From contig NZ_WFKJ01000015.1 of the NCBI RefSeq assembly GCF_009208075.1, positions 1 through 54,724 on the forward strand: a DNA stretch of 54,724 nt, written 5' to 3'. The notes below the pieces were generated by a model. It was not told where the DNA came from. It ran no database searches and saw only the letters and a program-made list of their open reading frames with translations. The stretch comes from Poseidonibacter ostreae. Lineage in GTDB: Bacteria > Campylobacterota > Campylobacteria > Campylobacterales > Arcobacteraceae. Numbering within the stretch: position 1 is the stretch's first letter; each line of letters opens with the position of its first letter. Below, piece by piece: positions 1 through 54,724 of the stretch. A program made the position numbers and the translations under genes.

Positions 1-8
1 GGAAACAA

Positions 9-1109
9 ATGACAGTTATAGAACTTTTTCAAAAATTATTAAGATTTAAATCAGTAACTCCAGATGATGATGGAGGTTTTGACTTTATAGAAGAATACTT
101 AGGTGAAGAGTGGACTTGTATAAACGTAGATAGAGAAGATACAAAAAATAGAGTATATTATAAAAAATTTAATGACAATCCTCAACACCTATGTTTCGCA
201 GGACATATTGATGTAGTGCCTCCTGGTGAGGGATGGGATGTTGACCCATTTGCTGCTGATATTATTGATGGTGTAATTACTGCACGTGGAACTCAAGATA
301 TGAAAAGTGGAGTTGCTGCTTATCTTTATGCTTGTAAGCATGCAAAAAACTTTGATGGAACACTTTCAATTTTAATGACTTCTGATGAGGAAGGTGAGGG
401 AACTTACGGAACTATTAAAGCACTTGAACATTTAAAAGAGATAGATTTTATACCTCAATATGCAGTTGTGGCAGAGCCAACTTGTGAGCAAGTTTTTGGT
501 GATGCAATAAAAGTAGGTCGAAGAGGAAGTATCAATGGATATTTAAAAATTCAAGGAAGACAAGGACATGCTGCTTATCCTGAAAAAGGAATTAATCCAA
601 TACATCAAATAGCACCTATTTTAAATGATATTGCCGCTCATGATTTGGATAATGGAGATGAATATTTTGCACCATCCAAAATGGTTTTAACAGACTTAAG
701 ATCTGGAATGCAAGTTACAAATGTAACACCAAATACACTTGATTTGATGTTTAATGTAAGAAACTCAACAAACACAAAAAGAGAAGATGTAGAAGCTTAT
801 GTAGAAAAAATATTTGGGCATTTGGATTATTCTTTACGAACTACTCAAGGCTCTTTTCCTTTTGTAACAAATAAAGAATCAAAAGTAGTACTTGCTATGG
901 AAAACTCTATAAAAGATGTTTTAGGAGTTACAACAAAACACAGTACTGCTGGTGGAACAAGCGATGCTAGATATTTTGGAGCCTTTGGTATTGAAGCTAT
1001 TGAATTTGGTGTGATAAATGATACGATTCATAGTATTGGTGAGAGAACTACTGTTAAAGAAGTAGAGGGATTGACTGAAGTTTATGTGGATTTGATTGAG
1101 AAGTTTTAA
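9..1109 (+). CDS. dapE: Succinyl-diaminopimelate desuccinylase
   Basis: M20 metallopeptidase-fold enzyme that hydrolyses N-succinyl-LL-diaminopimelate to succinate and LL-diaminopimelate, in the lysine and peptidoglycan precursor pathway of the cytoplasm. The expected two-zinc ligands are visible: H66 and D68 in AGHIDVVPPG, D97 in RGTQDMKSG, the E127-E128 pair in SDEEGEG, E156 in VVAEPTCE and a late His at 341 (DTIHSIGE). The 366-residue length is normal for DapE. A GGAA ribosome site lies at the very start of the window, so upstream operon partners are not visible. Other M20 peptidases are possible, but the EPT and SGTIH-like motifs favour DapE. Confidence 0.93.
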   Translation: MTVIELFQKLLRFKSVTPDDDGGFDFIEEYLGEEWTCINVDREDTKNRVYYKKFNDNPQHLCFAGHIDVVPPGEGWDVDPFAADIIDGVITARGTQDMKSGVAAYLYACKHAKNFDGTLSILMTSDEEGEGTYGTIKALEHLKEIDFIPQYAVVAEPTCEQVFGDAIKVGRRGSINGYLKIQGRQGHAAYPEKGINPIHQIAPILNDIAAHDLDNGDEYFAPSKMVLTDLRSGMQVTNVTPNTLDLMFNVRNSTNTKREDVEAYVEKIFGHLDYSLRTTQGSFPFVTNKESKVVLAMENSIKDVLGVTTKHSTAGGTSDARYFGAFGIEAIEFGVINDTIHSIGERTTVKEVEGLTEVYVDLIEKF

Positions 1110-1124
1110 TTTGTTAATTATTTT

Positions 1125-1224
1125 ACTTTAAAAGATGCAAATTCCAAATTGCACTTTAAAAGATGCAAATTCCAAATTGCACTTTAAAAGATGCAAATTC
1201 TAAATTGTACTTTAAAAGATGCAA
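1125..1224. repeat. Iteron-like 28-bp tandem direct repeats upstream of satD
   Basis: Three head-to-tail 28-bp units at 1125-1152, 1153-1180 and 1181-1208 are followed by a 16-bp partial fourth at 1209-1224. Units 1 and 2 are identical and unit 3 differs at two positions. Every copy keeps the core ACTTTAAAAGATGCAA. The array ends 37 bp before the satD start. There are no spacers, so it is not CRISPR. The phasing suggests binding of several copies of one regulator, perhaps SatD itself through its C-terminal helix-turn-helix. That last step is inference. Confidence 0.85.
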
Positions 1225-1261
1225 TATGATATAGTATTTCATTGAATTAATAGGAGTTATA

Positions 1262-1936
1262 ATGAATAAATATTTTATATTAACGGGAGATATTGTAGGA
1301 AGTAGAAAAAAGGATTCTTTAATATTATGGGAAAAATTAAATAAAATTATAAATAAAGCTGATAATCAATTTAATAACTTATTATTATCACCTCTTCAAA
1401 TAAAAAAAGGGGATGAATTCCAAGTAGTTGTACAAGATATTGAATCAGTATTATCACTAATGTATTATCTAGACATCTGTTTTTTATCAGAAGATATAGA
1501 AGCTAGATTTGCAATTGGGTATGGGAAAATTGAGAGTAATGTTAATAGAACTTCTACAAATAATATGCTTGGTAGTGGATTAACATATACAAATCAAATT
1601 TTAAATAATAAGAAAAATAAGTATTCTTTTTATATACAAGATGATATCTATAAAAACATATCTTTAAATACTATAGCTGTTTTACTAGAAGACTCTTTAT
1701 CTTCTGTTACTAAAAAACAGATAATTTACTTATACAAAAAAGTTGTAGAGAAGATGTCAGATGAACAACTATTAATTGAATTAGATATAAAAGAAAGAAA
1801 TTTATATAGATATGAAGTAAAATCAAAACATAAGTTAATAAATGATGTTTTTTTAAAAATATCACAATTATTTATGACTAATGAAGTAGAATTAAAAACT
1901 GAATATTATAAAAAATATAAAATTCAGATTGATTAG
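1262..1936 (+). CDS. satD: SatD family protein
   Basis: 224-residue protein with the SatD-family N-terminus (YFILTGDIVGSRK) and the GDEFQVVV segment at about residues 48-57. The C-terminal part (about 145-195) is helical and looks like a helix-turn-helix, with the segment LLIELDIKERNLYRYE, so DNA binding is plausible. SatD was named from a Streptococcus secretion/acid-tolerance locus and its biochemical role is not established. An AGGAG ribosome site precedes the ATG by about 7 bases. The gene is followed after 8 bases by a DUF3307-like membrane gene, the pairing commonly seen for satD, and is preceded by a direct-repeat array that may be its operator. Confidence 0.75.
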   Translation: MNKYFILTGDIVGSRKKDSLILWEKLNKIINKADNQFNNLLLSPLQIKKGDEFQVVVQDIESVLSLMYYLDICFLSEDIEARFAIGYGKIESNVNRTSTNNMLGSGLTYTNQILNNKKNKYSFYIQDDIYKNISLNTIAVLLEDSLSSVTKKQIIYLYKKVVEKMSDEQLLIELDIKERNLYRYEVKSKHKLINDVFLKISQLFMTNEVELKTEYYKKYKIQID

Positions 1937-1944
1937 GATAATTG

Positions 1945-2361
1945 ATGTTTAATACAATAGAAGAAATAATTTTTTCAAGCATTTTAGTATTATTTTTTAT
2001 CTATTTAATCATAGTTATGGGAAGTAAAGGAGTAAAAGTAATTCTTGCAAGTGTCAATGCTTCTGCAGGTGGAGTACTTGGTAATGGTGAAAAAATAGGT
2101 AAATTAGAAAGGCTTTTATATTTTGCAGGAGTAATTACACAAAATTGGATTTTAATTAGTTTAATTATTGGATTAAAAACAATTTCTAGATTTCAAAAAC
2201 TTAATAAACAAAAAAGAGCAGAGTACTTTCTTATTGGTTCTTTATCAAGTCTTTTATACTCAATAATTATTGGATATTTATTTTTAGGAGCAATTAAATT
2301 ATTTGAATTTAATTACCTAATTAATATTCTAAATATTGTACATAGTTTAAATATAGTGTAG
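1945..2361 (+). CDS. Small membrane protein resembling the C-terminal half of DUF3307
   Basis: 138 residues with four hydrophobic stretches (about 7-27, 52-78, 95-114 and 116-135). The segment GEKIGKLERLLYF, followed by a hydrophobic helix, then KTISRFQKL and AEYFLIGSLSS, matches the pattern at the end of DUF3307 membrane proteins (GxxIGxLER ... K-RF ... EYxLIGTLxS). The usual N-terminal half of DUF3307 is absent. The start is set at the ATG at 1945, spaced 6 bases from AGGA at 1935-1938. The TTG three bases earlier is less well placed. Its position 8 bases after satD suggests co-transcription. Function unknown. Confidence 0.6.
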   Translation: MFNTIEEIIFSSILVLFFIYLIIVMGSKGVKVILASVNASAGGVLGNGEKIGKLERLLYFAGVITQNWILISLIIGLKTISRFQKLNKQKRAEYFLIGSLSSLLYSIIIGYLFLGAIKLFEFNYLINILNIVHSLNIV

Positions 2362-2377
2362 ACCTTCTAAAAAATAA

Positions 2378-2655
2378 AAGGTGAAGTACATGAACAAAGA
2401 AAAACTAAAATAATACGAAGCAGATTTTTTAGGTTTTGAAGAATTGATAACTCTTCTTGGAAAAAATAAAGATTAAAATATAGTAGAAGTTATCAGCAAG
2501 TAGCAAAGGTTATATATAATTAATACAAATAGAAACTTTGGAGATATTGGCAACAAAATAATAGACACATGGTAATTATTTTTGAATGACAAAACAAGTT
2601 TAGCTAACACTAGTGGAATAAGTAGAGTTACACTAGGGAAGATTGAGCAAGGAAT
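2378..2655 (+). pseudogene. Scrambled relic of a hipA-hipB-X module
   Basis: This stretch of almost 300 bases has no open frame but aligns in pieces to the intact locus downstream. Bases 2381-2428 match the start of gene X (5226-5274), including its ribosome site and ATG, with an early in-frame TAA. Bases 2425-2531 match hipA 4448-4558, bases 2525-2599 match the 3' end of hipA (4897-4971, ungapped), and 2600-2654 match hipB (5054-5108, ungapped). Joints fall on short repeats: a T-run, ACAAATA (present once here, twice in hipA at 4552 and 4897) and TTAGC. The order X-hipA-hipB implies an ancestral tandem array that collapsed by deletions. Confidence 0.85.
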
Positions 2656-2660
2656 TATAA

Positions 2661-3722
2661 ATGAAAATATCAAAACTATATGCAAACAATGATAATTTTA
2701 AAACCATAAAATTTGATAAAGGTATAAATTTTATACTTTCTTCTTCTGATGGTGTTGGAAAAACTAGTCTTTTTAAATTAATAGATTTTTGTCTCTTAGG
2801 GGATAAACACTTTCTTGGGAACGAGCATTTTAAAGATTATATTTTTTATATAGAACTTCAAATCTCTTCAAATAGATATATTACGATTAAAAGACCTACT
2901 AAAAGTGGTAAGAATATCGAATTAAAAATCACAAAACAAAAATCCATGCTTTTAGATGAAATAAGATTTGATAAAAAAGGCAGTCTAGGTATTGCAAAAT
3001 CTTTTTTTGAAAATAAAGTTAATTATTCTATAAATAAGTTTAGAACATATATAACATATTTTTTAAGAGATGAATCCAACCAAAATGATGCATTTATATT
3101 AAACAAATACTCAACTCTTCATGAAATAGAGTATAAAACTGTTGTATCAAATCTTGTAGGTATTGATGGACGTAAAATAAGAAAAAAATATGAACTAGAT
3201 GAACTGATTAAAAAAGAAGATACTGATGCAACAACTTTAAAAACTGCACAGAATGATTTAGAAAAAATTATTGAAGAAAATAAAACTTTAGTTAACAGCC
3301 ATTTTATAGATAAACTTAAAGATAGTGTTGCTAAATATGGACACATTATATTAGATAAAGAAGTGACTTTTTCAATTGAGTTAAATACTTCAAATGATAT
3401 TGAATTTAGTTTAAAAGTGGAAAATGATGACAGTACTATAAAAAAACTTTTATGTTTTATCTTTGCCGCCGCATTAGCCGAAACTTATGTACAAAAAAGA
3501 CTTATCAAATTTGTTGCCTTTGATAGCCCTTTTGATGGAGATAATAATACTTATGAAGATGGTATTTATTTTGCAATTCATCAGTTACACAGAATTGGTA
3601 TTCAAACTATCATCACATCAAATGAAAATGCTATTCATAATTCTTCTAATTTATTAGAAATTAAAGATGAATATATGACTGATTATTTTAGTAATGATGA
3701 TAAATTGATGGGTGATTTTTAA
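2661..3722 (+). CDS. Short SMC/Rad50-like ATPase, DUF2326-like
   Basis: 353 residues. The N-terminus (MKISKLYANN, then FDKGINFILSSSDGVGKTSLF) gives a Walker A with Gly at 31 and 33, K34 and T35 but Ser where the first Gly is usual, as in DUF2326-type ATPases. A short charged helical section (about 175-215) replaces the long coiled coil of the family, and the C-terminal lobe has a Walker-B-like FVAFDSPFDGDN with D288. DUF2326 proteins are usually clearly longer, so this is either a minimal form or one that lost its coiled coil in frame. Its ribosome site (AAGGAA, 2649-2654) lies inside the hipB relic. Family assignment rests on motif pattern only. DUF2326 members are known from ABC three-component conflict systems. 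Confidence 0.55.
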   Translation: MKISKLYANNDNFKTIKFDKGINFILSSSDGVGKTSLFKLIDFCLLGDKHFLGNEHFKDYIFYIELQISSNRYITIKRPTKSGKNIELKITKQKSMLLDEIRFDKKGSLGIAKSFFENKVNYSINKFRTYITYFLRDESNQNDAFILNKYSTLHEIEYKTVVSNLVGIDGRKIRKKYELDELIKKEDTDATTLKTAQNDLEKIIEENKTLVNSHFIDKLKDSVAKYGHIILDKEVTFSIELNTSNDIEFSLKVENDDSTIKKLLCFIFAAALAETYVQKRLIKFVAFDSPFDGDNNTYEDGIYFAIHQLHRIGIQTIITSNENAIHNSSNLLEIKDEYMTDYFSNDDKLMGDF

Positions 3723-3725
3723 TCT

Positions 3726-3793
3726 TTAAATGATAAAGATACTTTACAATTTTAATAAATTATCTTATAATGATAACTAACTTTATCATTTAA
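3726..3793. promoter_or_regulatory. Probable HipB operator: 13-bp inverted repeat flanking the hipA promoter
   Basis: TTAAATGATAAAG at 3726-3738 is repeated in perfect inverted orientation as CTTTATCATTTAA at 3781-3793. A third half-site pair, TATC-N7-GATA at 3761-3775, lies between them on the -10 element. The spaced TATC/GATA layout recalls the TATCC-N8-GGATA operators of E. coli HipB. The downstream arm overlaps the hipA ribosome site (AAGGTG, 3792-3797). Autorepression by HipB is inference. Confidence 0.65.
3743..3771 (+). promoter_or_regulatory. hipA promoter
   Basis: TTTACA at 3743-3748 and TATAAT at 3766-3771 are separated by exactly 17 bases. The -10 lies inside the TATC-N7-GATA element and the whole promoter sits between the two arms of the 13-bp inverted repeat, about 30 bases upstream of the hipA ATG. 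Confidence 0.65.
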
Positions 3794-3801
3794 GGTGTAA
3801 A

Positions 3802-5016
3802 ATGAAAGATATAGAAGTAAAAATTGATAATAAAAAAATAGGGCAACTTTTTTTTGAAAAGAATAAAAATCAGTATGGATTTAATTATACTTTAAATTAT
3901 AAACCTATATCTTTAATCATGCCTTATAAAAACTCTACATATCTTTGGAAATACAAGCTTCATCCAATCTTTGATATGAATATTCCCGAAGGTTATCTTT
4001 TTGAAATATTTAAAAAGTATCTAACAAAAGAATATGGATATATAGACGATTTTCTAATATTTTCATATATTTGTACAAACATACAAAGTAGGCTTTCTTA
4101 TAAAAGTTTTATTGATAAAAAAGAGTTTTTTACACTTGATATGGATGATGTTTTAGAAAATGATTCAGAAGATAATTTCACAAAAATAGTGAGTGCTTTT
4201 TTAGATAAAAATGCAATTAGTGGAGTTCAACCAAAGACTTTAGCTATTTTAAAAGATAAAGAAAGTTTATCTTCAAAAGAGTATATTATTAAAACTTGGG
4301 GAGACGAATACCCTCAGTTAGCATTAAATGAATACTTTTGTTTAAAAGCAATAGAAAAAGCAGGTGTAATAATACCAAATCTAAAACTTTCTAAAAATAA
4401 TAAATTCTTATTAGTTGAGAGATTTAATTATGAAAAGGAAACTGATAGTTTTTTAGGGTTTGAAGAGTTAATTACATTACTTGGAAAAAATAAAGATGAA
4501 AAATATAGTGGAAGTTATGAACAAATAGCAAAAGTTATCTATAGTGTAACTACAAATAAAATTGAATCTATGATGAGCTTATATAAATTAATAATAATGA
4601 ATTATTTACTAAGAAATGGTGATGCACATCTTAAAAACTTTGGAATATTATATGATAAAGAGATCTCAAATATATGGTTTTCTCCAGCTTATGATGTTGT
4701 TAATACTCAAGTTTATTTTTATAAAGATAAACCAGCTCTTACAATGCACGGCAAAAAGTTATGGCTTGGGAAAAAAGAGCTTGTTAAGTTTGGTATAAAT
4801 GATTGTTATCTTTCCAAAGAAGTGGCAAATAGTGTTTATGATGAGTGTATTTTAGTTTTGATTAATTCAATAGATGAATTAAAAGAATATATCAAAACAA
4901 ATAGTGATTTTGAAGATATTGGTAGAAAAATGATAGATACATGGAAATTATCTTTAAGTGAAAAAACAAGTAAGGAGTTAGCAGTTGAAGTTATTCGAAA
5001 TTGGACAAAAAATTAA
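3802..5016 (+). CDS. hipA: HipA-family serine/threonine kinase toxin
   Basis: 404 residues, close to E. coli HipA length. It has a HipA N-terminal domain (about 1-105, with NIPEGYLFEIF) and a kinase-like domain. Visible motifs: the SGVQPK loop at 140-145 (the position of the autophosphorylated serine in HipA), nucleotide Lys K164 in EYIIKTWG, LLVERFN at 203-209, the catalytic loop NGDAHLKN at 272-279 with D274, and the metal-binding SPAYDVV with D298. All catalytic residues are intact, so it is probably active. E. coli HipA phosphorylates glutamyl-tRNA synthetase; the target here is unknown. The antitoxin gene follows rather than precedes and overlaps the 3' end by 32 bases. Confidence 0.9.
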   Translation: MKDIEVKIDNKKIGQLFFEKNKNQYGFNYTLNYKPISLIMPYKNSTYLWKYKLHPIFDMNIPEGYLFEIFKKYLTKEYGYIDDFLIFSYICTNIQSRLSYKSFIDKKEFFTLDMDDVLENDSEDNFTKIVSAFLDKNAISGVQPKTLAILKDKESLSSKEYIIKTWGDEYPQLALNEYFCLKAIEKAGVIIPNLKLSKNNKFLLVERFNYEKETDSFLGFEELITLLGKNKDEKYSGSYEQIAKVIYSVTTNKIESMMSLYKLIIMNYLLRNGDAHLKNFGILYDKEISNIWFSPAYDVVNTQVYFYKDKPALTMHGKKLWLGKKELVKFGINDCYLSKEVANSVYDECILVLINSIDELKEYIKTNSDFEDIGRKMIDTWKLSLSEKTSKELAVEVIRNWTKN

Positions 5017-5221
5017 AGAACTAAGAGAAGAAAAAAGACTAACGCAAGAAGAATTAGCAACTACTTGTGGCATCAGCAGAGTTACTTTAGGAAAGATTGA
5101 ACAAGGAAAACTAGGTAATACTTCTGTTAAAACTTTAGATTTAGTTTTAGCAAAACTAGGATTAGAGTTAGAGTTTAAAACTATAAATAATTTTGGTTTA
5201 CCAAGTCTAGATGAATTGTAA
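4985..5221 (+). CDS. hipB: HipB-like HTH antitoxin
   Basis: 78 residues with a Cro/CI-type helix-turn-helix at about 20-42 (TQEELATTCGISRVTLGKIE), typical of HipB. The start is a TTG at 4985, supported by AAGGAG at 4972-4977 with 7-base spacing. This places the start 32 bases inside hipA in another frame, so the two are probably translationally coupled. It should bind HipA, block its kinase activity and repress the promoter in front of hipA, where a matching inverted repeat is seen. Relic copies of this same helix-turn-helix coding segment remain at 2600-2654. Confidence 0.85.
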   Translation: MKLFEIGQKIKELREEKRLTQEELATTCGISRVTLGKIEQGKLGNTSVKTLDLVLAKLGLELEFKTINNFGLPSLDEL

Positions 5222-5234
5222 AAGAGTGAAGTAA

Positions 5235-5870
5235 ATGAACATAGAAAAACTAAAAGAGTATGAAACAGAATTTTTGGAACAATACCCAAATGGTTTTGAT
5301 GATAGAAACTTTTTTCCTACTATGAAAACTTTTAATCCTTTAAAACTTGAAGAGTCTGCAAAAGAGGCTTTAAAGAAAGAGAATTTTCAAAATCCAAGTT
5401 TAGTTGTAGATAACTTTTTTAAAGTAGTTCAAAAGTCAGTATTTGTATCACTATTTGATAAACTAAAACTAAAAGATATGATAGCAACACTTAATTCTTA
5501 TGAAAAAGATATGTTAAGTATTGAGATTTATGAGCTTTTATATGGAGATAAAAAAGCAGGCTTTGACGGACTTGTTGAGTTTTTAAGTGAGTATAAACTA
5601 GCAAAATGGACGATAATATCCGTTGTTCCATATTGTATAAATAGAGAGCAAGACTATTTTATAAAACCTACTACTACAAAAAATATTATCAAAACTTTTG
5701 ACTTAGAAGATTGTATTTACAAACCAAAACCTAGTTTTGAGTTTTATGATAAATATACAAAGTCACTTGATATTATGAAATCAAGTATTGATAAGTCTCT
5801 TAGTCCTGATAATGTAGGTTTTACAGCCTTTTTAAAAGTTGCTATGGAAAGTTATGAAGATTTTAAATAG
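5235..5870 (+). CDS. Hypothetical third gene of the hipA-hipB module (gene X)
   Basis: 211-residue soluble, acidic-helical protein that I do not recognise. It starts 13 bases after hipB stops, with a GAGTGA-type ribosome site, so it should be in the same transcript. It has no signal peptide, membrane segment or obvious catalytic motif. The mid-section has an IYELLYGDKKAGFDGLVEF stretch and a WTIISVVPYC segment. The first bases of a second copy survive in the relic at 2381-2428 joined to hipA sequence, so gene X belonged to the duplicated unit. It may be an accessory antitoxin or a target-related factor, but nothing in the sequence decides this. Confidence 0.7.
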   Translation: MNIEKLKEYETEFLEQYPNGFDDRNFFPTMKTFNPLKLEESAKEALKKENFQNPSLVVDNFFKVVQKSVFVSLFDKLKLKDMIATLNSYEKDMLSIEIYELLYGDKKAGFDGLVEFLSEYKLAKWTIISVVPYCINREQDYFIKPTTTKNIIKTFDLEDCIYKPKPSFEFYDKYTKSLDIMKSSIDKSLSPDNVGFTAFLKVAMESYEDFK

Positions 5871-5882
5871 CTTTTCTCAAAA

Positions 5883-6683
5883 CTATAAATCATAACTTTT
5901 TTTAAAAAGTTCACTTTTAAACTCTATATCATCTTTCAAGTTCAGTTGAAACATTACATTAGGATTAGTATTTATATCTTTTTTCTTTATATAATATTGA
6001 CAATCAACATTTGTCATACTTACTAAATATCTTGTACCAATATTAAAATTAGACAATCTTGACTTAGTTGTTAATAGATACTTATTATTAGTTTTCTTTA
6101 TTTGGAAATCTTTTGTTATTAACTCCAATTGCTCTTTAAAATCTGATATATCTTTTCCCGGTATTTGTGTATTCCCAGTTTTTTTTCTTCTAAACACTAA
6201 GCTAATATCAAAGTAATCCTCTATTTGATTTATTGGAATAAAAAGCAAATCATTTAAAGTTAATTTATTAAATTTATTTGAAGATATAATCCACTCAACA
6301 CCCTTATCTGTATATATTGTTTTAGCCCAATTAAATAATATCTCATTAGAAAGGTCAACATGAATAGTTGCATTATTTGTTCCCTTAAATAATGAATAGT
6401 TTGAATTTAAATACTTTATTATCTCTTGAGTATATTTATTGGATTCATTTTTACTTTTATCACAAAATATAAACTTACCATCAACTGGTTCTAATATTAT
6501 TTGTCCTGCTTGTGTTGGTCCAAATTTAGCTTCAATGTTTGTTATAAGTCGAAGTGATTGTCTTACTGTAATGTAAGATTGTGTTGAGTCAAAACCACCT
6601 TCCATTGCAAAACTAGCATCAAAATGATTGTTTAAAAAATCTGTTGCTTCATCTTGAAATATTTCCCACTTTTGTAATGCCAT
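5883..6683 (-). CDS. Possible PD-(D/E)XK nuclease-like protein
   Basis: 266 residues, no signal peptide. The N-terminal segment has the spacing of a PD-(D/E)XK fold: an amphipathic helix with E12, D32 in GGFDSTQSY, then E51-A-K53 in ITNIEAKFGPTQAGQ, with Q58 and Q61 behind it. The rest (about 95-266) is Lys/Asn-rich with no recognised motif. No partner methylase is adjacent. It converges on gene X with 12 bases between them, at the edge of the hip locus, so it may be a defence-type gene. The nuclease call rests on the D-EXK pattern alone. A non-catalytic DNA-binding role is also possible. Confidence 0.4.
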   Translation of the reverse strand: MALQKWEIFQDEATDFLNNHFDASFAMEGGFDSTQSYITVRQSLRLITNIEAKFGPTQAGQIILEPVDGKFIFCDKSKNESNKYTQEIIKYLNSNYSLFKGTNNATIHVDLSNEILFNWAKTIYTDKGVEWIISSNKFNKLTLNDLLFIPINQIEDYFDISLVFRRKKTGNTQIPGKDISDFKEQLELITKDFQIKKTNNKYLLTTKSRLSNFNIGTRYLVSMTNVDCQYYIKKKDINTNPNVMFQLNLKDDIEFKSELFKKSYDL

Positions 6684-6731
6684 AATCTTGCCTTTTTAAT
6701 AAACTAAAAGTATTATAGCGCAACTTCAGTT

Positions 6732-7370
6732 TTAAGACCAAAGCTGTAAACGTGGTAGAGAGGATATAGCTTTTATAATATTAGTTTTTGAAACAATGCC
6801 AAGTAAAATATCTTCTTCATTTACAACAGGTATCGCATCAAGTTTAAAATCTAACATAACTTTTGCAACTCTTCTTATATCAGATACTGGGTCAACTGTG
6901 ATAAGTTCAGGTAAATAAATATCATCTATTTTTTTTTGGATAATATTTTCAGAGTTTTCAATATCATCCATTATTAGATTTAGAATTATTTTCTTGTTTA
7001 TTAATCCCATTATTTTTTTTCCAAAGCTAATTACAGGTAATTGAGATACTTTATTATCTTTTAATATCTCGTAAGCTTCTTCAATAGTTGAATTATTATC
7101 TACAATAATACAATCTTTTGTCATGATATCTTGAACATGATAAACAGGTTCAGAAGTATCAATATTAGCCATTTTTTTATATTTATTTATAGCAGATTGG
7201 TCAAGGTTTTGATTTTGTTTCTGTTCTTTTTGTGCATTTGTAAAATCTTGTATAAAACCTTCTTCGGGTTTTAAATCTATTTCAGATACTTTATCCACAT
7301 GTTTAAGATTATATAAATTATCAGCAGTACTTCTAAAGCCTACACTTCCTTTATTGTATATAGAAAACAT
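6732..7370 (-). CDS. CBS-domain pair protein
   Basis: 212 residues. About 70 N-terminal residues, polar and unstructured-looking, include a Gln/Asn-rich stretch. Two CBS motifs follow (about 77-135 and 148-208), starting VQDIMTKDCIIVDNNSTIEEA and LITVDPVSDIRRVAKVML and ending in GLINKK and GIVSKTNI. CBS pairs bind adenosine nucleotides and usually regulate a partner enzyme or channel. None is fused here, so the protein may act on another polypeptide. It ends in an unusual short tail, PRLQLWS. It is a single gene on this strand with its own upstream region shared divergently with the EamA transporter gene. Confidence 0.8.
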   Translation of the reverse strand: MFSIYNKGSVGFRSTADNLYNLKHVDKVSEIDLKPEEGFIQDFTNAQKEQKQNQNLDQSAINKYKKMANIDTSEPVYHVQDIMTKDCIIVDNNSTIEEAYEILKDNKVSQLPVISFGKKIMGLINKKIILNLIMDDIENSENIIQKKIDDIYLPELITVDPVSDIRRVAKVMLDFKLDAIPVVNEEDILLGIVSKTNIIKAISSLPRLQLWS

Positions 7371-7446
7371 TTAGAACTCCTTTTAAACTTATTCTTAATC
7401 ATAAGATAAATTATATAATGAATTGTTAATGATGAAATATTGAAAT

Positions 7447-7458
7447 TATGCTAAACTT
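7447..7458 (+). promoter_or_regulatory. Candidate -10 region of the EamA gene
   Basis: TATGCTAAACTT is present here and again, identically, at 40243-40254 upstream of another plus-strand gene. Each copy lies about 20-30 bases before a start codon. A weak -10 role is plausible, but neither has a convincing -35. Confidence 0.3.
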
Positions 7459-7475
7459 CGTTTTTAGGAGAATAA

Positions 7476-8357
7476 ATGCCACAAAATATTAAAGCTCATC
7501 TTTTTGTAATCTTAGCAAGTTTTTTGGTTGGAGGTTCTTTTATTGTTACAGATAAATTAACAGGTACTATTGATCCTATATCTATTACTTTATTAAGATT
7601 TATTTTAGCTTCACTTATTTTAGCTCCTTTTATTCTATTAATTAAAAAATATCGAGTTAAAATATTTTCCACTTTTAAAAGAACTATGATAATGAGTTTT
7701 TTTTATTCCTCTTATTTTATTGGAATGTTCAAAGCTTTAGAAACAACAAGTGCATTAAATACTGGTGCTATTTATACTTTAATCCCGCTCCTTACTGGAA
7801 TTGCATCCATTTTTGTTTTTAAACAATATATTTCTTCTAAACAATATATGGTTTACGCTTTTGGGATAATAGGTACTTGTATTGTAGTTTTTAAAGGTAA
7901 TTTAGAATTATTTTTAGCTTTCTCTTTAAATAAGGGTGATTTCATATTTTTATTCTCAATTATTTTAATGACATTATATTCTATTACTTCAAAATATTTT
8001 TATAAAAAAGATGATGAACTTTTAGTTGTAGTATTTATGACTTTAATAGGTGGTTGTATTTGGATGGCAATATCTTTAATTGTTTTTGATGTTCCTTTAG
8101 AATGGGAAAAACTAAATACTACAAATCTGTTAAATATTGGATATTTAACAATTTTTACAACACTATTTACAGTCTTCTTATACCAAAGTGCAAATGTAGT
8201 TTTAGGACCTAAAAAGGTTATGGCATATGTCTATTTAAATCCTGCTTTTGTTGCTATTATTGCCTTTATTATTGACAAAACTACTATGAACTTTTTTACA
8301 ACTATAGGTATTCTTATTTCTGCAATTGCAACTATAATACTTTTAAAAAGTAAATAA
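7476..8357 (+). CDS. DMT-superfamily (EamA) transporter
   Basis: 293 residues arranged as two EamA repeats of five hydrophobic helices each. The first repeat begins HLFVILASFLVGGSFIV and the second near residue 153 (DFIFLFSIILMTLYSITSK). This is an inner-membrane drug/metabolite exporter-type carrier. The substrate cannot be told from sequence. TAGGAG lies 6 bases before the ATG. It is transcribed divergently from the CBS protein gene and stands alone. Confidence 0.85.
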   Translation: MPQNIKAHLFVILASFLVGGSFIVTDKLTGTIDPISITLLRFILASLILAPFILLIKKYRVKIFSTFKRTMIMSFFYSSYFIGMFKALETTSALNTGAIYTLIPLLTGIASIFVFKQYISSKQYMVYAFGIIGTCIVVFKGNLELFLAFSLNKGDFIFLFSIILMTLYSITSKYFYKKDDELLVVVFMTLIGGCIWMAISLIVFDVPLEWEKLNTTNLLNIGYLTIFTTLFTVFLYQSANVVLGPKKVMAYVYLNPAFVAIIAFIIDKTTMNFFTTIGILISAIATIILLKSK

Positions 8358-8427
8358 GTAAAATTATTTTACCAAAGCATAACAAGATTTTGGATATCAT
8401 TCCAAATATATAATAAAAAGGAAAAAA

Positions 8428-8769
8428 ATGGAACAACTACCAAATTGCCCAAAATGTAACAGTGAATATACTTATGAAGATGGTTCTTTACTTATCTGTC
8501 CTGAGTGTGCACATGAGTGGACAGCAAGTGATGAGGAAGAAAATACTGAGTTTACTGTAAAAGATGCAAATGGTGCAACTTTAAGAAGTGGTGACGATGT
8601 TACTATTATAAAAGATTTAAAAGTTAAAGGTAGTTCTTCTGTTGTAAAAGTTGGTACTAAAATTAAAAATATTAGATTAGTTGAAAGTGCAATTGATCAT
8701 AATATTGATTGTAAAATTCCTGGCGTTGGAGCTTTAAAAATTACTCCAATGTATGTAAAGAAATCATAG
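8428..8769 (+). CDS. yjdM: YjdM/PhnA-family zinc-ribbon protein
   Basis: 113 residues with an N-terminal zinc ribbon (CPKC at 7-10 and CPEC at 24-27, followed by HEW) and a C-terminal beta-rich domain ([24 protein letters not shown] ... KIKNIRLV), the hallmark of the PhnA/YjdM family. Despite the historical name it is not needed for phosphonate breakdown in E. coli, and its role is unclear. AAAAGGAA ribosome site. The next gene starts 5 bases after its stop, so the two are probably co-transcribed. Confidence 0.88.
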
Positions 8770-8774
8770 ACTAA

Positions 8775-9578
8775 ATGCCAAATATGATTTATGGAACAGC
8801 TTGGAAGAAAGAAGAGACTACAAGACTTGTAGAACTTGCTATTACTTCAGGTTTTAGAGCAATTGATACAGCTTGTCAACCAAAGCATTATAGAGAAGAT
8901 TTAGTAGGAATTGCATTAAATAATTCTTTTAACAAAGGGATTAAAAGAGATGAATTATTTATCCAAACAAAATTCACTCCAATATCTGGACAAGATGAAA
9001 ATAATATGCCTTATTTATCATCTGATGATATTTTAACGCAACTTGAAAAATCATTTTATACTTCTAAAAAGAATCTAAATATTGATTTTATCGATTCTTA
9101 TTTAATTCATTCACCTTTTGGTCCAATTGAAGATTTAGTAAAGGTGTATAGAACTATGGAAGAGTTTGTTCAAGCTGGTGAAGTAGGGCAAATAGGAATT
9201 TCAAATTGTTATGATTTCAAATTACTTAGCTATTTATATGATATTGCAAAAATAAAACCTAAAGTTGTTCAAAATAGATTCTATTCTGAGTCATCGTATG
9301 ATAAAGAGATTAGAGCTTTTTGTAAGCAAAAAGACATTACCTATCAAAGTTTTTGGTCTCTTACTGCTAATCCTAATATTTTAAAAAGCAATGAAGTTCA
9401 AAATCTAGCAAAAAAATATGAAAAAACAGCAGAGCAAGTTTTCTATAAATTTTTAAATGAAATAGAGATAACACCATTAAATGGAAGTACATCACAAATA
9501 CATATGATTGAAGACTTAGATATTAAAAGTTTCTCTTTAGAATCTTACGAAGTTGATTCTATTTCGAATCTTTTATGA
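8775..9578 (+). CDS. Aldo/keto reductase
   Basis: 267-residue TIM-barrel oxidoreductase. The catalytic tetrad is in place: D31 (RAIDTACQ), Y39 (KHYRED), K66 (IQTKFTP) and H112 (YLIHSPFGP). The C-terminal NADPH-binding part contains LNEIEITPLNGSTS. It reduces carbonyl compounds with NADPH, and the substrate is unknown. The usual YGNE-type motif around the catalytic Tyr is replaced by CQPKHYRE, placing it in a divergent subgroup seen with non-canonical substrates. It follows yjdM by 5 bases without a strong ribosome site of its own, so it may rely on coupling. Confidence 0.87.
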   Translation: MPNMIYGTAWKKEETTRLVELAITSGFRAIDTACQPKHYREDLVGIALNNSFNKGIKRDELFIQTKFTPISGQDENNMPYLSSDDILTQLEKSFYTSKKNLNIDFIDSYLIHSPFGPIEDLVKVYRTMEEFVQAGEVGQIGISNCYDFKLLSYLYDIAKIKPKVVQNRFYSESSYDKEIRAFCKQKDITYQSFWSLTANPNILKSNEVQNLAKKYEKTAEQVFYKFLNEIEITPLNGSTSQIHMIEDLDIKSFSLESYEVDSISNLL

Positions 9579-9634
9579 TATAACTACAATATATTTAATA
9601 CAATCCAAAATCTAAAAAAGAAAAGAGCATAAAA

Positions 9635-10081
9635 GTGAAAACAAAAAGAATTAGAAAATTAATGATTTCAGGGATTAGTGTAACAACTAATAATAAAAAT
9701 GAAATGAATGAAGAAACAGCAAAAATTGCAACTCTTTGGGATGATTATTCAGAAAATAGTGTTTATAGCGCTACTCATGACAAAGCAAATAATAGTTCAA
9801 TGTATGGAGTTTACTCAAACTACACATCAGATGTAAATGGTGATTATGATGTTACCGTTGGTGTTGAAGTAACTAAAAATAAAAAAGCTATAGTTATTGA
9901 AGATGAAAAATACTTAGTATTCAAAAAAGAGGGTGAATTACCTCAAGTTGTAATTGATACATGGAAAGAGATTTGGGATTACTTTGAAAATAATGATGAG
10001 TATAAAAGAAAATATTCAATTGACTTTGAACATTATACAAAAGAAGATGAAATAGAAATTTATATTTCTATTGAAAAATAA
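9635..10081 (+). CDS. GyrI-like / effector-binding-domain protein
   Basis: 148 residues built like a stand-alone GyrI-like (SOUL-related) ligand-binding domain: an N-terminal strand (KLMISGISVTTNN), KIATLWDDY, MYGVYSNYTSD, DYDVTVGVEVT, YLVFKKEGELPQVVIDTWKEIW and a final strand EIEIYISIE. Such proteins bind small molecules or protect gyrase in other bacteria; the ligand here is unknown. The start is a GTG, since no ATG is in frame nearby upstream. Single gene ending at a hairpin shared with the convergent DsbC-like gene. Confidence 0.75.
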   Translation: MKTKRIRKLMISGISVTTNNKNEMNEETAKIATLWDDYSENSVYSATHDKANNSSMYGVYSNYTSDVNGDYDVTVGVEVTKNKKAIVIEDEKYLVFKKEGELPQVVIDTWKEIWDYFENNDEYKRKYSIDFEHYTKEDEIEIYISIEK

Positions 10082-10084
10082 TTA

Positions 10085-10112
10085 AAACAATAAGTATAAA
10101 TACTTATTGTTT
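10085..10112. terminator. Convergent hairpin between the GyrI-like and DsbC-like genes
   Basis: Perfect 12-bp stem (10085-10096 with 10101-10112) and a TAAA loop. It lies across the stop codon of the minus-strand gene and just after the plus-strand stop. T-tracts are short, so the terminator role is moderate. Confidence 0.5.
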
Positions 10113-10829
10113 AACATTGTACTTTGTAAGCATATTTGGCCAAGAAACTTTATTTCCTTCTTTGTCAAATACTGCTGGAGTACCTCTTACATCTAACTCT
10201 TGTGCAATAGCCATTTGAGCTGTTAAACTAGCTTCAAGTTGAGCTAACTCTTTTTCTGAATAATTTCTATTTTTATAACCTTCATCATTAACATTAATAG
10301 TTAACATTGCTTTGATTTTCTCAGCATTTGTTTTTTTACTCATTACGTACATAGACATATCTTTTGCATTTTTATGAAAATCTAATGGATAATAGAAAAC
10401 TCTAATTTTTACATTTTTCTCAATTTGAGGGAAATATGATTCAAACTTTTTACAATATGGACATTCTGGATCTGTAAATAAGAAATACTCATCACTTCCA
10501 CTTCCAAAAGTTAAAGCTTCTTTTCCTGTAAGTCCTGATACATCAGCAGGAGCTTCTAGTTTTGCACCTGATTGAGTATTTATTACATCACCAGCAATTA
10601 AGTTTTTCTTATCTTTTGTTAAATATACTTCATCATTATTACCTTGAATAATTACTTTTAATAAATAAAAGTTTTCAAGATCATATGCTTTTCTTACAGT
10701 TATTGGAACTCTTTTAAAAAGCTCTAACTCTTCTATTTGTTTTATTTCGTTTTGTGATAACTGTGTTGCTGCATTTAAGCTTGTGCCTATTAATAATGCT
10801 AACAATAGTTTCTTTGCTATTTGAATCAT
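10104..10829 (-). CDS. Periplasmic thiol:disulfide interchange protein, DsbC/DsbG-like
   Basis: 241 residues. A signal peptide (KKLLLALLIGTSLNA, cleavage about residue 20) is followed by a dimerisation-like N-terminal domain and a thioredoxin fold with the redox motif CPYC at 123-126 (FTDPECPYCKK) and the cis-proline loop RGTPAVF. DsbC-type enzymes isomerise or reduce wrongly formed disulfides in the periplasm and are recharged by DsbD. Single gene; the sequence shows no partner. DsbG is the other possibility. Confidence 0.85.
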   Translation of the reverse strand: MIQIAKKLLLALLIGTSLNAATQLSQNEIKQIEELELFKRVPITVRKAYDLENFYLLKVIIQGNNDEVYLTKDKKNLIAGDVINTQSGAKLEAPADVSGLTGKEALTFGSGSDEYFLFTDPECPYCKKFESYFPQIEKNVKIRVFYYPLDFHKNAKDMSMYVMSKKTNAEKIKAMLTINVNDEGYKNRNYSEKELAQLEASLTAQMAIAQELDVRGTPAVFDKEGNKVSWPNMLTKYNVKQ

Positions 10830-10899
10830 TTATATTCCTATTTTAAATTTGTATGACATATTACTATTTAAGTGTTAACGAATAGTTAAAAGTAAAGCA

Positions 10900-11799
10900 C
10901 TAAATTATAAGCTTTGATAATATTGCAGTTGTAATAAATGAGAATAAAATTCCATATCCAACAATTGCAATACTAAGTCTAGGAGCAAGACCTGCCATTG
11001 AAGCCATCGCACCTGCTGTTATCATAGGAGCCATTCCCGCTTCAAAAATAGATACTTGTCCTGCAAGATTGTTCCAGCCAAATAATATAATTACAAGATA
11101 AGCAATCAAAGGAGCAATTGCTAGTTTTATTATAAGTGCGATACTTAAAGGTTTTATATCATCTTTTGGTAGTTTAAACTGTAGTTGTAAACCAACTGCA
11201 ACAAGTGCAACAGGAATTAAAGTATTTGCAAATGTCGTAAGAATACTTGTAATCATTGGATGAAAAGTTTGACCTAAAAATAAAAGAGCAAATAATAAAG
11301 CTAAAAATGATGGAAATGTAATGATTTTTTGAATAATTAGTTTAAAACTTAAATTAGAGTTTGATGAATAATACGCTGTAATAAAAGCTCCATAAACTGC
11401 AAGTGCTAAAAATGTACCTAACTGGTCATATATCAAAACATAAGGAAGAGCCTCTTCACCTAAATATGCGTTGATTATAGGAATTCCCATAATTGAACTG
11501 TTTGTTAAAATAGCTACTAATAATAAACCACCTGTAACATCTTTTGACCAATTTAAAAGTTTTGAACAAAAAATCACTAGAAGTGCTGATATTCCCATAA
11601 CAATCCATGCAATAATAGCAGGTATTAAAACATCAAAAGAAAACTCTAACTTTGGGACTTGCAATAAAATAATGGCAGGTAGCGAAATATAGATAATAAA
11701 TTTATTTAAAATATTTGGTGTCTCTTTGGGAAATATATTAAGTTTTTGTAAGACATATCCTACTACTATTGCAAAACCTATTAAAAGAAAGTTTTCCAT
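10900..11799 (-). CDS. AEC-family transporter (auxin efflux carrier type)
   Basis: 299 residues, ten hydrophobic helices in two halves of five with a central loop around residue 150, typical of bacterial AEC carriers (for example malonate/malate-type carriers). Recognisable segments are NILNKFIIYISLPAIILLQVPKL cut by hydrophobic breaks, and the C-terminal EAGMAPMITAGAMA. It is an inner-membrane carrier for an organic acid or similar. The substrate cannot be given. Single gene with an AAAGGATTT ribosome site. Confidence 0.85.
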   Translation of the reverse strand: MENFLLIGFAIVVGYVLQKLNIFPKETPNILNKFIIYISLPAIILLQVPKLEFSFDVLIPAIIAWIVMGISALLVIFCSKLLNWSKDVTGGLLLVAILTNSSIMGIPIINAYLGEEALPYVLIYDQLGTFLALAVYGAFITAYYSSNSNLSFKLIIQKIITFPSFLALLFALLFLGQTFHPMITSILTTFANTLIPVALVAVGLQLQFKLPKDDIKPLSIALIIKLAIAPLIAYLVIILFGWNNLAGQVSIFEAGMAPMITAGAMASMAGLAPRLSIAIVGYGILFSFITTAILSKLII

Positions 11800-11929
11800 T
11801 TATCAAATCCTTTTTTTAAAAAAATCATTATAACACAATTATATATTATATCATTACTTACAAAAAGTAAAGTAAGGGATTTATAAGTTAACTATCTATA
11901 TAATTTACAAGAAAATTAAAAGGAATAAT

Positions 11930-12559
11930 ATGAATAATACATTTGAAGAGGCAATGAACTTTAGACATGCATGTAAAGTGTTTGATGATACGAAAAAGAT
12001 TAGTGATGAAGATTTAAACTATATTTTAGAAGCAGGAAGAAAATCTCCATCATCTTTTGGTATGGAGCCTTGGAAGTTTTTAGTAATTACTAATGAAGAG
12101 TTAAAAGAAAAGCTAAGACCAGCTTGTTGGAATCAAGTTCAAGTTACTTCTTGTTCTCATTTAATTATTGTACTAGCTGCAATTGATGCAGTAAAACCTG
12201 AATTTGGTGTAGTTGAACGAAAATTTAAAAGAAGAACAATGCCTCAAGATAAGCTTGATATGTATTTAGGTTTATATGCAAGTCATTTAGAAAAGACTTT
12301 ATCAAGTGATGAAAATGTATATTCATGGACTTCTAAGCAAACTTATTTAGCAGCTGCAAATATGATGACAGCTGCAGCTATAAAAGGTGTAGACTCTTGT
12401 CCTATTGAAGGTTATGAAAAAGAGAAAGTTGAAGAGATTTTAGGTTTAGATACATCTAAATATCAATTATCTGTTGTTTTACCTTTTGGATTTAGATTAA
12501 ATGAGCAATCAACTCAATTAAGAGAAAAACAAGAAGATATAGTAGAGTTTATAAAATAA
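11930..12559 (+). CDS. Nitroreductase-family NAD(P)H-dependent oxidoreductase
   Basis: 209 residues. FMN-binding pattern RHACKVFDD at 12-20, RKSPSSFGMEPWKFLV at about 38-53, and the C-terminal GVDSCPIEGYEKEKVEEILG followed by VVLPFGFR. These are the typical NfnB-like elements for a homodimeric flavin reductase of nitro-compounds or quinones. AAAGGAATAAT precedes the ATG. The upstream 50 bases hold an imperfect inverted repeat that could be an operator. Single gene. Confidence 0.9.
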   Translation: MNNTFEEAMNFRHACKVFDDTKKISDEDLNYILEAGRKSPSSFGMEPWKFLVITNEELKEKLRPACWNQVQVTSCSHLIIVLAAIDAVKPEFGVVERKFKRRTMPQDKLDMYLGLYASHLEKTLSSDENVYSWTSKQTYLAAANMMTAAAIKGVDSCPIEGYEKEKVEEILGLDTSKYQLSVVLPFGFRLNEQSTQLREKQEDIVEFIK

Positions 12560-12569
12560 AACTAAACGT

Positions 12570-13424
12570 CTATATTTTAGAAAGAGTAGGAGCAAAGGCT
12601 TTTGTTCCTACTCTTACTTTTTCTCCTACTTTATACTCTTTAGCTTCATCTTCACATAATACAATTTCAACTAATTGCTGACCAATTGAAATAATAGCTA
12701 TATAAATAACATCAGTTTTTATAATATCTAAGATTTCACCCTCAAAAGAAAACTTTTGAGATCCTGATGTTTTTAATAAAACTTCAGTTGGATTTCCATC
12801 TTGAATAATCTTACCTTGTTTCATTACTAAAACACGATTTGCTAATCTATAAATTTCACTAGGTTCATGACTTACCATTATAGTTGTAGTTTTAAACTCT
12901 TTATGTAAATTAAGTATTTCATTTTGAAGTTTCATTCTCATATTTGGGTCAAGTGCTGAAAGTGGCTCATCCATAAGTAATAGTTTTGGACTATTCATTA
13001 AAGCTCTACATAAACTAACTCTTTGTTTTTGTCCTCCACTTAAAGTATTTGGCATTCTTTTAGCAAGTTGTTTTAATTCGGTTAATTCTAAAAGTTTATT
13101 TGCAAGTTTTTTATCTTTATTTACATATAAAAGATTCTGTTCAACACTCATATTATTAAATAATGCATAATCTTGAAAGACAAAACCAATCTGCCTTTTT
13201 TGAATACTTAAACTATTTTTTCCATCAAGCCAAACTTCCTTATCAACACTTATTTTTCCACTAGCTTCCTCTAAACCTGCTAAGATTCGAAGTAAGGTAG
13301 TTTTTCCACTTCCACTAAGTCCTGAAAGTGCAATAAATTCCCCTTGTTTAATATCTGCATTTATATCTAAATCCATTAGACCATTTGAACCATGTAGTTG
13401 TTTGCTTATATCTATTTTTATCAT
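12570..13424 (-). CDS. modC: Molybdate ABC transporter ATP-binding protein
   Basis: 284 residues from the ATG at 13424, chosen because this start overlaps the upstream stop as ATGA, the usual sign of coupling. A longer frame starting at 13442 exists but lacks a ribosome site. Walker A GLSGSGKT at 35-42, Q-loop FVFQDYALF, signature LSGGQKQRV and Walker B LLLMDEPLSALD are intact. A C-terminal TOBE-like domain (about 220-284) is present, shorter than in E. coli ModC. It powers molybdate import with ModB and ModA. Last gene of the modE-A-mop-B-dsrE-C operon. Confidence 0.92.
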   Translation of the reverse strand: MIKIDISKQLHGSNGLMDLDINADIKQGEFIALSGLSGSGKTTLLRILAGLEEASGKISVDKEVWLDGKNSLSIQKRQIGFVFQDYALFNNMSVEQNLLYVNKDKKLANKLLELTELKQLAKRMPNTLSGGQKQRVSLCRALMNSPKLLLMDEPLSALDPNMRMKLQNEILNLHKEFKTTTIMVSHEPSEIYRLANRVLVMKQGKIIQDGNPTEVLLKTSGSQKFSFEGEILDIIKTDVIYIAIISIGQQLVEIVLCEDEAKEYKVGEKVRVGTKAFAPTLSKI

Positions 13425-13768
13425 ACAGTAAGTGTTGCCCATTTTTTATCATTTTGTAAAGCTTTATTTAATAACTCACCAGTATGATTACAAGTAATTG
13501 AATTTTTTTCTAACTTTTTAACTGCTTTATACTCTTGTGCACAAACAATACATGCACTAAACTCAACACCATCTTTTTGAATCTCTTTGATTTTTTTTCT
13601 AATTTTCTTACTTTTAATCACAGATTTTATGGAAGCACCCCAAAACATGATATGCACTCTTTTCCAATATCCTCTTGGAATTGAAACCCCTCCATAAAGT
13701 AGGGGGAACTTTAAAATACTATCAATATTTTCTGTTGAGATAACTATAAGTAAATTTTCTTTTTTCAT
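13421..13768 (-). CDS. DsrE-like protein inside the mod operon
   Basis: 115 residues (or 116 from an ATG three bases upstream; the second ATG is better spaced, 5 bases, from AGGAG). The pattern LLIVISTENIDSILKFPLLYGG, the SACIVCAQEYKAVKKL segment and a C-terminal ALQNDKKWATLTV suggest the DsrE/TusD-like sulfur-relay fold. The Cys pair C-I-V-C could carry sulfur. It sits between modB and modC and overlaps the modC start by 4 bases, so it is part of the operon. A link to molybdopterin sulfur chemistry is inference only. Confidence 0.65.
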   Translation of the reverse strand: MKKENLLIVISTENIDSILKFPLLYGGVSIPRGYWKRVHIMFWGASIKSVIKSKKIRKKIKEIQKDGVEFSACIVCAQEYKAVKKLEKNSITCNHTGELLNKALQNDKKWATLTV

Positions 13769-13776
13769 CATATCTC

Positions 13777-14463
13777 CTAAATAAAGGTTTTTTTCTGTTT
13801 TGCATTAAAAATATATACACCAAATAGAACTATAAAACTCATAATTAACATAATTGCACTATATATATGTGCATTTACATAATCTAAAATCTCAACATAC
13901 TCATATATCGCAACTGACGCCACTTTTGTTTCAGCAGGTATACTTCCACCCACCATTAAAACCACGCCAAACTCTCCAACAGTATGTGCAAATGTTATAA
14001 TAATTGCTGTTAAAAGTGCTGGTTTGATATTTGGAAGTGCTATAAAAAAAAGTGTTGTTAATTTACTTTTTCCGCTTATATAACTAGCCTCAAGCATATT
14101 TTTGTTTAAACTTTCAAAACCACTCTGCAAAGGCTGAACCATAAAAGGAAGACTATAAAAACAAGATGCTACAACTAAACCTGTAAAATTAAAAACTAAT
14201 TTTATCCCTAAGTATTCATTAAAAAAATTTCCAATGGGAGAATTTAATGATAGAGTATAAAGTAAATAAAAACCTAAAACTGACGGTGGCAGTACAATAG
14301 GAAGTGCAGTTAGAGCTTCAAGAACTGGCTTGATTTTTGATTTTGTTTGAGATAGATACCATGCTAAGGGTAGGGCTATAATAAATAAAATAATAGTAGT
14401 TGTAAGAGCAAGTTTAAAAGATAAAATAAAAGGTTCAAACTCTAAATTACTTAAATAGTTCAT
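13777..14463 (-). CDS. modB: Molybdate ABC transporter permease
   Basis: 228 residues, five to six membrane helices, with the permease EAA loop EASYISGKSKLTTLFFIALP at about 126-145, the site that contacts ModC. Other typical ModB segments are ALPIVLPPSVLGFYLL and HTVGEFGVVLMVGGSIP. It forms the inner-membrane channel for molybdate. Its start overlaps the stop of the Mop-like gene by one base, and it is followed 5 bases later by the DsrE-like gene. Confidence 0.92.
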   Translation of the reverse strand: MNYLSNLEFEPFILSFKLALTTTIILFIIALPLAWYLSQTKSKIKPVLEALTALPIVLPPSVLGFYLLYTLSLNSPIGNFFNEYLGIKLVFNFTGLVVASCFYSLPFMVQPLQSGFESLNKNMLEASYISGKSKLTTLFFIALPNIKPALLTAIIITFAHTVGEFGVVLMVGGSIPAETKVASVAIYEYVEILDYVNAHIYSAIMLIMSFIVLFGVYIFNAKQKKTFI

Positions 14464-14858
14464 TACGATATAACCTTTTGTATTGATAACTCACTAGCTT
14501 TGATAAATGCTATTATTTCATCATTTTCTTTTAGATTCATTCTATTTACTGAGTTTGTCGTTATGATACTTGTTAAAACTGTACCTTGAAAATCTAAGCT
14601 AAGTGAAGAAAGTAACTTTCCTTTATCAAGCTTTTTTATTACACAATCTAATCTATTTGAAAGACTAATATCTCCTGTAAAACTCTTTGCTATTGCTATA
14701 TGAGATGCATTAACACTTAATATTACTTTTGTTCCTATATCTATATTTGAAAGTCCTAAACTCATCATTGATAAAGTTATATTCTTAAAGTTAAACTGTA
14801 CAATAGTAAGGTTTTCTAAACTATCAATATCTATTACTTTTGCTTCGAATTTATTCAT
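14463..14858 (-). CDS. Mop-like di-TOBE molybdate-binding protein
   Basis: 131 residues made of two TOBE/Mop repeats (about 2-60 and 68-129). Each ends in the pattern NASHIAIAK or IKASELSIQK, the molbindin signature. It probably stores or buffers molybdate, or contributes the regulatory domain that is short in the ModC of this operon. The gene overlaps modA by 8 bases and modB by 1 base, so coupling is strong. Confidence 0.8.
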   Translation of the reverse strand: MNKFEAKVIDIDSLENLTIVQFNFKNITLSMMSLGLSNIDIGTKVILSVNASHIAIAKSFTGDISLSNRLDCVIKKLDKGKLLSSLSLDFQGTVLTSIITTNSVNRMNLKENDEIIAFIKASELSIQKVIS

Positions 14859-15606
14859 TTATTAAGTACCCATAACTTTTAAATATCTCTTTTGCTTTTT
14901 TTGAAAAAATAAAATTATAAAAAGCTTGAGTTTCTTCTTTATTCTTTGCATTGTTTAATAAAACAACACCTTGTTTAATTGGAGTATAAAGCTTAGAATC
15001 TATCTCTTTCCAGTTTATATTTTCTTTATATTTACTCATTTTGTTTGAAAATAAAGAGGATTTTGCAATTATTCCAATATCAGTTGCACTTACACTATAT
15101 GAAATAGTTTGTGAAATTGATTCTCCATAAACAAATTTTGATTTAATATTTTCAAATACTTTTGCATTTTTCAAAGCTTGGAAACTTGCAATGCCATAAG
15201 GTGCAGTTTTGGGATTTGCAATAGCAATTTGCTTTATATTCTTATCTTCTAATAAGTGTTTTATATCTTTGCTAAAGTCAAGATTTTTAGTACTAAAGTA
15301 TGCTAAAGAACCTTTTGCATAAACTTTAGGCTCAATATTTGCAAAATTATTTTTATATAAATTATAAGGGTATTTCATATTTGCAGACATAAATAAATCA
15401 TAAGGAGCACCATGTGATATTTGTGCATTTAGTTTTCCACTACTACCTAGGATTACATTTACTTTTGTGTTAGGATTTTTAATATTAAACTCTTTTATTA
15501 AATCATTAATTGCATAAGAAACATTCGCAGCAACTGCAATAGTGATATCTTTTGCGTTAATATTTAATACTAATAAAAGTAGTACTAAAACTATTTTGTT
15601 AAACAT
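14851..15606 (-). CDS. modA: Molybdate ABC transporter substrate-binding protein
   Basis: 251 residues. A signal peptide (KIVLVLLLLVLNINA, cleavage near 18) is followed by ITIAVAANVSYAINDLI, GSSGKLNAQISHGAPYDLF and GIASFQALKN, the oxyanion-binding elements of ModA. It captures molybdate (or tungstate) in the periplasm and delivers it to ModB. It follows modE by 14 bases with an AAAGGATATT ribosome site. Confidence 0.93.
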   Translation of the reverse strand: MFNKIVLVLLLLVLNINAKDITIAVAANVSYAINDLIKEFNIKNPNTKVNVILGSSGKLNAQISHGAPYDLFMSANMKYPYNLYKNNFANIEPKVYAKGSLAYFSTKNLDFSKDIKHLLEDKNIKQIAIANPKTAPYGIASFQALKNAKVFENIKSKFVYGESISQTISYSVSATDIGIIAKSSLFSNKMSKYKENINWKEIDSKLYTPIKQGVVLLNNAKNKEETQAFYNFIFSKKAKEIFKSYGYLINE

Positions 15607-15620
15607 TTAATATCCTTTTA

Positions 15621-16403
15621 TTAATTTCCAATCATAATATCAGAAGACTTTATGATTGCATAAACTTCTTGGCCTATTTTAAGCTCTAACTCTTTTGCTG
15701 CTTCTGTTGTAATTACGGAAGTTATTACATCTGTATCATTTATTAAGATATTTACTTCACAGCTAACTTCACTAAAAGTTAGTTTGTTTATAAGGCCTTT
15801 TATTTTATTTCTTGCACTAAAACCTTTTACGTTATTTGTTGAAATCATTACATTATTTGATTTAAAAATCGCTAGTACTTCTTTATTTTTTTCAAGTACT
15901 AAGTTTTCTATAGAATTTTTTGAAATTGAAGAAACTAGTCTTTGATTGCTTTTTGTTTTTAATACAATATTTGCATTAACTTTATCAATATTAATAGCTT
16001 CTATTTTTGCTAGTATTTGATTTCTTGCACTAATTTGCATAGTAAACCTTTGTAAGGATTTTAAATTACCTGAATTAAAATCAGTTAGTGTTGTAAGTTT
16101 TTCTAGAAATTTTGTATGTTCTTTTTGTAAAATAGTGTAACTTTGAATTAAGTTCTTCCCATATTCAGTTATTGAAGCTCCACCACCACCAATGCCACCA
16201 GTTTCTCTTAAAACAACTGTATTATCGCAAAGGTTATTTATACTATTTATTGCATCCCATGCACTTTTATAGCTCATAGGTACGGCTTTTGCTGCTTTAG
16301 AAATTGAGCCATGTTCTAAAATTGCTTCTAACAATAGTATTCTTTTTTCTAGTAAAAATGGAGTTTTTGAGTTTAAAAGAGTTAACGATGAAGAAAATTC
16401 CAT
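15621..16403 (-). CDS. modE: Molybdate-responsive transcriptional regulator
   Basis: 260 residues. An N-terminal LysR-like winged helix (LLLEAILEHGSISKAAKAVPMSYKSAWDAI split over helices at about 24-60, then GGIGGGGA at about 70) precedes two TOBE/Mop domains (about 122-190 and 193-258, the last ending AIIKSSDIMIG). With molybdate bound it should repress the mod operon. It is the first gene of that operon, and a ModE-box-like site lies directly in front of its start, consistent with autoregulation. Confidence 0.92.
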   Translation of the reverse strand: MEFSSSLTLLNSKTPFLLEKRILLLEAILEHGSISKAAKAVPMSYKSAWDAINSINNLCDNTVVLRETGGIGGGGASITEYGKNLIQSYTILQKEHTKFLEKLTTLTDFNSGNLKSLQRFTMQISARNQILAKIEAINIDKVNANIVLKTKSNQRLVSSISKNSIENLVLEKNKEVLAIFKSNNVMISTNNVKGFSARNKIKGLINKLTFSEVSCEVNILINDTDVITSVITTEAAKELELKIGQEVYAIIKSSDIMIGN

Positions 16404-16412
16404 TTTTTAGTC

Positions 16413-16437
16413 CTTGTATACTTAAGTATATAACGAT
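16413..16437. promoter_or_regulatory. ModE-box-like operator
   Basis: TATA-N6-TATATAACGAT at 16417-16437. The right half matches the TATATAACGAT half of the E. coli ModE consensus exactly; the left half is weaker (CTTGTATA). The core TATACTTAAGTATA is a perfect palindrome. It lies 10-35 bases in front of the modE ATG and overlaps its AGGA ribosome site, so repression could act on transcription or initiation. Confidence 0.6.
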
Positions 16438-16571
16438 AAAATCTTAGCTATTGCTTACTTAAAATTTAGTAAATTAGTATTATTTTCAAATAATTTCAGA
16501 CCTAATAAGATAGAAGATGTTAAAATACATAAAAAATAATTTTATATAAAAATATATTTAAAAGGTAAATA

Positions 16572-18068
16572 ATGAAAAGTGTTCCAGCAATAGAGGAATG
16601 GCTAAATAAATTTTCAATTAATAACTATATTATAACAGATGATTTACAAGTAATGGTATTTGGAAATGTTAATTTAAATGGAAAGCTTGATGTAAAGAAA
16701 TTACCTATAAGTTTTAAATCAGTTGATGGTTATTTTGATATAAGTAATAATTCATTAGAATCACTTGAGGGATGTCCTGAAAGTGTTTTAAAAGATTTTA
16801 ACTGTGCGTTTAATTCACTAGAATCACTCTTTGGAGCACCTTATAAAGCAGGGGATTTTGATTGTTCAAATAATAGATTAACATCATTATCTTATTGTCC
16901 AAAAGAGGTTAATGGTTTTTTTGATTGTAGTGAAAATCAAATCATATCAATAAAAGGAGCTCCAAGAACAGTTAAGGGACACTTTAAATGTTCAGATAAT
17001 AAAATAGGTTCATTAAAAGGTGGAGCTAAATATATTGATACATATTTTGATTGTTCAAATAACTTTTTATTAGATTTAGCAGGTGGTCCTATTACTGTAG
17101 GTCAAGATTACATTTGTAATGGAAATAAATTAACAGATTTAGAAAATATTGCAGATGAAATTGGGTGGGATTTAATTACTGATATTAGATTAAACCATGT
17201 AACAAGTTCACACGATGAAGAACATAATATTTGGAGATATAAAGGTAGTGAAGTCGTTGCTCATATTTATAAACCTTTAGTTGAATTATCAAATATTGAT
17301 GATATTAATAGATGGCTTAAAAAACATGGTATTGAAGGTTTTCATATTTTAAAAGATAACTCTGTTAATGTAAATGGTGACGTTCGTTTAGCTGATAAAT
17401 TATCAAATTTATTAAAACTTCCTTTGAAGTTTAATATTGTTGATGGAAACTTTGACATCAGTGATAATGAATTGATTTCATTGGAGGGATGTCCTACAAA
17501 AGTTACAGGAAATTTTCACTGTTTTAAAAATGAAATTTCATCACTTAAAGGATCTCCAAAAGAAGTTGGTGGAAGTTTTATTGTTTTAAAGAACAATATT
17601 TCATCTTTGAAATATTCTCCTTCAATTGTAAAAGAAGATTATGTATGTTCTCATAATCCTTTAAAAGATTTAGAAGGCTTAAAAACAGTTCATGGAGCTG
17701 TTTTTACTAGTGTTAAATTAAATAAAGTTAAGTGTCAAAAATACATTTATAAATCAGTAGCAACATATAAATATCCAGGTAGTGTAGTAATGGATTATTT
17801 AGATAAAGCTTATATTTCTCTAACTGATGAAGAAAAAAAATATGAAGCTACTAAGAATAATTTAAACAATGCAATCAGTAAAATGGTTAAAGATGGTTCT
17901 TTAACAAAAGAGAAAATTACTGATACTTTGATTCTAAATTTAACAAAATATAATCTAAATGAATTAAAAGAAAAAGTCTTAAAAATAAAGAACCCTCCTG
18001 TTGAAAAGAAAAATACTGAATTAACAGAAGAAGATATTCTTAGCCTAGCTTTTGATAGTGAGCTTTAA
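16572..18068 (+). CDS. Leucine-rich-repeat protein with internal duplication
   Basis: 498 residues, no signal peptide. It consists of repeats of about 20 residues with the pattern L-x-SLxGxPxxVxGxFxCSxNxL, a type common in phage and mobile-element LRR proteins. The N-terminal module (IEEWLNKFSINNYIITDD, KLPISFKSVDGYFDIS, LEGCP) is repeated from about residue 240 (INRWLKKHGIEGFHILKD, KLPLKFNIVDGNFDIS, LEGCP), so the gene arose by duplication of a cap plus LRR block. The last 80 residues are charged and helical. Probably a cytoplasmic protein-binding scaffold; partner unknown. AAAAGGTAAATA precedes the ATG. Confidence 0.75.
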   Translation: MKSVPAIEEWLNKFSINNYIITDDLQVMVFGNVNLNGKLDVKKLPISFKSVDGYFDISNNSLESLEGCPESVLKDFNCAFNSLESLFGAPYKAGDFDCSNNRLTSLSYCPKEVNGFFDCSENQIISIKGAPRTVKGHFKCSDNKIGSLKGGAKYIDTYFDCSNNFLLDLAGGPITVGQDYICNGNKLTDLENIADEIGWDLITDIRLNHVTSSHDEEHNIWRYKGSEVVAHIYKPLVELSNIDDINRWLKKHGIEGFHILKDNSVNVNGDVRLADKLSNLLKLPLKFNIVDGNFDISDNELISLEGCPTKVTGNFHCFKNEISSLKGSPKEVGGSFIVLKNNISSLKYSPSIVKEDYVCSHNPLKDLEGLKTVHGAVFTSVKLNKVKCQKYIYKSVATYKYPGSVVMDYLDKAYISLTDEEKKYEATKNNLNNAISKMVKDGSLTKEKITDTLILNLTKYNLNELKEKVLKIKNPPVEKKNTELTEEDILSLAFDSEL

Positions 18069-18143
18069 CTTTAGACTAATTTTTTTTAGATATACTCGCG
18101 ACATAATAATATAAAGAATACTAGATATGGAGAGTAATATAAT

Positions 18144-19730
18144 ATGGTTCAAACGGTAAACCTTAAAAAAGCTTTTGGCGCAAGAGTTTTATTTCAAGAG
18201 ATAAATGTTAAGTTAGATGGTGGTAAAAGATATGGTCTTATAGGGGCTAATGGTGCAGGAAAAACTACATTCTTAAATATTTTATCTGGAAAAGATGATG
18301 CAACTGAGGGTGAAGTTCAAATACAAAATGGTAAAAAAGTTGGAACTTTAGGACAAAATCAATTTGCGTATGAAGAATACACAATTTTTGATACAGTACT
18401 TTTAGGAAATAAAAGACTTTATGATGCAATTAAAGAAAAAGAAAAATTATACCTAGAAGAGTATACTGATGAAGTTGGTGATAGATTAGGTGAATTAGAA
18501 ATTATTTGTTGTGAAGAAGACCCAACTTATGAGTACGATGTAAAGATTACTAAAATTTTAGAAGATTTAGGGTTTCCAGCTGCACAACAAACTGACTTAA
18601 TGTCATCAATTACAGGTGGAGATAAATTCAAAGTTTTACTAGCACAAGTTTTATACCCTAAACCTGATGTATTATTCTTAGATGAGCCTACGAATAACCT
18701 TGATATTGCAACAATTGGTTGGTTAGAAAATCAATTACAACATCATGATGGTACAATGGTAGTTATCTCGCATGATAGACACTTCTTAAATGCTGTTTGT
18801 ACAAATATCTTAGATGTTGATTTTAAACAAATCAGAGAGTTCTCAGGGAACTATGATGATTGGTATATTGCTTCTATGTTAATTTCTAAGCAAAATGAAA
18901 CAGATGTAAATAAAAAATTAAAAGAAAAAGAAGAATTAGAAAAGTTTATTACTAGATTCTCTGCAAATGCTTCTAAAGCAAAACAAGCAACTTCTAGACA
19001 AAAACAACTTGATAAGTTAAATGTTGGAGAAATTAAAGTTTCTTCAAGACGTGATCCATCTATTATCTTTAAACAGAAAAGAGAAGTTGGTAAAGAATTA
19101 CTAAGTTTAAAAAATATTTCTAAATCATTTGATGGAGAAGTTGTATTAAATGATATTTCTCTTACAGTTGAAAAAGATGATAAGATTGCCTTAATAGGAC
19201 CAAATGGTGCTGGTAAAACAACGATGTGTGAAATCATGGTTGAGAATATGAAACCAGATGAAGGTATTGTTCACTGGGGTGCAACTATTCAAAATGGTTA
19301 CTTCCCTCAAAATGCAACTGATTTAATTTCTGGTGATGGTACTTTATATGATTGGTTAAGAGATTTTGACAGAAATGCTGATATTGCAGAGATTAGAAAC
19401 TGTCTTGGTAGAATGTTATTTAATGGAACTGAGCAAGAAAAATCTGTTAAGTCATGTTCTGGTGGTGAAAAACATAGAATGTTCTTATCAAAAATCATGT
19501 TAGAGCAACCAAACTTTATGATTTTAGATGAGCCTACAAATCACCTTGACTTAGAAGCTATTATTGCACTTGGTGAAGGATTACTTGCATATCCTGGTTC
19601 TGTTATTTGTGTTTCACATGATAGGGAATTACTAGATGTTTATGCAAATAGAATTATTGAAATTCAACCTGATGGATCTATTATTGATTTTAAAGGTACT
19701 TATGAAGAGTATATTGAGCAAAAAGCATAA
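18144..19730 (+). CDS. ybiT: ABC-F family ATPase, YbiT-like
   Basis: 528 residues with two ABC domains joined by the charged ABC-F linker (about 250-300, RFSANASKAKQATSRQKQL, a YbiT landmark). Both Walker A sites read GANGAGKTT and GPNGAGKTT, and both Walker B sites are followed by DEPTNNLD or DEPTNHLD. The first signature is degenerate (ITGGDKFKVLL, Lys/Phe where LSGGxKxR is usual), as in YbiT proteins; the second is CSGGEKHRM. ABC-F proteins act on the ribosome E-site and have no membrane part. Monocistronic, ending at a strong palindromic terminator. Confidence 0.88.
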   Translation: MVQTVNLKKAFGARVLFQEINVKLDGGKRYGLIGANGAGKTTFLNILSGKDDATEGEVQIQNGKKVGTLGQNQFAYEEYTIFDTVLLGNKRLYDAIKEKEKLYLEEYTDEVGDRLGELEIICCEEDPTYEYDVKITKILEDLGFPAAQQTDLMSSITGGDKFKVLLAQVLYPKPDVLFLDEPTNNLDIATIGWLENQLQHHDGTMVVISHDRHFLNAVCTNILDVDFKQIREFSGNYDDWYIASMLISKQNETDVNKKLKEKEELEKFITRFSANASKAKQATSRQKQLDKLNVGEIKVSSRRDPSIIFKQKREVGKELLSLKNISKSFDGEVVLNDISLTVEKDDKIALIGPNGAGKTTMCEIMVENMKPDEGIVHWGATIQNGYFPQNATDLISGDGTLYDWLRDFDRNADIAEIRNCLGRMLFNGTEQEKSVKSCSGGEKHRMFLSKIMLEQPNFMILDEPTNHLDLEAIIALGEGLLAYPGSVICVSHDRELLDVYANRIIEIQPDGSIIDFKGTYEEYIEQKA

Positions 19731-19750
19731 TATACTTTTGTATTAAACAT

Positions 19751-19787
19751 AAAAAAAGGGGATGAGTTAACTCATCCCCTTTTTTTT
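19751..19787. terminator. Bidirectional terminator, perfect palindrome
   Basis: The 36-bp perfect palindrome at 19751-19786 has seven A, GGGGATGAGTTAACTCATCCCC centred on GTTAAC, then a T-run. It lies between the convergent ybiT-like gene and thioesterase gene and can terminate both. Confidence 0.9.
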
Positions 19788-19809
19788 AGTAATTTAATTT
19801 GTTAAATTA

Positions 19810-20283
19810 CTATTTTCCACCTCTTGCAGACATTCTAGATTCTCTTCTTCTAATAGCATCTTCATATCTTCTTTTATCATCTTCTGTTACAAGATTTAAC
19901 TTTGGAACAGGAGTTGGTTTTCCTACTTCATCTACTGCAATCATTGTAAAGTAACATACATTTGTATTTTTAATTGTATGATCTTTAATATCTTCCGAAA
20001 TTACTTTAATACCAATTTCCATTGATGTTCTTCCTGTATAGTTTACAGATGCATGGAAAGTAACTAATGAACCAATTTTAATAGGATTCTCAAATAATAC
20101 CATATCAACAGATAACGTAACTGCATACATTCCAGTATATCTAGCTGCACAAGCATATGCAACATGGTCAAGCATTTTTAATATCTCTCCACCATGAACA
20201 TTTTTCCCTGAAAAGTTAGCTTTATCAGGTGTCATTAGCATAGTCATAGTTAATGATTTTTCTCTTTTTATTTCTTCACTCAT
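19810..20283 (-). CDS. Acyl-CoA thioesterase, YciA-like hotdog protein
   Basis: 157 residues with a single hotdog domain. Hallmarks are LMTPDKANFSGKNVHGGEIL, with HGGEILKMLDHVAY carrying the catalytic Asp, and VTFHASVNYTGRTSMEIGIKV. It hydrolyses acyl-CoA esters in the cytoplasm; chain preference cannot be read from sequence. A basic tail (RRRESRMSARGGK) ends the protein. Single gene ending 23 bases from the palindromic terminator. Confidence 0.88.
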   Translation of the reverse strand: MSEEIKREKSLTMTMLMTPDKANFSGKNVHGGEILKMLDHVAYACAARYTGMYAVTLSVDMVLFENPIKIGSLVTFHASVNYTGRTSMEIGIKVISEDIKDHTIKNTNVCYFTMIAVDEVGKPTPVPKLNLVTEDDKRRYEDAIRRRESRMSARGGK

Positions 20284-20452
20284 TTACGTAGCCTTATTCT
20301 ATATATATTTAAATTTTGACTCATTATAAAATAAAAACATAGTATAAGCATAGCAATTGTATAAATTATGCATATAGTTTAATGAACTATATAAAAAAGT
20401 AACACATTTTATTTGATAAAGTAACTGAATTATTATTCATAAAAATAAAAAT

Positions 20453-23121
<2,669 letters not shown>

Positions 23122-23181
23122 TGTTTTCCATTTTTTGTATTTATAAAAAGTGATTATACTAAAATGATTTAATATAGTAAA

Positions 23182-23874
23182 TTAATCCTCAACTGTAAGT
23201 GTTAACTCATACAACCATTGTCTTAACTCATCCATATCTTGAAAAACTTTAAAAGCTTTATCAACAATTTCTTCACTGTAAAAAGTATCATCAAGTTCAT
23301 ATGTTTGAAAGCCAAAAATTGCATTATACTTTGAAAGATAAGAGTATTCATCCTCTTGCTTAAAACCTTGTGGCAATCTTTTGTATTTTGGTTCTGGTGT
23401 CTGATAGCCTTTTTGTTTTATATCTTGTAAGATATTGTGTAAATTCATGGCATTTGTTTTATTTTGGATATATTTTCTATATGCTTTTAATAAAGGTGGC
23501 TTAAAAGTTCTAATTCCAGTAGCTATATAATACATTTGTGTATTAAAGAAGAAATAATAACTAGCACTTTGCATTCTATGAGCCTGACCCTGCCAAAAGA
23601 TTATTCCAATTTTATCTTTCATAGGAGTTTTGTCTTTTGAGAATCTTGTATCTCTATATATTTTAAATAAAGAACCAGATACTTTAGGTTTTGCTTTTAT
23701 TGTAGGAACTAAAATCTCTAAAGTCTCTCCCATTTCCTCTACAAAAGCTACATTTGGTTTTAATATATTCTCTTCCCAAATATGTCTATTGTTTTCAAAC
23801 CAAACCTTTGTATTATTTAGTTCTAATTGTTTTAAAAACTCTACACCTTCTTTTTTAAATCCATTAAAAGTCAT
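23182..23874 (-). CDS. DUF2461 family protein
   Basis: 230 residues. The family pattern is clear: FLKQLELNNTKVWFENNR near the start, then FKIYRDTRFSKDKTPMKDKIG at about 67-87 and YYFFFNTQMYYIATGIRTFKPP. DUF2461 proteins are soluble and of unknown function. Transcribed divergently from the small membrane gene at 23954 over a 79-base gap. Confidence 0.9.
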   Translation of the reverse strand: MTFNGFKKEGVEFLKQLELNNTKVWFENNRHIWEENILKPNVAFVEEMGETLEILVPTIKAKPKVSGSLFKIYRDTRFSKDKTPMKDKIGIIFWQGQAHRMQSASYYFFFNTQMYYIATGIRTFKPPLLKAYRKYIQNKTNAMNLHNILQDIKQKGYQTPEPKYKRLPQGFKQEDEYSYLSKYNAIFGFQTYELDDTFYSEEIVDKAFKVFQDMDELRQWLYELTLTVED

Positions 23875-23922
23875 AATTTTCCATTTTTATTATTTTTTCA
23901 AATTATATCAAAAACAATTAGA

Positions 23923-23928
23923 TATAAT
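23923..23928 (+). promoter_or_regulatory. -10 element for the membrane gene pair
   Basis: TATAAT lies 25 bases upstream of the ATG at 23954, preceded by A/T-rich sequence without a clear -35, as is usual for sigma-70-type promoters in Campylobacterota. Confidence 0.5.
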
Positions 23929-23953
23929 TCTTTTAATAAACAATGGAGAATAT

Positions 23954-24298
23954 ATGAGCTACTTAGATATATGTATAATTGGTTGGAATTTAAATGCTTT
24001 GATGTTCGTAATAAACTTCTTTCTAGCAATTAGAACAATCTCAACACAAGATAGAGATACACTACAAAAAGAGAGTATGGTATTAAAAGAGTTAAAAGAA
24101 GAGCTTGATAACTACTATCCTTACAGAACTTACTCTACAATAATGACATATTTAGTTCCTTTTGCAGGATTCTTTAGAATGTCTTTTAGATTAATAGAAA
24201 TGGTTTTTTTCTTTCAAAAAAATGAAAATACAAAAATGTTCGATTTCATGGTATATAAATATACTATGGAAATAAATAAGGTTAAAAACAATGGGTAG
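23954..24298 (+). CDS. Small membrane protein paired with an Mrr-like gene
   Basis: 114 residues from the ATG at 23954, which has GGAGA 6 bases upstream. A longer frame reaching back to 23630 runs antisense to DUF2461 and is not credible. One N-terminal membrane helix (about 3-24), a charged amphipathic stretch with KELKEELDNYYPYRT, then a second hydrophobic section (about 66-88). Its stop overlaps the start of the next gene by 8 bases, so the two are translationally coupled and probably function together. Function unknown. Confidence 0.7.
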   Translation: MSYLDICIIGWNLNALMFVINFFLAIRTISTQDRDTLQKESMVLKELKEELDNYYPYRTYSTIMTYLVPFAGFFRMSFRLIEMVFFFQKNENTKMFDFMVYKYTMEINKVKNNG

Positions 24299-24761
24299 TT
24301 TAAGTGATATAGTAATTAACGCTTTGTATCAATTGTGGCACTTACTTCCAATTGTTATTGCGATTGTCTTATTTAAAAAATATATTGATAATAAAGATAA
24401 AAAAAACAGAAAAAATAAAAATGAAGAAAATGAGAAGAATGGTTTAACTTTAGAAGTTCGTGCTATAAAAAAGTATGAAGATATTTCTTATACAATAGTT
24501 AAAAGTGAATCAATTTTAGTTTGTACTAAAGAAGATAAAACAATTTTAATTCAATGTAATAACTCAATTGAAGCAAAATCTATTACAGATGATGATATAA
24601 AATCATTTTATACTACAGCAATTAAGTATGTAAAAGAAAATCAATTAGAGATTAAAAATGTAGAGTTTAGGTATGCAATAGCTTATAAAGATGCTTTAAA
24701 TAAGTCAGCTATTGAAATACTACTAGATGAGTTTTATAATTGTAAGTACGTTGTTTTATAA
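24291..24761 (+). CDS. Membrane-anchored Mrr-like domain protein without catalytic residues
   Basis: 156 residues. An N-terminal membrane helix (about 10-29), a very basic Asn/Lys linker (about 30-50), then a C-terminal domain that follows the Mrr/PD-(D/E)XK layout: ILVCTKEDKTILIQCNNSIE, a helix DDDIKSFYTTAIKYV and VEFRYAIAYKDALNKSA. In active relatives the first strand ends in G-I-D-L and the second reads QCK. Here the Asp position is Leu (L76) and the Lys is N90 (QCN). It is therefore probably not a nuclease but may still bind DNA or a partner. Confidence 0.6.
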   Translation: MGSLSDIVINALYQLWHLLPIVIAIVLFKKYIDNKDKKNRKNKNEENEKNGLTLEVRAIKKYEDISYTIVKSESILVCTKEDKTILIQCNNSIEAKSITDDDIKSFYTTAIKYVKENQLEIKNVEFRYAIAYKDALNKSAIEILLDEFYNCKYVVL

Positions 24762-24765
24762 CTTT

Positions 24766-25983
24766 TTAAGATTTATTATCCATTTCCTTTATAATAAATC
24801 TTAAATCTTTAATTGTTTTATCTTTTTTAGTAATATCATCTAATAAGGTTAAAATCTTTTTATGAGTAGCATCAATTTCTTTTTTTACTTCTTTTGTATC
24901 TTCTTTTTGTTTATCTATTTCCACTTTATATTTATGTGCGGTATCTATATGTACTTTAACTTCATTTCTTTTTGTTATAAGCATTGATTCATATTTACTT
25001 TCTAGCTTAATTTTTTCTTTTTCTAAGAGTTTTATTTGCTTCTCTTTACTATATACTTTAATTTGTAATTTATCAAAAGATTCATCAGATTTCTCTTCAA
25101 TAAACTTCTCATAGTCTTGAATTTTTTGTTTTAAGTTAATAATCTCTTTTTTAAATTCATACTCTTTTTTATTTGCTTCTTTAATATTTAGTAAAACTTT
25201 TTTATGAAAGTCTCTTTTTTCTAGATTCTCTTTGGTATTTAAAAAAGCGATAGTTATATACTCTTCTTTTGATAAATCTTTTATTTTAAAAATTGTATTG
25301 TTTAAATAAAATACTTCCTTGTCCTTTGATACAAACTTTGTATTTCCATGCCATAATTCATTGCTTTTAATTTTTGTCCAAGTATCTTCAATATATTTTT
25401 TAGGAATATCAGGATGAATAATTTGATCAAAATTTAAATTTGATATTTCATTATCATTATATTTTGAAATTAACTTCATACTTTCGTTCATATAAGTGAT
25501 GCTTCCATCTGCTGTCATTTTAAATATTAAAGATACTTTATTAACAGCTTCAATATAGTGTTTTATTTCATTTTGTTTTAATTTTAATTTATTTTTTATA
25601 TGTCTTTTTTCACACAAAATATCAATTTTTTCTAAAAGTTTTGTCAAGTTAATAGGTTTTAAAAGAAATGAACTAACATTTAAATCAATTGCTTTCATCA
25701 ATACTTCTGAATCAATTTGTGCTGTAGTAATTATAAAAGGTATAGATAAACTTGACATTCTAACTAGTTTTAATAAATCTATTCCATCTAAATTGGGCAT
25801 ATTAATATCAGAGATTATAATATCAATATTTTTATTATTTTTAAAGATTTCAAAACCTATCTTACCATCTTCTGCTTCAATAATATTTTTAAAATATTTT
25901 GAAAGTGTTTTAACTATCAGCTCTCTATCTTTTTTATTATCTTCAACTAATAATATTGTTATTTCATCTAATTGTGAATTCAA
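24766..25983 (-). CDS. Response regulator with PAS domain and long coiled coil
   Basis: 405 residues. The receiver domain (about 8-122) has acidic pair E14-D15, phosphoacceptor D59 (IISDINMPN), and K110 (LLKPIN). A PAS domain follows (about 140-255), then a long Lys/Glu-rich coiled coil (about 265-400) with no enzymatic or DNA-binding output domain. The coiled coil may dimerise or dock a partner. It lies divergent to a receiver-histidine kinase gene with 67 bases between, which suggests the two form one signalling circuit. Confidence 0.82.
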   Translation of the reverse strand: MNSQLDEITILLVEDNKKDRELIVKTLSKYFKNIIEAEDGKIGFEIFKNNKNIDIIISDINMPNLDGIDLLKLVRMSSLSIPFIITTAQIDSEVLMKAIDLNVSSFLLKPINLTKLLEKIDILCEKRHIKNKLKLKQNEIKHYIEAVNKVSLIFKMTADGSITYMNESMKLISKYNDNEISNLNFDQIIHPDIPKKYIEDTWTKIKSNELWHGNTKFVSKDKEVFYLNNTIFKIKDLSKEEYITIAFLNTKENLEKRDFHKKVLLNIKEANKKEYEFKKEIINLKQKIQDYEKFIEEKSDESFDKLQIKVYSKEKQIKLLEKEKIKLESKYESMLITKRNEVKVHIDTAHKYKVEIDKQKEDTKEVKKEIDATHKKILTLLDDITKKDKTIKDLRFIIKEMDNKS

Positions 25984-26050
25984 AAAAAACCTTTATTATT
26001 TTTTAATCATTTTTTATATATTATCAATTATAATTAAAAAAGGCTTAATA

Positions 26051-27148
26051 GTGGTAAACCTTAAAGTATTGATTTTAGAAGATAATTTAGAACTTCTAAA
26101 TAAATTAACAAAAATTTTAAAAAGAGAAGTAAAAGAAGTTTATAGTTTTAGTGATTCTCTAATAGCTTATAAAGAAATTCCTGAGATAATGCCTGATGTT
26201 ATAGTCTCAGATATTCAAATGAAAGATATGACAGGCTTACAGATGTATAAAAAGCTAAGAGAAGATGGTATTAAAATACCAATTATTATAGCTTCTTCTT
26301 TTAATGAAAGTAAATATTTTATAGAAGCTGTAAAGTTAAGAGTTAAACACTTTTTAGTAAAACCAATAAATACTGATGAACTTATAAATGAATTAAAAAA
26401 GATTGAATATAAATCGAGATTAAAAGCTCAATTAAAAAAAAATGAAGAACTTCTTATTGTACAATCAAGAATGGCTGAAATGGGTGAAATGATTCAAAAT
26501 ATTGCACATCAGTGGAAACAGCCTTTAAATACAATATCTTTATGCTCTACAGCAATGGAATTAGATAAAAAATATGATCAAGATTTTATTAATGATATAA
26601 ATAGATCTATTAGATATATGAATGATACAATTAATGATTTTCATAATTATTTTGAACCAAATAAAATAAAAAAATGCTTTTATTTTAAAGATACATTATT
26701 AAAAGTTGAAAAACTAGTTTCCTCTCAAATCAATAATATAAATATAATTATTACAGAAAATGACAATATAAATTTATGTAGCTATGAAAATGAATTAATA
26801 CAAGTTTTAATCAATCTTTATAAAAACTCAATAGATGAACTATCAAAAATTGAGGGAGAAAAATATATTTTCATAGATATAGAGAAAAAAGAAGGAAATA
26901 TATCATTTTCAATAAAAGATAATGCTGGGGGTATTAAAATTGATTCTAAAAATATCAATATTATTTTTAATCAATACTTTAGTACAAAAGGAACTACAGG
27001 TACAGGAATAGGACTATATATGTCAAAACTAATTGTAGAGAATAATTTAGATGGAATTATTACAGTTGAGAATGTGGAATATGAATATAATAGTTCTAAG
27101 TATGAAGGTGCTTGTTTTAATATTCAAATTAAAAATAGTGAAGAGTAA
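26051..27148 (+). CDS. Sensor histidine kinase with N-terminal receiver domain
   Basis: 365 residues from a GTG at 26051, placed 7 bases after AAGG. The longer frame back to 25793 is antisense to the divergent gene. Receiver domain (about 3-118) with E10-D11, D54 and K104, then a HisKA-type H-box at MAEMGEMIQNIAHQWKQPLN with H153, and a HATPase domain with N-box NLYKNSIDEL, G1 DNAGGI and G2 GTGIGLYMSK. The REC-kinase order, with no sensor or membrane segment, suggests it is a relay kinase switched by phosphorylation of its own receiver, perhaps with the divergent regulator. Confidence 0.85.
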   Translation: MVNLKVLILEDNLELLNKLTKILKREVKEVYSFSDSLIAYKEIPEIMPDVIVSDIQMKDMTGLQMYKKLREDGIKIPIIIASSFNESKYFIEAVKLRVKHFLVKPINTDELINELKKIEYKSRLKAQLKKNEELLIVQSRMAEMGEMIQNIAHQWKQPLNTISLCSTAMELDKKYDQDFINDINRSIRYMNDTINDFHNYFEPNKIKKCFYFKDTLLKVEKLVSSQINNINIIITENDNINLCSYENELIQVLINLYKNSIDELSKIEGEKYIFIDIEKKEGNISFSIKDNAGGIKIDSKNINIIFNQYFSTKGTTGTGIGLYMSKLIVENNLDGIITVENVEYEYNSSKYEGACFNIQIKNSEE

Positions 27149-27156
27149 TAAATATT

Positions 27157-27972
27157 TTGTTTGAACAATTTAAAGGTTTTTACAATACTCCCTCTTTATT
27201 TGACAATAGTTTTTATGATTTAGAGTTATTTGATATTGAAGATATTGATATTGAAAAATTTGACATAAGTAATATTGAAATTCTACAACAGCTTCCTTTA
27301 GGAAAGAGGGTAGAGTACTTTTTTGAAGCAATAATCGAGAATTCCTCTAGATATGAAAAAGTTATAAAAAACAAACAAATTATTCATAATAAAGAGACTT
27401 TAGGTGAAATAGATTTTATTCTTTTTGATAAGAAAAAAGATAAATATATCCATGTAGAAATGCAATACAAGTTTTATGTCTATGATGATAGCTTTGAAAA
27501 TGAAATAGATAGATATGTAGGTCCTAATAGAAGTGATACTCTACTTTTAAAACTAGAGAAACTTAAAAATAAACAATTCCCCTTACTTTTTAATAAAGAC
27601 ACTAAAGCATATTTAGAAGGTGTTGATTTAGATAATATTGAGCAAAAGATACTTTTTAAAGGAAATGTTTTTTTACCAAGACATTTAAAACAAAAAGATT
27701 TTGATTTGATTAACAATGACTGTATTCATGGCTATTACTTAAGTTTTAAAGAGTTTTGTGAAGATGACTCTTTTAAAAAGATGCAATTTTTTGTTCCTCA
27801 TCGTTTTGATTGGTTAAGTAATCCTAAATCAAATAAAATCTGGGAAAGTTATGAAAAGGCTAAAGAGGATTTAGATTTTTTTATAAAAATAACAGCTTCA
27901 CCTCTTGTCTGGTCTAGGAAAATAGAAGAGGGTGAAGTTATTATTGAAAGATTTTTTGTAACTTGGTGGTAA
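27157..27972 (+). CDS. DUF1853 family protein
   Basis: 271 residues from a TTG start; no in-frame ATG lies near. DUF1853 pattern: LGKRVEYFFEAII, ETLGEIDFILFDKK, YIHVEMQYKFYVY, RYVGPNRSDTLLLKLEKL and a final ... WWGW-like HRFDWLSNP/VTWW. The ID-x(n)-HVEMQYK arrangement is compatible with a PD-(D/E)XK-like core (D in GEID, E in VEMQ, K in YKF). Biological role unknown. It follows the kinase gene by 8 bases, so it is probably co-transcribed, but no functional link is evident. Confidence 0.8.
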   Translation: MFEQFKGFYNTPSLFDNSFYDLELFDIEDIDIEKFDISNIEILQQLPLGKRVEYFFEAIIENSSRYEKVIKNKQIIHNKETLGEIDFILFDKKKDKYIHVEMQYKFYVYDDSFENEIDRYVGPNRSDTLLLKLEKLKNKQFPLLFNKDTKAYLEGVDLDNIEQKILFKGNVFLPRHLKQKDFDLINNDCIHGYYLSFKEFCEDDSFKKMQFFVPHRFDWLSNPKSNKIWESYEKAKEDLDFFIKITASPLVWSRKIEEGEVIIERFFVTWW

Positions 27973-27975
27973 TAA

Positions 27976-27992
27976 AGCTTAAGTTCTAAGCT
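27976..27992. terminator. Weak hairpin between convergent DUF1853 and pepD genes
   Basis: AGCTTA at 27976-27981 pairs with TAAGCT at 27987-27992 across a 5-base loop, followed by a T-containing stretch (CTTATTTT). The stem is only 6 bp, so this is tentative. Confidence 0.35.
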
Positions 27993-27998
27993 CTTATT

Positions 27999-29288
27999 TT
28001 AAGATATTTCTTTTACTATTTTTTGAACTACTTTAAAAACATTTTCAACAGAAGTAATAGAAACTCTCTCCTTTTTAGAATGAGGAAACTCAATACTTGG
28101 ACCTATTGAAGCTACTTTAATATTTGGATATTTATCCTTAAATATTGCACATTCTAATCCTGCATGAATTGCTTCAAGTGATGCTTTAGGATTAACTTCT
28201 TTATAGATTTCTAATACTTTATTTGTAAACTCATTTATATCAGGTTTCCATGCTGGATATTTTCCATCTGTAGTAACTTTGAAGTTGTGCACTTCTAGCA
28301 TTTTTATTGTTTCATCTTTTAATTGTGCTAATTCATCATTTGCCATAGACCTAGCGCTTAGTTCAATTTTAATTTCATCTAAACGTGTTTTAATAATTGC
28401 AAGATTAATAGAGTTTTGAACTACACCTAAATCTTTATTTAGACTTCTTACACCATTTTCAAAATTATAAATAAAGTCAATAATTTTATCATCATAGATG
28501 TTTAAGTGTTCACTTTTTGTATCTATTTTTGTAATTGTCATATTTTCATGACTTGCTATTGGTAAATTTTTTGAAGCTATTATTGCTTTTACATTTACTG
28601 GAATTGAGTTTATTCTCTCCCCTCCATTTATATCTAAAAGTTTTGCATTTGCTTTTTTTATTGTTTTTGCAAGAAGTTTGATTCCATTAGGAATATTTTT
28701 ATCAATATCAACTCCAGAATGTCCACCTTGAAGTTTTGAAATACTTATTTCATAAAGGTCCAGATTTTCATCATTTGGAACAATTCTTTTATTAGAATTT
28801 GTTGCAAATATATCAACACCACCTGCACAACCAATACAAATACAAGCTTCTTCTTCACTATCAAGATTTAACATATAAGGAGCTTTTAATTCTAGCGCTA
28901 AGTTATTCGCACCAATTAATCCTATTTCTTCATCTGAAGTAAATAAGTATTCTGCATCAACTCCATCAAGAATTAATTGAATCATATATGCACAACCAAT
29001 TCCATTATCACTTCCAAGTGTAGAATTTTCGGCACTTAAAATATCACCATTTTGTACAATAACTGGAACACAATTATCACTTAAACAAACGATATCATAA
29101 TGTGATTGGAAAGCAAGTTTTGCAGATGAATTTTCTTTTTTTATTAAGATGTTTTTATGATTATCAACAATACATAAAAATCCAGCTTCTTGTGATAGGT
29201 TTTGCATATAAGTGATAAAAGGTTTGTGAGTTCCTGAACATCTAGGAATTGAAGTGATTTCTTTAAATATATCTATTATTTGACTCAA
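27999..29288 (-). CDS. pepD: Aminoacyl-histidine dipeptidase (PepD-type, M20)
   Basis: 429 residues from a TTG at 29288, supported by AAGGAAA a few bases upstream. Two-zinc M20 ligands: H in LAFQSHYDIVCL, D in LGSDNGIGCAY, EE in TSDEEIGLIG, D in LNLDSEEE, and a late His in FPHSKKERVS. The order and the GGHSGVDID segment match PepD/carnosinase-type Xaa-His dipeptidases. It acts in the cytoplasm on dipeptides. Shorter than E. coli PepD by some 50 residues. It follows ccsBA, separated by a hairpin. Confidence 0.88.
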   Translation of the reverse strand: MSQIIDIFKEITSIPRCSGTHKPFITYMQNLSQEAGFLCIVDNHKNILIKKENSSAKLAFQSHYDIVCLSDNCVPVIVQNGDILSAENSTLGSDNGIGCAYMIQLILDGVDAEYLFTSDEEIGLIGANNLALELKAPYMLNLDSEEEACICIGCAGGVDIFATNSNKRIVPNDENLDLYEISISKLQGGHSGVDIDKNIPNGIKLLAKTIKKANAKLLDINGGERINSIPVNVKAIIASKNLPIASHENMTITKIDTKSEHLNIYDDKIIDFIYNFENGVRSLNKDLGVVQNSINLAIIKTRLDEIKIELSARSMANDELAQLKDETIKMLEVHNFKVTTDGKYPAWKPDINEFTNKVLEIYKEVNPKASLEAIHAGLECAIFKDKYPNIKVASIGPSIEFPHSKKERVSITSVENVFKVVQKIVKEIS

Positions 29289-29302
29289 GGGGTTTCCTTT
29301 AT

Positions 29303-29330
29303 AAAAACTAAGAATTTCTTCTTAGTTTTT
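29303..29330 (-). terminator. Terminator after ccsBA
   Basis: 12-bp perfect stem (29303-29314 with 29319-29330), TTTC loop, ending in a run of T on the minus strand. It overlaps the ccsBA stop codon and lies only about 15 bases before the pepD start, so it could also attenuate read-through into pepD. Confidence 0.6.
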
Positions 29331-32111
29331 AACTAGTGGTTTTAAATGTCTATTTTTATAAGCTAAAGCTATTGTAATAACAATAAGTGATACTACATAA
29401 TAAACCCATGTAGGAATTGGAAGAGGGTCTCCTGTAGCATATGAGTGCATTCCTGCAAGGTAGAAGTTAACTCCAAAGTATGTCATTAAAATCGTAGAGA
29501 ACGATAATAATGATGCTGTTGCAAATATAAATGGAGTTGAAAGAGGTTTAACAAATCTTAAGTGTACAACTATTACATACATTACTATTGATACATAAGC
29601 CCAAGTCTCTTTTGGATCCCATCCCCAGTATCTACCCCAAGATTCATTTGCCCAAATACCACCAAGGAAATTTCCAATAGTAATAGCAGCAAGTCCAACA
29701 ATTAATGCAATTTCAATAATTGCAGTAACATGTTTAATTGTTTCATCAATATGAGGTCTGTTTGTTCTAAAAATAAACATAATTAATGTCATAAATCCTA
29801 AGATAGCAGCAAGAGCAAAAAATCCATATGATGCTGTTAAAATTGATACGTGAATTGTTAACCAGTATGATTTTAATACAGGAACTAAGTTCGTGATTTG
29901 TGGATCAATTCCTGTTAAATGTGCAGTAAACATGAATATACCTGCAACAATTACAGCAGCACTTAATGCAAGTAAAGATTTTCTAAAGAACATAATCCCT
30001 GCAAATACAGCTGACCATGAAATATATAGTAAAGTCTCATATGTATCAGACCATGGAGCATGTCCTGAAATAATCCATCTAAATCCCATACCATAAGTGT
30101 GAACAGCAAATATTAAAGAAAGTAATACAAAGAAAACAAATGTAGTTTTCTTAGGTTTAATACTAGGGTTAAATACTACAAAGAATGCAGCAATTAATAT
30201 AATAATTCCTAAGAAAATATAAGCTAGCATAACTTTAGGAAAAATATCAATTTCATTAAACATAATTTCATTATCAATTTCTGCTTGACTTAATACTACT
30301 TTTGAACCAACTTTTTCTTGGTATGTAGCCATCATAGAGATAAAATTATTTGCATCAGTCCATTTATTTTGAATAATTGAGTTAATTAAACCTCTTGTCA
30401 TTGCTTCAACTGCTGTTTTATTTCTACCTTCAAAATCATTCATAGCATCCATTGGTGTATACCATCTATGCTTGATTTTTGCATTGTTTATTTCTTCAGC
30501 TGTTTCAACTTTTGGAAAAACATTAAATAAACTTCCATTAAATACTGCATAAGTAATATTTAATCTTTCATCTATTTTTATAATATCTCTTTCGTAAGTT
30601 CCTCTTTCATTTGGCTTTGATAAAGAAGCTTTTTCTGATTCTTTAGCTAAAAGATACTTACCATCTTTAAATACTTCTGAAAAAGCAATATGTTTTCTAG
30701 ATTTATCAACACCAAGAAAGTTTTTAAGTTTTGGAGTTTTAATCTTAATCATTTTAACATCTCTCCAAATTTCAGGACGAGATAACATACCAAGTACAAC
30801 TTGGTCAGCATTCATACCTAAAAACTCAGTACTTCCACTTAGTTTTTGAACTATTTCTCTATTTAAAGAAGAAACTGGTTTCATTCTTCCTGAAGAACTT
30901 TGTGTTACTAGTCTTGCAAAGTTTTTTGCAGTCTCTGCTGATTCTTCTTTAAAAGTTTTTAAGTACTGAATTGTTTCTTGTGCTTTTGCTTTAAATTGGG
31001 CGTCTGTTTCTTCTGCTTTAAGTGATGTTGCACTAAAAGCAAAGATACATGCAGCAGCTATTGAAGCAATACTTTTAGAATCTACATATTTAGTAAGTTT
31101 TCTAAATCTTGATTTTTTATCAAAGAAGTTTAAGCAAAGTCCTAAAGTTAAAAGGAAGTAACCTAAATATGTTGGCCATTTACCAGGGTCATTATTTACA
31201 GATAATACTGTACCTGTTTCATCTGGGAAATATGAACTTTGGAAAAATAAAAAGTTACCTTCATGCATAGTTTTATTCATAAAAATTCTATAATCATAAG
31301 TATCAGAGTCTTCTTTTATAACAGTAACTTCTGAAGCATATGAAGATGGAGACATACTTCCTGGATATCTATCAAGTTGGAAATCATTTAATTTAATAGC
31401 AAATGGTAAAGTAAGTACTTTTGAACCATACTCTAATGATACAGTTACATCACCAAATTGTAAGTCTCTTTCTAAACCTTTTTGGCTTCTTCTTCCTGGT
31501 AGTTTTATTTCTTGTGTTTCTCCGTTAATTGTTACATCAAGAGTAAGCATACCCATTTTAGCATTACCTTTTTTTGCTAAAAAGTAATTTTTGTATAAAA
31601 CATTAACTTCATTTTCACCAAAAGCAATAGTATGGTCAAAATTATTATAGAATTTTTCCACACTAATTGCAAAGTCTGAATTTTCTGATAATGCTGCGAA
31701 TTCCATTTGGTACTCTTTAAAGTACTTTTTATCGCCATCTTTGATTGTTACTTGTAAATAAGGCTCTAGAGAAATCATTCTGTTTTCTGTAGTACCTTCT
31801 TTAATTTGCATAATACCTTCATATCCTACATATCTTGTAACTCCTGCACCTATTAAAATAACTACAAATGAAAGATGAAATATAAATCTTGGAGTATTTT
31901 TCCACATCTTATATTTAAAAATAATACCTGCTAAATTAATAGTTGTAAGTACTAATATTGTTTCGTACCAAATATTATTATAAACTAATACTCTAGCTGA
32001 TGAAGTACCAAAATCATTTTCAATAAAGGTAGCATAACCAGCTCCAATTGCTAAAATAGCAAGTAAAATTAATGTAGTCTTAAAAGAGAATAAGACGCTT
32101 GAAATTTTCAA
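29322..32111 (-). CDS. ccsBA: Fused ResB-CcsA cytochrome c biogenesis protein
   Basis: 929 residues. The N-terminal ResB part has four membrane helices (about 8-28, 45-62, 70-95 and one near 315) with a large periplasmic domain between. A middle periplasmic region (about 365-630) follows, and then the CcsA/CcmC part (about 640-925) with eight or so helices. The haem-handling WWD motif WGRYWGWDPKETWAYV is at about 833-848. It exports haem and attaches it to CxxCH motifs of c-type cytochromes (system II). The single-chain form is typical of Campylobacterota. Minus strand, preceding pepD. Confidence 0.93.
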   Translation of the reverse strand: MKISSVLFSFKTTLILLAILAIGAGYATFIENDFGTSSARVLVYNNIWYETILVLTTINLAGIIFKYKMWKNTPRFIFHLSFVVILIGAGVTRYVGYEGIMQIKEGTTENRMISLEPYLQVTIKDGDKKYFKEYQMEFAALSENSDFAISVEKFYNNFDHTIAFGENEVNVLYKNYFLAKKGNAKMGMLTLDVTINGETQEIKLPGRRSQKGLERDLQFGDVTVSLEYGSKVLTLPFAIKLNDFQLDRYPGSMSPSSYASEVTVIKEDSDTYDYRIFMNKTMHEGNFLFFQSSYFPDETGTVLSVNNDPGKWPTYLGYFLLTLGLCLNFFDKKSRFRKLTKYVDSKSIASIAAACIFAFSATSLKAEETDAQFKAKAQETIQYLKTFKEESAETAKNFARLVTQSSSGRMKPVSSLNREIVQKLSGSTEFLGMNADQVVLGMLSRPEIWRDVKMIKIKTPKLKNFLGVDKSRKHIAFSEVFKDGKYLLAKESEKASLSKPNERGTYERDIIKIDERLNITYAVFNGSLFNVFPKVETAEEINNAKIKHRWYTPMDAMNDFEGRNKTAVEAMTRGLINSIIQNKWTDANNFISMMATYQEKVGSKVVLSQAEIDNEIMFNEIDIFPKVMLAYIFLGIIILIAAFFVVFNPSIKPKKTTFVFFVLLSLIFAVHTYGMGFRWIISGHAPWSDTYETLLYISWSAVFAGIMFFRKSLLALSAAVIVAGIFMFTAHLTGIDPQITNLVPVLKSYWLTIHVSILTASYGFFALAAILGFMTLIMFIFRTNRPHIDETIKHVTAIIEIALIVGLAAITIGNFLGGIWANESWGRYWGWDPKETWAYVSIVMYVIVVHLRFVKPLSTPFIFATASLLSFSTILMTYFGVNFYLAGMHSYATGDPLPIPTWVYYVVSLIVITIALAYKNRHLKPLVKN

Positions 32112-32269
32112 TAAAAATCCTTTTTAAATAATTGTCTAATTATATTCATAAGTGGTTAACTAATCGTTAACAATGAACCATTTATTTAATATTTGTGATA
32201 AAAAAAGAATTATAGCAAAAGAAGAGTTTGATTCTTATTGATTTAAGATAACATTTTATTAAAAATACT

Positions 32270-32275
32270 TATAAT
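32270..32275 (+). promoter_or_regulatory. -10 element of cmoB, implying a leaderless transcript
   Basis: TATAAT ends 5 bases before the ATG at 32281. No ribosome site precedes that ATG. If this -10 is used, transcription would start at or within a few bases of the start codon. Confidence 0.45.
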
Positions 32276-32280
32276 TGCGC

Positions 32281-33198
32281 ATGGATTTAATAACATTACA
32301 AAAAAAGAAAGAAGATTGCAGAACTTGGAAGAATGTAGAACCTTGGTATACAAAAATTCAAGAAGTTGCAAAGAAAATAAATATTGATAATTTATCAATT
32401 GATTATGGTGATTGGTTTAGTGTTGGGAAAAAAGAAGATTTAAGTACTGAACAATTTGAATTACTAGAACAAGCGGCTAAAATACTGATTCCTTGGAGAA
32501 AAGGACCTTTTAATCTTTTTGGAATTGAAATTGATAGTGAATGGCAAAGTAATATTAAATATAATTTAATCAGACCTCATTTTAATTTAAAAGATAAAGT
32601 TGTTGCCGATATTGGTTGTAACAATGGATATTATATGTTTAGAATGCTTGAAGATAAACCAAAAAAATTAATTGGTTTTGATCCTGCACCTTTAACATTA
32701 CATCAATTTGAATTTGTAAATCATTTCGTAAAATCAGATATTACATATGAAATGTTAGGAGTAGAGCACTTAGAATTTTATAATCATAAATTTGATTTTA
32801 TTTTCATGTTAGGTGTTTTATATCATAGAGCTGACCCAGTTGGAACTTTAAAATCACTTGCAAGGGGACTAAACTCTAAGGGTGAAATTTTAATTGATAC
32901 TTTTATGATAGATGGTGAAGATGAGATTTGTTTAACGCCAAATAAAAGGTATTCTAAAATTCCTAATATTTATTTCATACCTACAATACCAGCTTTAACA
33001 AATTGGTTAACTAGAGCAGGGTTTGAGAATATTGAAGTAATTGCAGTTACAACTACAACTAGTGAAGAGCAAAGAAAAACACCTTGGTCATTTGATCAAA
33101 GTTTAGAAGATTTTTTAGATGAAAATGATAAGACTAAAACAGTTGAGGGGTATCCAGCTCCTAAAAGAGTATATATGAAAGCTAGAAAGATACAATAG
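32281..33198 (+). CDS. cmoB: tRNA U34 carboxymethyltransferase
   Basis: 305 residues from the ATG at 32281; an in-frame TTG six bases earlier lies inside the -10 element and is rejected. Family landmarks: RKGPFNLFGIEIDSEWQSN, the SAM-binding VVADIGCNNGYYMFRML, FDPAPLTLHQFEF, MLGVLYHRADPVGTLKSL and a C-terminal TPWSFDQSLEDFLDEND with YPAPKRVYMKA. CmoB uses carboxy-SAM to make 5-carboxymethoxyuridine at the tRNA wobble position. The CmoA partner is not in the window. Convergent with the degenerate GGDEF genes. Confidence 0.94.
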   Translation: MDLITLQKKKEDCRTWKNVEPWYTKIQEVAKKINIDNLSIDYGDWFSVGKKEDLSTEQFELLEQAAKILIPWRKGPFNLFGIEIDSEWQSNIKYNLIRPHFNLKDKVVADIGCNNGYYMFRMLEDKPKKLIGFDPAPLTLHQFEFVNHFVKSDITYEMLGVEHLEFYNHKFDFIFMLGVLYHRADPVGTLKSLARGLNSKGEILIDTFMIDGEDEICLTPNKRYSKIPNIYFIPTIPALTNWLTRAGFENIEVIAVTTTTSEEQRKTPWSFDQSLEDFLDENDKTKTVEGYPAPKRVYMKARKIQ

Positions 33199-33223
33199 AT
33201 TTAAAATAAATCTATTGTATCTT
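33187..33223. terminator. Convergent bidirectional terminator covering two stop codons
   Basis: 17-bp perfect stem (33187-33203 with 33207-33223), AAA loop. The stem contains the cmoB stop on one strand and the stop of the GGDEF-like gene on the other, so the two 3' ends are fused into one hairpin. Confidence 0.7.
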
Positions 33224-34175
33224 CTTCTGTTAAATCAGAAAATTTAAATAATTGGCTTCTGCCTTTATTTTTTGCTTCATAAAGTGCAATATCTGCATTT
33301 TTTATTGAATCAGTAATATTTCCATCAGAATTAACATCAAGTTTTTCAAAACCAATACATGTAGTTTTTAATAATGTTTGTTCATTCTCTTCATCTACTA
33401 ATATTTTTTTAGTTGAGAAATCTTTTATAATTCTTTGAGCTGTATCAATTGCCTCAAATTCAGAAGAATTACTTAATATTGTAACTAAAAACTCATCTGC
33501 ATTAAGTCTTGCTACCATATCAAATTCATTTATATTTGAGTGAATAACTTTGGCTAACTCAATTAGTACTTTATCCCCAGCATCATAATCAAATTCATCA
33601 ATTACAGCTTTAAAGTGATCAACACCAACCATAAAGAAGTATATTTCATTCTCTTTATTTTTCGTTAAATTAAGATGTTTTGTAAGATTCTCAATTAGAT
33701 AGTTTCTATTATAAACTTTTGTTACAGAATCTAAAGAAGAAGATTCTATAAAGTTTTTCTTCATTATTCCATTTTGAATTATTGGAGAAATTTGAAAAAA
33801 TGCTGCTTCAATAGTACTATATTTTGATTGTATTACTTGAAAATGTACATTTGATGTAGCATTAAAAGATACTGTAGCATTTAAATTTGTATGTGTGTTT
33901 ATAATAAAAAAACAAGAATAATCATCATCTAAATAAAAGTCTTCACCTTTTACTAAAATCTCTTCTCTTGAATTTGTATTAATATCAAATAATGCAAAAA
34001 CTACATTATCAATACTGAATTCATTATTTAACCAAGTATAAATATCATCAGCCATTTGATTGATATTTGTTGCATATTGTAGTTGTTCATATAAACTAAA
34101 TATACTTTTAAGGGCTAAAAAGTCATTTTCGTTATCTGCAGATGACTTAATTAAGTCTAAAATATTATTTTTCAA
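33201..34175 (-). CDS. Degenerate GGDEF protein (NADEF) with GAF-like domain
   Basis: 324 residues. The N-terminal half (about 20-140) resembles a GAF-type sensor. The GGDEF domain (about 145-312) keeps DSVTKVYNRNYL, VGVDHFKAVIDEF and the C-terminal ADIALYEAKNKGRSQLF. The active-site loop reads NADEF (225-229) instead of GGDEF. Both glycines that contact GTP are replaced, so diguanylate cyclase activity is unlikely; it may bind a nucleotide or a partner. A paralogue (SEDEF) lies immediately upstream on the same strand. Confidence 0.8.
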   Translation of the reverse strand: MKNNILDLIKSSADNENDFLALKSIFSLYEQLQYATNINQMADDIYTWLNNEFSIDNVVFALFDINTNSREEILVKGEDFYLDDDYSCFFIINTHTNLNATVSFNATSNVHFQVIQSKYSTIEAAFFQISPIIQNGIMKKNFIESSSLDSVTKVYNRNYLIENLTKHLNLTKNKENEIYFFMVGVDHFKAVIDEFDYDAGDKVLIELAKVIHSNINEFDMVARLNADEFLVTILSNSSEFEAIDTAQRIIKDFSTKKILVDEENEQTLLKTTCIGFEKLDVNSDGNITDSIKNADIALYEAKNKGRSQLFKFSDLTEEDTIDLF

Positions 34176-34185
34176 AATTTACCAC

Positions 34186-35091
34186 CTAAAAAAAATCAAT
34201 TGTATTTGCACTCTCTTCACTATACTTGTAAGATTTGCTTCTACCCATATTTCTTGCTTCATATAAAGCAATATCAGCTCTTTTTATCGCATCATCGACA
34301 TTTGTTGCATCATCCGGATAAATAGACATACCTACACAAATAGTTTTCTTAAGAGTTTGACTTGTCTCTTCATTAACTAAAACTTTTCTTGTAGAAAAAT
34401 TATTAATTAGTTTATCTGTAACTATTGTAGCATTATTTTCATTAATTACATTCAAAAGAATAACTAAAAACTCATCTTCTGACATTTTAATTACTATATC
34501 TGATATTCTAATACTCTCTTTTAGTGTTGAAGTTAACTCAACTAAGACTTTATCTCCAATAGTATAATCAAACTCATCAACAACTGCTTTAAATTGATCA
34601 ATACCTATTTTTAAAAATCCAACTTTCTTTTGTTCTCTATTTGATATATTTAAAATATTATCTACATATACATCTAAATAAGATCTATTAAAAGCGCCTG
34701 TCACAGAATCTACTATTGATAGCTCATGAATAGATTTTTCTAAATATTTATTATATAAAGAAGATGAGAAAAACTCTAAAGTAAGTTTTAATTTCGGTAA
34801 ATTTTGAACTACAAAATCATTATCTTCTTTTGTTTTTGAATAAGTTAAAAAATATATTTGTGTAGTTTCATTTTCAATATATTTTAAGCTATTTAAAAAG
34901 TCATCATATATAATTTCATCTGATTTATATAAAGTTTCTGTATTATCAATCGTTTTTAGTAATATCTCAATTTGAGAGATATTATACTCTTTTTGTAAAT
35001 ATTTAAAAATCGATAAATAGATATCTTCTAATCTATTTAATAGTTTTAATTCTTCATTTTTTTTAATTATATTTTCACAAGTTTGATTCAA
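34186..35091 (-). CDS. Degenerate GGDEF protein (SEDEF), paralogue of the adjacent gene
   Basis: 301 residues with a helical/GAF-like N-terminal half and a GGDEF-fold C-terminal half (about 125-295), including DSVTGAFNRSYL, IGIDQFKAVVDEFDYTIGDKVL and ADIALYEARNMGRS. The signature loop is SEDEF at 204-208, with the second glycine replaced by Glu, so cyclase activity is doubtful. It shares the rare HFKAV/QFKAVxDEFDY and STRKxLVxEE segments with its neighbour, so the two arose by tandem duplication. It is separated from the neighbour by 10 bases and from the MBL gene by 10 bases, probably one operon. Confidence 0.8.
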   Translation of the reverse strand: MNQTCENIIKKNEELKLLNRLEDIYLSIFKYLQKEYNISQIEILLKTIDNTETLYKSDEIIYDDFLNSLKYIENETTQIYFLTYSKTKEDNDFVVQNLPKLKLTLEFFSSSLYNKYLEKSIHELSIVDSVTGAFNRSYLDVYVDNILNISNREQKKVGFLKIGIDQFKAVVDEFDYTIGDKVLVELTSTLKESIRISDIVIKMSEDEFLVILLNVINENNATIVTDKLINNFSTRKVLVNEETSQTLKKTICVGMSIYPDDATNVDDAIKRADIALYEARNMGRSKSYKYSEESANTIDFF

Positions 35092-35101
35092 ATTTAGCCC
35101 T

Positions 35102-35695
35102 TTATATACTAGCTTCCCACTGTCTTAATGTAGGTATTTCACTTCTTAATGTAGTTTTATCACCATGTCCTGGATAGATATGAAAATCATCACTCCATGT
35201 TAAAACTTTTTTTATACTTTGTTTCATTTCTAAAGCATTTGAGGCTGGAAAATCAAATCTTCCAATAGTCCCTTTAAAGATAAAATCACCTGTAAAAAGA
35301 TGCTCATCTATTTGTATTGCAGAACACCCTGGTGTATGACCTGGAAAATGATGGAATTTTATTTTTATTCCCTCAAGTTCAATCTCTTCATCTGGCTGTA
35401 TAAGTACATCAGCAGTTGAGGGTGTCATACCTAGTCCATATGGATCTTTTTCTAACATAAAGTTATCATCTTTTGGCGTATAAATTTTTAAATTATATTC
35501 TTTTTGCACAGCTGTATTAGACCATACATGATCAAAGTGTCCATGAGTGTTTAATATTGCTATTGGGTTTTTTACTTGAGTTTTTATCCATCTTAGGGAA
35601 TCAACACCTGGGTCAATTATTAAATCTTTACCATCAATTGTTGCAATATAACAATTTGTTTGATAATCACCCATTGCTTGTACTTTTATATCCAT
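35102..35695 (-). CDS. MBL-fold metallo-hydrolase, glyoxalase II-like
   Basis: 197 residues. The metallo-beta-lactamase motif THGHFDHVW supplies HxHxDH; later ligands are H in FPGHTPG, D in TGDFIFKGTIGRFDF and H in YPGHGDKTTL. The layout matches short YcbL/GloB-like hydrolases without the glutathione-binding C-terminal extension, so a thioester hydrolase role is possible but the substrate is unknown. First gene of a run with the two GGDEF-like genes. Confidence 0.87.
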   Translation of the reverse strand: MDIKVQAMGDYQTNCYIATIDGKDLIIDPGVDSLRWIKTQVKNPIAILNTHGHFDHVWSNTAVQKEYNLKIYTPKDDNFMLEKDPYGLGMTPSTADVLIQPDEEIELEGIKIKFHHFPGHTPGCSAIQIDEHLFTGDFIFKGTIGRFDFPASNALEMKQSIKKVLTWSDDFHIYPGHGDKTTLRSEIPTLRQWEASI

Positions 35696-35748
35696 TTTAA
35701 ACCTTAGTTTGCTAAAATTGTTAAATTATATCAAGAAAGAGGTTACGA

Positions 35749-36567
35749 ATGGATTATTTTAATACACTTGAAGATGTTTTATTAACAAGTGAACCAAAAG
35801 ATAAAATAAATAAGTTTAACAAATTTTATAAAAACTTTTTAAATAACGAATATACGTTTAATGATTCATATATACCTTGTGACTTAAAAGAGCCATCTTA
35901 TGGTACTTTTTTAGAGATTGTAAAACCAACATCATTACCAAAAATAAAGAATTTTAATACAAATGAAGGTAAAAAATATTTAGTACATACAATTTTACAC
36001 ATTGAATATTCTGCAATAGATTTAGCACTTGATGCAGCATTGAGATTTAAAGGTTTACCAATAAAATATTATCAAGATTGGTTAGAAGTTGCTAGTGATG
36101 AGATAAGACATTTTTTGATGTTAGAGAAGTTATTAAATGAATTAGATGGAAAATATGGTGATTTTCCTGTACATAAAAACTTATTTGAAGCATTACAAGA
36201 TACACCTACCTTTTTACGAAGAATGGCAGCAGTTCCTAGATACTTAGAAGCAAATGGTTTAGATCAAAATCCAAAAATTATGGAAAAACTAAAATCTAAT
36301 AATGATCCTTTTAATAGAAAAATATTAAAAGTTTTAGAGATTATCTTAGAAGAAGAGGTTGATCATGTAAGAAAAGGTGATGTTTGGTACAAATATGCCT
36401 GCGATTTAGAAAACTTAGATTATGATTCTACTTATTTAGAGATTATTGAAGATGTATTTCCAGGTTCAACAAAAAGAAAAATGGATTTAAATTTTGAAGC
36501 TAGAAAAGAAGCTGGGTTTTCTTGTGATGTTTTAAAAATACTATCTAAAAAAGATGATTGTAAATAA
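35749..36567 (+). CDS. DUF455 family ferritin-like protein
   Basis: 272 residues. It has the DUF455/MiaE-like di-iron pattern: HIEYSAIDLALDAALRF at about 84-100, ASDEIRHFLMLEKLL at about 119-133, and EIILEEEVDHVRKGD at about 197-211, giving the E/EXXH pairs of a four-helix ferritin-like fold. The substrate of this family is not established. AAGAGG ribosome site. It is followed after 15 bases by an unknown gene. Confidence 0.87.
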   Translation: MDYFNTLEDVLLTSEPKDKINKFNKFYKNFLNNEYTFNDSYIPCDLKEPSYGTFLEIVKPTSLPKIKNFNTNEGKKYLVHTILHIEYSAIDLALDAALRFKGLPIKYYQDWLEVASDEIRHFLMLEKLLNELDGKYGDFPVHKNLFEALQDTPTFLRRMAAVPRYLEANGLDQNPKIMEKLKSNNDPFNRKILKVLEIILEEEVDHVRKGDVWYKYACDLENLDYDSTYLEIIEDVFPGSTKRKMDLNFEARKEAGFSCDVLKILSKKDDCK

Positions 36568-36582
36568 TTTAAAGGTATTAAA

Positions 36583-37254
36583 ATGATTACATCTACAATA
36601 AATGAAGTTTTATTAAAAAATGAACTTAAAGAATCAGAATCATTACTTAAATCAAAAGGCTTTTTAGATTCTTTAGTTTCTGCTTCTAAAATAGAAAATA
36701 TTAATATTCCAAAAACTGATTCTTTAACATATGATAATATTAAAGGTATCACTTTAGAAGAAATAGAAAAAATTTTTGTAGATGATGAAGATAAAATAAT
36801 GGCTAAAAATCTAAGAATTGCAACACTATTTACTGAAGATAGAATATTGGGACAAGCTTTATTTAATACTGTTTTAGGACAAACTTTTGATTTAGGATAC
36901 TCTTATCTTTTTGATAGATATGAAGATAAAAATAGCTTTCTTAATTCCTCTTCTTCAAACTCTTTAGCAGATTTATTACAAAGTTCTATTTCAAAAAAAA
37001 TAGATAATAATGATAAAAAAGTCACAGATGTAATTTCTCAAGATAGATTAGATGAAATATTAACTTCTGTTAATTCATTTGATTTTTTAAGCGCTTTATC
37101 TACTACAACAAAAGATGAATATGGAAGATATAAAAAAGAAGATGAGAATAACTACTCTTTTTTATATAACGATTATGCTCTTCAGTATGAACAGTTAAAA
37201 TCCAAATATGAAGAGCTTGATAATATTAATAAAAATTTAATAAAGCAGTTTTAA
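36583..37254 (+). CDS. Hypothetical protein with C-terminal coiled coil
   Basis: 223 residues, acidic and serine/asparagine-rich, no membrane helix. It begins MITSTINEVLLKNELKESES, has a predicted helix ALFNTVLGQTFDLGYSYLF in the middle, a low-complexity NSSSSNSLADLL, and ends in a coiled coil YALQYEQLKSKYEELDNIN. I do not recognise the family. It follows DUF455 by 15 bases with an AAAGG site, so it is probably co-transcribed. Layout resembles small surface- or flagellum-associated proteins of this group, but that is only an impression. Confidence 0.6.
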   Translation: MITSTINEVLLKNELKESESLLKSKGFLDSLVSASKIENINIPKTDSLTYDNIKGITLEEIEKIFVDDEDKIMAKNLRIATLFTEDRILGQALFNTVLGQTFDLGYSYLFDRYEDKNSFLNSSSSNSLADLLQSSISKKIDNNDKKVTDVISQDRLDEILTSVNSFDFLSALSTTTKDEYGRYKKEDENNYSFLYNDYALQYEQLKSKYEELDNINKNLIKQF

Positions 37255-37563
37255 AACTCTAAAATTAAACTACAAATTGATGTCTTTTTTGTTCTTCTTA
37301 TTCTAAATAATTTTAACAAATAATTAAGTAGATATTCATTTAAATAGAAAATATTTTTTTAAGTTGATAAAAATAACTAAATATTTATAATTAAACTTGA
37401 AATATTTCCTTTCAATTATAAATCCAGTTCTCCTACTTTTAGGTTCTGTGTCTATTATAGATATTTTGTTTTAGTATAAGTATATATCTAAAATAAAAAT
37501 ATAAACTTAATAATATTAAATAATTATTTTGTTAAAATAAAGAAATAATTATTTGGAGTAAAT
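37255..37563. other. Gene-free AT-rich interval
   Basis: 309 bases without a credible frame. It holds an imperfect long inverted repeat around 37455-37502 and two identical 12-bp palindromes AAATAATTATTT at 37518-37529 and 37543-37554, 25 bp apart, just before the lipoprotein gene. These could be an operator pair spaced about two and a half helical turns apart. Confidence 0.5.
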
Positions 37564-38823
37564 ATGAAAAGAAGTATAACCCTAGTATCAATTGCAATTT
37601 TTATATCTGGTTGTAATCCTGTTGAAAATTTAGTAAATCAAAAAATACCTCAATCAACAAAAAACTTAGTAAATGATAAAGTAGGAAAAGAAAAAGGAGA
37701 AAGAGTAGAAGTATTCTCTGAAATTAATGAAAATATTAAAAAAGAGTATTATAAATCTGGCAAATTAAAATCAATTACTAAATACAATATAAATAATATT
37801 AAGAATGGATTAGAAAAAAAATATTACGAAAGTGGAGAACTTTTCTCTGAAAGTAATTATATTAACGGTTTGAAAAATGGAAAATCAACTAAGTTTTACA
37901 AAAATGGGTCAAAGTTTCTTGAAGATTTTTATAAAAATAATAAACTTGATGGTAGTAGCAAATTATACGATTTAGATAATATATTATTAGGTGAAACTAT
38001 GTATAAGAATGGTATCGAACTTTATAATTATGATTATGAATATAAAGATGGTTTATTAATAGCAAAAAGAAGATACGTGAATAAAATACAAGAAGGTCTT
38101 TCTTTTATTTATCATGATAATCAACATTTAAAATATAAAGCTACTTATATAAATGGAAAAATTGAAGGTGAATTACTAGAATATGATAGTTCAGGGAATA
38201 TAAAATTTAAATATTTTTATAAAAATGGTTTAAGAGAGGGTGAGAGTAAAGCTTTTTTTGATTCAGGAAAACTATTTTTAGTTATTACATACAAAAATGG
38301 GAAAATCAATGGTTCTTCTCGAGAATATTATGAAAATGGTAATTTAAATTATTTTATTACATATAAAAATGGTGAACAAAATGGAATAAAGAAAAAATAT
38401 TATGAAAATGGTAATTTAAAATATGAAGGTATTATTAAAAATAAATCTTGGGATAAGACTTTAAAATATTATTATGAAAGTGGGAATTTAGAAGAAGAAA
38501 TTACATATAAGTTTGGAAAAGCTAATGGATATAATAGAAAGTATTATGAAAATGGTAATTTAAGCTATGAGTGTAATTATTTAAATGATAAAAAACATGG
38601 TAATAAAAAAGAATACTTTGAGGAAGGTCAATTGTCTTGGAGCTCGAAATACTATAAAGGTAAACCAGTTAGAGTAAAACAATACTATAAAGGTGGTAAA
38701 TTAAGAGCAGATATTACTTTTAAAAATGGAAAAGTTAAAAGAGGATATTTATACACATATGAAGGTAAAAAATCCAATATGACTAATGCTCATTATAGTA
38801 ATTTAGGATTTGACTATGATTAA
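37564..38823 (+). CDS. YwqK-family repeat lipoprotein
   Basis: 419 residues. The N-terminus MKRSITLVSIAIFISGC is a lipoprotein signal with lipobox ISGC (Cys 17). The rest is about 14 repeats of roughly 23 residues with the pattern K-x-YYExGxLxxExxYKNGKxxG, as in MORN-like YwqK proteins. Repeats of this kind form a long beta-sheet surface; some YwqK proteins act as antitoxins in other bacteria, but no toxin is adjacent. It should face the periplasm or cell surface. Repeats near 345-420 carry the most divergent sequence. Confidence 0.82.
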   Translation: MKRSITLVSIAIFISGCNPVENLVNQKIPQSTKNLVNDKVGKEKGERVEVFSEINENIKKEYYKSGKLKSITKYNINNIKNGLEKKYYESGELFSESNYINGLKNGKSTKFYKNGSKFLEDFYKNNKLDGSSKLYDLDNILLGETMYKNGIELYNYDYEYKDGLLIAKRRYVNKIQEGLSFIYHDNQHLKYKATYINGKIEGELLEYDSSGNIKFKYFYKNGLREGESKAFFDSGKLFLVITYKNGKINGSSREYYENGNLNYFITYKNGEQNGIKKKYYENGNLKYEGIIKNKSWDKTLKYYYESGNLEEEITYKFGKANGYNRKYYENGNLSYECNYLNDKKHGNKKEYFEEGQLSWSSKYYKGKPVRVKQYYKGGKLRADITFKNGKVKRGYLYTYEGKKSNMTNAHYSNLGFDYD

Positions 38824-38847
38824 AACATTTACTATTTTTCTATTTAT

Positions 38848-38875
38848 TTAGGCACATTTTAACTCATGTGCCTAA
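38848..38875. terminator. Terminator between lipoprotein and trpB genes
   Basis: TTAGGCACAT at 38848-38857 pairs perfectly with ATGTGCCTAA at 38866-38875, with T-rich sequence on both sides. It lies between convergent genes and may end both. Confidence 0.65.
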
Positions 38876-38908
38876 TTTAAGTTTTTGTAAAACTTTGAAT
38901 ATTAACAA

Positions 38909-40126
38909 CTAAAATTTAGCATTTGGAATAGTATGATTTTCAACTACAAAATCTATATCTTTATCCCCTCGACCTGATAAGTTAACTAATATAGTTTTAT
39001 CTTCAGGTAAAGTTTTTGCTAGTTTCATTGCATATCCTACTGCATGAGCTGATTCTAGAGCAGGAATAATCCCTTCTAATTGAGAAAGCTTATAAAAAGC
39101 ATCTACAGCTTCACTATCATTACATAAACCAACTTTTGTTCTACCTATTTCTTTTAAATGAGCATGTTCAGGTCCAACTGATGGATAATCAATTCCTGAA
39201 CCAATTGAATAAACAGGAGCAGGTTCACCATTTTCATCTTTTAACATAATAGAATTAAAGCCATGCATAACACCTTCTTCTCCATATGTTAAAGAAGCAG
39301 CATGTTCTCCTAATTCTTCTCCTGTTCCCATTGGCTCAACTCCAATTAAATTTACATCAGCATCATCAATAAATCCTGCAAATATTCCCATAGCATTAGA
39401 TCCACCTCCAACACAAGCAATTACATGATTAGGATTTGAGTTTTCATGTTCTATAAATTGTTCTTTTGATTCAATACCAATAATACTTTGAAAATCTCTT
39501 ACCATCATGGGAAAAGGATGAGGACCAACAACAGAACCAATACAATATATTGCATCATCTGTTTGACTAACATAAGATTCAAAAGCTGAATCAACTGCTT
39601 CTTTTAATGTCTTTAAGCCATGAGTAGCAGGTACAATTTTAGCACCTAGTATTTTCATTCTAATTACGTTTGGATGTTCTTTTGCAATATCAACTTCACC
39701 CATATGAATCTCACACTCTAATCCAAAATAAGCAGCAGCAGTTGCTAGTGCAACACCGTGTTGTCCAGCACCAGTTTCTGCAATAACTTTTTTCTTTCCT
39801 AAATGTTTTGCAAGAATTACCTCTGCCATACAATGATTTAATTTATGTGCTCCTGTATGATTTAAATCTTCTCTTTTTAAATAGATTTTTGCACCACCAC
39901 AATATTTTGTTAAGTTTTTAGCAAATGAAATTGGAGTTGGTCTTCCTTGATAATGCTTTCTTACATATTTAAGTTCATCAATAAACTCTGGAGAGTTTTT
40001 AAGTTGCTCATAGGCATTTTTAATATCTTCAAATGGTTTTTCAAGCATCGGTGGAATAAAAGAGCCTCCAAACTTACCAAAATAACCATCTTTATTTGGT
40101 GTACTTTCTAAATAATTAGATTTCAT
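38909..40126 (-). CDS. trpB: Tryptophan synthase beta chain (stand-alone)
   Basis: 405 residues from the ATG at 40126, which has AAGGA 5 bases upstream; a longer frame to 40144 lacks such a site. PLP-enzyme landmarks: [15 protein letters not shown] with the PLP Lys, [33 protein letters not shown], the phosphate loop [15 protein letters not shown] and [10 protein letters not shown]. It condenses indole with serine. Usually HKINN is seen; here it is HKLNH, so this is a divergent TrpB. No trpA or other trp gene is nearby, and a second TrpB elsewhere in the genome is likely. Confidence 0.88.
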
Positions 40127-40242
40127 GTCTTTCCTTAAGTGCATTTTATTAAAAATATTTTACATTAATTTTTATATAAATATGATTTTATTAAATTCTA
40201 ATATTATTAAATTGTTATTTTTTATAGATAAATTAAATAAAG

Positions 40243-40254
40243 TATGCTAAACTT
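40243..40254 (+). promoter_or_regulatory. Candidate -10 region shared with the EamA gene
   Basis: TATGCTAAACTT, identical to the copy at 7447-7458, lies 20 bases upstream of the ABC-type binding protein ATG. Confidence 0.3.
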
Positions 40255-40274
40255 AAAATAAAAAAGTCATTAAT

Positions 40275-41231
40275 ATGAATAAAATAATATTTTTTTTTAC
40301 AATTTTATCTATTGCATTTAGTACAAATACTTATGCAAAAAATAAAAAATGTGTATATATTAACTCTTATCATTCAGGATATATATGGTCAGATAAAATA
40401 TCTGAAGAGATTAAAACTATATTAAAAGACACATGTATAGTTACTACATTTGATTTAAATACTAAAATAAATAAAGATATACCTAGTATTAAAAACAAAG
40501 CCTTAGAAGTAAAAAAAATGATTGATACTCTTAATCCTGATATTATTATTGCTTCAGATGATAATGCTGCAAAGTATGTTTTAAAGCCTTATTTTAAAGA
40601 TTCTTCTATTCCCTTGGTTTTTTGTGGTATAAATTGGAGTGCAAAAGATTATAACTTTTCATATCAAAATACTACGGGAATATTAGAAATACTACCTATT
40701 TCAAATTTATTTAAAATTGCAAAATCAATTAGTGGAAATAAAGGTCTATTTTTAGGTGATGATACTATTACTGATAAAAAAGATTTAACTAAGTTTATTG
40801 AATACTCAAAAAAACATAATATATACTTAGATAATTATTTAGTAAATAATATTGATGCTTGGAAAAATAAATATCTTCAAGCTCAAGAAAATTATGATTT
40901 TATTATATTAGGACATAATTCATCTATAAAAGGATGGAATGATGAAGAAGTTAAAAGTTTTGTTTTAAAAAATAGTAAAAAACTTGTTTTATCAACTTAT
41001 AGTTGGATGATGCCTTTTTCTATGGTTGGACTAATTATAAAAGCTAAGGAACAAGGAGTTTGGGCAGGAAACACTGCAAAAGCAATATTAAATGGTTTTG
41101 CAATAAAAAATATTCCTGTTACTTCAAATAAAACTTGGAATAATTATGTAAATATCAAATTGCTAAATAGTGCAAATATTAAGATATCAAGAAATTTATT
41201 AATAAAATCAAAAAAAGTAGAAATGAAGTAA
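40275..41231 (+). CDS. Periplasmic ABC-type substrate-binding protein
   Basis: 318 residues. A signal peptide (MNKIIFFFTILSIAFSTNTYA, cleavage about 21) is followed by a two-lobe binding fold of the ABC_sub_bind type: CVYINSYHSGYIWSDKI, IIASDDNAAKYVL, IPLVFCGINWSAKDY and GLIIKAKEQGVWAGNTAKAIL. No transporter genes follow. Instead a membrane-bound CHASE-GGDEF-EAL gene starts one base inside its stop codon (TAATG overlap), so it is probably the ligand-sensing input of that signalling protein rather than an importer component. Confidence 0.75.
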   Translation: MNKIIFFFTILSIAFSTNTYAKNKKCVYINSYHSGYIWSDKISEEIKTILKDTCIVTTFDLNTKINKDIPSIKNKALEVKKMIDTLNPDIIIASDDNAAKYVLKPYFKDSSIPLVFCGINWSAKDYNFSYQNTTGILEILPISNLFKIAKSISGNKGLFLGDDTITDKKDLTKFIEYSKKHNIYLDNYLVNNIDAWKNKYLQAQENYDFIILGHNSSIKGWNDEEVKSFVLKNSKKLVLSTYSWMMPFSMVGLIIKAKEQGVWAGNTAKAILNGFAIKNIPVTSNKTWNNYVNIKLLNSANIKISRNLLIKSKKVEMK

Positions 41232-43530
41232 TGTTTAAAATAGAGTTTTTTTCACTTAAAGCAAAATCTATTATTTTTATAGTAAATCTTCTATTATTAT
41301 TAATAATTAGTTTTTCACAATATTTACATCAGTTATCAAAACTTGAAGATAATTTTAATTTTAATGTTGAAAATGTAATTAAAAAAGAGTTATCAAATCA
41401 TATCTCAACAGTAAAAGGTGTAATTACATCCTTAAGTAGTTATTATAAATCAAGTAATGAATTAAATAGTTCTTCATTCTCAACTCTATCTAAAGATTTA
41501 TTTAAAAACTACTCTTACATTGAAACCGTAGCTTTTGCCACTATAGTTAATAAGGATAATAAAATTCCTTTATTGAAGACATGAGATTTTCTGAAATTAA
41601 TGATTTTGATATCAAAAGATATAATAAAGATAATCAAATTGTAAAAAATGAAAAAAAAGAGAATAAATATGGTCCAATTATTTATATAGAACCATCATCT
41701 TATAAATATTCAAGATTTTATGGTTTTGATATTTACAATGATAATTCCTTTAAAAAATACTTTAATCAAGCATCAAGAAGTGACAATGTTATAATAAAAG
41801 ATAGATTTATTGATGAATTAGGTAATACAATGCATTTATTTATAAAAGCTACTTATAGTGGTGAAATAAGTGTAGATTCGGATGATTATAGGTTTAAAAA
41901 TACTAATGGTTTTTATATAATTAATATTAATCTTGAAAAAGTTATTGAAAAAGTAAAAGATAAGTTTAAAGAGTATGAAATTAGAGTTATTGAAACTCAT
42001 AATTTAGAAAAAAATATTGATGTAAGTTTTTTTGATAATATTTTTTCTAAAGAGTTAACATATTTTGAAGAGATAGATAACTTTAATAAAAGTTATCTGT
42101 ATGTTTCAAAAAAGATAAACTATAGTGATTTTAATATAATGGCTTTTTTATTAGTTCTTCTTTTTGTAATTATTAGTCAAATACTTTATATTTTAGTTTT
42201 ATATAAAGATAGACACTCTAAATATAAGTTAAGTTATAGAGCTTCTCATGATGACTTAACTGGATTAACTAACAGAAACTACTTTAAAAGAGAATTTTAT
42301 AAAAAAATTAAAAGAATTTCTTTTTCTTCTGATAATGTGATTGCTATATTATTTATGGATTTAGATAGATTTAAAGAGATTAATGACTCTTTTGGTCATA
42401 AGTTTGGGGATGAAGTTTTAATTGAAGTTTCAAAACGTTTAAAAAGAACAATTAGAGCAAATGATCTTATTTGTAGACAAGGTGGAGACGAATTTCTTAT
42501 ATTGATTGATGATATATCAAAAATGGACGATCTTGAAAAAGTTGTTAATAAAATAATGACAAGTATTGCTGAACCAATTGTTTATAAAAACCAAAAGATT
42601 CATTTAACAATAAGTATAGGTATTTCTTTATATCCAAATAATGGAAAGACAATAGATGATTTATTAAAGAATGCTGACTCTGCAATGTATAAAGCAAAAG
42701 AAGATGGTAGAAATGGATTTAAGTTTTATACTGAAGATATGAGCTTTGAAGTTATGAAAAGAGTGATTTTAGAAAATAAAATCAGAGAAGCAATTTTAAA
42801 TGAAGATTTTATTGTTTATTACCAACCTCAATATAATGGATTAACTAATAAGTTAATGGGAATGGAAGCCCTAGTTAGATGGAAAAACCCTCAAAGTAAT
42901 GAATTAATACCTCCTGATGAATTTATTCCTATTGCTCAAGATGCAGGATTTATTGTTGAAATTGATAGAATAGTAATGAAAAAAGCTATTAAAGATTTTG
43001 CTTTTTTATTAAAACAGGGATTTGATATTAAAACACTTTCTTTAAACTTAGCAATGAAACAATTAAAAAGTGATGATTTTATCTCTTTGCTTTTTGAAAC
43101 AATTGAAGCATATAATTGTAATCCAAATAGTATTGAATTAGAAGTTACTGAAGGTGCTATTATGGAAGATCCTTTATCATCAATTGAAAAACTACAAAGA
43201 ATAAGTAATTATGGAGTTAAATTATCTGTAGATGACTTTGGTACGGGATACTCTTCTTTAGCATACTTAAAAAAGTTACCTATTAATAAACTTAAAATTG
43301 ATAGAGCTTTTATAAAAGATTTACCTTTTGACGAGGAAGATGTAGCAATTTCAAAATCTGTTATTGCATTAGCAAAAAGTTTAAAACTTGAAGTAATTGC
43401 TGAAGGTGTTGAAACTAAAGAACAAAAAGATTTTTTAGTAAAAAATGATTGTTTAAATATTCAAGGGTATTATTACTCAAAACCAATACCTTTTAAAGAG
43501 TTAGAAGAGTTACTTAATTCATTGAAATAG
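41231..43530 (+). pseudogene. CHASE-GGDEF-EAL protein split by a one-base frameshift
   Basis: Two overlapping frames, 41231-41584 (117 residues: membrane helix about 12-32 and start of a CHASE domain) and 41581-43530 (649 residues: rest of CHASE with IIYIEPSS, membrane helix about 187-208, GGDEF and EAL). Adding one T in the CCTTTATT run at 41567-41574 makes one frame reading ...NKIPFIEDMRFSE... of about 766 residues. GGDEF at 301-305 of the second frame is intact with an RAND I-site five residues before; the EAL domain keeps MEALVRWKNP and DDFGTGYSSL. If repaired it would both make and break cyclic di-GMP. The shift may be a real mutation, a phase-variable run or a sequence error. Confidence 0.8.
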
Positions 43531-43548
43531 TATTTCTACTATTTCAAT
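43521..43548 (+). terminator. Terminator after the GGDEF-EAL gene
   Basis: 10-bp stem ATTGAAATAG/CTATTTCAAT (43521-43530 with 43539-43548), 8-base loop, followed by TTTAA. It overlaps the stop codon. Confidence 0.5.
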
Positions 43549-43570
43549 TTTAATAACTAATATTTAGTTT

Positions 43571-44695
43571 TTATGAGAACCATTTTTTAGCTTTTTCAAA
43601 CATTCCTTCAAAGCTAGTTTCATGAGGTTTACTTTCTACTCCAAAACTTTCTTGTAGTTTTTCTAATAACTCTTTTTGTTCACTATCTAATTTTTTTGGA
43701 TATTCAATTTTAATTTGTACTACTAAATTACCTTTTCCATATCCTTGAACAGATTTAACACCTTCATTTTTAAATGTAAACTGTTGCTTATCCTTAGCAC
43801 CTGCTGGAATTTCAAGCTCTAATTCACCTCTTAATCCAGGTATTTTGATTTTTCCACCAAGAGCTACTTGTGTAAAGAAAATAGGTGCTTCATAATAAAT
43901 ATCGTCATCATGTCTTACAAAGTGAGAATCTTCTTTTACAGAAACTTCTAAGTATAAATCACCTCTTGAACCATCTGGTGCAATATTTCCTTTATTTGAA
44001 ACTCTAATTCTCATTCCATCATTTACACCCTCAGGAATATCAACTTTAAAGCTATCTTTAACTTCATCATATCCTGTAGCATTACATTTTTTACAAGATG
44101 AACTTGCAGCTTGACCTGAGCCTTGACATGTTGGACATGTTTGTGCAAAAGTCATAAAACCTTGTCTAGCATGAACTTGACCTTGTCCTGCACAAGTTGA
44201 ACATGTAGATAATTTACCATCTTTAGCACCAGTTCCCTTACAAGCTTTACAAGCAGTTTTATATGTGTATTTAATCTCTTTATTACATCCAAATATTGCT
44301 TCATTAAACTCTAGTCTAACTTCTACAGCAACATCCAAATTATAGTTATATGATTTTCTTTGTCTTCTTGAACTTCCGCCACCACCGAATGCAGAACCAA
44401 ACATCTCTTCAAAAACAGAACCTAAATCATCAAAGCCACCAGAGAAACCACCTCTTTGTTGACCATGCCCTTCAAGACCAGCTTTTCCATGTCTATCATA
44501 AATCGCTCTTTTTTCTTGATCACTTAATACTTGGTATGCTTCATTTACTGCTTTAAATGATTCTTCAGCTTCATTATCTCCTGGATTTTTATCTGGATGA
44601 TATTTCATAGCCATTTTTCTATAGGCTTTTTTTATAACACTTTTATCAGCATCTCTACTCACTTCTAATAGTTCATAGTAATCAATTTCAGTCAA
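43571..44695 (-). CDS. dnaJ: Chaperone DnaJ
   Basis: 374 residues from a TTG start with AGGAG 6 bases upstream (no in-frame ATG near). J domain with HPD at 33-35, a Gly/Phe-rich linker (about 75-112), a four-repeat zinc centre ([32 protein letters not shown]) and the C-terminal substrate domain. It delivers unfolded clients to DnaK. Unlike many genomes it is not next to dnaK or grpE here. A TTG start for a chaperone suggests modest translation. Confidence 0.95.
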
Positions 44696-44767
44696 TGTAA
44701 ACTCCTAAATAATATTTATATTCTAATCACAATCCGCGATTTTATCTAAAAAAAAATAAATATTTGA

Positions 44768-44773
44768 TATAAT
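44768..44773 (+). promoter_or_regulatory. -10 element of recR, implying a leaderless transcript
   Basis: TATAAT ends 6 bases before the recR ATG at 44780 and no ribosome site precedes that ATG. It lies in an imperfect inverted repeat, CGCGATTTTATC at about 44732 and GATATAATCGCG at about 44766. Confidence 0.45.
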
Positions 44774-44779
44774 CGCGAT

Positions 44780-45352
44780 ATGAAAAAAGGCCTAGAAAAA
44801 TTTTATGAACTTGTAGAAGCATTTGAATCCTTACCAACTATTGGTAAGAAGTCTGCTCTTAGATTAGCTTATCATGTTGTTATGAATGATAATTACTGTG
44901 GTATTAAAATTGCACATAGTATAGAAAATGCTTTAAAAAATATTACAAAATGTGTTAAATGTGGTTCAATGAGTGAACATGAAATATGTGAAGTGTGTTT
45001 AGATGACTCTAGAGATAACACAAAAATGTGTATTGTTCAAAGTGCAAAAGATATCTTTATAATTGAAGATTCTAAGCAGTTTGATGGAAAATATTTCGTA
45101 ATAGAAGAGTTGGAACAATATGCTTTAGATAGTTTAAATGAGTTTGTACTTAATAATAAAGTTGAGACAGTTCTCTTCGCTATTACACCCTCTATTGCTA
45201 ATGATGCTTTTATTTTATACATTGAAGACAAATTAAAAAATAGAGATATTAAATTTACAAAGATTGCTCAAGGTGTTCCAACAGGAGTTAGTTTAGAAAA
45301 TGTGGATATTTTATCTTTATCAAAAGCAATTCAAAGTAAAGTAGAGATTTAA
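44780..45352 (+). CDS. recR: Recombination mediator RecR
   Basis: 190 residues. Helix-hairpin-helix LPTIGKKSALRLAYHVV near residue 18, a four-Cys zinc finger (CVKCGSMSEHEICEVC) at about 57-72, a Toprim segment MCIVQSAKDIFIIE, and C-terminal IAQGVPTGVSLENVD. It loads RecA on gapped DNA with RecF/RecO. Transcribed divergently from dnaJ; two genes follow closely downstream. Confidence 0.94.
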   Translation: MKKGLEKFYELVEAFESLPTIGKKSALRLAYHVVMNDNYCGIKIAHSIENALKNITKCVKCGSMSEHEICEVCLDDSRDNTKMCIVQSAKDIFIIEDSKQFDGKYFVIEELEQYALDSLNEFVLNNKVETVLFAITPSIANDAFILYIEDKLKNRDIKFTKIAQGVPTGVSLENVDILSLSKAIQSKVEI

Positions 45353-45353
45353 A

Positions 45354-45527
45354 ATGAGTACACCTAGAATTGTATGCCAAAAATGCATTTATTATTATGT
45401 AACTTGGGAACAAGGAAAACCTCATGGATGTAATGCCTATGGGTTTAAATCTCAACAAATACCATCAGTTGTTGTAAAAAGTTCTAGTAAAAGCGATTGT
45501 AACTTTTTCAAGCAAAAGCAAAGATAG
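45354..45527 (+). CDS. Small Cys-rich protein between recR and a histidine kinase
   Basis: 57 residues, starting one base after the recR stop codon and ending 2 bases before the next start, so it is surely co-transcribed. Four Cys: C-x2-C at 8-11 (CQKC), one in HGCNAYGF and one in KSDCNFF, with a nearby His, which suggests a small zinc-binding fold. The dense packing and clean frame support a real gene. Function unknown. Confidence 0.65.
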   Translation: MSTPRIVCQKCIYYYVTWEQGKPHGCNAYGFKSQQIPSVVVKSSSKSDCNFFKQKQR

Positions 45528-45529
45528 TA

Positions 45530-47026
45530 ATGAAGCAAAAATATTTAGAAAATCAAATTAATAATTTTAAGAAAAATAAATTATCAATTATAAGGTATTG
45601 GATAAATAAAGATGATATTATAATTATTTTAAATACTCGAAAAATTGATAAAGAGTTATTTATCAAAAGATATGCTTTTGGTTTATTAGATTATTATATA
45701 GATTTAATTAGCAATAATACAAAAATTGGTAAATCTGCATCTATGAATGATTTTTTAAAATATTTAAATAAACAAAACGTAAAACAAGATGAACTTTATA
45801 CTCTTTGTATTGGTTTTAAAAATGCATTACTTGAATATTTAGCAGAACTAAATATAAATTGTTTTGAAACCTCAAAAGAAATTAATAAGCTTTTTGAAGA
45901 AGTTTTAAAAAATTTTATTGAAATTTATAGTAAAACAACAAAAGAGATTGAAAAAGCATTAAGTAAATCTGCTGATATAGTTGATAAACAAGTTATATTA
46001 TCTAGAACAGATATAAATGGCAAAATATTAAAAGTTTCATCAGCTTTTTGTAAAATGAATGGATATAACAGTTCTGAGTTAGTTGGACAAACACATAATC
46101 TTTTAAGACATCATGACACAGCAAAAGAGACTATTGATGATTTATGGAAAACAATCAAATCTGGAAATATTTGGTCAGGTGAATTAAAAAATATTAAAAA
46201 GAATGGAGATTTCTATTGGGTTGAAACGACAATTTATCCAAACTTTGATAATATGAAACAAATTATAAGTTTTGATGCAATTAGTCAAGATATAACTTCA
46301 AAGAAAGTTATAGAAAGTCAACAAAACTTATTGATTGAACAATCAAAGCATGCAGCAATGGGTGAAATGATTTCAATGATTGCACATCAATGGAGACAAC
46401 CTTTACAGGCAGTTTCTATTTTAGTTCAAAAATTACCACTTACTAAAATGATGGGTTCTGAAATTACTGATGAGTTAATTGATAATGTAGTAGATGATGT
46501 TGGTAAACAACTTCAATATATGTCAAAAACGATTGATGATTTTAGAGATTTTTTTAAGCCAAATCGTAATAGAGAAGAAATTGATATTTCTATAATTATA
46601 AATAAATCAATAGATTTTTTAGGATATTTATTAAAAGCTAATTCAATACAATTAAATATTAAAAATGATTTTAATGTTGAAGTTTTTGTATATGTAAATG
46701 AAATAGTACAAGCAATAATAAATATAATAAAAAATGCATGTGATGCTTTAAATGAAAAAGATGATGAAGATAAAATTATAAATATCAGTACAAAAAAAGA
46801 GAGTGATTATATTTGCATTATAATTGAAGATAATGCAGGTGGAATTCCAAATAATGTTATAGGAAAAATATTTGAACCATATTTTTCTACAAAAACTAAT
46901 AAAAATGGAACAGGATTAGGCTTATATATGTGTAAAACGATAATTGAACAGCATAGCAATGGTGTTATAAGTGTTGAAAACACAAATATAGGTGCACAGT
47001 TCATAATTAAATTACCATTACAATAG
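45530..47026 (+). CDS. Cytoplasmic PAS sensor histidine kinase
   Basis: 498 residues, no membrane helix. About 145 N-terminal residues are all-helical, starting KYLENQINNFKKNKLSI, and may form a globin-like or RsbR-type sensor. A PAS domain follows (about 150-260; FCKMNGYNSSELVGQTHNLL, NGDFYWVETTIYP), then the H-box HAAMGEMISMIAHQWRQPL with H286, and HATPase motifs NIIKNACDAL, DNAGGI and GTGLGLYMCK. No response regulator is adjacent. It starts 2 bases after the small Cys-rich gene. Confidence 0.85.
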   Translation: MKQKYLENQINNFKKNKLSIIRYWINKDDIIIILNTRKIDKELFIKRYAFGLLDYYIDLISNNTKIGKSASMNDFLKYLNKQNVKQDELYTLCIGFKNALLEYLAELNINCFETSKEINKLFEEVLKNFIEIYSKTTKEIEKALSKSADIVDKQVILSRTDINGKILKVSSAFCKMNGYNSSELVGQTHNLLRHHDTAKETIDDLWKTIKSGNIWSGELKNIKKNGDFYWVETTIYPNFDNMKQIISFDAISQDITSKKVIESQQNLLIEQSKHAAMGEMISMIAHQWRQPLQAVSILVQKLPLTKMMGSEITDELIDNVVDDVGKQLQYMSKTIDDFRDFFKPNRNREEIDISIIINKSIDFLGYLLKANSIQLNIKNDFNVEVFVYVNEIVQAIINIIKNACDALNEKDDEDKIINISTKKESDYICIIIEDNAGGIPNNVIGKIFEPYFSTKTNKNGTGLGLYMCKTIIEQHSNGVISVENTNIGAQFIIKLPLQ

Positions 47027-47035
47027 GAGAAGAGT

Positions 47036-47959
47036 TTGTTATATAAAGATTTTAAAACTAGTATTAAATCCTTAGGATTTTTATCAATTGAAGATTTTAT
47101 GAAATATATTGGGGTTACATCAGCAGATGTATTAAAGTGGGAAGAAAAAGATGATGTTCCTTATACTGTTTCATTAATAGTTCATTTGTTAAAAGGGGAG
47201 AAAAACCTTCCTAATGATAGTGCTTTAGATAATGTAATTGAAGAGTGTTTACCTTTAGCATCACTTTTAGAAGAATCATCTTCTTTCCCTCATAAACTAG
47301 AAGAGATGTTTTTATTACAAAAACAATTAAATGACTCAACAAATGGTAAGAACTGGGAATTAGGTATTAATAGATTTGGTAAGGATATTAATTGGTTAAG
47401 ATGTATTCATATGGAAGTTGCAGAGTTGATTGAATCAACTCCATGGAAACATTGGAAAAATATCAATGCACAGCCTGATATGAATAATATTCATGTAGAG
47501 CTTGTGGATATCTGGCACTTCTTAATGTCTTATATTTTACAAGAAACAAATGTTCCTAAAGCAGTTTCTTTAGTTAATACACATTGTATTTATGAAGCAG
47601 TTGAAGATGTTGATGTAAAAGCAATGGTTAAAGAATCTGAAAAACTATCTTATATTTCACTTGCAATTGAAACTGGTAATATGCCAACATTTTCTGGAAT
47701 TGAAAGATTTATAGATCAATTCTTCAGATGTTGTAAAATTTCAGGATTATCTTTTACTTGGTTACAAAAACTTTATATTGGTAAAAATTGTTTAAATAAG
47801 TTTAGACAAGATAATGGATATAAAGAGGGCTCTTACATAAAAGAGTGGAACGGAAGAGAAGATAATGTTGTAATGGTAGAAATTATTGAAACTATGGATA
47901 ATGTTAGTTTTGATATATTATATGAAGAGCTAACACAAGCATATAATAAATGTAAGTAA
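47036..47959 (+). CDS. Dimeric (all-alpha) dUTPase with N-terminal extension
   Basis: 307 residues from a TTG, supported by AGGAG at 47025-47029. The C-terminal 215 residues are the MazG-fold dUTP/dUDP pyrophosphatase of Campylobacter: MFLLQKQLNDSTNGKNWELG, HMEVAELIESTPWKHWK, VELVDIWHFLMS (ExxE and ExxD metal ligands) and GREDNVVMVEI. It removes dUTP and supplies dUMP. About 85 extra N-terminal residues resemble a helix-turn-helix (LSIEDFMKYIGVTSADVLKW), an uncommon addition. Ends at a strong terminator. Confidence 0.85.
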   Translation: MLYKDFKTSIKSLGFLSIEDFMKYIGVTSADVLKWEEKDDVPYTVSLIVHLLKGEKNLPNDSALDNVIEECLPLASLLEESSSFPHKLEEMFLLQKQLNDSTNGKNWELGINRFGKDINWLRCIHMEVAELIESTPWKHWKNINAQPDMNNIHVELVDIWHFLMSYILQETNVPKAVSLVNTHCIYEAVEDVDVKAMVKESEKLSYISLAIETGNMPTFSGIERFIDQFFRCCKISGLSFTWLQKLYIGKNCLNKFRQDNGYKEGSYIKEWNGREDNVVMVEIIETMDNVSFDILYEELTQAYNKCK

Positions 47960-47965
47960 AAAAAG

Positions 47966-47998
47966 AAATAGCTTAGTAAATAAATTACTAAGCTATTT
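47966..47998. terminator. Bidirectional terminator after dUTPase
   Basis: Perfect 14-bp stem (47966-47979 with 47985-47998), 5-base loop, with A- and T-runs on either side. It lies between convergent genes. Confidence 0.85.
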
Positions 47999-48000
47999 TT

Positions 48001-48501
48001 TTAAGAATAATCGTTTTTATAATCTACATAATGAGCAGCATGATTTATTAATCCTTGCTCATCTTCACTTGATAATTGTTTTACAACTTTAGCAGGACTT
48101 CCCATAATTAAAGAATTAGGTGGAAAAACTTTTCCAGCTGTAACAAGTGAATTAGCTCCAACAATTGAGCCTTTACCAATTACAGCATTATCTAAAATTG
48201 TTGCACTCATTCCAATTAAACAGTTATCTTCGATTTTACAACCATGTAACATTACTTTATGTCCTACAGTTACATTATCTCCAATAATTGTTTGAGAATC
48301 AACATCTGTATGAATCATTGATAAATCTTGAATATTTGTATTTTTGCCAATAGTAACTGTACTAACATCAGCTCTTACAACACATTGAAACCATATTGAA
48401 GAGTTCTCTGCTATTGTAACTTGTCCAATAACATCAGCGCTTGGAGCAATCCAAGCTTTTGGGTCAATCTTTGGATAATATTCTTTAAACTTTAAAATCA
48501 T
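48001..48501 (-). CDS. Gamma-carbonic anhydrase family protein
   Basis: 166 residues of left-handed beta-helix hexapeptide repeats. The three zinc His are visible: IHTD (about 65), GHKVMLHG (two His about 82 and 87). N-terminal YYPKIDPKAWIAPSADVIGQV is typical. Gamma-CA proteins hydrate CO2 or act as structural/acyl-binding relatives. Its start lies 8 bases after the M14 carboxypeptidase gene, so it ends the operon, though its functional tie to it is not clear. Confidence 0.9.
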   Translation of the reverse strand: MILKFKEYYPKIDPKAWIAPSADVIGQVTIAENSSIWFQCVVRADVSTVTIGKNTNIQDLSMIHTDVDSQTIIGDNVTVGHKVMLHGCKIEDNCLIGMSATILDNAVIGKGSIVGANSLVTAGKVFPPNSLIMGSPAKVVKQLSSEDEQGLINHAAHYVDYKNDYS

Positions 48502-48509
48502 TATTTCTC

Positions 48510-51095
48510 CTACTTTGCTTCATACTTTAATATGATAGGTTCAGAATAGTTTGGAACTTCATCATAAGTAAAAATAGCATAATATTTATCAATATCTAAA
48601 GCGCCAAAATCATCATAAGTATAGTTATCCATACCTGCAAAAAGTTTTTGTCCATCATGAGTAGAATAGGGCTCTCTATAGGCATTTTTCATAACTTTTA
48701 CCCCTTTTAAATCACTATGTTTAGGGTTTGTCCATGTTAATTTAATCTTTCCATTTTCATTAATTAATTGAGCGTTTTCAACTTGTGGTAAAGCTTCTCT
48801 TCTTTTTGGAATATGTTCAATTATAAGTTTAGGACTTAAAGATTGATTTTGTGTTTCCCATGATACTGTTTTATTTTTTATAGCTTTTCTTGATGTTGTT
48901 GGTTTTAAAACAAAGGCAACATCACTTTTATCTTTTAGCTTTTCATTTAAAGTGATTTCAGAAAAAGTATCAAATGTAAAATATTGAGTTTGATTGTTTT
49001 TTAACTCATTTGCACTTACATCATAACCAATATTTTGAATAATCTCTCTATTGGAAATACCTTCATAATCTTTATCAATATTTTCATCTACAAACTCTAA
49101 ATGGAATCTAATATCGTCTTTAATATAAATCTTTGTAGAGTTTAACTCGAAATAAGCTCTTGTAATAAAAGTTTCAGCATATGGTGGTAATGAAGAAATA
49201 TTAAACTCAAAAGTAGAATATATTTTACATCCATTTTCATCATATCCTGAACTTAGTTCATCTGTTTTTACGCCATCTTTACTTAAAGTATATAAAGCCT
49301 TTGGGTATAAAACTGAAACAGTTGGTTTAATAGTATAAGTAACTTCTAGTCTAGGTCTATAAGGTAATCCATAACCATACTTACCATATCCAATATCCCA
49401 TTGCATCATCTGTCTAGTTCTACCAATAATAAGCTCTTTAGGACCTTCAACTCTTAGAGTTACTTGACCATTTTTTGCAACTTTTTGTAAACATTCACAT
49501 TCAATCCCTGAAAGTTCCCATGTTCTCCAAATACCTTGAGTTAATTTATCAGAAGATGTTGGTCTACCAATATATTGTAATATTTTCATATTATCAACAT
49601 CATCAAAATCTGTAATATCACCCATTGTTTCTTGGTCTACAATACCAACATTCCATTCACCATATTTTTCAATAGTTGTTGAAACCCTATTAATAGGATA
49701 TAAGTTGAAATCTGCAGATTTAATAATTGCATTATCAGGAAGTGAAGAAACATTTATTGTAATAATTGAGTAAGAGATACCCTTATTTTCATCAACACCA
49801 ACAAATAAAGAGTTTACACCAAAGTGTTTTGCATTATTATTTAAGTTTTCCGCAACATAGCCTGTATCTTTAGAGTTTGCATAATAAGTTCTTGAAAATT
49901 CATCATATTCAGGATCTGTTCTAAGTCTAATTTGAGGATAAAATGGCGATTTTTGGTTTGTTTTTTTATTTACAACTCTAATATTATAATAATAGTCTTT
50001 ATTACTTTGTAGGTTAATATCACTAAACTCTAGATTTTGAGTTCTTGCAATTAAATTTGAACCATTACAAAAAGATTTATCTTTTAAACTTCTATATATT
50101 TCAAAAAACACATCTTCTTTGCTTGTATAAGACCATTTAAGATTAACATGATTTGAACCAATCTCTGTGATTTCAAAAGAGTCAACTCTTGTAATTGTAC
50201 TTTTTTTATCATAATTTGGAACTTCTTTAACAGCTGCTAGTAAAGCAGGAATATGCTCTCTTACATGCTCATCCATATCATCCATATAATCAGATATATT
50301 TCTAGTACCAACTTCTACAACACTTGAAATAATACCTCTTGAGTGATAAAATTCTCTTCCTGAACCTGAAATAAGTTTAGTAGGTGGTTTACCTTGATGA
50401 ATACCATATTCTCTACCTGATATTTTTTTTATCTCTTCTGCCATATTTGCACAAAGAGTATTCATATCTGTAGTATCAATTGTATCTTCATGTCTAAAAT
50501 CATGTGCAGGGAAAAATACATTTCCTTGTGAGTGATAATCTAAAGCAATTGAAATATTTTCATGAGCTTCAACAAAATCTCTTAAAGCTCTTGTTTCTGG
50601 TTCTGAAAATGGTTCAGGTCCTCCATATACATTTGATGAAGGAACAGAAGATTTTACATATCCAATTGGAAAGTTTCTATTTAAATCAACTCCATATGTT
50701 CCATCTGCATTTACTCTTCTATTTTTTCTCCAAAAAGAGAAGTGGTTTTTTGAGTATTCATATCCATCTGGATTTGCACAAGGAACCATATAAATAGTTG
50801 TATTTTCTAAGTATGCTTGAATTGTTGGGTCGTTTTCATAGTTTTCTAAGACATATTTAGCAAACTCTATTGCTAATTCATGTCCAACCCATTCTCTTGC
50901 ATGAATAGTTCCTGTAAAAAATAGGGCAGGTCTTGTATGTGCTGTTTTAATATCTTTAGAGATAGTAATTAAATTAATATCTCTTTTTTCCCAAGTTTTT
51001 CCAATTGACTCTAACTTAATATATTTAGAGTATTTATTTTCTAGATCTTTGAAAATATCAGTAGACTCATTATATGATCTATAAAGTTGTTTCAA
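48510..51095 (-). CDS. Large M14 zinc carboxypeptidase, multidomain
   Basis: 861 residues. M14 peptidase domain (about 1-295): zinc ligands H65 and E68 (IHAREWVG) and H188 (LDYHSQG), Arg in DLNRNFP (R140), and catalytic E261 (VVEVGTR). Then a fibronectin-III-like domain (about 300-400), two DNRLRE-type beta domains (about 405-600 and 602-775) and a final fibronectin-like domain (about 780-861). No signal peptide is visible and the upstream gene ends 3 bases before, so no extension is possible. That is odd, because these beta domains are usually on secreted proteins. Third-to-last gene of the ATP-grasp operon. Confidence 0.85.
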   Translation of the reverse strand: MKQLYRSYNESTDIFKDLENKYSKYIKLESIGKTWEKRDINLITISKDIKTAHTRPALFFTGTIHAREWVGHELAIEFAKYVLENYENDPTIQAYLENTTIYMVPCANPDGYEYSKNHFSFWRKNRRVNADGTYGVDLNRNFPIGYVKSSVPSSNVYGGPEPFSEPETRALRDFVEAHENISIALDYHSQGNVFFPAHDFRHEDTIDTTDMNTLCANMAEEIKKISGREYGIHQGKPPTKLISGSGREFYHSRGIISSVVEVGTRNISDYMDDMDEHVREHIPALLAAVKEVPNYDKKSTITRVDSFEITEIGSNHVNLKWSYTSKEDVFFEIYRSLKDKSFCNGSNLIARTQNLEFSDINLQSNKDYYYNIRVVNKKTNQKSPFYPQIRLRTDPEYDEFSRTYYANSKDTGYVAENLNNNAKHFGVNSLFVGVDENKGISYSIITINVSSLPDNAIIKSADFNLYPINRVSTTIEKYGEWNVGIVDQETMGDITDFDDVDNMKILQYIGRPTSSDKLTQGIWRTWELSGIECECLQKVAKNGQVTLRVEGPKELIIGRTRQMMQWDIGYGKYGYGLPYRPRLEVTYTIKPTVSVLYPKALYTLSKDGVKTDELSSGYDENGCKIYSTFEFNISSLPPYAETFITRAYFELNSTKIYIKDDIRFHLEFVDENIDKDYEGISNREIIQNIGYDVSANELKNNQTQYFTFDTFSEITLNEKLKDKSDVAFVLKPTTSRKAIKNKTVSWETQNQSLSPKLIIEHIPKRREALPQVENAQLINENGKIKLTWTNPKHSDLKGVKVMKNAYREPYSTHDGQKLFAGMDNYTYDDFGALDIDKYYAIFTYDEVPNYSEPIILKYEAK

Positions 51096-51098
51096 AAA

Positions 51099-52613
51099 TT
51101 ATTCTCCTATTTTTAATCTAGATTTTAATTGTGTAAATTTACTTTTACCAATTCCTTCAATATCTTTTAATTGGTCTAAGTCTGTAAATACTTCAATTTT
51201 TTCTTTAAAATCTAAAATGATTTTTGCAAGTTTAGCACCAATACCTTTTATTTTCTTTAAAGTATTCTCATCTGCATGATTAATATCAACTCTCATATCA
51301 GCAATATTTTCATCCCATGTTTCAATCATTTGCTCATCAATTGATTCAATTTCTAATAAATCACTTGCATCTGTGATTGTATTATTTTCTTTAAATTCTA
51401 TGATATCAATTGCTAAATCATCTTCCATTCCATGTAATGTCATTAAATCAGTTAAAGATGCAGTATTAAAGTTTATTTTATTTAATGATGCTTCATCTTT
51501 AATATGTTTTGTTTGAATGTCTTCAAGTTTTACATAGTTTGGTAATTTATCATAAGAATACTCTTCTGGATAATCACTTGGATCATTTAATAGAGTTTTT
51601 TCCATATCAAAAGTATCATCTTTTTCATTTATAAAAAATGCTCCATCACAAGATGGTTTATATTTACTAAATCCAATATGTCTCATTGTTCTTAATAATG
51701 AAGGATCAATTTTACCTAATTCAACCCATGAATATAAAGGTACATGAGGCATTGGAAATTTACCATTTGAGAAATCCCACATTAAGTATTGACAAATCCA
51801 GTCTCTAATATATGGGAAAGCAGCAAAAGCAGTTGCACACTCTAGAATATATGGTTTGTCATCATTTGCATCAATTGCAATATCACAAGCCCAATATTCA
51901 GCTTTTGCAGCTTTAGAAGCTTTAACTGCAAGTTCAAGTGCATTCATAGGAACATTTTCATAAGACATTGTTCCACCTTGAGAAGTATTTGTAATCCATT
52001 CTCCATCACCTGAGAATCTCCAGAAAGCACAAACAGGTTTATGACCTATTAACATTACTCTTAAATCTCCAGAATATTTTAAATCTATTCCGTTTTGAGT
52101 ATAAACAGGGTCATATTTTTCTTTTTCTAATAAATCATGAGCTTCTTTAAAATTATCCGCTTTATGTACATAATAACCACCATAGTTTGAAGGACCATAA
52201 GATTTTTTAATGATTTGTGGGTATGTTGCTTCATTTTTTAAATAATCATAAGCTTTTTCTTTATTTTGATGAAAAATCTTTGTTTTAGGAATAGAGATAT
52301 CATGTTTTTCACAAAATAGCGTTACATTCTCTTTTGATTTATTTGGAAACTGTGTTTCAAGTGATGGAACAAATCTAACATGAGGAAGTTCATTTGAAAT
52401 TTCTCTAAATGTTTCATAAGCAGTTGCTGGGATATTTCCAATTAATACATCAATTTTTTTTGCTCTAACTTCATTGATAAATCTTTGTTTATCTTTTCCC
52501 CAATGATATGTAACAGTCTCTATTTTATTTGGCCAACCTTTAAAGTTTGAATAATCAAAAAACCTTAAAACGTAATCCATATACAAAAAGCCTAACTTTG
52601 GTAATTTACTCAT
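51099..52613 (-). CDS. ATP-grasp ligase fused to helix-hairpin-helix repeats
   Basis: 504 residues. ATP-grasp domain (about 1-330): PQIIKKSYGPSNYGGYYVHK, the strand DLRVMLIGHKPVCAFWRFSG, ITNTSQGGTMSYENV and the metal-binding CDIAIDANDDKPYILECATAFAAFP. After a linker with no known fold (about 330-400), two ComEA-type helix-hairpin-helix units (about 400-445 and 450-504; INFNTASLTDLMTLHGM, VDINHADENTLKKIKGIG, LKDIEGIGKSK) form the C-terminus. An ATP-dependent carboxylate-amine ligase joined to a DNA- or protein-binding module is unusual. Confidence 0.8.
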   Translation of the reverse strand: MSKLPKLGFLYMDYVLRFFDYSNFKGWPNKIETVTYHWGKDKQRFINEVRAKKIDVLIGNIPATAYETFREISNELPHVRFVPSLETQFPNKSKENVTLFCEKHDISIPKTKIFHQNKEKAYDYLKNEATYPQIIKKSYGPSNYGGYYVHKADNFKEAHDLLEKEKYDPVYTQNGIDLKYSGDLRVMLIGHKPVCAFWRFSGDGEWITNTSQGGTMSYENVPMNALELAVKASKAAKAEYWACDIAIDANDDKPYILECATAFAAFPYIRDWICQYLMWDFSNGKFPMPHVPLYSWVELGKIDPSLLRTMRHIGFSKYKPSCDGAFFINEKDDTFDMEKTLLNDPSDYPEEYSYDKLPNYVKLEDIQTKHIKDEASLNKINFNTASLTDLMTLHGMEDDLAIDIIEFKENNTITDASDLLEIESIDEQMIETWDENIADMRVDINHADENTLKKIKGIGAKLAKIILDFKEKIEVFTDLDQLKDIEGIGKSKFTQLKSRLKIGE

Positions 52614-52635
52614 CTCTTTCCTTTTTTCTTATAAT

Positions 52636-53538
52636 TTATTTTTTTGTTTTTCTATCTATTAAATCTACGATTAAATCAATTTTTTTATTATTGAAATCTA
52701 AACCCATTTTTTCTTGTTCAGGTGTTGCAAATGCTGGTATTCCATTTACTTCTAATACTACATACTCTTCTTTTTTTCTATCATATATAATATCAACACC
52801 AGCTATATCTAATCCTGTAACTTTAGTAGCATTTAGTGCCAAATTGATTACATCATCATTTGGTTCCCTCATAAATACACTTCCACCACTAGTTACATTC
52901 GTTCTCCAATCAGCACCTGAAGCTTTTCTTCCATAACATCCAACAAACTGTCCATCTACAATATCTACTCTATAATCAGTATTATCATAATCAATAAATT
53001 TCTCTACATAGAAATATCTTAAATCCATTTGATTTAAAAATGGCATTAACATATCAAGTGTTTCTTGATTTTCAATCTTTGTAAGTCCAACACCACCCCA
53101 GCCGTCTGTTGGTTTATAAACCATTTTATTCCATTTTTTCATTATTGTTTTTAAATGATGAGTATCATCTCTATGACATAGTTTATAATCAGCAGTTTGA
53201 ATTCCATGCTGTCTTAATAAATAAGATGTTTGAAACTTATCTTCACTTAATTCAAATGATTCAAAAGAGTTTATCATTGGAATTATACGATTTAAAGCTT
53301 TTGATAAATAGACTTGATATTGAGTTTGCTCACCTGCATTGTACGAGAAAAATAGGTCTAGTTTATCAACTTTTTTATCTTCCCATATAATATGACTATT
53401 TTTAGCAACTGCATCTCTTAAATTAATTCCAGGAGTTACTGCTATATCTCTTTCATTTAATTTAGTAATAATCTTTTTTTGAATTTCATCTCCACCACCA
53501 TTTTGATATAACCACATACCGATTTTTCTCTTACTCAT
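52636..53538 (-). CDS. RimK-like ATP-grasp ligase
   Basis: 300 residues. The ATP-grasp pattern is clear: MVYKPTDGWGGVGLTKIE (nucleotide loop), YRVDIVDGQFVGCYGRKA, WRTNVTSGGSVFM, and the magnesium-binding DIAGVDIIYDRK ... VLEVNGIPAF. RimK-type enzymes join an amino acid or peptide to a carboxyl group using ATP. Substrate unknown. It is 24 bases from the M20 gene and 22 from the HhH-fused ligase gene on the same strand, so the four genes look like one operon. Confidence 0.87.
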   Translation of the reverse strand: MSKRKIGMWLYQNGGGDEIQKKIITKLNERDIAVTPGINLRDAVAKNSHIIWEDKKVDKLDLFFSYNAGEQTQYQVYLSKALNRIIPMINSFESFELSEDKFQTSYLLRQHGIQTADYKLCHRDDTHHLKTIMKKWNKMVYKPTDGWGGVGLTKIENQETLDMLMPFLNQMDLRYFYVEKFIDYDNTDYRVDIVDGQFVGCYGRKASGADWRTNVTSGGSVFMREPNDDVINLALNATKVTGLDIAGVDIIYDRKKEEYVVLEVNGIPAFATPEQEKMGLDFNNKKIDLIVDLIDRKTKK

Positions 53539-53562
53539 AACGCCCCCTAAAAAAATATTATA

Positions 53563-54654
53563 CTATTTCTGGAAATACTTTAAAATGTCTGACATCAAGT
53601 TTATTCTTTGTTCAAACGTTTCTTTTAAAGCTCTTTCTTTTTTAGTATGATCTCCATCTCCAAATGGTCCAAATCCATCAATTGTTGTAACCCCACAACT
53701 TGAAACATGATTTGCATCACTTACTCCACCTCTTTTTTCTGTTGGAATTGTAGTTCCCGTAATCTCCTCTATTTGTTTAATAAGTTTTGCTTGATTTTCA
53801 TTTGCTTCCATTACATCTCTTTGTATTAAACCACTAAGAGTAGAAGTTGTACCTTTGATATAAGAAGTATTTGTAATTTTATCTAATGAAGATAGTAATC
53901 TATCTCTTTCTTTATTTGTCGTGTATCTGATTTCTAATAACATTTCACACTTAGGAGATATAGTATTTGCTCCAATACCACCCGTGATTTTCCCTACGTT
54001 TACAGTTGTTCCTAAATCTAAGTTTGTTAATTTTGAAAGTTCTTGTAATTTATAAGAAGCTTCAAGGTTTGCATCTATTCCTTTTAAGTATGAAGTTCCA
54101 GCATGTGCAGGAATACCTTCAACTAATATAGTAAAAGTACCAACACCTTTTCTTCCCGTAACTACTTCTAAATTAGGACCTGCTGCTTCAAATACAAAGC
54201 ATAAGTCATAATTTTTTGCAATATCTAATGTAACATGCTTAGAATCATCACTACCACTCTCTTCATCAGAAACAATTAAAAAATCAATATTTGTTATTTC
54301 ATTATTGTTTTTATAAAGATTTCTAAGAGATTCTAAGGCTACAATATTTCCACCTTTCATATCACAAACACCAGGTCCATAAACCCAAGTATCATCTTGT
54401 GTAAAGCCTTCAAAAGTTCCTTGTGGAAATACTGTATCATTATGACCTAATAATAAAATATTTTTTAAGTTCTCTTTTCTTTTACTTGTAAATAATTGGT
54501 GATTCCCAATTTCTTCTCTTTGAAAAACAGTCTCTTCAAAACCTAATTCTTTTAGCCAAGAAGACATTATCTTTCCAACAGTATCAACACCTTCTTTATT
54601 TTTTGTGTACGAGTTGATATTTATAATTTTCTCTAAATCATTTAAGTAGTTCAT
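53563..54654 (-). CDS. M20 carboxypeptidase, glutamate carboxypeptidase-like
   Basis: 363 residues. Di-zinc ligands H71 and D73 (LLGHNDTVFP), D98 (GVCDMKGGN), E131-E132 (SDEESGS), E156 (FVFEAAGP) and H336 (GDGDHTKKER) are all present. The dimerisation lid contains VEGIPAHAGTSYLKGID. It fits the carboxypeptidase G2/ArgE-like branch that removes C-terminal acidic residues, though the exact substrate is unknown. First gene of the operon with two ATP-grasp ligases and the M14 enzyme. Its promoter lies in the last 70 bases of the window. Confidence 0.85.
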   Translation of the reverse strand: MNYLNDLEKIININSYTKNKEGVDTVGKIMSSWLKELGFEETVFQREEIGNHQLFTSKRKENLKNILLLGHNDTVFPQGTFEGFTQDDTWVYGPGVCDMKGGNIVALESLRNLYKNNNEITNIDFLIVSDEESGSDDSKHVTLDIAKNYDLCFVFEAAGPNLEVVTGRKGVGTFTILVEGIPAHAGTSYLKGIDANLEASYKLQELSKLTNLDLGTTVNVGKITGGIGANTISPKCEMLLEIRYTTNKERDRLLSSLDKITNTSYIKGTTSTLSGLIQRDVMEANENQAKLIKQIEEITGTTIPTEKRGGVSDANHVSSCGVTTIDGFGPFGDGDHTKKERALKETFEQRINLMSDILKYFQK

Positions 54655-54724
54655 GAATTTTTTCCATACTTTTAATGTAGTTTGATAGAAATTTTACATA
54701 AATTTAATAGTAGCCTAGAAGCTC

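Follow-up and report, generated by a model that had tools for sequence, protein, structure and literature searches.

What is the 280-base stretch at 2376-2655 downstream of dapE in Poseidonibacter ostreae, and from which genes was it derived? It belongs to a 54,724-nucleotide stretch of contig NZ_WFKJ01000015.1 (assembly GCF_009208075.1), the whole of which was analysed and is called the window here. The first-pass annotation had described it as a collapsed tandem copy of the neighbouring hipA-hipB-X unit, decayed through short-repeat deletions. We compared the locus with 104 genomes of the family, one per species, in which relatives were found by protein and DNA similarity. With a probability of about 0.8, the stretch is a pseudogenised reverse-order type II cassette, consisting of operator, hipA and hipB, that once stood before the ATPase gene at 2661 and was deleted stepwise.

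Intact Genes of the Locus

The remnant is surrounded by the following intact features.

9-1109: dapE, upstream of a SatD-like gene, a membrane protein gene and then the remnant
2661-3722, + strand: ATPase gene, intact, 353 aa, DUF2326/SMC-like, with weak similarity to Lamassu LmuB / PDC-M68B; its ATG at 2661 lies directly behind the decayed cassette
3728-3801, + strand: promoter-operator of the intact hipAB (AAATGATAA ... TTTACA-17-TATAAT ... TTATCATT), the best promoter-like match of the region
3802-5016, + strand: hipA, intact, 404 aa; Pfam HipA_C (1.1e-40) and Couple_hipA (1.1e-8), both above cut-off
4985-5221, + strand: hipB, intact, 78 aa, helix-turn-helix; Pfam HTH_3 (3e-13) and NCBIfam couple_hipB (1.6e-10, below its cut-off)
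5235-5870, + strand: X, intact, 211 aa, predicted to be all-helical, family unassigned; present in 64 of the 104 genomes

The intact copy at 3802-5221 possesses the HipA kinase domains (Couple_hipA and HipA_C) of a hipAB type II module. The adjacent hipB, which overlaps the end of hipA, is predicted to encode its helix-turn-helix antitoxin, and one strong promoter-like site is located upstream of hipA. A conserved palindromic element lies on this promoter and precedes nearly all hipA genes of the group, which makes it a candidate operator for HipB. The 25-base core pattern of this operator gave 18 matches in the 104 genomes, mostly before hipA, and none in reversed-pattern controls. X had no match in Pfam, PADLOC or NCBIfam, and its AlphaFold2 model (pLDDT 84, 4 sequences, one of five models confident) had no match in the PDB at E 0.001.

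Other features were recorded around these genes. A 28-base tandem repeat (3.6 copies, 97% matches) occupies 1125-1224 between dapE and the SatD-like gene. A gene on the minus strand at 5883-6683 matched a PADLOC model of a type II restriction enzyme (3e-24), and it recurs beside the ATPase gene in the relatives G007, G010 and G039; this gene and the ATPase gene on the plus strand (2661-3722) may belong together. The same genome (G000) also contains a further pair of the hipB-hipA type in the usual order on contig C121 (L041, 6388-7613), of which hipA is split over two frames with a stop.

Composition and State of the Remnant

Pairwise alignment and BLASTN confirmed four segments chained in the order X start, hipA middle, hipA end and hipB middle, as had been noticed at the outset. 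All four lie far above chance, with 80-86% identity to the intact genes at 3802-5870 (BLASTN E 1e-11 to 1e-25). They are listed below with a joint that the earlier description had lacked; G009 is a sister genome introduced in the next section.

2376-2430, + strand: X scrap, comprising the leader and the first ~13 codons with an in-frame stop; 84% to 5221-5275 (X leader and start), E 6e-13
2425-2518, + strand: hipA middle scrap (corresponding to 4449-4543) with a one-base deletion and stops; the BLASTN alignment of 2425-2537 with 4449-4561 gave 83%, E 3e-25, and the next joint is best placed at 2518/2519
2519-2599, + strand: hipA 3′ scrap (corresponding to 4891-4971); 80% to the window's hipA, E 1e-18, and 83% to G009 hipA
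2600-2655, + strand: hipB middle scrap (corresponding to 5054-5108); 80% over 2600-2654, E 5e-11; 51/55 to G009 hipB and 44/55 to the window's own hipB
2649-2656, + strand: fourth joint, between hipB and the ribosome-binding region of the ATPase gene, via AAGGAAA (7-nt parental identity)

The assignment of the X scrap is specific, as its 55-mer matched X at 46/55 compared with 33/55 at the next best ungapped site anywhere in the 54.7 kb window. Only a small part of hipA and the middle of hipB survive, and no toxin or antitoxin open reading frame is left. Because stops occur in every frame and one base is deleted within the hipA middle scrap, the stretch at 2376-2655 is a pseudogene.

The X start, the first part of the hipA middle, the hipA end and the hipB scraps share one reading frame at 2390-2655, which would occur by chance in about 1 in 27 cases and was seen post hoc. 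This coincidence could be read as a functional chimeric small gene, or a regulatory RNA, built from toxin-antitoxin pieces. The shared frame is however broken by four stops, part of the stretch is frameshifted, and no such chimera was present in the relatives examined, so that this reading is very improbable.

The Orthologous Locus in Relatives

The corresponding locus shows the following arrangements among the family genomes.

G009 (uncultured Campylobacterales, L033/L072) and G026 (Aliarcobacter MAG, L112/L073): dapE-hipA-hipB-ATPase-X; intact hipA-hipB directly precedes the orthologous ATPase gene
G003 (L034): only an operator remains before the ATPase gene; the slot from there to X has a hipAB operator, a few hipA start codons, ~60 bases from the end of hipA and a fragment of a GNAT (acetyltransferase) gene
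G039 (L167) and G031 (L168): operator before the ATPase gene, hipB scraps beyond it
G010 (L145, reverse strand, 4969-6408 of the reverse complement): operator-hipB-ATPase, hipA deleted
G034 (L147, 160-519): operator-hipB, hipA deleted
G021 (L146, 6912-7033): operator and hipB tail, hipA deleted
G076 (L118): dapE-operator-X
G006 (L169): an operator, followed by almost none of hipAB
G011 (L109): hipA and hipB scraps after dapE, with an intact pair 4 kb further on

Thus, hipAB cassettes occur in two slots. The first is followed by the ATPase gene and the second by X; the second holds the intact hipAB in the window and scraps in G003. The operator, hipA scrap and GNAT scrap before X in G003 indicate that its second slot also once held hipAB. 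An operator with no hipAB between it and the following X or ATPase gene is found at ~5346-5409 of L118 (G076), ~4040-4100 of L033 (G009) and ~5603-5668 of L034 (G003), and in G076 and G009 it directly precedes X. In G006, the ATPase gene and another hipA-type gene flank the region at 1100-1340 of L169. This region contains an acetyltransferase gene from which 302 internal bases have been deleted, and an operator that has lost 39 bases and now forms a near-perfect palindrome.

At least two hipAB cassettes therefore stood side by side at this locus, as evidenced by the remnant together with the intact copy and by the two slots that are used or scarred in G003, G009 and G039. Several species have had several cassettes here and have lost them to varying degrees, the downstream genes being intact. 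The proposal that more than one hipAB cassette once existed was hence borne out by relatives with intact or decayed hipAB both before the ATPase gene and before X. For a past tandem array of one repeated unit the picture is mixed, as the gene that follows hipAB differs between the slots. X upstream of hipA was found intact in none of the 104 family genomes (one per species), and this order is seen only as the scrap in the remnant.

Affiliation of the hipAB Scraps

The material was correctly recognised as decayed hipAB and X, as the segment homology supports, and the remaining issue is which cassette it represents. Over 230 aligned bases, the hipAB part of the remnant is 87% identical to hipAB of G009 and 82% to the window's own intact pair. 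Of the 29 sites that separate these two, 17 show the G009 state in the remnant and 6 the local state, and the other 6 match neither. A maximum-likelihood tree of the same bases joined the remnant and G009 hipAB with 98% bootstrap. The AU test rejected a grouping of the remnant with the local copy (p = 0.045) and the SH test did not (p = 0.06), so that the preference for the G009-type copy over the local one, as judged from 230 aligned bases, is of marginal significance only. The X scrap shows the same tendency, matching G009 X at 39/43 and local X at 36/43. The same pattern of similarity could also have arisen if cassettes had undergone gene conversion or if the sequence had been imported from another strain.

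The position of the remnant agrees with this affiliation. Its hipB scrap runs at 2649-2656 into the ribosome-binding region of the ATPase gene (AAGGAA) and not into X. AAGGAA belongs to hipB (GAGCAAGGAA), and in relatives it is also the ribosome-binding region of the ATPase gene (e.g., ACAAGGAAGTATAAATG). As hipB is fused to the ATPase leader, the remnant occupies the exact place of the hipAB pair that precedes the ATPase gene. Since it is closer to G009 hipAB than to the local pair and abuts the ATPase gene likewise, it probably represents the ATPase-linked hipAB cassette in decayed form, and not the collapsed copy of the neighbouring hipA-hipB-X unit that had been proposed. A recent duplicate of the local hipAB is disfavoured by both the site patterns and the tree.

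Joints between the Scraps

The earlier description had placed the joints on short repeats, and this held clearly for only one of the four joints, which it had not named. At the joint between hipB and the ATPase leader, 7 nt (AAGGAAA) are shared; a random joint in these AT-rich parents shares at least 7 bases in about 0.2% of cases, so that P is about 0.002. The joint inside hipA had been assigned exactly to ACAAATA, which was only the second-best placement: the best fit is at 2518/2519, 6 nt upstream of this motif, where almost nothing is shared. Free placement scored 87 against 82 for ACAAATA with G009 as the parent, and 81 against 78 with the local parent. The 345-bp spacing given for this motif in intact hipA is correct, and the motif occurs there three times (4521, 4552 and 4897) instead of twice. 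As for the remaining two, the joint between X and hipA lies beside the T-run, a 7-base TTTTTAG, but is one mismatch off, and that between hipA and hipB has a single base in common, or TTAGC on the assumption that the lost copy read like the local one. When relatives were included, 10 of 12 joints shared no more than 2 nt, a measure limited by later mutations that blur the runs and later indels that shift the register. The microhomology, as read from present-day sequences, does not appear to carry the claim that short-repeat deletion is the general decay mechanism.

Origin of the X Scrap

The order X-hipA-hipB remains to be explained, as the X scrap is the only sign of a third unit. The leader of this scrap (TAAAAGGTGAAGTACATGAAC) is more similar to the local hipB-X junction (GTAAAAGAGTGAAGTAAATGAAC) than to the X leaders of G009 or G003. 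This resemblance favours a former hipAB-X unit upstream. Both the order and the leader would also be expected if a tandem duplicate of the local hipA-hipB-X had arisen in this lineage and its upstream copy had collapsed via short-repeat slippage. Such a duplicate is nevertheless unlikely, because the scraps of hipAB and of X resemble the G009 genes more closely than the local ones, hipB continues into the ATPase gene and not into X, and clear microhomology is confined to one of the four joints.

It had been argued that X preceding hipA requires a tandem repeat, a plausible conclusion but not a necessary one. In G068 and G076, X comes immediately or almost immediately after dapE, and in G075 it is preceded by a short insert. 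An X resident next to dapE is hence a possible source of the scrap: the hipAB-ATPase cassette would have been inserted or recombined to its right, the second X would have come with hipAB-X, and a three-unit array would never have existed. This variant of the ATPase-linked reading is a serious minority view, weakened by the single X on the far side of the cassettes in G003 and G009, the two closest relatives with the full set, and by the likeness of the scrap leader to the local hipB-X junction. We estimate that a third cassette has about an even chance of being the source of the X scrap, that a resident X is a less probable source, and that some other recombination accounts for the rest.

Proposed History of the Locus

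The four collinear segments, the gene order of G009 and G026, the tree and site patterns, the traces of both slots in relatives, and the stops and frameshift together lead to the remnant of an ATPase-linked cassette. We infer that successive deletions removed the operator and the greater part of hipA from this cassette and truncated hipB at both ends. One of these deletions would have fused hipB to the ribosome-binding site of the ATPase gene, thus leaving that gene intact, and on the upstream side the same chain of deletions would have joined the hipA scrap to the first codons of an X gene, supplied either by one more cassette (hipAB-X) or by an X resident next to dapE. The hipAB cassette of the second slot has remained intact in this genome. 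Loss of one copy may have been tolerable because the other copy still supplied the antitoxin, or because the toxin was lost together with the antitoxin. If a cell had two pairs and lost one of them, the HipB of the intact pair would protect it meanwhile, making the loss nearly neutral, and the deletions that survived would be those that kept the ATPase start.

A broader and rather doubtful speculation is that the operator-hipA-hipB set of the Arcobacteraceae is an expression module, repeatedly gained and lost before ATPase, X and GNAT genes. Deletion of the toxin would then leave the operator, with or without hipB, and the gene behind would stay under HipB-type control, the present remnant being one end stage.

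Comparison with Known Systems

Hotspots of toxin-antitoxin and defence genes undergo turnover of cassettes. The present locus is alike in having variable ATPase, X, GNAT and type II restriction-like genes between the conserved dapE, PhnA and AKR genes. The series found here spans many species and includes intact pairs, a deleted toxin with the antitoxin kept, an operator only, and scraps. Such a graded series at one orthologous locus is less usual, as intermediate stages of decay are seldom lined up, and it lets one ask in which order the parts of a toxin-antitoxin pair can be lost and whether its promoter passes to the genes nearby.

The reverse gene order hipAB was described in subclades of clades VI and VII of the HipA-homologous kinases (mBio 2021, PMC8262856). 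Compared by gene order and domains, those modules are alike in that a HipA_C/Couple_hipA kinase gene is followed by a helix-turn-helix antitoxin gene; the main text of that paper mentions neither Arcobacter nor decay. Decay of toxin-antitoxin loci is itself already known, and the window provides a new, well-documented example of it, an ordinary pseudogene remnant and not a new system. The chromosomal ccdO157 of E. coli and chromosomal copies of hok-sok decay in a similar manner (Mine et al. 2009, as cited in PMC2654758), in that a chromosomal locus degenerates in one lineage while relatives keep it. As far as that second-hand account goes, those are single loci that an insertion, a point mutation or a rearrangement has inactivated, whereas the locus described here has multiple slots for cassettes, which have left operators, lone hipB genes and scraps in different species.
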